34,096 nucleotides of DNA from Alphaproteobacteria bacterium (GTDB taxonomy: Bacteria > Pseudomonadota > Alphaproteobacteria > SHNJ01). Made by a program: the position numbers and the translations under genes. This document shows positions 1 to 34,096 of this stretch, one piece after another; positions within the stretch are counted from its first letter, which is position 1; each line of letters starts with the position of its first letter. The notes beneath the pieces were generated by a model that saw nothing but the letters and a program-made list of their open reading frames with translations, was not told where the DNA came from and made no database searches. The stretch lies in contig SHNJ01000031.1 of assembly GCA_004295055.1 (NCBI GenBank), positions 136,802 to 170,897 on the forward strand, given 5' to 3'.

Positions 1-1
1 C

Positions 2-40
2 TGGCAACCCAAATCGACGGCAAGCCTGGCCACAGCCTAA
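2..40 (+). CDS. C-terminal tail of an upstream gene, possibly dxr
   Basis: The left edge cuts a gene. One + frame (from base 2) reads about 12 codons to a TAA at 38-40, which leaves a 30-bp gap and a clean AAGGAAG ribosome binding site before rseP. In alphaproteobacteria the gene before rseP is normally dxr (DXP reductoisomerase), so that is the contextual guess. The visible tail has no diagnostic residues, and a second frame stays open into the rseP start, so the frame choice is uncertain. Confidence 0.25.
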   Translation, partial: WQPKSTASLATA

Positions 41-70
41 AACGCCTGAAACTAAGCATAAGGAAGATCA

Positions 71-1216
71 ATGTTAGAATATTGGATGTCGCACCTGGAT
101 ATTATTTGGAATTATATGATTCCATTTCTGATCGTGTTGACGGTTTTGGTGTTTGTCCATGAATGGGGCCATTATCAAGTCGCCCGCTGGTGCAAAGTAA
201 AGGTGGAAACTTTTTCCATCGGTTTTGGCCCTGAATTGTTTGGCCGTACCGCGCGCGACGGCACACGTTGGAAATTCAGCCTGATCCCATTGGGTGGATA
301 TGTAAAAATGTTGGGCGATATGGATGCGGCGTCATCCCGCGCATCGATGGAAAAAATTCCGGAATCGGATAGGCCTTTTGCGTTTCCAAACCAATCCGTT
401 GGCGAGCGTGCCGCGATTGTGTTTGCCGGGCCAGCGGTCAATTTCATTTTTGCCATTATTTTATTGGCTGGAATGTATATGGCATGGGGCCAGCCTTATA
501 CCGCGCCGATTATTGAATCGGTTGCTGAAAAAAGCGCCGCCTTGGACGCTGGCATCAAAGCTGGCGATAAAGTATTGGCAATTGATGGAACAACGATTGA
601 TCGGTTCGAAGACATTCAGCGCACCGTGCAAATTGGCGCTGGATTGCCAATGCATTTGTTGATTGAGCGCGATGGAAAAAATGTTGAAATCAACATCAAG
701 CCGCAAATTCGGGAAATTACCGACCGGTTTGGCAATGTGCATCAATTGCCGCAACTGGGTGTGATGAGCACCAAATTGGAATATGAAAAACGCGATTTGT
801 TTCCGGCCGTCAAATATGCGGTTATAGAAACTTATAATTTATCGGTTGCCACTTTACGCGCGCTTGGTCAGATCATCGCTGGAATCCGCAGTCCTAAGGA
901 ATTGGGTGGACCTTTACGCATCGCTCAATTGTCCGGCCAGGCGGCTCAGATAGATTTGCCGGCTATTGTCGGTCTAATCGCCCTGTTATCGATCAATCTG
1001 GGACTTATTAACCTTTTTCCCATTCCGTTGCTGGATGGGGGACATTTGGTGTTTTACGGTATCGAGGCCTTGCGCGGAAAGCCGCCATCGGAGCAAATTA
1101 TGAACGCCAGCGCAATGATCGGTGTCTTTATTGTCGGTGGGTTGATGCTTATGGCTGTTTATAACGATTTGTCCTATTTCAAATTCTTTGATTTTGTGGC
1201 AAAAATCTTTAGCTAA
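71..1216 (+). CDS. rseP: RseP-type site-2 zinc metalloprotease (M50B)
   Basis: Inner-membrane intramembrane protease that cleaves anti-sigma factors and remnant signal peptides. The 381-aa product has a first membrane helix containing the zinc motif HEWGH at residues 30-34. A PDZ domain occupies roughly residues 140-225 (it includes AGIKAGDKVLAIDG), and the second catalytic motif LDGG is at 321-324 in a C-terminal helix, followed by a last hydrophobic segment. Length and motif order are normal for the family, although many members carry two PDZ domains and only one is obvious here. AAGGAAG at 60-66 sets the ATG at 71. It heads the bamA-skp-lpx operon, as in other alphaproteobacteria. The envelope-stress role is inferred from the family. 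Confidence 0.95.
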   Translation: MLEYWMSHLDIIWNYMIPFLIVLTVLVFVHEWGHYQVARWCKVKVETFSIGFGPELFGRTARDGTRWKFSLIPLGGYVKMLGDMDAASSRASMEKIPESDRPFAFPNQSVGERAAIVFAGPAVNFIFAIILLAGMYMAWGQPYTAPIIESVAEKSAALDAGIKAGDKVLAIDGTTIDRFEDIQRTVQIGAGLPMHLLIERDGKNVEINIKPQIREITDRFGNVHQLPQLGVMSTKLEYEKRDLFPAVKYAVIETYNLSVATLRALGQIIAGIRSPKELGGPLRIAQLSGQAAQIDLPAIVGLIALLSINLGLINLFPIPLLDGGHLVFYGIEALRGKPPSEQIMNASAMIGVFIVGGLMLMAVYNDLSYFKFFDFVAKIFS

Positions 1217-1243
1217 AATCGACATCCTACCAGGGTATTACCA

Positions 1244-3595
1244 TTGTCCAAATCCGCGAAGCTATTGTTTTTGCTGCTGGCTTTTCTAAGCCTGCCGCTT
1301 ATTGCCGCCGCGCAAAGCAGCGGTAGTGCCGGTAGTTCTAATAACTCCGTCTTTGTCCAATTGTCTCAACTGCCTCAGCCATCTGCGGCGCCGGCTCCCG
1401 CTGCTGATCCGATCAGCGATATTCAGATTGAAGGGGCGGAGCGTATCGATCCTGTTACCATTAAATCCTATCTGGGTCTAAAACCAGGCGATAATTTCGC
1501 CGATCGTCCTTTGGATAGGGGTTTAAAGGCGCTTTATAATACAGGCTTGTTTGCGGATGTCCGCCTGCGCCGTACCGGTCAGATTTTGGTGATTTCAGTC
1601 AAAGAAAACCCAATTATCAACCGCATTACCTTCGAAGGCGCAAAAAAGATCGAAGCCGATACTTTACGCAATGAAATTCAATTAAAGCCACGCAATGTGT
1701 TAACCCGCGCCAAGGTTCAATCCGATGTAACTCGGATTCAGGAAATTTACCGCCGCTCTGGCCGCTATGCCGCAAAGGTGGAACCGAAAATTATATCGCT
1801 GAATCAAAATCGCGTCGATTTGGTGTTCGAAATTGATGAAGCCAAGAAAAACGGCATTGCGCGCATTACCTTTGTTGGAAATAGAAATTTTTCCGATGGC
1901 ACTTTGCGTAACGAGGTAGCTACGCGCGAAACCGCATGGTACCGTTTCTTTGGCTCGGATGACAGCTATGATCCAGACCGTCTGAATGCGGATAAAGAAT
2001 TGCTGCGCCGCTTTTACTTGCGCCAAGGCTATGCCGATTTCCGCGTTGTATCGGCGGTTGCGGAACTGGCGCCTAACCAAGAAGATTTTTATATCACTTT
2101 TACGATCGATGAAGGCGAGCGTTATAAGTTCAACGATGTCAGCTTCGATCCAAAATTAAAAGGTTTGGACCCAAAACCGCTTTATGACTATGTCGATTTC
2201 GACAAAGGGGATTGGTATGATTCCCGTTCTTTGGAAAGAACCACGGATGAGTTGACAACCGAAGTCAGCGCGCTTGGATACGCATTTGTCAATGTCGATC
2301 CGGTTATTCAGCAAAATACCAAAGATCGTACCATCGACGTCCGTTTTGTGATCAGCGAAGGTCCGCGCGTATTTGTGGAATCGATTAATATCATCGGTAA
2401 CGTGCGTACCGAAGACCGCGTCATTCGCCGTGAATTTAAAGTGGCGGAAGGCGATCCATTCAACGCCGCAAAGATCCGCCGCACCAAGCAGCGCTTGCAG
2501 AATCTAGGTTATTTTGAAAAGACTGAAATTACCACCGAACAAGGTTCGACACCGGATAAAACCAAAGTGAATGTTAAGGTTTCCGAACAGTCGACTGGCG
2601 AGATTTCGTTTGGCGCGGGTTACTCTACTTCCGAACAATTGCTCGGCGATATCCGTTTGCGCGAACGCAACCTGCTTGGCAAAGGGCAAGATTTAAAAGT
2701 AGCCGCCACATTGTCCACCCGCCGCACCGAATTCGATATTGGATTTACCGAACCTTATTTTATGGATCGTAACTTATCCGCTGGCGTGGATTTGTTCCAC
2801 ATCACCCGTGAAAATCAACGCCAAAGTTCTTATGATGAAACCCGTTCTGGCGGTGCATTGCGCTTTAAATACAATATTAACGAAGCCCTGTCCCAAGAAT
2901 GGAAATACGGTGCAAAACGCGTCGAAGTTCGCAATATCGACAGCGATGCTTCCGTATACATCCAGCAGCAAAAAGGCGTGAATACCACATCAGCCATTAC
3001 CCAGACTCTGTACTATGACAAACTGGATAACCGCCAAGATCCATCCAACGGCTATTTCCTGCGTTTTGGGGCTGATTTAGCGGGTTTCGGCGGTGATTCC
3101 CGGTATGTACGCCCTGACTTCGGTGCCGGATATTACACTCCAATTGCCGAAAACTGGATACTTGGAATCAGTGCTGAAGCAGGCTATATTGCCAAGATTG
3201 GCCGGGATATCCGAATTACCGACCGGTTTTTCGTCGGTGGCGGCAATTTACGCGGGTTTCAGTCATCCGGTATTGGCCCCCGCGACTTGGCGACAAGAGA
3301 TGCTTTGGGCGGCAATAAATACGCCACCGGTACCGTGGAATTAAAATTCCCCCTTGGTTTGCCGGAAGAATTAGGTGTGTTGGGGGCTGTATTTTCGGAT
3401 TTTGGTACATTGACCGGGGTCGATCAATCAGGCCCTGGCATTGCTGATTCTGGTTCGTTGCGCGCGTCGGTTGGTTTTGGTGTTTCCTGGCGTTCGCCGT
3501 TCGGCCCTATCCGGGTCGATATTGCGGCTCCGGTTGCGGATGAACCAGAGGATAAAAAAGAAACATTTAGATTTACATTTGGCACGAGGTTTTAA
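1244..3595 (+). CDS. bamA: Outer membrane protein assembly factor BamA
   Basis: Omp85-family core of the BAM complex, which folds beta-barrel proteins into the outer membrane. The 783-aa product begins with a Sec signal peptide (hydrophobic run about residues 6-21, cleavage near AAAQS). A low-complexity Ser/Pro/Ala linker follows, then about five POTRA repeats (roughly 57-405) and a 16-strand barrel. The conserved loop-6 RGF triplet is R670-G671-F672, and the chain ends in the barrel-type C-terminal Phe. The start is TTG at 1244; no ATG fits the signal peptide better. It lies 27 bp after rseP and 2 bp before the skp start, with skp's GAGG inside its last codons. Confidence 0.96.
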   Translation: MSKSAKLLFLLLAFLSLPLIAAAQSSGSAGSSNNSVFVQLSQLPQPSAAPAPAADPISDIQIEGAERIDPVTIKSYLGLKPGDNFADRPLDRGLKALYNTGLFADVRLRRTGQILVISVKENPIINRITFEGAKKIEADTLRNEIQLKPRNVLTRAKVQSDVTRIQEIYRRSGRYAAKVEPKIISLNQNRVDLVFEIDEAKKNGIARITFVGNRNFSDGTLRNEVATRETAWYRFFGSDDSYDPDRLNADKELLRRFYLRQGYADFRVVSAVAELAPNQEDFYITFTIDEGERYKFNDVSFDPKLKGLDPKPLYDYVDFDKGDWYDSRSLERTTDELTTEVSALGYAFVNVDPVIQQNTKDRTIDVRFVISEGPRVFVESINIIGNVRTEDRVIRREFKVAEGDPFNAAKIRRTKQRLQNLGYFEKTEITTEQGSTPDKTKVNVKVSEQSTGEISFGAGYSTSEQLLGDIRLRERNLLGKGQDLKVAATLSTRRTEFDIGFTEPYFMDRNLSAGVDLFHITRENQRQSSYDETRSGGALRFKYNINEALSQEWKYGAKRVEVRNIDSDASVYIQQQKGVNTTSAITQTLYYDKLDNRQDPSNGYFLRFGADLAGFGGDSRYVRPDFGAGYYTPIAENWILGISAEAGYIAKIGRDIRITDRFFVGGGNLRGFQSSGIGPRDLATRDALGGNKYATGTVELKFPLGLPEELGVLGAVFSDFGTLTGVDQSGPGIADSGSLRASVGFGVSWRSPFGPIRVDIAAPVADEPEDKKETFRFTFGTRF

Positions 3596-3597
3596 AA

Positions 3598-4182
3598 ATG
3601 AAAAAGATTATTGTTCTATTGATGGCTGTGTTTTTGTTGTCGCCAGTATTGGCGCAAGCCGCCGATACGCCTGCTGAAAAGCCGCTAAAAATCGCGGTGG
3701 TTGATTTGCAGGCCGTATTGAAAGATTCCAAAGCAGGCAAGAATATCCAAGATCAATTGGATAAATTACGCAAAAGCTTTCAGGATGAATTCGCCAAGCA
3801 AGAAGAAAAATTGCGCGGCCAGGATCAGGAATTGAACAAACAGCGCGCTTCGATTTCTGCCGACGATTTTGCCAAAAAACGCCGTGAATTCGAAAAAAGC
3901 GTCGCTGACGCACAGCGTTCGGCTCAAGACAAGCGCAAGCAATTGGAAATGGCCATGGGCAAGGCAACCCAGGAACTGCAAGGCAAGATTTTCCAGATTG
4001 TCGGCAAAATCGCCGAAGATAAAGGCGTAACCTTGGTATTGACCCGCAGTCAGGTATTTTTGGCGCAACGCACCGCCGATATCACCAAAGACGTGATCGC
4101 GAATTTGGATGCGCAAGTAACCGCAATTCCGGTAACTTTGGGCGCTTCGCCAAAAGCGGCCGAAAAACCAAAGACCAATTAA
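3598..4182 (+). CDS. skp: OmpH/Skp family periplasmic chaperone
   Basis: Holds unfolded outer-membrane proteins in the periplasm and hands them to BamA. The 194-aa product has a clear signal peptide (MKKIIVLLMAVFLLSPVLAQA, cleavage after AQA) and then the short conserved strand KIAVVDLQAVLKDS. A long charged, heptad-rich coiled coil follows (about residues 55-130, many K/E/Q/R), then a returning strand near VTLVLTRSQVFLA. Its length is slightly above the E. coli protein because of an Ala/Pro/Lys tail. It sits directly between bamA and lpxD, the classical position. Confidence 0.93.
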   Translation: MKKIIVLLMAVFLLSPVLAQAADTPAEKPLKIAVVDLQAVLKDSKAGKNIQDQLDKLRKSFQDEFAKQEEKLRGQDQELNKQRASISADDFAKKRREFEKSVADAQRSAQDKRKQLEMAMGKATQELQGKIFQIVGKIAEDKGVTLVLTRSQVFLAQRTADITKDVIANLDAQVTAIPVTLGASPKAAEKPKTN

Positions 4183-4187
4183 GATTC

Positions 4188-5222
4188 ATGGCTGACTCGC
4201 GCTTTCACCGTAATGTTGGCCCATTTACTCTTGCCGATCTTGCAAGGTTAGGGCAGGCGCAGCTTTTGCCCGAAGCGCATATGGATCGCCAATTTTTGGA
4301 TGTGGCGACCTTGCAGGATGCCGGTCCGGAACAGGTCAGTTTTTTCGATAATCGCAAATATCAAAACTTGTTTTTGGAATCGAAGGCTGGCGCGTGCGTG
4401 GTTTCGCCGGATTTTGTCGGACGTGGACCGAAGGGTATGGAATTGTTGATTTCCAATAATCCTTACAAAACCTATGCCCGTATCGCACAGGCTTTTTATC
4501 CGAAACAACTCGTCACAGAATCTTACCGCCACTCATCGGCGATTGTCGATCCATCCGCGAAAATCGCTTCGCCTTGTTCGCTTGGCGCGGGTGTGGTGAT
4601 TGGCGCTGGGGTTGAAATTGGCGCCGGCACGTTGATTGAAGAAAATGTAGTGGTCAAAAACAATGTCGTGATTGGTGCCGATTGCCATATTATGTCCAAT
4701 GTAACGATTAGCCATTGTTTGGTCGGCAACCGGGTGGTGATTTATCCCGGCGTTTGCTTGGGCCAGCCAGGGTTCGGTTTTGCGCCGGATGCGGCTGTCC
4801 CGGTAAAGGTGCCACAGTTGGGCCGCGTGATTGTCGAAGACGATGTGGAAATCGGCGCGAACAGTACGATTGATCGCGGCGCGCTGGGCGATACGGTCAT
4901 CGGCCCTGGCACCATGATCGATAATTTGGTGCAGATCGGCCATAATGTACGTACCGGGCGCGGCTGTGTGATTGTCAGTCAGGTGGGAATTTCCGGCAGT
5001 ACAATTTTATCCGATTATGTACAACTGGGCGGCCAAGCAGGCATTGCTGGCCATGTGAAAATTGGTAAAGGTGCAAAGGTTGCCGCCAAGGCCGGTGTTA
5101 TGCGCGATATCGCGCCGGGCGAGGCAGTAGGTGGGTATCCGGCTGTGCCTATTAAACAATGGCATCGCCAGACCGCCAGCCTGACCCAGTTAACCAAGCA
5201 CAAGAAAACCGCGGATTCCTGA
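4188..5222 (+). CDS. lpxD: UDP-3-O-acylglucosamine N-acyltransferase LpxD
   Basis: Third step of lipid A synthesis: it transfers a 3-hydroxyacyl chain from ACP to the 2-amino group of UDP-3-O-acylglucosamine. The 344-aa product has the N-terminal uridine-binding domain (about 1-105) and a left-handed beta-helix of hexapeptide repeats (about 108-320). H252, in the segment QIGHNV, matches the catalytic His of the family. A short Lys/Gln-rich helical tail ends the chain. The ATG is 5 bp after skp with only a weak Shine-Dalgarno, so translational coupling is likely. Confidence 0.96.
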
Positions 5223-5274
5223 GGTTTTGGCCCTGGTTGCGGAGACTCCGGGCAAAAGGTATAAAGAGGTTGAT

Positions 5275-5763
5275 ATGTCCAGTGAATCGAATGTGTTGAA
5301 AATGAAAGAATCTGCTCCAGAAGTGATCGAGTATGCGCAAATCACGCGCATGATTCCGCACCGCTATCCGTTCCTGATGATCGACCGCGTGATCAATGTG
5401 GTGCCCGATGTCGGCTGTACTGGAATTAAGAACGTATCGATTAACGAACCTTATTTCCAAGGGCATTTCCCAAACCATCCGGTAATGCCTGGCGTTTTGA
5501 TTATCGAAGCCATGGCGCAGGCTGCCGGAATTCTGGTGGTGCGCACCTTGGGTCCGGAATCCGAAGGCAAGCTGGTTTATTTTATGACTATTGACGAAGC
5601 ACGCTTCCGCAAACCGGTGGTGCCTGGCGATCAGTTAATGTTGCATGTGAAAAAAGAACGCAGCCGCGGCAATATTTGGAAATTCAGTGCCGAAGCCAAC
5701 GTAGGCGATCAATTGGTGGCCGAAGCGACTTATTCGGCGATGATTCTGGATCGCAAGGAATAA
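5275..5763 (+). CDS. fabZ: 3-hydroxyacyl-ACP dehydratase FabZ
   Basis: Dehydrates 3-hydroxyacyl-ACP in fatty acid elongation and competes with LpxA/LpxD for the same substrate, which explains its place in the lpx operon. I start it at the ATG at 5275, which is preceded by AAGAGG. The frame opens earlier at a TTG (5227), but those 16 codons look non-conserved and would make the protein unusually long. The 162-aa product is a single hot-dog domain with catalytic H64 and E78 in the motif [17 protein letters not shown], at the same 14-residue spacing as in E. coli FabZ. Confidence 0.95.
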
Positions 5764-5767
5764 TCCA

Positions 5768-6601
5768 ATGGCGCATCCGCAAATTAAATCCAATATTACG
5801 GTCGGCAGCAACATTCATCCAAGCGCGGTGGTGGAACAAGGCGCTAAAATTGCCGCTTCCGCGCAAATCGGCCCATTTTGCGTGGTCGGTGAAGAAGTCG
5901 TTATCGAAGATAATGTGCGTTTAACATCGCATGTGGTGGTTGCTGGACGGACAAAAATTGGCGCTGGCACAACCATCTATCCGTTTGCATCCATTGGTCA
6001 TCCGCCGCAGGATTTGAAATATAAAGGCGAAAAATCGCAATTGATTATCGGCAAAAACAATGTGATTCGCGAACATGTAACCATGAATCCGGGCACCGAA
6101 GGCGGCGGGATGATGACCAGTGTCGGCGATAATTGTTTGTTTATGGTGGGATCGCACGTCGCGCATGATTGCAAAGTGGGTAACAATGTCATTCTGGCCA
6201 ACAACGCCACGTTGGCTGGCCATGTGCAGGTCGGCGACTTTGCCATTTTGGGCGGATTATCCGCTGTGCATCAATTTGTACGCATCGGCGCGCATGCGAT
6301 GATTGGTGGCATGTCGGGCGTTGAAAACGATGTTATCCCCTATGGCTTGGTTGCCGGTGAACGCGCGCATCTGGCCGGTTTGAATCTGGTTGGATTGAAA
6401 CGTCGCGGTTTCGAACGCGAGGATATTCATTCTTTACGCAATGCGTATCGTTTGTTGTTCGCCGAAGAAGGCACCTTGGCCGAACGGATCGAAGACGTGG
6501 CCGAGTTGTTCAAAGACCATAAAGCCATTAGCGACATTATCGAATTTATCCGCAAAGATTCCAACCGCGCCATTTGTCAGCCAAAATCCGGCGGCGAGTA
6601 G
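5768..6601 (+). CDS. lpxA: UDP-N-acetylglucosamine acyltransferase LpxA
   Basis: First committed step of lipid A synthesis: it moves 3-hydroxyacyl from ACP to the 3-OH of UDP-GlcNAc in the cytosol. The 277-aa product consists of hexapeptide repeats forming a left-handed beta-helix (about 10-190) and a C-terminal helical domain (KRRGFEREDI onward). H133, within SHVAHDCKVG, matches the catalytic His125 of E. coli. AAGGA in the last fabZ codons is the ribosome binding site, and the gap to fabZ is 4 bp. The C-terminal GGE tail is short and unremarkable. Confidence 0.96.
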   Translation: MAHPQIKSNITVGSNIHPSAVVEQGAKIAASAQIGPFCVVGEEVVIEDNVRLTSHVVVAGRTKIGAGTTIYPFASIGHPPQDLKYKGEKSQLIIGKNNVIREHVTMNPGTEGGGMMTSVGDNCLFMVGSHVAHDCKVGNNVILANNATLAGHVQVGDFAILGGLSAVHQFVRIGAHAMIGGMSGVENDVIPYGLVAGERAHLAGLNLVGLKRRGFEREDIHSLRNAYRLLFAEEGTLAERIEDVAELFKDHKAISDIIEFIRKDSNRAICQPKSGGE

Positions 6602-6612
6602 AAAGTATATTT

Positions 6613-7446
6613 ATGCCATCCGTTACATCGAAACTCGGAATCTTGGCCGGACGCGGATCTCTGCCAAAGGCGGTAATGCAGGCCTGCAACGATACGTTGC
6701 GCCCTTATTTTGTTTTGGCGTTCGAGGGCCAAACCGACCCCGAATTAATCGTTGGCGTGCCGCATAAATGGGCGCGTTTAGGCGCGGCCAACGACATTAT
6801 CACCACTTTAAAACGCGAAGGCGTCAGTGAACTGATCCTGGTTGGTTCCATGAAACGTCCGCCATTATCCAGCCTTGCGCCGGATTGGCGCGGCACTAAA
6901 ATTCTCGCTAAAATCGGCTGGCGTCTCGGCGATGACGGTTTGTTCAAAGCGGTGATCAAGGAATTGGAATCCGAAGGATTCAAAGTTATCGGTATCGAAG
7001 ATATTTTGCCGCAAATGATTACCGGTAAAGGTGTGTTGGGCAAAACCGGACCAACCGATGCCGCTAAGGAAGATATTAAAAAAGGCATTGAGGTTTTACG
7101 CAGCCTTTCGAAAATGGATGTCGGCCAGGCAGTCGTCGTTCAAGGCGGCATGGTGCTTGGGATTGAGGCGGCGGAAGGCACCGATGACTTGATCAAACGC
7201 TGCCAGGGATTGCAGCGTCCTGGCGAGGGTGCGGTGCTGGTAAAGATGCGCAAACTTGGCCAGGAAAGCCGTGCGGATTTGCCGGCAGTTGGACCAATCA
7301 CGGTCGATAATGCCGCAGCCGCCGGATTTTCCGGTATTGCGGTCGAGGCGAATGGAACTTTGATTCTAGAACACGATCTTAGCAAAACCAAAGCCGACAA
7401 AGCGGGAATTTTCTTGTACGGCTTTCAGCCGGACGATTTGGCATGA
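6613..7446 (+). CDS. lpxI: UDP-2,3-diacylglucosamine diphosphatase LpxI
   Basis: Hydrolyses UDP-2,3-diacylglucosamine to lipid X and UMP. It is the alphaproteobacterial replacement for LpxH and belongs to the former DUF1009 family. I start it at ATG 6613 (277 aa), 11 bp after lpxA. The frame is open further upstream inside lpxA, but the family begins with the segment LGILAGRGSLP, as here. D222 in RADLP lies where the catalytic Asp of Caulobacter LpxI is expected. Its stop overlaps the lpxB start as ATGA. The combination lpxA-lpxI-lpxB makes the call secure. Confidence 0.95.
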   Translation: MPSVTSKLGILAGRGSLPKAVMQACNDTLRPYFVLAFEGQTDPELIVGVPHKWARLGAANDIITTLKREGVSELILVGSMKRPPLSSLAPDWRGTKILAKIGWRLGDDGLFKAVIKELESEGFKVIGIEDILPQMITGKGVLGKTGPTDAAKEDIKKGIEVLRSLSKMDVGQAVVVQGGMVLGIEAAEGTDDLIKRCQGLQRPGEGAVLVKMRKLGQESRADLPAVGPITVDNAAAAGFSGIAVEANGTLILEHDLSKTKADKAGIFLYGFQPDDLA

Positions 7447-8723
7447 AGCCATTAAAAATATTCATCATAGCAGGCGAAATGTCCGGCGACGTATTGGGCG
7501 CGGGATTAATGCAATCTTTGCGTGAGCGGCATGGAGAGGTAGAATTTCGCGGCATTGGCGGCGATCTGATGGCTTTGCAGGGCTTGCAAAGTATTTTTCC
7601 AATGCACGAAATTTCGTTGATGGGATTTACGGAAATCATCCCGCATATTCCGCACTTGCTGCGTCGTATCAGTGAAACCGTCAAAACCATTCGCGACTGG
7701 CAACCCGATGCGGTTGTGACTATCGATTCGCCCGGATTCAATAAGCGGGTTGCCAAAAAATTGGGCAAAGGCAAAATCCCGCTGATTCATTATGTAGCAC
7801 CCAGCGTTTGGGCCTGGCGTCCGGGCCGTGCTAAAACCATGGCGAAATTGTTCGATCATTTATTGTGTCTATTCCCGTGCGAGCCGCCTTATTTTCAAGC
7901 AGAAGGTTTACCCGCAACCTTTATCGGCCATCCGGTAACGGATTCCGATTTGGGCGATGGCAATGGCAGCGAATTCAGGCAGAAAATAGATTTATTGCCG
8001 GATGATTTTATGTTGATGATTCTGCCCGGCAGCCGGATCGGCGAAGTGCGCCGTTTGCTTCCCACATTTTTACAGGCGGCGAAAATCCTCGAGGATAAAT
8101 ATGGGCCGCTACCCATTATGATTCCGGTATTTTCCAATATCGATGCGGAAAAAGACAAAGATTATTTGAACGATGTTAAAACCAAAACCGAATCCGGAAA
8201 AACCGGAGATGTAGAACCATTTTCGCCAATGTCGCGATTATTGTGGGAATATCAGGATAAAGTCACCCGGTTCTTTTTGTATGAAACCACGCCGGCTAAT
8301 AAGAAAGACGTATTTGCTTCGGCCAGTGTGGCGCTGGCCGCTTCCGGCACGGTCACCTTGGAATTGGCGCAAGCGCGGATTCCAACAGTCGTAGCGTACA
8401 AAGTAAGTCCGCTATCGGCCTTGATCGCACGCATGCTGGTAAAATTGAAATATTTTACCCTGACCAATATTTTATTGAATCGTCCGGCAATTCCAGAATT
8501 TTTCCAAGAACGGGCGACGCCGGAAAATCTGGCAACCGCAATTGAAGATTTGATGCAAAATGAAATTTCCCGGCAAAAACAACTTCAGGCCGGGCAGGAT
8601 GCGCTGACTATGCTGGCCGCGCCAATCGGCGAAAGTTCATCCGGCGCGGCGGCGGCCATTATATTGGATATACTTAAAGATGCGGGAAAACAATCGCCAA
8701 AGGCGATCGCCGCGCATTCTTAA
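7443..8723 (+). CDS. lpxB: Lipid-A-disaccharide synthase LpxB
   Basis: GT19 glycosyltransferase joining UDP-diacylglucosamine and lipid X into the tetraacyl disaccharide at the inner membrane. The signature GEMSGD is at residues 11-16, and PSVWAWRPGR and the nucleotide-binding ASGTVTLELA segment are present. At 426 aa it is about 35-45 residues longer than usual. The surplus appears to lie around residues 235-275 (charged segment KDKDYLNDVKTKTESG and beyond), between the two Rossmann domains, and at the C-terminus. It overlaps lpxI by 4 bp and is the last gene of the operon. Confidence 0.95.
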   Translation: MKPLKIFIIAGEMSGDVLGAGLMQSLRERHGEVEFRGIGGDLMALQGLQSIFPMHEISLMGFTEIIPHIPHLLRRISETVKTIRDWQPDAVVTIDSPGFNKRVAKKLGKGKIPLIHYVAPSVWAWRPGRAKTMAKLFDHLLCLFPCEPPYFQAEGLPATFIGHPVTDSDLGDGNGSEFRQKIDLLPDDFMLMILPGSRIGEVRRLLPTFLQAAKILEDKYGPLPIMIPVFSNIDAEKDKDYLNDVKTKTESGKTGDVEPFSPMSRLLWEYQDKVTRFFLYETTPANKKDVFASASVALAASGTVTLELAQARIPTVVAYKVSPLSALIARMLVKLKYFTLTNILLNRPAIPEFFQERATPENLATAIEDLMQNEISRQKQLQAGQDALTMLAAPIGESSSGAAAAIILDILKDAGKQSPKAIAAHS

Positions 8724-8732
8724 ATTAGATTA

Positions 8733-8978
8733 TTAGCTTAACGCCTGTGTGGCGGTGATAATGATAGTCGCAATGGTGATAAAACCCATGGTGAACGCGG
8801 CTTGATACCGGATCAGACTGGTTTTGACTGCCTGCAACAAAGTGGCTTGGTTATCATTTGCTGGACGGTGGCAAAGGCGGCGGATAGCCTTGGTGGCGGC
8901 TTCCCGTTCAACACGGGGCAAATAATTGCTTTTCCAAGACTTTTTGGCCCGACGGAGGGGTGTAACGTTGTTGCTCAT
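8733..8978 (-). CDS. Small hypothetical protein with one C-terminal membrane segment
   Basis: An 81-aa unrecognised protein. A basic, Arg/Lys-rich N-terminal half includes the RPANDNQ motif (ANDN-type segments recur in small alphaproteobacterial proteins). A hydrophobic segment, AFTMGFITIATIIITATQAL (about 60-79), is probably one membrane helix, so the basic half would face the cytoplasm. AAAGGG about 9 bp upstream is an acceptable ribosome binding site. It converges with lpxB with a 9-bp gap and has gltA 137 bp upstream on the same strand. A 66-codon frame on the other strand lacks comparable features. No function can be assigned. Confidence 0.55.
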   Translation of the reverse strand: MSNNVTPLRRAKKSWKSNYLPRVEREAATKAIRRLCHRPANDNQATLLQAVKTSLIRYQAAFTMGFITIATIIITATQALS

Positions 8979-9049
8979 CTCATAAACCCTTTGCTTACCT
9001 AGCTATTTTTAGTTTACCGTGAAATTGGTCAATAAATCGTTAAAGATAT

Positions 9050-9113
9050 GGGGTTTTGGGTTCTGGGGTTTGGGTCAAAATTTTCAAAACCCTGTACCCA
9101 AAACCCTAAACCC
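9050..9113. repeat. Twin G-quadruplex motifs in inverted orientation after gltA
   Basis: On the + strand, 9050-9074 has four G-runs (4,3,4,3) separated by loops of 4,4,3 bases. On the - strand, 9113-9090 has four runs of GGG separated by loops of 4,4,4 bases, including TTTAGGG. The two halves share GGGTTTTGGGT and flank an AT centre (9075-9089), so the block is also an imperfect inverted repeat. It begins 1 bp beyond the gltA stop codon and may act as a transcript end or a structure-forming element. Confidence 0.7.
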
Positions 9114-9114
9114 A

Positions 9115-10452
9115 TTACCTTTTATCCATCGGCACATAAGCCCGCTTGGTTGCGCCAGTGTACAACTGGCGTGGGCGGGAAATGCGGAATTCCGGATCTT
9201 CGATCATTTCTTTCCATTGCGCGATCCAGCCGGATGTACGGGCCAGGGCGAACAGAACGGTAAACAAGCTTACCGGGAAATTCATCGCTTTTAATATAAT
9301 ACCAGAATAGAAATCGACGTTGGGGTACAATTTCTTGGCAATGAAATAATCGTCCTGAAGGGCGATACGTTCCAATTCCATGGCCAGATCCAGCAATGGA
9401 TCATTGATGCCCAATTCACCCAAAACCTCGTGGCAGGTTTTGCGCATTACGGTCGCGCGCGGGTCGTGATTTTTGTAAACCCTATGGCCAAAGCCCATCA
9501 GACGGATGCCGTCTTCTTTGTTTTTGACGCGTTTGACGTAATCGGCGACTTTATCTTTACTGCCGATTTGAGCCAGCATATCCAGCACCGCTTCGTTGGC
9601 GCCGCCATGGGCAGGACCCCATAAAGATGCGATACCGGCAGCGATACAGGCAAAAGGATTGGCGCCTGACGAACCGGCGTTCCGCACGGTCGATGTGGAT
9701 GCGTTTTGTTCATGATCGGCGTGCAAGATCAAAATGCGATCCATGGCTTTGGCAAGAATCGGGTTGACCTTGTATTCTTCCGCCGGGACGGCAAAGCACA
9801 TACGCAAGAAATTGCTGGAATAATCCAGATCGTTGCGCGGATATACGAATGGCTGGCCGATGGCATATTTATATGTCATAGCGGCCAAGGTTGGCATTTT
9901 CGCGATCAGGCGATGCGAAGCGATTTCGCGTTGCTGTGCATCGCGAATATCCAGCGAATCGTGATAGAACGCCGACAGTGCGCCGACAACGCCGCACATA
10001 ACGGCCATCGGGTGCGCATCGCGGCGGAAACCGCGATAAAATAATTGCAATTGTTCGTGCACCATGGTGTGGTGGGTGATCGAAAAATTGAAATCGTCAT
10101 GTTCTTTTTTGTTTGGCAATTCGCCATGCAGCAATAAATAGGCTACTTCCAAGAAGGTGCTTTTTTCAGCGAGTTCATCGATTGGATAACCGCGATGCAG
10201 CAATACGCCTTTATCGCCATCGATAAAGGTGATTTTCGATTCGCATGACGCGGTAGAAGAATAGCTTGGGTCGTAAGTGAAATATCCGGACTCCGCATAA
10301 AATTTGCGAACATCGACCACGCTTGGGCCAACGGTGCCATGCATCATCGGCAGATTGAAATCTTTGCCGGTAACAGGGTCGTGCAAAGTGGCGGTTTGTT
10401 TATTCGCAGGGTCAGCTTTTTTCTCGGCGATAGCAGAGGCTGGCGGGTTCAT
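9115..10452 (-). CDS. gltA: Citrate synthase
   Basis: Condenses acetyl-CoA and oxaloacetate to citrate, the entry to the TCA cycle. The 445-aa product is the long Gram-negative type with an N-terminal beta domain. Catalytic segments are [12 protein letters not shown] (His), [13 protein letters not shown] (His), [14 protein letters not shown] and DFYSGI (Asp), all intact. AAAGGA lies 9 bp before the ATG. The upstream 244 bp to thiG hold a TGC-rich palindrome-like site (10538-10551), three TGGAAC direct repeats (10481, 10491, 10515) and a GTTCCA (10591), so regulation looks elaborate. Position after lpxB is conserved in alphaproteobacteria. Confidence 0.97.
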
Positions 10453-10696
10453 GGCAAATATCCTTTACATCAGAAAAATTTGGAACTTTTTGGAACAACA
10501 ACAGGAAGGATTGGTGGAACAATCTTACGCCAATTCTTTTGCGCTGCACAAATAATAATAGTCAAGTAAGGTTGGAAAATAGTTAATAAAGTTCCAGAAA
10601 CACAATTTTCCATATGCTTTATTCAGTACGTGATTGTCCGATCACAATTTATTGAAACTGCTAAATTTTTTATTAATGATTCGATTAAGTAATAAT
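10453..10696. promoter_or_regulatory. gltA upstream region with repeated TGGAAC and a TGC-rich site
   Basis: This 244-bp gene-free stretch holds TGGAAC at 10481-10486, 10491-10496 (exactly one helical turn apart) and 10515-10520, with the inverse GTTCCA at 10591-10596. It also holds TTTGCGCTGCACAA at 10538-10551 and a small dyad GTGAT/ATCAC at 10630-10645. The region precedes gltA on the - strand. I could not fix a -10/-35 pair with confidence. Confidence 0.5.
10538..10551. promoter_or_regulatory. TGC-rich operator-like site, copy 1 (gltA)
   Basis: TTTGCGCTGCACAA, 86-99 bp upstream of the gltA start. An identical 14-mer lies 68-81 bp upstream of the leucine dehydrogenase gene, in the same orientation relative to its gene. 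The TGC-rich half-sites resemble those bound by PhaR/AniA-type regulators of acetyl-CoA and polyhydroxyalkanoate metabolism in alphaproteobacteria; that assignment is an inference. Confidence 0.5.
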
Positions 10697-11479
10697 CTAG
10701 GATGCTTTTGATTTTCCAATCCGGCCGGTCATGGGGCTGGATGGTTCGCCATAAAGACGCTTGGGTATGCGTCCGGCTTGATGGGCTAATCGTCCCGATT
10801 CAATCGCCAATTTCATCGCTTTTGCCATTTGCACGGGATCTTTGGCGCGGGCAACGGCGGAATTCAGTAAGATCCCGTCACATCCCAATTCCATGGCTAA
10901 TGCGGCGTCAGACGCTGTGCCGATTCCTGCATCGACAATCAATGGCACGGAAATACGCGCGCGGATAATTTCCAGATTATATGGATTGCGAATCCCGGCG
11001 CCCGACCCAATTGGCGCGGCCAGCGGCATCACCGCGGCACAACCCATATCCTCTAATTTTTGGCAAGTAATCGGATCATCGTTGCAATAAGGCAGAACCA
11101 CAAAACCGTCTTTTACCAATTCCGATGCGGCGGACAATAAATGTTCGACATCCGGCAATAACGTATCGTCATCGCCAATCACCTCAAGTTTGATCCAATT
11201 GGTTTGCAATGCTTCGCGCGCCAATTGCGCTGTCAAAACCGCATCGCGCGCGGTATAGCATCCGGCGGTGTTGGGCAATAAATGATATTTAGGTTTCAAT
11301 AACTGATATAAATTCTCGCGGCTGTTTTCGACGCTAACGCGGCGGATTGCAACCGTTGTAATTTCGCATCCGCTGGCATCAAGCGCATCCAGCAAAGTCT
11401 GTTGATTTGGATAAAGAGCAGTGCCCATCAACAAACGCGATGAAAAAGATTTTCCAGCGATGGTAAGTTTATCGCTCAC
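10697..11479 (-). CDS. thiG: Thiazole synthase ThiG
   Basis: Forms the thiazole phosphate ring from DXP, dehydroglycine (from ThiO) and ThiS thiocarboxylate. The 260-aa TIM barrel carries K97 in [10 protein letters not shown], matching the Schiff-base lysine, and phosphate-loop segments [21 protein letters not shown] near the end. It starts with GTG immediately after the thiS stop. The GGAGG that recruits ribosomes is provided by the two C-terminal Gly codons of ThiS, so translation of the two genes is presumably coupled. Last gene of thiO-thiS-thiG. Confidence 0.95.
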
Positions 11480-11692
11480 TTAGCCTCCGCTAACTGCGGT
11501 GATAATTTCAATCGTATCGCTGGGCTTTGGAATGAAGCTGGCCCATTGGCTGCGCGGGATGACATTGTTGTTCACTGCCACCGCAACGCCGCCAGTCGTC
11601 GGTGTAATATTTTTGGCCTGCATATAAAACAACAGCGATTCTTGGAAATACTCGCGCTTCTCGCCGTTGATGATGATTTGAAGATTGTTCAT
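11480..11692 (-). CDS. thiS: Sulfur carrier protein ThiS
   Basis: Ubiquitin-like sulfur carrier of 70 aa ending in the obligatory Gly-Gly (TAVSGG), which is adenylated and thiocarboxylated before giving sulfur to ThiG. The NLQIIINGEKRE start and the GVAVAVNNNVIPRSQW central strand fit the beta-grasp fold. Length is normal. It lies 9 bp after thiO and abuts thiG (TAA then GTG). The adenylating enzyme ThiF and sulfur source are not in the window. Confidence 0.93.
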   Translation of the reverse strand: MNNLQIIINGEKREYFQESLLFYMQAKNITPTTGGVAVAVNNNVIPRSQWASFIPKPSDTIEIITAVSGG

Positions 11693-11701
11693 GGTCTTAT
11701 T

Positions 11702-12817
11702 TTACGCTGCAAAACGGGCGATAGTAAAGTCTTGAATCTCGGCCGGCATTTGCCCGTTGTGAATTAGGGAAAATATCGATTGAGCCGTCAACGGGGCTAA
11801 TAAAATACCGTTGCGGTGATGGCCGGTGGCTAAAATCAAACCGTCGATTTCGGTTGGGCCCAGAATCGGCGCATCGTCGCGGCTGGTGGGTCTAAACCCA
11901 GTCCAGGATTCCAGAATCGGCAAATCATAGATGCCTGGCAAAATACGATAGGCTTCGTTCAGCAAATCCATCTGCGCGCCGGCGGTTAGATCATTATTGA
12001 ATCCCATTTCTTCGACACTCGCGCCAATTAACAAACGCCCAGGTTGCGGAATTAAATACACATCCGGGCTCCATATCAATTTGCGGATCAATTGCGTATG
12101 CGGCGTTGTGGTCAGCGCGATCATTTGGCCTTTTACCGGGCGCACCGGCGGAATGGTGTGTTCCGGCAGGCCCTGGATTTCCGCTGCCCAGGCACCGGCG
12201 GCATTGATAATGATATCCGATTTAATTTTCTCGCTCTTGCAAACAAGGCCAGTGATGCGGTTATTTTCGATTTCCACCGATTCTATAGACGCTTGTTCGT
12301 GCAATTTGCCGCCGGATTTTTGGAATGCGGTAATCAAGGCCTTAACGCAGGCGCGATTGTCGACATGGGCATCGTTCGGGTGGTGAATAGCTGCGACGAT
12401 ATTGCGTCCCAAATGCGGTTCCAATTTGCGGGCGTCATATCCCGATAAATATTCTGGATCTAATCCATAATCCTGATGCAGTTTGTGTAAAAATTTCAGG
12501 CGTTCGATATCATCCGCATCGCGTGCGACCATCATCGATCCATTTTTTTGAAAATGAATTTTTGCACTCGATGCAGATTCCAATTGCGCTGCAAATTCCG
12601 GCCACAAATTTAGGGATTCGGCGGAGAGGGAATAAAGATTTTTTTCTGTCGGTTCGGTTTCAATTTCCGGCGGCAACATCCCACCCGCCGCCCAAGACGC
12701 CGCGCGCCCTGCCACATCGCGTTCGAAAATATGGGTTTCATATCCGGCACGGGCGAGATACCAGCCAATTCCAAGCCCCACAATTCCGCCACCGATGATA
12801 GAAATTTTTGTGCTCAT
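11702..12817 (-). CDS. thiO: Glycine oxidase ThiO (FAD-dependent)
   Basis: Oxidises glycine to iminoacetate for ThiG. The 371-aa product has a Rossmann FAD motif at the N-terminus (IIGGGIVGLGIGWYLARAG) and the DAO-family end segment LILATGHHRNGILLAPLTA. ESWTGFRPTSRDDAPILG is the typical substrate and FAD-binding region. First gene of the operon, with only a pyrimidine-rich stretch and no evident Shine-Dalgarno before the ATG. I looked for a TPP riboswitch in the 146 bp upstream and found none. Context with thiS and thiG favours ThiO over other DAO-family oxidases. Confidence 0.92.
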   Translation of the reverse strand: MSTKISIIGGGIVGLGIGWYLARAGYETHIFERDVAGRAASWAAGGMLPPEIETEPTEKNLYSLSAESLNLWPEFAAQLESASSAKIHFQKNGSMMVARDADDIERLKFLHKLHQDYGLDPEYLSGYDARKLEPHLGRNIVAAIHHPNDAHVDNRACVKALITAFQKSGGKLHEQASIESVEIENNRITGLVCKSEKIKSDIIINAAGAWAAEIQGLPEHTIPPVRPVKGQMIALTTTPHTQLIRKLIWSPDVYLIPQPGRLLIGASVEEMGFNNDLTAGAQMDLLNEAYRILPGIYDLPILESWTGFRPTSRDDAPILGPTEIDGLILATGHHRNGILLAPLTAQSIFSLIHNGQMPAEIQDFTIARFAA

Positions 12818-12888
12818 AAAAAGAAGATAGGATATTTTCTATAAAAATCAATGATTTAAAAATTTTCTGTTGTATGTCGCTTTTTCCA

Positions 12889-12929
12889 TTGACATAAATA
12901 TATAAACATATATTTATATAGTTATGTTT
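12889..12929 (+). promoter_or_regulatory. Promoter/operator element, copy 1
   Basis: TTGACA at 12889-12894 is a consensus -35; an AT-rich -10 candidate TTTATA lies at 12913-12918 with an 18-bp spacer. 12892-12918 matches 13242-13268 at 21 of 27 positions (ACATAAA at the left, TATTTATA at the right). A dyad AAACATA (12904-12910) / TATGTTT (12923-12929) overlaps it, suggesting a dimeric regulator. It precedes the 55-codon gene. Confidence 0.5.
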
Positions 12930-12963
12930 ACTACGGCTTCAACCCCAACCAAGGAGAGAGACT

Positions 12964-13131
12964 ATGCATATTGATTCAACCGACGCTTTCTTAGATATAT
13001 ATCTGCCTGGCCCTCGTGACGTTGGCTATTCCAGGCGCCCATGTACATCTGCATCCCAACCAAGACAAAAGCTTGATTTACCTCCAGCGGTAAAACAAGG
13101 CTTATTATGTGGACGCAGACGCTGTCGATAA
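12964..13131 (+). CDS. Unrecognised 55-aa protein
   Basis: A short gene with unusually complete signals: AAGGAGAGAG ends 3 bp before the ATG, a TTGACA-type promoter lies upstream and an intrinsic terminator follows 18 bp after the stop. The product is acidic at the N-terminus (MHIDSTDAFLDIYLPGP) and strongly basic at the C-terminus (GLLCGRRRCR), with Cys at 27, 49 and 54 and no membrane segment. I do not recognise it. A small regulatory, RiPP-like or nucleic-acid-binding peptide are all conceivable; none is shown. It shares an upstream element with the following 202-aa gene and is divergent from thiO. Confidence 0.6.
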   Translation: MHIDSTDAFLDIYLPGPRDVGYSRRPCTSASQPRQKLDLPPAVKQGLLCGRRRCR

Positions 13132-13149
13132 TTTTACAAGCCCAAATAC

Positions 13150-13181
13150 AGCCGGTTGATCAATCAACCGGCTATTTTTTT
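13150..13181 (+). terminator. Rho-independent terminator after the 55-codon gene
   Basis: Perfect 11-bp inverted repeat AGCCGGTTGAT (13150-13160) / ATCAACCGGCT (13163-13173), followed by A and seven T. In RNA the inner bases form the loop. It closes the small gene as its own transcription unit. Confidence 0.9.
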
Positions 13182-13197
13182 ATTTTAAATCAACGAT

Positions 13198-13237
13198 AAA
13201 AATAGGCTTGCTTTTTTCCCGCAAGGCTCCTATAGAT
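13198..13237 (+). other. Interrupted hairpin in the intergenic region
   Basis: ATAGG-CTTGC ... GCAAG-gct-CCTAT (about 13202-13233) can form a bulged stem with a T/C-rich loop, just upstream of the second copy of the shared promoter element. It could belong to a regulatory transcript or be a leftover of the terminator. I see no gene between 13132 and 13327. Confidence 0.3.
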
Positions 13238-13241
13238 AACT

Positions 13242-13268
13242 ACATAAAGATATGTTTATGTATTTATA
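13242..13268 (+). promoter_or_regulatory. Promoter/operator element, copy 2
   Basis: Second copy of the 27-bp element (21/27 identical to 12892-12918), with its own dyad ACATAAA (13242-13248) / TTTATGT (13255-13261). It lies 59 bp before the ATG of the 202-aa gene. The right end TATTTATA is the likely -10 region. The conserved length and spacing argue for common control of the two unknown genes. Confidence 0.5.
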
Positions 13269-13327
13269 AGACCAAGCAAAACGGCGAGTTGAATAGGAAA
13301 ATATAACTAACTTTAAGGAGAAGAGAG

Positions 13328-13936
13328 ATGACTTCCGCACCAACGGGTTTGGTAGAACCAAGCACAGCTACAGTTGCTGTAACTTTCGCCCCATTAGTTT
13401 ATGGGCATGTGCCAACATTTTTGGAAGCGCTAGAAAAGGCATTATACGATGATGCCAGGGATTTATATGAAAACCGTACGCCGCCTACACGCACCAGGAA
13501 TTTGTTAGATCCAGCTAAATTGTCTGTAGATTTTTTAAAACAAGCTTTGGATATTATTACACCGACAAAGGGTGCGGATCCGCAAAATCCAACATTATTT
13601 TATTTGTTGGACGATTTGCATACTAAACGCACTGCTAAACCGAAGTCAGCACCGATTGTACGTGTGCCTTGTGCGACGAGTACTAAGCAAATGGAATGGT
13701 TAGAATTGCGCTCCAATCCTATCCAAGAAACAAGAATTCCGGATAGGGATATTATCGATAATACTATCGGCGGTCTTTATACGGCAATGTACGTGGTTGG
13801 TGAAGTACCGCCATGTACGAATCCAGGCGCGGGACCAATCGCCAAAGCTGGCAAGCCAGGATACGAATTATCTACTGGTAATTTTCATGGCCTATTAACA
13901 GTTTTTGTTGCAAGGCAGCGTGGCGGTTCTTATTAA
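13328..13936 (+). CDS. Unrecognised 202-aa protein
   Basis: Strong ribosome binding site AAGGAGAAGAGAG before the ATG. The product begins with a Thr/Ala/Val-rich segment. A helical acidic stretch with several Leu follows (about 34-50, FLEALEKALYDDARDLYEN), then DPAKLSVDFLKQALDIITP and a basic middle. The Gly/Pro-rich C-terminal third (VGEVPPCTNPGAGPIAKAG) ends ARQRGGSY. There is no signal peptide, no clear membrane segment and no motif I can name. Codons are richer in A/T-ending forms than in the adjacent metabolic genes. It may act with the 55-aa gene, whose upstream element it shares. No clear terminator follows. Confidence 0.8.
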   Translation: MTSAPTGLVEPSTATVAVTFAPLVYGHVPTFLEALEKALYDDARDLYENRTPPTRTRNLLDPAKLSVDFLKQALDIITPTKGADPQNPTLFYLLDDLHTKRTAKPKSAPIVRVPCATSTKQMEWLELRSNPIQETRIPDRDIIDNTIGGLYTAMYVVGEVPPCTNPGAGPIAKAGKPGYELSTGNFHGLLTVFVARQRGGSY

Positions 13937-13977
13937 TTGAATTATCTTGTTTTTTTGCAATAAAAAAGCTTTATTAA

Positions 13978-14001
13978 CGGGATGAAACATTCTTCATCCC
14001 G
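13978..14001 (+). promoter_or_regulatory. Hairpin enclosing the start codon of the ThDP enzyme
   Basis: Perfect 9-bp stem CGGGATGAA (13978-13986) / TTCATCCCG (13993-14001) with a 6-base loop. The ATG at 13982 and the only purine-rich bases before it are inside the stem, so the folded mRNA would hide the initiation site. Confidence 0.55.
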
Positions 14002-15658
14002 CACCGGCGGACAGGTTTTAGTCGATACATTGGTTCAACATGGCGTCAGCCATGTGTTTTGCGTCGCAGGGGAAAGTTATATCGCCGCGCTGGATGCGTT
14101 GTATGATGTGCGCGACAAAATTACCGTCATTACTTGCCGGCATGAATCTGGTGCGGCCTTTATGGCCGAAGCGTACGGCAAACTAACCGGCAAACCAGGC
14201 ATTTGTTTTGTCACGCGTGGGCCTGGGGCTTGTAACGCCAGCATCGGCATTCACACCGCGTTCCAAGATCAAACGCCGCTAATTTTACTGATCGGCCAGG
14301 TTGGTTGCGATGTGATTGGCCGCGAAGGATTCCAAGAAGTCGATTATCGCGTGATGTATGGCGCGCTGGCGAAATGGGCAACGCAAATTGAATCGTCCGA
14401 TCGTATTCCAGAAATGATGAACCGGGCATTTGCATTGTCGCAAACTGGGCGTCCTGGGCCAGTTGTCATCGCATTGCCAGAAAATGTATTGTCGGATGAA
14501 ACCGGCGCGGTGGCTACAAAACCAGCGCCAATTCCAGCGCCAGCGCCGGATCAATCATCTATCGCGGCAATGACGGATTTGTTGAATAAATCCACAAAAC
14601 CATTTGTTATTTTGGGTGGTGGCGGATGGACCGCGCGCGCTGTATCGGATTTCCAAAAATTCGCCGAATCGAATCACTTGCCTGTCGCGGTCGCGTTTCG
14701 CCGTCAGGATTTGATAGATAACAACTCGCCATCCTATATCGGCGATATCAATTTTGGCGCGGATGCAGCGCTGGTAGCGCGAATGAAAGAGGCCGATGTA
14801 ATTTTTGCGATTGGCGACCGTATTGGCGAAGTCACCAGCCGCGAATATAGCGCTTTTTCCATCCCGCAAATGGGTCAGAAATTGATTCATGTGCAGCCAA
14901 ATCCCGATGCGTTGAATCATGTCTATCGCGCCGATGTGGCGATTGCCGCCACTATGCCGGAGTTTTGCGCCGCTGTGCGCGATTTGAAATTAAATGGAAA
15001 GGCTTGGCAAAACTGGGCGGCAGAATGCCGCAAGGGGTACGAAGCCGCTTTGCAGCCAACCAAATTCGATCCAGCGCCGCAAGTCGATTTAGCGCAGATT
15101 ATGCAGCATTTGAATGCAAATCTTCCGAAGGATGCAATTATTGCGAATGATGCCGGAAATTATGCGGGTTGGTTACATCGTTATTATCAGTGGAAGCAAT
15201 ATCCGTCACAGCTTGGTCCTGGTAATGGCGCGATGGGATATGGCGTTCCGGCGGCGATTGCCGCGTCACTGGTTCATCCGAACAAAGTCGTTGTCGGTTT
15301 TGTTGGCGATGGCGGGTTTATGATGACGGGTCAGGAAATGGCCACCGCCATTCAACATGGATCTAAGCCGATTATTTGTGTTGTCAATAATGGCATGTAT
15401 GGCACGATTCGAATGCACCAGGAAAAATATTATCCTGGCCGTACCATTGCGACGGATTTGCATAATCCCGATTTTGCGGCGCTGGCAAGATCCTATGGCG
15501 CGTTTGGCGCGGTTGTAAAAAAGACCGAAGATTTTGCCAAAGCGTTCGATGAGGCGAAACAAAGCGGCAAATTGGCCTTGATTGAAATTCAAACCGAAGC
15601 GGAAATTATCACCAATCGCACCACCATTTCCGCGATCCGCAAGGCCGCTGGAAAATGA
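13982..15658 (+). CDS. Thiamine-diphosphate-dependent enzyme, acetolactate synthase-like
   Basis: A 558-aa member of the POX/ILVB superfamily. The N-terminal PYR domain has the catalytic Glu E55 in CRHESGAAFMAEAYGK. A central FAD/DHAP-synthase-like domain spans about 190-330. The C-terminal PP domain has the ThDP/Mg motif GDGGFMMTGQEMATAIQHG...VVNN. No biosynthetic acetolactate synthase small subunit is adjacent, so a decarboxylase, carboligase or oxalyl-CoA/glyoxylate-type activity is as likely as IlvB. Substrate is not determinable here. The start ATG lies in a 9-bp hairpin without a clear Shine-Dalgarno. The stop overlaps the ELM1-like gene (ATGA), indicating coupled expression. Confidence 0.85.
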   Translation: MKHSSSRTGGQVLVDTLVQHGVSHVFCVAGESYIAALDALYDVRDKITVITCRHESGAAFMAEAYGKLTGKPGICFVTRGPGACNASIGIHTAFQDQTPLILLIGQVGCDVIGREGFQEVDYRVMYGALAKWATQIESSDRIPEMMNRAFALSQTGRPGPVVIALPENVLSDETGAVATKPAPIPAPAPDQSSIAAMTDLLNKSTKPFVILGGGGWTARAVSDFQKFAESNHLPVAVAFRRQDLIDNNSPSYIGDINFGADAALVARMKEADVIFAIGDRIGEVTSREYSAFSIPQMGQKLIHVQPNPDALNHVYRADVAIAATMPEFCAAVRDLKLNGKAWQNWAAECRKGYEAALQPTKFDPAPQVDLAQIMQHLNANLPKDAIIANDAGNYAGWLHRYYQWKQYPSQLGPGNGAMGYGVPAAIAASLVHPNKVVVGFVGDGGFMMTGQEMATAIQHGSKPIICVVNNGMYGTIRMHQEKYYPGRTIATDLHNPDFAALARSYGAFGAVVKKTEDFAKAFDEAKQSGKLALIEIQTEAEIITNRTTISAIRKAAGK

Positions 15659-16623
15659 TAATCTGGGTATTGTGTGACCACCGTCCAGGTACCGCAAATC
15701 AAGCGCTGGCGGTTGCGGAATCCTTGGGATTGCCGTTTGAATTAAAAAATATCGATTATTCCTGTTTCGCGAAGCTGCCCAATTCTATCCTTTGCGCGCT
15801 AAATATATTTTCTAAAAATTGTTTGGCGTTAATGAATCCAGAAATTCTGAATGGACCATCGCCCCATTTGATTATTTCCGCCGGACGCCGCGCTGCGTAT
15901 GTGGCGGCTTGGATAAAGCGGCGTTCGCCAAAAACAAAGATCGCGCAAATTATGGATCCTGGATTTTGTTATGATTATTTTGATTTGCTGGCCATTCCGG
16001 CGCATGATAATTTTCGCTCGCGGCATAAAAATATTGTTCGCACGATTGGCAATCCGCATCGTTTAACGCCAGAAAAACTGTCCGATGCCAAACAGCAATG
16101 GCAAAATATGTTTGCAGTTTTACCATCACCGCGCATTGGCGTTTTATTGGGAGGGGAAAGCAAAGGCAGGGGCTTGACGGAAGGCCGTGCCGTCGATCTG
16201 TTACAGCAGGCCAATAATCTTGCGGCAAAATATAAGGCCAGTTTGCTGATTTCCAGCAGCCGGCGTACACCACAATCCATTGCCGGTAAAATTTCCAGCC
16301 TTGTTTCGGTGCCGTATTATTTTTATGACTGGCAGTCAGGCGGCAATAACCCTTATGTGGGCATATTGGCTAGCGCCGAAGCGGTAATTGTCAGCGGCGA
16401 TTCCACCGGCATGATTACCGAGGCTTGCGGCACCGGAAAACCTATATATATCTATAGCCCAAAGGGTATGGTTCCAGTAAAACATGAACGTCTGCATCGG
16501 CAATTAATCAATCAAAATCAAGCGTATATGCTTGACGATTCGATTAATTTCTTAGCCAGTAAATCGATGCCATCGGCGGCATCGGATATTGTTGCAGTGA
16601 TCCGGAAAAGCCTTTTAAGCTAG
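15655..16623 (+). CDS. ELM1-family (DUF1022) protein, GT-B-like
   Basis: A 322-aa protein related to plant ELM1, the mitochondrial-fission factor, whose bacterial relatives have an unknown and possibly glycosyltransferase-like role. Family features seen are the start VLCDHRPGTANQALAVAESLG, LIISAGRRAAYVAAWIKR, the IMDPG segment and GVLLGGESKG. The C-terminal EAVIVSGDSTGMITEACGTGKPIYIY resembles a nucleotide-sugar binding region of GT-B enzymes. It overlaps the ThDP enzyme gene by 4 bp. Function in bacteria is not established; an envelope or lipid role is only inferred. Confidence 0.8.
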   Translation: MIIWVLCDHRPGTANQALAVAESLGLPFELKNIDYSCFAKLPNSILCALNIFSKNCLALMNPEILNGPSPHLIISAGRRAAYVAAWIKRRSPKTKIAQIMDPGFCYDYFDLLAIPAHDNFRSRHKNIVRTIGNPHRLTPEKLSDAKQQWQNMFAVLPSPRIGVLLGGESKGRGLTEGRAVDLLQQANNLAAKYKASLLISSSRRTPQSIAGKISSLVSVPYYFYDWQSGGNNPYVGILASAEAVIVSGDSTGMITEACGTGKPIYIYSPKGMVPVKHERLHRQLINQNQAYMLDDSINFLASKSMPSAASDIVAVIRKSLLS

Positions 16624-16656
16624 GGATTTATCCCCCGTTTTGCCGATTGCAGCGCA

Positions 16657-16678
16657 CTAAAAAACTATTGTTTTTTAG
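16657..16678 (+). terminator. AT-rich hairpin after the ELM1-like gene
   Basis: Perfect 9-bp stem CTAAAAAAC / GTTTTTTAG with a TATT loop. The T-run lies within the stem rather than after it, so terminator strength is doubtful. Confidence 0.35.
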
Positions 16679-16720
16679 AGTCTTATCGGCTTAAATGCGC
16701 TTCTTCCCAAGGGGTATCTC

Positions 16721-16966
16721 ATGACCGATTCAAACGTCACCGATCGCGTAAATTCCTTAGAACAAAAATTACAGGCGCTTAGCAAGCGGGTAGAAGATCT
16801 GGAACTGGATATGGATCAACCGCGCCACGCGCCCGCCAGCATTTTCAGCGATGCGGCGATTGACACCTGGAAACAAAAACTGATCGATTATATTCAGGAA
16901 AAACCGTTGCAGGCGATGGGTATCGCCATTCTTGGCACCGCCTTTCTGATTCTTCTGTTGAAATAA
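16721..16966 (+). CDS. Small coiled-coil protein with C-terminal membrane anchor
   Basis: An 81-aa unrecognised protein. Residues about 5-32 form a heptad-patterned coiled coil (VTDRVNSLEQKLQALSKRVEDLELDM). A linker follows, and the last segment AMGIAILGTAFLILLL is a membrane helix, so the coil would face the cytoplasm. The tail-anchored arrangement and the preceding basic/amphipathic QEKPLQ are reminiscent of ElaB/DUF883-like small membrane proteins, though I cannot confirm membership. AAGGGG lies 9 bp before the ATG. It ends 18 bp before putA and may be cotranscribed with it. Confidence 0.7.
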   Translation: MTDSNVTDRVNSLEQKLQALSKRVEDLELDMDQPRHAPASIFSDAAIDTWKQKLIDYIQEKPLQAMGIAILGTAFLILLLK

Positions 16967-16984
16967 ACCCGCGAGTAATGCCGT

Positions 16985-19900
16985 ATGGCCACATCGTTCA
17001 AGATTGAAAATTACGATTCGATCTTTAACGATCCGTTGCGTCAAAAGATGCTTGGTTATTATCGCGCGGACGAAGAGACAGTAGTGCGTCAATTATTGCC
17101 GCATGCCAAATTCGATGCTGCATCTTTAGAAAAAATAAAATCCCGCACGGTCGATTTGATCGAAGTCGTCCGGCAAAAAGCTTCGGAACGGACCGGCCTT
17201 GGCGCGTTCTTGCAAACCTATCAATTGTCGACCGGCGAAGGTATTGCCTTGATGTGCCTGGCCGAGGCATTGCTGCGCATTCCCGACGCCAAAACACGCG
17301 ATAAATTGATTCGCGATAAAATCGGCAGCGGCGATTGGGGATCATATACCGGGAAAAGCGAATCGTTTTTTGTCAACGCTTCCAGCTGGGGTTTGTTGCT
17401 GACAGGGCGCGTTGTCAATTTGCGTAAAACCACCGCGCCAATGATTTCCGCGCTGGGCCATGCGGTAGCGCGATTGGGCGAGCCCGTCATTCGCGCGGCG
17501 GTCGAACAAGTGATGCAGGTGATGGGCCAGCAATTCGTAATGGGTGAAACCATTGCCGAGGCGTTGCACCGCGCCGAAATCGGCGATAACCGCATGTATC
17601 GTTATTCGTATGACATGCTGGGCGAGGCCGCAAAAACCGCGAAAGATGCAGAACGTTATTTCGATGCCTATCGCCGCGGGATCGAGGCGGTGGGCGCGGC
17701 TGCCAAAGGTCGTGGGCCGATTGCTGGGCCTGGTATTTCGGTCAAATTATCGGCGTTGCATCCACGCTATGAATTTACCCAACGCACACGCGTGCTGCGG
17801 GAAATGACTGAAAAATTGGTCGAATTATGTTCCGCCGCCAAAAGACATAATATTAATTTATGCATCGATGCCGAAGAATCGGAGCGCCTGGATTTATCGT
17901 TCGATGTCATCGAGCGCGCTTTTTCCAGCCGCGAATTGCAAGGTTGGTACGGATTTGGCTTGGCATTGCAAGCCTATTCGAAACGCGCTTATTCCGCGAT
18001 CGACTGGCTGGCGGAATTATCGCGCCGCAATGACCGGTTGATGATGTTGCGCCTGGTCAAAGGCGCTTATTGGGATGCCGAGGTAAAACGAAGCCAAGAA
18101 CGCGGATTGCCGGCGTACGAAGTGTTCACGCGCAAAGCCACGACCGATATGTCCTATCTTGCTTGCGCGCGGAAAATTCTGGGCTGCGGCGATGGTGTTT
18201 TTTACCCGCAATTTGGCACGCACAATGCCTATACCGTATCGGCGATTTTGGAATTGGCTGGCAATCGTGATTTCGAATTTCAACGCCTGCATGGCATGGC
18301 GGATGAATTATATGGCGAAGTTTGCGGCCCGCATTACAAGAAAAACTGCCGTGTTTATGCGCCCGTCGGCAGCCATGAAGATTTGCTGGCGTATTTGGTG
18401 CGGCGCTTGCTGGAAAATGGCGCCAATACGTCGTTTGTTTATAAAATCGTCGATAAATCGGTCGCGGTGCAGGATTTGGCCCATGATCCGGTGAGTTATG
18501 TGGAATCGCTGGAAGTCAAAAAACACCCACGCATTCCGTTGCCAAAAGATTTATTGCAACCCGAGCGGGAGAATTCCATGGGACTCGATCTAAGCAATCC
18601 GCAAAATGTTGTGCAGTTTCAAACCGCGATGCAGAAATTCCGCGCGGAGAAATACTATGCGGGACCAATCGTATCCGGCCAGAAATTACTGACCGCGCCA
18701 TCATCGCCGATTGTTAATCCGGCGAACAACGACGATATTGTCGGGTATTGTTCCAACGCGTCGTTGGATCATGTGCGTCAGGCATTGCAGGCGGCGAAAC
18801 GCGCCTGTGCGTCTTGGGGCGCAACACCGGTAGAAAAACGCGCCGCTTGTCTGGAAGTCATGGCGCGCAAATTGGAACAGAATCGCGATAAATTGATGAC
18901 GTTGTTAATTGCCGAAGGCGGCAAAACTTGGAACGATGCATTAGGTGAGGTGCGTGAAGCGGTCGATTTCTGTTATTATTACGCGGCCAATGCCAAACGC
19001 GAATTCACGCCGCGCCCATTGCTGGGTCCGACGGGTGAATCGAATCAATTATCGCTGCATGGGCGCGGGGTGTTTGTTTGCATCAGCCCGTGGAACTTTC
19101 CGCTCGCGATTTTCCTGGGTCAGATTACGGCGGCCTTGGTTGCCGGTAATTGCGTTATTGCAAAGCCTGCGGAACAGACGCCGTTGATTGCGGCATTGGC
19201 GGCCGAATTGCTGCATCAATCCGGCATACCCGCGGATGTGCTGCATTTGATTCCAGGGCCAGGTGAAACTATTGGCGCGGCTCTAACCGGCAGCGCGCTG
19301 ATTGACGGCGTTGCCTTTACTGGCGGGACAGATACAGCGCGATTGATCAATAAGTCTTTGTCAGAACGAAATCACGGCGCGATTGTTCCATTTATTGCCG
19401 AAACTGGCGGACAAAACGCCATGATTGTCGATTCTTCGGCTTTGCCGGAACAAGTCGTCAATGATGTAATAACATCTTCTTTCCAGTCGGCCGGCCAGCG
19501 TTGCTCCGCTTTGCGGGTTTTATATCTGCAAGACGATACTTATGACAAAATTTTAAATATGCTGATTGGCGCATCCAAAGAATTGGTGATTGGCAACCCG
19601 GCCAATTTTAACACCGATATTGGTCCGCAAATCGATAAAGAAGCCTGCGATAGTTTGCGCGCGCACCGCGATCAGTTTCAACAACAAGGCCGCGTGTTAT
19701 TTACCGCGGAACTGCCTGCCGACTGCAAAAATGGCAGTTTCTTTGCCCCAACGGTGGTGAAGTTGGATTCGATCAGCCAATTGGACCGCGAATATTTCGG
19801 TCCGTTCCTGCATTTGATTCGTTACAAATCCGAGGATCTGGGCAGGATCTGCGATGACATCAATAACACCGGATTTGGTCTGACTTTCGGCGTACACAGC

Positions 19901-20158
19901 CGTATTCAAGAAACCATCGATTTTATTACCAACCGCGTGCAGGCCGGCAATGTGTACGTGAACCGCAATATGATCGGCGCGGTTGTCGGCAGTCAGCCAT
20001 TCGGTGGTATGGGTTTATCCGGTACTGGTCCAAAAGCCGGCGGTCCAAATTATTTGCACCGTTTTGCATTTGAAAAAACAGTGACTGTAGATCTAACGGC
20101 TTCTGGCGGTAACGCCACTTTGTTGAATTTAAGTGAGGAAAAAATCGCCAACGATTGA
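16985..20158 (+). CDS. putA: Bifunctional proline dehydrogenase / glutamate-semialdehyde dehydrogenase PutA
   Basis: Oxidises proline to glutamate in two steps, passing electrons to the quinone pool (FAD) and NAD. The 1057-aa product has a proline dehydrogenase TIM barrel (about 150-480; it includes LRLVKGAYWDAEVKRSQERG and FGTHNAYTV). The aldehyde dehydrogenase domain (about 530-1040) has CISPWNFPLA, the glycine loop FTGGTDTA, ETGGQNA and catalytic C840 in GQRCSALR. There is no N-terminal ribbon-helix-helix domain, so it is not self-repressing like E. coli PutA. It ends in a hairpin (20143-20169) and is followed by the bacterioferritin-like gene. Confidence 0.97.
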   Translation: MATSFKIENYDSIFNDPLRQKMLGYYRADEETVVRQLLPHAKFDAASLEKIKSRTVDLIEVVRQKASERTGLGAFLQTYQLSTGEGIALMCLAEALLRIPDAKTRDKLIRDKIGSGDWGSYTGKSESFFVNASSWGLLLTGRVVNLRKTTAPMISALGHAVARLGEPVIRAAVEQVMQVMGQQFVMGETIAEALHRAEIGDNRMYRYSYDMLGEAAKTAKDAERYFDAYRRGIEAVGAAAKGRGPIAGPGISVKLSALHPRYEFTQRTRVLREMTEKLVELCSAAKRHNINLCIDAEESERLDLSFDVIERAFSSRELQGWYGFGLALQAYSKRAYSAIDWLAELSRRNDRLMMLRLVKGAYWDAEVKRSQERGLPAYEVFTRKATTDMSYLACARKILGCGDGVFYPQFGTHNAYTVSAILELAGNRDFEFQRLHGMADELYGEVCGPHYKKNCRVYAPVGSHEDLLAYLVRRLLENGANTSFVYKIVDKSVAVQDLAHDPVSYVESLEVKKHPRIPLPKDLLQPERENSMGLDLSNPQNVVQFQTAMQKFRAEKYYAGPIVSGQKLLTAPSSPIVNPANNDDIVGYCSNASLDHVRQALQAAKRACASWGATPVEKRAACLEVMARKLEQNRDKLMTLLIAEGGKTWNDALGEVREAVDFCYYYAANAKREFTPRPLLGPTGESNQLSLHGRGVFVCISPWNFPLAIFLGQITAALVAGNCVIAKPAEQTPLIAALAAELLHQSGIPADVLHLIPGPGETIGAALTGSALIDGVAFTGGTDTARLINKSLSERNHGAIVPFIAETGGQNAMIVDSSALPEQVVNDVITSSFQSAGQRCSALRVLYLQDDTYDKILNMLIGASKELVIGNPANFNTDIGPQIDKEACDSLRAHRDQFQQQGRVLFTAELPADCKNGSFFAPTVVKLDSISQLDREYFGPFLHLIRYKSEDLGRICDDINNTGFGLTFGVHSRIQETIDFITNRVQAGNVYVNRNMIGAVVGSQPFGGMGLSGTGPKAGGPNYLHRFAFEKTVTVDLTASGGNATLLNLSEEKIAND

Positions 20159-20169
20159 CATTGGCGATT
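20143..20169 (+). other. Perfect hairpin spanning the putA stop codon
   Basis: AATCGCCAA (20143-20151) and TTGGCGATT (20161-20169) pair across a 9-base loop; the stem contains the last putA sense codons and the stop lies in the loop. No T-tract follows, so it is more likely an mRNA 3'-end stabiliser or processing structure than an intrinsic terminator. Confidence 0.5.
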
Positions 20170-20209
20170 ATAGGGTTATCTTTGACCAAACCTAATTACG
20201 GAGGATTTC

Positions 20210-20692
20210 ATGAAAGGCGATAAAAAAGTATTGGCGTTGTTAAACCAGGCGTTGAAATCGGAAATCACCGCGATTCAACAATATCTAATGCACTCGCATT
20301 TATTGCGTAATTGGGGCGTGGCCAAGCTGGCTGATTTCGAAGCCGCGGAAATTGTCGACGAACGCGGCCATGTCGATAAGCTGATGGCGCGCATTTTATT
20401 TTTGGAAGGCACGCCCAATGTTGGCGAGTTTGACAAATTGCTGATCGGTAAAAATGTTAAAGAAATTTTAGAGAACGATTTGAAGTTGGAATTGCAAGCC
20501 GTGCATATGTACCGTAAATCGGCACAATATTGCGAAGATATCGGCGATTACGTATCGTCGGAATTATTCGAAGAATTGCTGCACGAAGAAGAAGGTCATG
20601 TCGACCATATTGAAACGATGCTAATGCAGATTAAACTGATCGGCCTTGAAAATTTCACCCGTATGCATATGAAAACCGCGGATCAGAAATAG
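20210..20692 (+). CDS. bfr: Bacterioferritin-family ferritin lacking the haem-ligand Met
   Basis: A 160-aa four-helix ferritin that aligns residue for residue with E. coli Bfr numbering. The ferroxidase centre is complete: E18, E51, H54, E94, E127 and H130. The haem-coordinating Met52 is replaced by Arg (segment DERGHVD where E. coli has DEMKHAD). It should oxidise and store iron but not bind haem through that position, unless paired with a Met52-bearing partner subunit, as in bacteria with two Bfr types. A strong GGAGG precedes the ATG, and an intrinsic terminator follows. Confidence 0.93.
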   Translation: MKGDKKVLALLNQALKSEITAIQQYLMHSHLLRNWGVAKLADFEAAEIVDERGHVDKLMARILFLEGTPNVGEFDKLLIGKNVKEILENDLKLELQAVHMYRKSAQYCEDIGDYVSSELFEELLHEEEGHVDHIETMLMQIKLIGLENFTRMHMKTADQK

Positions 20693-20704
20693 AATACTGG
20701 AAAT

Positions 20705-20734
20705 AAAAAAAGCCCGCGAAATGTGGGCTTTTTT
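20705..20734. terminator. Bidirectional intrinsic terminator between bfr and the leucine dehydrogenase gene
   Basis: AAAAAAAGCCC (20705-20715) pairs with GGGCTTTTTT (20725-20734), with A-run and T-run on the two sides. It can therefore stop transcription of both the + strand bfr and the - strand dehydrogenase. Confidence 0.85.
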
Positions 20735-20751
20735 GTTATTTTTATGTTCGA

Positions 20752-21888
20752 TTAGGCTGCCGCCAAACCGCCGCCGGATGGCGGTTGTTTGAAGCGTTTC
20801 TCAGCGATCATGTCGGCTGCTTGGTTGGTTGGCATGCTCTGTTTTTGGGACATTTCGAACACTTCTTGCAGCGTATCGTAAATGCCAAGCACATGATCCA
20901 ACGCTTTTTGGCGGTTATAATGCGGTTGATCGTTCAACTCATGATAAACGTTAATCAGACCACCGGCATTAATTACATAATCCGGCGCGTATAGAATATT
21001 TCTTTCCCGCAATATCGAACCATGACGATTTTCCGCCAATTGGTTATTGGCGCAACCGGCTACGATGGATGCTTTAAGGCGAGGAATGGTGCGATCGTTA
21101 ATAATGGCGCCTAAGGCACAAGGTACAAACACATCCACATTTTGATCGTAAATTTTATCGGTTGGTACCGGAATGACGCCGTAATTGTCGACGGCTTTTT
21201 TCACATAAGATTCATTGATGTCGCAGATATAAACTTGCTGGCCGTTGCGGGCCAGGAGGCCGTCTTCAAACAGCAGTTTCAGAATTTCCATTCCTACGTG
21301 GCCAACGCCTTGCAGGGCGAATTTTACATCGCGCACATTTTCGTGGCCAAGCCGCGTACGCATCGCAGCCTTTAATCCTTTGTAGACACCATAAGCGGTG
21401 ACTGGCGATGGGTCGCCCGACTTCTTGGCAAGACCAACGGCATATTTGGTTTTCTTGGCCATATGCGCGACATCGTCGGTGGTAACGCCGACATCTTCGG
21501 CGATAATATATTGACCGTTCAACGATTGGACGCATTCGCCCATTTTCTCGAACAACGCGGCGCTTTTATCTTTATTTGAATCTCCGATGATAACCGATTT
21601 GCCGCCGCCCAGCGGCAGGTCCGCCATCGCGGCTTTGTACGTCATGCCTTTGGACAAACGTAACGCATCGGTGATCGCTTCTTCTTCGCTAGCGTAAGAC
21701 CACATGCGGCAACCGCCCAAAGCAGGACCACGTTTGGTATTGTGAATAGCAATAATGGTTTTCAAACCCGTTTTCGGGTCACAAAAAAATGAAATATGTT
21801 CGTGGTTGTCAAAGTCTTTGGCAGAAAATAATGACATTGGCTCGGCCTCTACTTGCTCGTAAACCCTCAACGCAGATGATTGAGACAT
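20752..21888 (-). CDS. Glu/Leu/Phe/Val dehydrogenase, probably leucine dehydrogenase
   Basis: NAD-dependent oxidative deamination of a branched-chain or aromatic amino acid. The 378-aa product has substrate-binding lysines K85 and K97 in MTYKAAMADLPLGGGKSVIIGD, with the same 12-residue spacing as K68/K80 of Bacillus leucine dehydrogenase. The Rossmann motif GVGHVG and the PDYVINAGGLINV segment typical of leucine/valine dehydrogenases are also present. The Gly-rich LGGCRM region favours leucine over glutamate. The upstream region carries the same TGC-rich 14-mer as gltA. AGGAGA is 6 bp before the ATG. Confidence 0.9.
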   Translation of the reverse strand: MSQSSALRVYEQVEAEPMSLFSAKDFDNHEHISFFCDPKTGLKTIIAIHNTKRGPALGGCRMWSYASEEEAITDALRLSKGMTYKAAMADLPLGGGKSVIIGDSNKDKSAALFEKMGECVQSLNGQYIIAEDVGVTTDDVAHMAKKTKYAVGLAKKSGDPSPVTAYGVYKGLKAAMRTRLGHENVRDVKFALQGVGHVGMEILKLLFEDGLLARNGQQVYICDINESYVKKAVDNYGVIPVPTDKIYDQNVDVFVPCALGAIINDRTIPRLKASIVAGCANNQLAENRHGSILRERNILYAPDYVINAGGLINVYHELNDQPHYNRQKALDHVLGIYDTLQEVFEMSQKQSMPTNQAADMIAEKRFKQPPSGGGLAAA

Positions 21889-21955
21889 TCTCTATCTCCT
21901 TAATTATACGCAATATTTAGCTAACGATTACTTAAATTGCAAAAACAAAGAATCA

Positions 21956-21969
21956 TTTGCGCTGCACAA
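21956..21969. promoter_or_regulatory. TGC-rich operator-like site, copy 2 (leucine dehydrogenase/galU)
   Basis: TTTGCGCTGCACAA, identical to 10538-10551. It lies 68-81 bp before the dehydrogenase start (-) and about 94 bp before galU (+), inside the 174-bp divergent intergenic region. Confidence 0.5.
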
Positions 21970-22029
21970 TAAAAAAGGATAAAACCTTGGCAGCACTCGA
22001 ATATCTGTTAATCTACAGCATTAAAAGCA

Positions 22030-22049
22030 TTTGCTGCACTGCACGACAA
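22030..22049. promoter_or_regulatory. Related TGC-rich site close to galU
   Basis: TTTGCTGCACTGCACGACAA shares the TTTGC and CTGCAC cores with the two identical 14-mers and ends only 13 bp before the galU ATG, a position suited to repression. No good Shine-Dalgarno precedes galU here except GGTTG, so the two signals may overlap. Confidence 0.4.
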
Positions 22050-22062
22050 GGTTGAGTATTAA

Positions 22063-22953
22063 ATGATACAAAAAGCACAGAAACTGCGTAAAGCTGTCTT
22101 TCCGGTAGGTGGATTGGGAACAAGATTTCTCCCTGCGACAAAATCCATGCCAAAAGAAATGCTTACCGTGGTTGATAAACCTTTAATACATTACGCGGTT
22201 GAAGAAGCGCGGGCAGCGGGGATTGAGGAATTTATTTTTGTAACCGGCCGGGGAAAAGGCGCGATTGAAGATTATTTTGACGAACACGCGGAATTAAAAT
22301 CATTATTAGAAAGCCGTGGCCAACATCAGACCTGGCAATCGATTCAGGCATCCTTGCCCGGTGTCGGGCAAATTGCCTATACGCGCCAACCGGAACCATT
22401 GGGTCTTGGCCACGCGGTTTGGTGCGCGCGCAAGTTGGTCGGCGACGAGCCATTTGCCGTAATTTTAGCCGATATTCTGATTCAATCGGAAAAACCAGGA
22501 TTGCAATATCTCAGCGAGCATTATAACCGCAGTCAAACATCTTGCATGATTGGCGTGATGACGGTCGATGCTTCTTTGACCGGACGATATGGGATTGTCG
22601 GGGGACAGGTGAAAGGCAACATCACCACGGTCGAACAATTGGTTGAAAAGCCGGATCCAAAAAATGCGCCCTCACGTTTGGGGGCGATTGGCCGTTACAT
22701 TTTGCCAGCGGGTATTTTCGATATTTTAGAATCGGCGCGCGCCGGTCAGGGCGGGGAGATTCAATTGACCGATGCCATTGCCGCGCATATTGGTAAAACA
22801 ACCGTTGAGGCATTAACCATTCCCGGCCAGCATTTCGATTGCGGCAGCAAGATAGGATTTTTGGAAGCGAACTTGGCATTTGCGTTGCAACGCCCGGATA
22901 TGAAAACAGATGTTCAGCGCTTATTGGCACAACATAGTAAGATGGCGGCATAA
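22063..22953 (+). CDS. galU: UTP-glucose-1-phosphate uridylyltransferase GalU
   Basis: Makes UDP-glucose from UTP and glucose-1-phosphate. The 296-aa product starts with the nucleotidyltransferase signature GGLGTRFLPATKSMPKEM, with the catalytic Lys. It continues with FVTGRGKGAIEDYFD, the substrate region EPLGLGHAVWCAR and the metal-binding ILADILI segment (usual LADD changed to LADI). Length and motifs are typical. The stop is directly followed by the ugd ATG, and UDP-glucose is the substrate of that next enzyme. Confidence 0.95.
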   Translation: MIQKAQKLRKAVFPVGGLGTRFLPATKSMPKEMLTVVDKPLIHYAVEEARAAGIEEFIFVTGRGKGAIEDYFDEHAELKSLLESRGQHQTWQSIQASLPGVGQIAYTRQPEPLGLGHAVWCARKLVGDEPFAVILADILIQSEKPGLQYLSEHYNRSQTSCMIGVMTVDASLTGRYGIVGGQVKGNITTVEQLVEKPDPKNAPSRLGAIGRYILPAGIFDILESARAGQGGEIQLTDAIAAHIGKTTVEALTIPGQHFDCGSKIGFLEANLAFALQRPDMKTDVQRLLAQHSKMAA

Positions 22954-24309
22954 ATGGGCATGAATATAGGCATTATCGGTACGGGATATGTTGGGCTTGT
23001 TACGGCGGTATGTTTTGCCAAGTTTGGCCACAACGTGATTTGCGTCGATAAAGACGAAACCAAGGTCCAAAAATTATTGGCTGGCGAGATTCCAATTTAT
23101 GAACCTGGGCTTGATGTATTGTTGGACCAAGTCAAAAAAGCCGGTAAAATTTCTTTTACCACCGATACGGCGCAAGGCGTCAAAAACGCCGATATTGTAA
23201 TGCTGGCGGTTGGAACGCCTACCGATGTCAAAAATAAACGCGTTGATCTGTCTTATGTTTATGCGGCGGCGGAACATATCGCCTTGCATTTAAAATCGGG
23301 CGCGGTGGTAGTGACTAAATCCACAGTGCCGGTGGGGACCAGCCGCGAGGTGCAGCGCATTATTAAAACTATGAATCCATCGTTGGAATTCAGCGTGGCG
23401 TCCAATCCAGAATTTTTGCGCGAAGGATCGGCAATTGCCGACTTTATGAAGCCTGAACGCATTGTAATCGGCGCAGATAACCGGAAAACTTTGGATAAGG
23501 TAACCGGATTATATCAAGTATTGGTCCAACAAAGCGTGCCGGTTGTTGCCGTTGGATTGGAAAGCAGCGAATTAATCAAATATACGGCTAACGCTTTGCT
23601 GGCGACAAAAGTTGCATTCATCAATGAAATCGCAGATCTGGCTGAAAAATGCGGCGCCAATATTACCGATGTGGTGCAAGGCGTGGGTTTGGATGCGCGC
23701 ATCGGCAATAAATTTTTAAATCCGGGCCCGGGTTATGGCGGGTCGTGCTTTCCGAAAGATGCGCAAGGACTTGCGACCGCAGGATCGGATCATCATGTGC
23801 ATATGCGCATTATCGAGGCGGTCATATCGTCAAATACGCAACGCAAGCGCGCCATGGCGCAAAAAGTTGCCGAGGCATGTGGCGGCGGATTGTTGGGCGG
23901 TAAAACCATTGCGGTTTTAGGCCTGGCGTTCAAGGCGGAAACGGATGATATGCGCGATGCCGCTTCGATCGATATTTTGAATGCTCTGCATCAAAAAGGC
24001 GCCCAATTGCGTTGTTATGATCCCAAAGCCATGATGGCGGCGAAAGAAATGCTGCCTTTCATTGATTTGGCAGAAGATGCTTATTCCGCCATTAAGGGCG
24101 CGGATGCGGCAGTGATATTGACCGAATGGCCGGAATTCCGTGATCTGGCGTTGGACAAAGTTTATTCGCTGCTTAAAAAACCGTTAGTGATCGATTTGCG
24201 CAACATATTCGATCCGGCGCAAATGAAACAACATGGATTCCACTATGTTTCCGTCGGCCGCGCGGATATCCTGCCGCAAATGCAGGAAAAATTAGCCAAA
24301 CATGCCTAA
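22954..24309 (+). CDS. ugd: UDP-glucose 6-dehydrogenase
   Basis: Oxidises UDP-glucose twice to UDP-glucuronate with NAD. The 451-aa product has the Rossmann motif GIIGTGYVGLVTAVCFAKFG, SNPEFLREGSAI (catalytic Glu region), a central dimerisation helix (SSELIKYTANALLATKVAFIN) and catalytic C265 in NPGPGYGGSCFPKD. The NAD-linked C-terminal domain is LGLAFKAETDDMRDAAS. A second Met two codons in is an alternative start. It overlaps the next gene by 8 bp, which indicates a tight galU-ugd-mutase operon for capsule or exopolysaccharide precursors. Confidence 0.95.
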   Translation: MGMNIGIIGTGYVGLVTAVCFAKFGHNVICVDKDETKVQKLLAGEIPIYEPGLDVLLDQVKKAGKISFTTDTAQGVKNADIVMLAVGTPTDVKNKRVDLSYVYAAAEHIALHLKSGAVVVTKSTVPVGTSREVQRIIKTMNPSLEFSVASNPEFLREGSAIADFMKPERIVIGADNRKTLDKVTGLYQVLVQQSVPVVAVGLESSELIKYTANALLATKVAFINEIADLAEKCGANITDVVQGVGLDARIGNKFLNPGPGYGGSCFPKDAQGLATAGSDHHVHMRIIEAVISSNTQRKRAMAQKVAEACGGGLLGGKTIAVLGLAFKAETDDMRDAASIDILNALHQKGAQLRCYDPKAMMAAKEMLPFIDLAEDAYSAIKGADAAVILTEWPEFRDLALDKVYSLLKKPLVIDLRNIFDPAQMKQHGFHYVSVGRADILPQMQEKLAKHA

Positions 24310-25702
24310 GCCAATCAATCCGGTTATTTTCCGCGAATATGATGTGCGCGGCGTATATAACCAAACTTTATTTCCGGACGACGCGGTGCGGATTGGCGTT
24401 GCCTATGCACAGTTGCTGAAACAAAAAACGCCAAAGAATTCCTATACAATAAATGTCGGTTTTGATGGGCGGTTGTCAACGCCTGTTTTGCTGGATCCGT
24501 TAATCGCGGGACTGAAATCGGAAGGAATCAATGTGCGTTTGATTGGGCTTGGCCCGACACCGATGCTGTATTTTTCCGTCTTCGATGGAAATGAAGATGG
24601 CGGCATTATGATCACCGGATCGCACAATCCCAAAGATCATAATGGATTTAAGATGATGATCGGCAAGACATCGTTGTTCGGTTCCGAAATTCAGCAGCTG
24701 GGAAAAATAGCCGCGGGAATAAATCTTCCGGTCAATTCCGGCAGTGGGAAAGCAGAAACCACCGATGTATTGAATGGGTATGTAACGCGCCTTGCGGCAA
24801 ATTATCCTGCCAGCGAGAAACAATTGAGAATAGCATGGGATGCAGGTAATGGCGCGGCTGGCCGCGTATTGCCGCAATTGGTAAAATTGCTTCCGGGAAA
24901 ACATATCGTATTAAATGAAATTGTTGACGGTAATTTTCCAAACCATCATCCCGATCCGTCGGTGGAAGAAAATTTAAAACAACTGATCGATGTGGTAACG
25001 CGCGAGAAATTGGACGCAGGGTTTGCGTTTGATGGCGATGCCGATCGTATCGGCGTGGTTGATAATATGGGCCGCGTATTTTGGGGCGATCAGATTTTAT
25101 TGTTTTTGGCCGAAAATATTATCGCGCGCAATCCCGGCCAGCCCGTGATTGGCGATGTCAAATGCAGCCAGATTTTGTTCGATGCCGTGGCGAAATTGGG
25201 AGGCAAGCCGGTGATGTGGAAAACCGGCCATTCGCTGATTAAATCGAAAATGGCGGAATTATCCGCGCCACTTGCGGGGGAAATGAGCGGCCATATTTTC
25301 ATCAAAGATCAATATTACGGATATGATGACGGTATTTATGCCGCGATTCGGTTTATGCAGCATTTGCAAAATTTGCCGCAAGATTTGGCGGAATGGCGCG
25401 ATGGCTTGCCGGAAATTTACAACACCCCTGAAATGCGTATTGAATGCGCCGAGGAACGCAAGTTCAAGGTGATCGACGAAGTGCGCCAGCGCCTGCAGTT
25501 GGCGGGAAGCCGTTTTTCGGATGTCGATGGTGTGCGCGTGATGACCGAAGAAGGCTGGTGGATTTTACGCGCTTCTAATACCCAGCCCGCGCTGGCCTTG
25601 CGCGCGGAAAGCAATTCGCCACAAGGCCTTGAGAAATTGAAATCACAAATAGAACAGCAATTAAAACAATCGGGTGTGCCCTTAAAGTTCGCCAGTCACT
25701 AG
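24302..25702 (+). CDS. Phosphomannomutase/phosphoglucomutase
   Basis: Interconverts hexose 6- and 1-phosphates, here probably supplying glucose-1-P to GalU and/or mannose-1-P. The 466-aa alpha-D-phosphohexomutase starts with the REYDVRG segment. It has phosphoserine S107 in ITGSHNPKDHNGFKM, the Mg loop DGDADRIG, the sugar-specificity loop GEMSGH, and the C-terminal phosphate-binding RASNTQPALALRAES. The GEMSGH loop is compatible with both sugars (AlgC-like bifunctional). It overlaps ugd and ends 4 bp before a convergent small gene. Confidence 0.92.
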   Translation: MPKPINPVIFREYDVRGVYNQTLFPDDAVRIGVAYAQLLKQKTPKNSYTINVGFDGRLSTPVLLDPLIAGLKSEGINVRLIGLGPTPMLYFSVFDGNEDGGIMITGSHNPKDHNGFKMMIGKTSLFGSEIQQLGKIAAGINLPVNSGSGKAETTDVLNGYVTRLAANYPASEKQLRIAWDAGNGAAGRVLPQLVKLLPGKHIVLNEIVDGNFPNHHPDPSVEENLKQLIDVVTREKLDAGFAFDGDADRIGVVDNMGRVFWGDQILLFLAENIIARNPGQPVIGDVKCSQILFDAVAKLGGKPVMWKTGHSLIKSKMAELSAPLAGEMSGHIFIKDQYYGYDDGIYAAIRFMQHLQNLPQDLAEWRDGLPEIYNTPEMRIECAEERKFKVIDEVRQRLQLAGSRFSDVDGVRVMTEEGWWILRASNTQPALALRAESNSPQGLEKLKSQIEQQLKQSGVPLKFASH

Positions 25703-25706
25703 CTGT

Positions 25707-25931
25707 TCAGCCAACAGCCGTGACCAGCGCCGTATAAATTTCTTGCGCGGTGGCAAGTTCAATGCCGCCGGCAATAGCAATCACCTGGAGTAATTCCAGA
25801 GATGGTAGCCGGGGGATGACCACCATCTCTGCCTTGCCTAAGACCTCGACTAATTTAAGTGCCAACTGCAACGGAGAGCTTGCTTCGTTTGCCATCACTT
25901 TTACGTTTTTTAAATTTACTTCGTGTCCCAT
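25707..25931 (-). CDS. Unrecognised 74-aa protein
   Basis: A small gene supported by a strong GGGAGGA ending 6 bp before its ATG. The product is largely helical: EASSPLQLALKLVEVLGKAEMVVIP then LPSLELLQVIAIAGGIELATAQEIYTALVTAVG. There is no signal peptide, and the hydrophobic stretch is too short and polar-broken for a clear membrane helix. I do not recognise it. A + strand frame over the same bases lacks a ribosome binding site. The upstream 276 bp to pyrD carry a TTGCAA repeat cluster. Confidence 0.6.
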   Translation of the reverse strand: MGHEVNLKNVKVMANEASSPLQLALKLVEVLGKAEMVVIPRLPSLELLQVIAIAGGIELATAQEIYTALVTAVG

Positions 25932-26037
25932 ATCCTATCCTCCCAATTTTATTTTTATTTGTACTTGTATTGGTAAAGGAGCAAGTCGCGTGCCAACTTT
26001 AGAAAAAACATATAAGTATTTGTTTTGTAATAATTAT

Positions 26038-26152
26038 TTGCAATCTATGGATGTAAATTGCATCAAATTTTATGTATTTTTCCATTTTGATTTTGCAAAT
26101 TGCAAGTCGTAGAAAACGGGATATTTTGCAAATTGCAAATCAGAAATTGCAA
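26038..26152. repeat. Cluster of TTGCAA hexamers upstream of pyrD
   Basis: TTGCAA (self-complementary) occurs at 26038, 26093, 26100, 26126, 26133 and 26147, with a near-match TTGCAT at 26058. The paired unit TTTTGCAAATTGCAA is duplicated exactly 33 bp apart (26091 and 26124), and 26126 to 26147 is 21 bp, close to whole helical turns. The block fills the intergenic region between the 74-aa gene and pyrD. It is probably an operator array or a DNA-bending region. Confidence 0.55.
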
Positions 26153-26207
26153 GACAGGCCATACAACTCCCTATATAAGCAAAAGAATCTCTGGTTATAT
26201 ATGTCCG

Positions 26208-27293
26208 ATGTCCTATTCCTTTTTTGCCCAAAATATTTTATTTCGTATCGATCCTGAACAAGCGCATGAATTAACCATCGCGGCATTGAAGTTATTTCCT
26301 ATCGGTCAAATGCCCGAGCATGATCCGGCCTTGCATCAAAAAGTCTGGAATATTAATTTTCTGAATCCAATAGGTCTTGCCGCCGGTTTTGATAAGAATG
26401 CTGAAATCGGGCACAAGATGTTTCGATTCGGTTTTGGATTTGTGGAAATGGGAACGGTGACGCCGCGTCCGCAACCGGGTAATCCGCGGCCGCGTATTTT
26501 CCGTTTGATCGAGGATAGGGCCGTCATCAACCGTATGGGATTCAACGGCAAGGGGCTGGATTTCTTTGAAATGCATTTGCGTCATGTTCATGCGCGCAAA
26601 CCGCAGCAAGCAGTCATAGGCGCCAATATTGGCATTAATAAAGAGTCGCCCGATCCAACCGGCGACATATATCAATGTTTGCGGCGCGTATATCCGATGG
26701 CGGACTATATTACGGTGAATATTTCATCTCCCAACACTCCCGGTCTTCGCGCTTGGCAGGAAGGCGATGCGTTGGTGCGTATGATCGATACCGCGCAACA
26801 AACACGGCGCGACATAGATCCAGCAGCTTCAAAGCCTATTCTATTCAAACTGGCGCCGGATTTAACCTATGACCAATTGGAACATATTGCCGAAGTTGCG
26901 GTTAATAAAAAACTGGATGGCATTATTATTTCCAACACCACTATCGACCGCCCAAGACAATTGGAAAGCGCCTGGCATACGGAACAAGGCGGGTTAAGCG
27001 GACGGCCATTGTTTCGTCCGTCGACCAAAGCGTTACGTCTATTCCACCGTTTCACCAAAGGTCAGGTTCCATTGATTGGGGTAGGCGGCGTATCGAATTC
27101 CCAAGACGCCTATCGCAAGATTAAGGCTGGCGCATCGTTGGTGCAGCTTTATACCGGTATGATTTATTCGGGACCGTATGTTGCGCGGGATATTAACCAA
27201 GGACTGGCAGAATTGTTACGCGCCGACGGCTTTACATCCATTGCCCAGGCAGTGGGGGTTGAGAGTGACGGTAAATTCGACGACAATGGCTAA
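26208..27293 (+). CDS. pyrD: Dihydroorotate dehydrogenase (quinone), class 2
   Basis: Fourth step of UMP synthesis, membrane-peripheral, with FMN and quinone as acceptor. I choose the ATG at 26208 (361 aa; MSYSFFAQNILF...). The frame is open upstream to 26100, but those codons run through the TTGCAA cluster and look non-coding. Seen are the N-terminal amphipathic helices of class 2 enzymes (DPEQAHELTIAALKL), GLAAGFDKNAE, GTVTPRPQPGNPRPR, and NISSPNTPGLR with the catalytic Ser. FMN phosphate binding is GVGGVSN and LVQLYTGMIY. The start lacks a good Shine-Dalgarno. The stop abuts the EAL gene. Confidence 0.93.
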   Translation: MSYSFFAQNILFRIDPEQAHELTIAALKLFPIGQMPEHDPALHQKVWNINFLNPIGLAAGFDKNAEIGHKMFRFGFGFVEMGTVTPRPQPGNPRPRIFRLIEDRAVINRMGFNGKGLDFFEMHLRHVHARKPQQAVIGANIGINKESPDPTGDIYQCLRRVYPMADYITVNISSPNTPGLRAWQEGDALVRMIDTAQQTRRDIDPAASKPILFKLAPDLTYDQLEHIAEVAVNKKLDGIIISNTTIDRPRQLESAWHTEQGGLSGRPLFRPSTKALRLFHRFTKGQVPLIGVGGVSNSQDAYRKIKAGASLVQLYTGMIYSGPYVARDINQGLAELLRADGFTSIAQAVGVESDGKFDDNG

Positions 27294-28451
27294 ATGATCA
27301 TTGACCTGAATTATTTATTGTTATTTTTGTCCTATTTGTTCCTGATTACGGTCGCTGTTTTGCTATTGATCGCGCGCCGCAAACAAGAAGCTTTGTGGAG
27401 CAGGCTTTCGACGATGCAGCGGCAGCAAACGGATGTTGCTGAAAAATTGGGGTTGGTTGCAGCGGAATTGCAAAGCAACAAAGAAAACAACAAAACGATT
27501 TTATCATTATTAGGCGATTTGGGCAAAGCCGCTAAAACCGCGCATAAAGCGGATGTCGAGGCTGTCGCCGCCGAAGTCAAGATTTTGCAAAACATTGTCG
27601 GCCAGTTGGCCAAAACTCGCGCGGTTGGCGGGGGGATTGCCACCAAGATCAGCAAAGCCGGAAAGAGCCATGCAGCGGTTCCAGCGCAAGAGCCGATTAT
27701 CCGCACCGATTACAGCCCGGAAAGAATTCTGGAAATCATCGAATCCGGGCTGCAGGCAGACCGGGTGGATTTATATATTCAACCGATCGTCAGCCTGCCA
27801 CAGCGGAAAATCCGCCATTTTGAGTGCCTGTCGCGCATACGCGACGAAGATGGCGCCATCGTATTGCCGGAACAATTCGTGCAGGTTGCCGAACAAGCCG
27901 GGATGATGGCGGCAGTAGACAATTTGTTATTGTTCCGCTGCATTCAATTGCTTCGCCGTACCATGATCAATAATTTTCATGGTTCGTTTTTCTGCAATTT
28001 GTCGAAACACACATTGCACGATATGGACTTCTTCGAAGATTTCTTGGAATTCCTGTCGGAAAATCAGGAACTCGCCAGCCGGCTGGTATTCGAAGTCAAT
28101 CAAAGCGACTTTGATGAACGCAATCCCGCGCGCGAACAATTATTGATGTTGTTGGCGCAAATGGGCTGTGGTTTGGCGCTGGCATCGGTTACCAATGTCA
28201 GAATCGATGCGGATTTATTGGACCGCTGCAAATTTAAATATATTAAAATCGAAGCGCCGGTATTGCTCGCCGCGTTAAAAGGCACGCCGCCGCTCGACTG
28301 GGTCATTTATCGCCGCGTGCTTAGCAGCTATAATTTCGATCTGATTATCGAACGGATCGAAAGCGAAGATATGCTGCTGGAGCTGTTGGAATACGATATC
28401 GATTTCGGCCAAGGTTATTTATTCGGCGAACCGCGATTGAGCAAAACCTAG
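27294..28451 (+). CDS. Membrane-anchored degenerate EAL-domain protein
   Basis: A 385-aa protein with one N-terminal membrane helix (about 6-28), a coiled-coil region (about 35-110) and a C-terminal EAL domain (about 145-380). The domain is atypical. The signature is E177-C178-L179 instead of EAL. The DDFG metal motif is replaced by a segment reading LASVTN, so both metal aspartates are absent. The FEV...E, KYIKIE and late Glu regions remain. It is therefore probably a c-di-GMP receptor or a protein-interaction platform rather than a phosphodiesterase. Its ATG directly follows the pyrD stop. Localised signalling at the membrane or pole is inferred only. Confidence 0.85.
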   Translation: MIIDLNYLLLFLSYLFLITVAVLLLIARRKQEALWSRLSTMQRQQTDVAEKLGLVAAELQSNKENNKTILSLLGDLGKAAKTAHKADVEAVAAEVKILQNIVGQLAKTRAVGGGIATKISKAGKSHAAVPAQEPIIRTDYSPERILEIIESGLQADRVDLYIQPIVSLPQRKIRHFECLSRIRDEDGAIVLPEQFVQVAEQAGMMAAVDNLLLFRCIQLLRRTMINNFHGSFFCNLSKHTLHDMDFFEDFLEFLSENQELASRLVFEVNQSDFDERNPAREQLLMLLAQMGCGLALASVTNVRIDADLLDRCKFKYIKIEAPVLLAALKGTPPLDWVIYRRVLSSYNFDLIIERIESEDMLLELLEYDIDFGQGYLFGEPRLSKT

Positions 28452-28453
28452 TT

Positions 28454-29200
28454 CTATTTCGCTCGTTCGGCCACTTTGGCTTGACGCAATCTTTCATTGC
28501 CGATAACACGGGCAATCCCGGCGCATGTTTGGAATGGATCTAATGCGATAATTCCCGCCAATAAGGTGCCAACCGATCCCGTTTGTAAAAGTGGCACCCC
28601 ATATCGTCTGGGATTATTCCAAATTTCATGTTTGAATTTTTCTATTGCGCCCAAAGGGTCATGCGATGCACGGTAGGCTAAAGATAAAAAAGGTTCTACG
28701 GAAGTCTGTAGTAAAGTTTCAATCACATCCATCGCGTAAAACGCTTTATCGCCAACTCTGGTTAAGGCGTTATTAGTAACAAAATAAGAATCATGGGCAA
28801 TGGTAGGTACGTAAGGTTGCGCTTTTTGTTCGATTACAGCATGCAATCCATATCCTAAAGTAACCGCAATTCCAGCCACTGACTCCATAGGTCTTTCTTT
28901 GATAAAACCAGAAATGGCATAATTTAATCCGGCCAATACACCTAGACTTTGTTGAATTCGGAATCCGTTATGCGCAATAAAATTTAAAATAGGATTATCA
29001 GCCGAGGTTGATTCGCCTTGGGCATTTTTACCAAACCGATATCCGATCCAATCGGCGACAGATTGAAAAATGCCGGTTGCAATCCGAGGGATGGAGTAAT
29101 AAGAAACTCCAGATGCAATCAGCAATAAAGGATGCAACCGCCACCAAGCAGCCGCACCACGTTCCGATTTTTCACCTAGACGTTGAATATATTCCCGCAC
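28454..29200 (-). CDS. Unrecognised 248-aa protein with hydrophobic segments
   Basis: I cannot assign a family. Hydrophobic or amphipathic helices occur near residues 22-48 (LHPLLLIASGVSYYSIPRIATGIF), 83-100, 104-125 and 200-220. A basic N-terminus and C-terminus (RLRQAKVAERAK) and many Ala/Gly/Ile suggest a peripheral or integral membrane protein. The start is GTG at 29200; an in-frame stop lies 15 bp upstream and the ribosome binding site is weak (GGGG 9 bp before), so an internal start is possible. It converges with the EAL gene (2-bp gap). Codons are A/T-richer than in flanking housekeeping genes, hinting at a lineage-specific gene. Confidence 0.65.
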   Translation of the reverse strand: MREYIQRLGEKSERGAAAWWRLHPLLLIASGVSYYSIPRIATGIFQSVADWIGYRFGKNAQGESTSADNPILNFIAHNGFRIQQSLGVLAGLNYAISGFIKERPMESVAGIAVTLGYGLHAVIEQKAQPYVPTIAHDSYFVTNNALTRVGDKAFYAMDVIETLLQTSVEPFLSLAYRASHDPLGAIEKFKHEIWNNPRRYGVPLLQTGSVGTLLAGIIALDPFQTCAGIARVIGNERLRQAKVAERAK

Positions 29201-29259
29201 CCAAATGCCCCATTATTATGGGATGCATTATATCCATTTAATATACAGCGATCAAGACA

Positions 29260-29880
29260 CTAAGCGGCGCGGGTGGTCAGCGATTTGGCGTATTGAATTT
29301 CCAGATCGCGGAATGTGCCGGCTTTGATACTGTCGGCATCGGCAGGCAGGGCAATTAATTCATAATCGCCGGCGGAGACATCATCCAATGCCAGATTCAG
29401 CATAATTGAAATACCTAATTGCAAAGCGGTTTTATACGCTTCGCGTGTCGCGGAATTTGGCGCATCCAGCGAGGCGATGTCCACACCGATTAACTTCACG
29501 CCGCAGCTCGCAAGCAATTTTACGGAATCGGCTGTCAATACTGGTTGGCTGTCGTGTAATTCGCTGCGCGTTTTAATCACCACGCGGCTGACTTTGCCGA
29601 ATAAATTTGGCGCTAAATGTTGTGGGCGAATAACATGCGGAATAGCGCGCATATCTAGAACGCGGCACCGGCCAATATAACGACCACTGGCATTTTCTTC
29701 CGAAGCCCAGCGCAAAATCGATTCCCGGGTTGATGCCGATGGGAACGGACCTTCGTCAATGGCCTGGGTCAATAAATAAGTTGCGTGCATCAGACGGCGT
29801 GCAGTATTATTTACCGACTCGGTAGTGTCCTTGCTGGTTGGTATGGAGTTGGTGGGACTGATGTCCCAAAACATTTGCAT
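29260..29880 (-). CDS. Cyclase/KynB-family protein without the metal site (probable pseudoenzyme)
   Basis: A 206-aa relative of arylformamidase/putative cyclase, recognised by FWDISP at the start, IGRCRVLD, VKLIGVDIASLDAP and the near-perfect family end LDDVSAGDYELIALPADAD. The metal motif HTGTHxD is replaced: H32-A-T-Y-L36-L-T38 keeps only the first His. The later His pair (HHALF type) reads EAYKTA, and the Glu of the ILENL segment is Leu. Metal-dependent hydrolysis is therefore unlikely. I start at ATG 29880 with GGAAG upstream; a TTG at 29901 would add seven residues. Function unknown. Confidence 0.75.
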   Translation of the reverse strand: MQMFWDISPTNSIPTSKDTTESVNNTARRLMHATYLLTQAIDEGPFPSASTRESILRWASEENASGRYIGRCRVLDMRAIPHVIRPQHLAPNLFGKVSRVVIKTRSELHDSQPVLTADSVKLLASCGVKLIGVDIASLDAPNSATREAYKTALQLGISIMLNLALDDVSAGDYELIALPADADSIKAGTFRDLEIQYAKSLTTRAA

Positions 29881-29901
29881 GTGCCTGCTTCCGCTGTTCA
29901 A

Positions 29902-30179
29902 AATTGTAATTTTATTTCAAAATTCAATGATTTTTTAAGGTAAAGAACGAACCTAACCTTATATCTATCTATTGTATCAAACTTATAAAATTACACAAGA
30001 TAGCTGTCGTGCGATGCAATATTAGCATCTGATACAGTGGATTTTGGCTAAAACCCGGCTTAGGAATTGCCAGCATAATTTCGGCAGAATTGCTTGACCT
30101 TGTGGGATAAATCCAGTAAACAAACTGTTCGTTTTTAAAACAAAAAGAATTAAGAATTTAGAGGAAAGGCAGAGGCATC
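29902..30179. other. 278-bp intergenic region before rpmB
   Basis: No credible gene. It contains the rpmB promoter (30094-30122) and a sequence TGTCGTGCGATGCAATA at 30005-30021. Its reverse complement shares GCACGACA with the TGC-rich site before galU. The rest is A/T-rich. Confidence 0.5.
30094..30122 (+). promoter_or_regulatory. Probable sigma-70-type promoter of rpmB
   Basis: TTGACC (30094-30099) and TAAACA (30117-30122) with a 17-bp spacer, 58 bp upstream of the rpmB ATG. Match to consensus is by eye. Confidence 0.5.
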
Positions 30180-30482
30180 ATGACACGCCGTTGCAGCATT
30201 ACTGGAAAATCGATTTTGGTAGGTAACCGGGTTTCGCACTCGAACACCAAAACCAAGCACCGCTTCATGCCAAATTTGCAAAATAAATGGCTGTATAGCG
30301 ATATTTTGGGCAGCTCGATCCGCATTCGTTTAACGACTGGCGCTTTGCGCACCATCGATCATGCGGGCGGTTTGGACGCATATTTGCTGAAAACCCCGGT
30401 GTCGAAATTGCCACCGGAAGGCGCGGAATTGAAAAAACGCATTTCGTCGGCACAGAAAAAACGCGCTGCCGCCGCGGCCTAA
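30180..30482 (+). CDS. rpmB: 50S ribosomal protein L28
   Basis: A 100-aa protein with the L28 signature: RRCSITGKSILVGNRVSHSNTKTKHRFMPNLQ, then KWLYSDILGSSIRIRLTTGALRTIDHAGGLDAYL. The basic Ala/Lys-rich tail is characteristic of alphaproteobacterial L28, which is longer than the E. coli protein. The only Cys (C5) is not part of a zinc motif. A purine-rich GAGGAAAGGCAGAGG precedes the ATG, and a strong terminator follows, so it is mainly monocistronic. Confidence 0.97.
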   Translation: MTRRCSITGKSILVGNRVSHSNTKTKHRFMPNLQNKWLYSDILGSSIRIRLTTGALRTIDHAGGLDAYLLKTPVSKLPPEGAELKKRISSAQKKRAAAAA

Positions 30483-30504
30483 TTGCGATCGTGGAATTCA
30501 AAAG

Positions 30505-30530
30505 GCCCGCTGGAACAAGCGGGCTTTTTT
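30505..30530 (+). terminator. Intrinsic terminator after rpmB
   Basis: GCCCGCT (30505-30511) / AGCGGGC (30518-30524) with a GGAACA loop, then six T. The tgt start codon follows only 18 bp later, so tgt needs readthrough or a promoter inside this region. Confidence 0.92.
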
Positions 30531-30548
30531 ATTGAATAAAGGTGTGAA

Positions 30549-31748
30549 TTGCAGTACCCGAATTTCAATTTTGAAATCACTCACCAAGAAGCGTCGTCGA
30601 ACGCGCGGCTTGGAAAATTGACGACGCCGCATGGCGTTATCGAAACGCCGGCGTTTATTTTTTGCGGTACCAAGGCGGCGATCAAAATCGCATCGCCCAA
30701 ACAAATGCGCGCGGCGAAAACGCAGATTATTTTGTCCAACACGTATCATCTGATGCTGCAACCCGGGCACGAATTAATTGCACGGCATGGCGGCTTGCAT
30801 AAATTTATGGGTTGGGACGGACCGATGTTAACGGATTCGGGCGGATTTCAAGTATTCAGCCTGGCGCATGGCGGCAAAAAAGGTGAAATTATCGGCAGCA
30901 GCCAGAATCAAAATCGCCCCAATACGGTTTTAAAAATCGAAGAAGAGGGTGTGAAATTCAAGTCGTATTTGGATGGCAGCTTGCACACCATCACGCCGGA
31001 AAGCGCGATTGATTTACAGCGCGGATTCGGCGCGGATTTGATTGTGATGTTCGATGAATGCACGTCTTATTATGAAACCAAGGATTACACCGCGCGTTCG
31101 GTCGATCGTACCCATCGTTGGGGCGAACGCGGTTTAAAACGTTTCTTTGATACCGCCGATGGCAAACAAGCATTATATGGCGTTAGCCAGGGTAGCGCCC
31201 ATGCCGATTTGCGCAAATATGCCGCCGATTGGTTGAACAGCCAGAATTTCTTCGGCCATGCAATTGGTGGATCGTTCGGCAAGGACAAGGCGGAATTACT
31301 GGCCACGTTCGAGGCTGCGCGCAAACCATTACGCAACGACAAACCGGTGCATGCGCTGGGCGTGGGCGATGTCGATGATATTTGGCATTTGGCCGGACTT
31401 GGCATCGATACATTCGATTGCGTTTCGCCAACACGTTTGGCGCGGCATGGTGGCGCGTTATCAAAAACCGCGCCGAATTTCCGTTTGAATTTATTCAACG
31501 CCCAGTTTCGCGACGATCCGCGACCGATCGATGAAACGATTGAATCCGAAGCATCCTGTTATTCCCGCGCCTATATTCATCACCTGCTAAAAGCCAAGGA
31601 AATATTGGGTTTGCAACTTTTGGCTTTACATAATATCGCTTTTATGAATTATTTGCTGACCGAAGTTCGCGCTTCAATCCGCGAAAACAGGTACGAGGCA
31701 ACCAAACGCGAATGGTTGCAAAATCAAAATTCCATACAGGCCGCTTAA
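30549..31748 (+). CDS. tgt: tRNA-guanine transglycosylase, atypical (Zn cysteines lost, altered substrate loop)
   Basis: Exchanges guanine-34 in tRNA for a 7-deazaguanine base. The 399-aa product keeps the catalytic framework: TDSGGFQVFSL, the nucleophile D290 in DTFDCVSPTR, and YSRAYIHHL. Three features are unusual. The substrate-loop motif GGLAVGE of preQ1-specific enzymes is GGSFGKD (240-246). The three zinc cysteines (E. coli C302, C304, C307) align with T330, E332 and A335, although the fourth ligand H361 is present. An insertion (KKGEIIGSSQNQNRPNTV) follows the DSGGFQVFSL region. From memory the loop and the insertion resemble chlamydial Tgt, which uses queuine. No queA is adjacent. The start is TTG after AAAGG. 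Confidence 0.9.
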   Translation: MQYPNFNFEITHQEASSNARLGKLTTPHGVIETPAFIFCGTKAAIKIASPKQMRAAKTQIILSNTYHLMLQPGHELIARHGGLHKFMGWDGPMLTDSGGFQVFSLAHGGKKGEIIGSSQNQNRPNTVLKIEEEGVKFKSYLDGSLHTITPESAIDLQRGFGADLIVMFDECTSYYETKDYTARSVDRTHRWGERGLKRFFDTADGKQALYGVSQGSAHADLRKYAADWLNSQNFFGHAIGGSFGKDKAELLATFEAARKPLRNDKPVHALGVGDVDDIWHLAGLGIDTFDCVSPTRLARHGGALSKTAPNFRLNLFNAQFRDDPRPIDETIESEASCYSRAYIHHLLKAKEILGLQLLALHNIAFMNYLLTEVRASIRENRYEATKREWLQNQNSIQAA

Positions 31749-32399
31749 ATGAAACAAGATCCGCGTTTTCCAAATTTGCACATTGTCGATCATCCGCTAG
31801 TGCAACATAAATTGTCGCATATGCGCGATGTGGAAACGTCCAGCGTGACGTTCCGCCAGATGTTGCGCGAAATATCCTTGTTGATGGGATATGAAATCAC
31901 CCGCAATATTCCAATGACCACGCAATCGATTAAAACGCCGCTAGCGCCGATGCAGGCGCCGGTTTTGGCGGGACAGGATATGGCGATTATTTCGGTGCTG
32001 CGCGCGGGTTTAGGCATGGCCGAAGGTTTGCGCGAATTAATGCCGCAAGCACGCGAAGGTCATATCGGCATTTACCGCGATCATGACACCAAAAAACCGG
32101 TCGAATATTATATTAAATTGCCCATCGAAGCAGCGCGGCCATTTTTTGTTTGCGATCCGATGCTGGCAACCGGTTATTCCGCGATCTATGCGGTCGATGT
32201 GCTGAATAAACATGGGATCAAGGACGAAGATATCAGATTCCTATCCCTGGTCGCCGCACCCGAAGGCGTAACCGTATTCCAAGCCGCTCATCCCAAAGTG
32301 CCGGTTTATACCGCTTCCCTAGACACGCATTTGAACGAAAATGCCTATATTGTGCCGGGTTTAGGCGATGCCGGAGACCGCATTTTCGGGACGAAATAA
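31749..32399 (+). CDS. upp: Uracil phosphoribosyltransferase
   Basis: Salvages uracil to UMP with PRPP. The 216-aa product has the N-terminal segment [25 protein letters not shown] and the catalytic [11 protein letters not shown]. The PRPP loop is modified: the usual VDPMLATG is [11 protein letters not shown]. The uracil-binding end [13 protein letters not shown] is typical. The ATG directly follows the tgt stop, so the two base-salvage genes form one operon. Length is normal. Confidence 0.96.
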
Positions 32400-32460
32400 G
32401 CGCTTGATTTTTGTTTCTTTATAGGATAAATTACGGCAAAATTAAAATTGGAGGGTTAAG

Positions 32461-32871
32461 ATGACCAAAGGATTAGGAGAAATACTGCACGTTGTCTATG
32501 TAGGCCAATTTCCTGTTCAACAAGCGATTGTTGGACATGCAGTAAATGCTTTGCAAGGGGAAGGAGCAGATTTAGAGCTTCATTGTGTTCGATCGAGTTT
32601 AGGATTGCGCGGCTTGAAATTTACTCCGGATATGGTGGTGGTAGATAATGCGAATATAACTACTGTTGACCAAGATTGGGGTACCATTCGTGCTGAAACA
32701 CGTGGAGAAATGGGGCCTGTTCCTGTAATTTTATTTGCTGATGTTAAAACAAAAGTGAATCCACAGTTGGGCGGACCTAATACTACGGTATTAGAGCATG
32801 TCAATAATGGGGAAAGTTTAACAACTGCATTGCTAGTTCATGTAATGGGCGGACGAGTAGCGCGCGTTTAA
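32461..32871 (+). CDS. Unrecognised 136-aa protein, possibly a degenerate receiver-like domain
   Basis: A clear GGAGGG before the ATG supports it. The alternating pattern resembles a (beta-alpha)5 receiver: ILHVVYVG (beta1), helix, DLELHCV (beta2), PDMVVVDN (beta3, with D62 where a phosphoacceptor could sit), PVPVILFAD (beta4), TTVLEHVNNGESLTTALLVHVMG (end). The acidic pair normally after beta1 is missing, so phosphorylation is doubtful, and the match is structural pattern only. Codons are markedly A/T-rich compared with upp. It ends 1 bp before the convergent cobT stop. Function unknown. Confidence 0.7.
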   Translation: MTKGLGEILHVVYVGQFPVQQAIVGHAVNALQGEGADLELHCVRSSLGLRGLKFTPDMVVVDNANITTVDQDWGTIRAETRGEMGPVPVILFADVKTKVNPQLGGPNTTVLEHVNNGESLTTALLVHVMGGRVARV

Positions 32872-32872
32872 T

Positions 32873-34096
32873 TTACTCAAACAATTTACCCAACTGGCCC
32901 AGCATGACTGGGCCTAATTGTTCTACATCGCCAATCGTTACCGCGTTTTGATAATACCGCGTTACATCGTGGCCGATGCCGATGGCGACCAATTCCACCG
33001 GCGATTTGGATTCGATCCATTGGATCACGCCGCGCAAATGTTGTTCCAAATAAATGCCGCCATTCGCGGATGTGGTTAAATCATCCACCGGTGCGCCGTC
33101 GGAAATCACCATCAGAATTTTGCGGCTCTCGCGCCGTGCGATCAGACGGCCATGCGCCCATAACAATGCCTCGCCGTCTATATTTTCTTTTAATAACCCT
33201 TCTTTCAACATCACGCCCAAATTTTGCTTGGTTCGGCGATAACTAGCATCTGCGCCTTTGTAAATAATATGCCGCAAATCATTCAACCGGCCGGGCGATC
33301 CCGGCTTTCCAGCGCTAATCCATTTTTCATAAGGCTGGCCGCCTTTCCAGGATTTGGTGGTAAAGCCCAAAATTTCCACCTTTACGCCGCATCGTTCCAA
33401 CGTGCGCGCCAGAATATCCGCCGATAGCGCAGCAAGAATAATGGGCCGACCGCGCATCGATCCAGAATTGTCGAGCAATAAGGTGACGACCGTATCATTG
33501 AAATCGGTTTGCCGTTCCCGCATATGATAATTTTGCGCAATCGGATTCATAATTAAACGCGGCAAGCGGGTGGGGTCCAAAACCCCTTCTTCTTGGTCAT
33601 AGGTCCAACTGCGCATTTGCTGCGCCAATAAGCGCCGCTGCAATTTATTGGCGAGGCGAGTGACGATGGGCGGGATATAAGACAGATATTGATCCAAACT
33701 GGCGCGTAGCAACGGCAATTCCTGGGGTGTGCACAAATTTTCGGCATTGATAATTTCATCATATTCGGTGGTAAAGGCTTTGTACTGAAACTGGCCTTCG
33801 GTTTCCCAATACCGGCTTAGCGGTAAGGAATTCAACGCTTTGGAATTGGCATCGGTTTGCTGGGTTTGTTGTTCGCTTTCTTGGGCCTCGCTGGCACCCA
33901 TATCATCGGATGGCGAAGGTTGCTGGCCTTCGGTTTGTTCTTGTTCGTGCTGCGCTTCGGCGGATTGGGGCGAGTTTTCTTGGGATTCTTCGTCATTTTC
34001 GCCTTTAATATTGTCTTCTTCCTCGGCCTCGTCGGTATGGTCTTTTTCTAATCCCAATTGATGCAGCATATCGCGCAGAACAGCCGCGAATTTTTG
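32873..34096 (-). CDS. cobT: Cobaltochelatase subunit CobT, C-terminal part (runs off window)
   Basis: Subunit of the aerobic ATP-dependent cobaltochelatase CobNST, which inserts cobalt into hydrogenobyrinic acid diamide. The frame is open to the right edge (the codons before the Met at 34069 read QKFAAVLRD), so the true start lies outside. About 408 C-terminal residues are visible. A long acidic Glu/Gln/Ser linker (about 20-90 in the visible part) is characteristic of CobT. The von Willebrand A domain has the MIDAS motif [11 protein letters not shown] and later ISDGAPVDD. Full-length CobT is about 600 residues. CobS is expected upstream. Confidence 0.94.

Follow-up and report, generated by a model that had tools for sequence, protein, structure and literature searches.

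A tRNA-guanine transglycosylase of the queuine-type clade, without zinc cysteines, that probably serves a preQ1 route in an alphaproteobacterium

The stretch of DNA analysed here (the window, 34,096 nucleotides of an alphaproteobacterial genome of 1.95 Mb, 99% complete) carries an intact tgt gene (30549..31748, plus strand; 399 aa) for a tRNA-guanine(34) transglycosylase that lacks the zinc cysteines and belongs to the queuine-type clade, and we consider it probable that this is a working enzyme which, in this lineage, feeds the preQ1 route to queuosine. The gene opens with a TTG start (an AGG ribosome site lies immediately 5') and its product scored 385.8 bits against TIGR00430 (cut-off 306.75; residues 13-394) and 387.7 bits against PF01702, a search of the genome with the latter returning this tgt as its single member (i.e. 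no second tgt). The catalytic D96 and D290 and the base-binding D169 are kept in columns that are invariant in the alignment, where the retention of D290 and H361, as given in the preliminary description of this DNA, can equally be seen.

Two features that had been reported from the sequence, an altered substrate loop and an extra insertion, were confirmed by alignment. The loop reads GGSFGKD (residues 240-246, comprising S242 F243 G244 K245 D246; 31266..31286, plus strand) in place of GGLAVGE, the equivalent of Val233 being opened to Gly (G244, a match that is an alignment choice, as the one-residue loop gap can be placed in two ways), and a clade-specific insert of ~20 aa follows the TDSGGFQ motif (residues ~107-125; 30867..30923, plus strand). 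The comparison set comprised 57 genomes of the same class plus one of the same family (58 relatives in all). The majority of those with a match encode a preQ1-type Tgt (GGLAVGE, no insert), and 12 (all of the same class) combine a GG[SCT]LG loop with the insert. Moreover, when bacterial genomes were scanned, 80 loci with this kind of Tgt emerged (some of them from the same genomes), mostly from alphaproteobacterial MAGs and with Caedibacter, Odyssella, Azospirillum oleiclasticum and Micavibrio among the named records. About 90 relatives share the loop class and the insert, which are therefore not a matter of chance; the window Tgt has the insert and an opened loop, but with Phe243 in place of the loop Leu of the clade and Ile115 in place of its insert Lys. 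Phylogenetic analysis separated queuine-type from preQ1-type enzymes at 100/100 support, with the window Tgt on the queuine-type side, and at 40 clade-diagnostic sites this enzyme carries 28 queuine-type residues, 3 preQ1-type ones (V102, V135 and V272) and 9 that belong to neither; a tree constrained to join it to the preQ1-type enzymes is nevertheless not rejected (p-AU 0.38). Diagnostic sites and trees place the enzyme in the queuine-type clade, and the affinity suspected at the outset was in this respect well judged.

Searches of the window genome recovered a full-length QueA (431 bits) and a QueH (220 bits; encoded about 96 kb from tgt, on one and the same contig), and returned no QueF, no QueG and no match to QPTR/COG1738 (the YhhQ-type transporter that the preliminary description had proposed to look for). 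The genome holds the preQ1 salvage set (Tgt, QueA and QueH with no QueF; QueD and QueE were outside the search), and neither of the marks of queuine salvage (a lack of QueA and of epoxyqueuosine reductase, and the presence of QPTR) is found in it. In the only same-family genome (G001, 57% complete), in which no Tgt was found, queH and queA are adjacent (queA being cut by the contig end), and the dN/dS values between the two genomes (about 0.09 for queH and 0.22 for queA, with dS saturated) show purifying selection on both genes in the family. The QueA of this relative (L064:3394-4326) bears an in-frame insertion of ~24 aa, NPNVIPGLTRDPGLDSGLRRNDK, that resembles a dispersed palindromic repeat element. 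Upstream of its queH-queA pair lies a gene for a ceramidase-like membrane protein (PF05875; L064:1092-1847, G001:C105), which we regard as a transporter lead, PF05875 being presumably a possible relation of the HlyIII family. The HlyIII family includes a demonstrated preQ1 transporter (PMC11130926).

The only full QueC of the window genome was rejected as evidence of de novo synthesis, as it belongs to a type-IV-CBASS-like defence island, where it stands beside TGT-like, OGG-like, SLATT and TIR genes. PADLOC assigns it to its QueC model and the adjacent gene to its TGT model, and the island (L056:7330-10683, G000:C27) lines up genes for SLATT (DUF4231), a CBASS-type TGT-like protein, an OGG-like protein, QueC and a ThsB-type TIR protein; no CD-NTase was recognised among the ORFs read there, and the island is possibly a variant of type IV CBASS. 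As QueF is lacking and the only full QueC is of the CBASS type, de novo formation of preQ1 is impossible with the genes found (QueC and QueF being the synthesis genes that the search covered).

Insertion of preQ1 into tRNA has to come before QueA and QueH can act, and QueA is not known to have any substrate other than preQ1-tRNA. Because both enzymes need preQ1-tRNA, salvaged preQ1 is most likely the base that the window Tgt inserts (queuine perhaps as well), and because this enzyme is the single Tgt of the genome, it must be the one to supply the substrate of QueA; judged by this gene content, it probably accepts preQ1 again or still. The direct queuine salvage originally proposed is contradicted by a full-length QueA and a QueH that act after preQ1 insertion, and by the absence of YhhQ/QPTR from the genome. 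A strict form of it, with queuine inserted directly by Tgt and with QueA and QueH surviving as remnants or in another role, could appeal to the membership in the queuine-type clade, to the Gly at the Val233 position and to the relatives with this type of Tgt, almost all of which are devoid of QueA; we nevertheless hold it to be doubtful, as queA and queH are found under purifying selection in two genera of the family, QueA would be left with no substrate known to us, and the genome has no QPTR. Very improbable, in our judgement, is an indirect salvage by which a QueL-like queuine lyase turns imported queuine into preQ1 for Tgt, QueA and QueH: other bacteria do have such a route (PMC11130926), and it would explain QueA and QueH in a genome devoid of de novo genes, but the queuine-type pocket would then be pointless. 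According to the preQ1 route that we favour, external preQ1 would enter through a putative transporter, Tgt would exchange G34 for preQ1, and QueA followed by QueH would carry the tRNA-bound base through to queuosine; with Gly at the Val233 position, the opened pocket probably still admits queuine, and dual use is likely. Counting against this route, no known importer was found (QPTR being the one searched) and most of the diagnostic sites are still queuine-type.

Gene content across the clade gives this combination its setting. All 12 class relatives with a queuine-type Tgt lack both QueA and QueH, and QueA is likewise missing from 48 of 50 further genomes (which repeat at least one class relative, the L067 contig and G033:C9 both measuring 9455 bases). 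Of the two remaining matches, that of G098 is weak (27% identity to the QueA of the window genome) and may be a paralogue, and G108 (L143, L147) encodes a queuine-type Tgt together with clustered QueA, QueG and QPTR, which makes it a natural counterpart of the window genome. A second-Tgt search of 21 genomes found exactly one Tgt in 20 and none in G001. QPTR is present in 26 of the 39 genomes searched, commonly directly upstream of tgt and often in the order rpmB-QPTR-tgt (as observed in L080, L085, L092, L094, L095, L114, L119, L121, L128, L134, L136 and L140). Since QueA is nearly always absent and tgt often adjoins QPTR, queuine salvage fits the tested genomes of the clade generally. According to a published survey, complete genomes of Alphaproteobacteria retain tgt, queA and queG with the sole exception of Bartonella (PMC11570991); the clade described here suggests that queuine users form a broad group within the Alphaproteobacteria.

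The gene neighbourhood of the window adds the following. Between rpmB and tgt, QPTR is missing in the window and in the zinc-less Micavibrio-type group; a replacement transporter beside tgt in the Micavibrio-type loci was considered and dropped, as the conserved neighbour of ~300 aa looks by eye like a GGDEF protein. In the window, rpmB (ribosomal protein L28; 30180..30482, plus strand; PF00830, 1.5e-24) lies 5' of tgt, and the gap between them, which contains a terminator-like hairpin with a T run (30505..30530, plus strand; read directly from the sequence), is so short that a QPTR remnant would not fit. On the other side, upp (uracil phosphoribosyltransferase, UPRTase; 31749..32399, plus strand; PF14681, 2e-72) begins with the base that immediately follows the stop codon of tgt. 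The claim that tgt pairs with upp rather than with queA holds for the adjacency and fails in the contrast that it drew, given the full-length QueA of the genome; besides, upp says little, because it is also found near tgt in three relatives (L110, L117 and L118), two of which keep QPTR. An ORF of 136 aa situated 3' of upp (32461-32871) has zero Pfam matches, the window also holds ordinary genes (LPS, proline-catabolism, thiamine and CobT-type), and no preQ1 riboswitch was found near tgt, queA or queH at the Rfam gathering score.

Three sites at which all other members of the clade agree (100% conservation) are altered only in the window Tgt, i.e. K115I in the insert (where Ile115 replaces the clade-invariant Lys, in a segment, residues 107-121, that is predicted to be disordered with AlphaFold pLDDT < 50), G216S after the QG motif and L243F in the loop, so that I115, S216 and F243 are unique to this enzyme among about 90 relatives. 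The loss of these invariant residues is consistent with an altered base specificity, although the three substitutions are not required for coexistence with QueA, since G108 has QueA and none of the three. In a careful tree the window Tgt pairs with that of L067 (support 86/93), which has a similar zinc-less site and retains K115, G216 and L243 as in the clade, and whose locus shows the rpmB-tgt order of the window, followed by a cobT-like frame. The three substitutions look derived, because this apparent sister shows the residues of the clade in a genome devoid of QueA and QueH. A natural reversal, in which a queuine-specialised ancestor that had lost QueA came to use preQ1 again after regaining queH and queA, by way of the changes at K115, G216 and L243, is a history that we put forward tentatively. 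The alternative history, an early-branching intermediate that split off before full queuine specialisation, kept QueA and the odd pocket residues as ancestral traits and still inserts preQ1, seems to us unlikely: a tree with the window Tgt outside all other queuine-type enzymes is not rejected (p-AU 0.52; the AU test does not settle the position inside the clade) and the residues at V102, V135 and V272 are preQ1-type, yet the pairing with L067, the normal K115, G216 and L243 of that enzyme in a genome without QueA or QueH, and a QueH that stands in place of the QueG of G108 (a hint of later acquisition) all speak for the other side.

Returning to the pocket and to its probable use of preQ1, the equivalent of Cys158 is C171, invariant in the aligned clade members. 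In the Z. mobilis Tgt, Val233Gly left the affinity for preQ1 intact and Cys158Val lowered it, and these changes did not yield a queuine-using enzyme (PMC3660597). By analogy, Gly at the Val233 position combined with Cys at the Cys158 position would suit dual preQ1/queuine use.

The zinc site, in our view, tells a different and more common story. In the former zinc segment (residues 326-342, PIDETIESEASCYSRAY; 31524..31574, plus strand) the alignment shows no CxCxxC, its cysteines aligning to I331, S333 and a gap/S336, and of CxCxxC...H only the histidine H361 is left, with a single cysteine (C337) nearby. The substitution of all three cysteines had thus been read correctly in the preliminary description, its numbering (T330, E332 and A335) being off by about one residue, and the suggestion of a zinc-free enzyme agrees with the AlphaFold model (mean pLDDT 86), in which the site stays confidently folded, the former zinc segment being among the best-modelled parts (mean pLDDT 92-98 in blocks spanning residues 311-390). 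The cysteines are also missing from preQ1-type enzymes (L015, L016, L020, L021, L023, L025 and L049-L051) and commonly from queuine-type relatives, in several lineages of both types, and many other Tgts pass TIGR00430 without CxCxxC, so that the zinc site is not required for membership. Because of this recurrence, we rejected zinc loss as the marker of a special enzyme and take it to be common drift, not a sign of new chemistry; protein packing may have replaced the structural zinc, as would have happened repeatedly in related enzymes. An association within the queuine-type clade between zinc loss and the absence of QPTR beside tgt, strong in raw counts (62 concordant and 4 discordant cases), was also set aside, as it reflects few independent events, too few for a paired test to become significant.

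The choice that Tgt makes between preQ1 and queuine is understood only in part, and the natural queuine-type enzymes (about 90, in which the insert Lys and the loop Leu are invariant), next to one member that has neither and lives with QueA and QueH, name the residues to swap. Among the systems with which this one may be compared, the queuine TGT of the Chlamydia trachomatis type shares the opened loop (GG..G against GGLAVG) and usually occurs in genomes without QueA and QueG/QueH (PMC11570991); most of the window clade is accompanied by QPTR, and the window genome differs in having QueA and QueH and no QPTR. By the published motifs, queuine TGTs carry GG[LS][AS]G, where the window has GGSFG and its relatives GG[SCT]LG. 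Furthermore, the chlamydial-type TGT has Leu at the Cys158 position (PMC12301720) and the window clade keeps Cys (C171), so that one pocket marker argues against kinship with the chlamydial Tgt. With the canonical preQ1-type TGT (TIGR00430; Z. mobilis and E. coli) the enzyme shares its catalytic residues and, as predicted, its fold (the nearest solved structures to the AlphaFold model are those of Z. mobilis Tgt, TMq about 0.88), as well as the company of QueA and an epoxyqueuosine reductase, but it lacks GGLAVGE and CxCxxC, contains the insert of ~20 aa and is preQ1-type at only 3 of 40 diagnostic sites. The mitochondrial BL-TGT of Chloropicon, found with QueA, QueG and YhhQ, is likewise a queuine-type TGT kept with QueA and an epoxyqueuosine reductase, and differs in being eukaryotic, mitochondrial and of chlamydial origin, with QueG instead of QueH (PMC12301720). 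Lastly, the bTGT of Bartonella henselae is another case in which the pathway genes present disagree with the specificity predicted for Tgt, and offers the mirror image of the present one: it has a preQ1-type loop in a genome without QueA and QueG, and is reported to use preQ1 and, at high concentration, queuine (PMC11570991).
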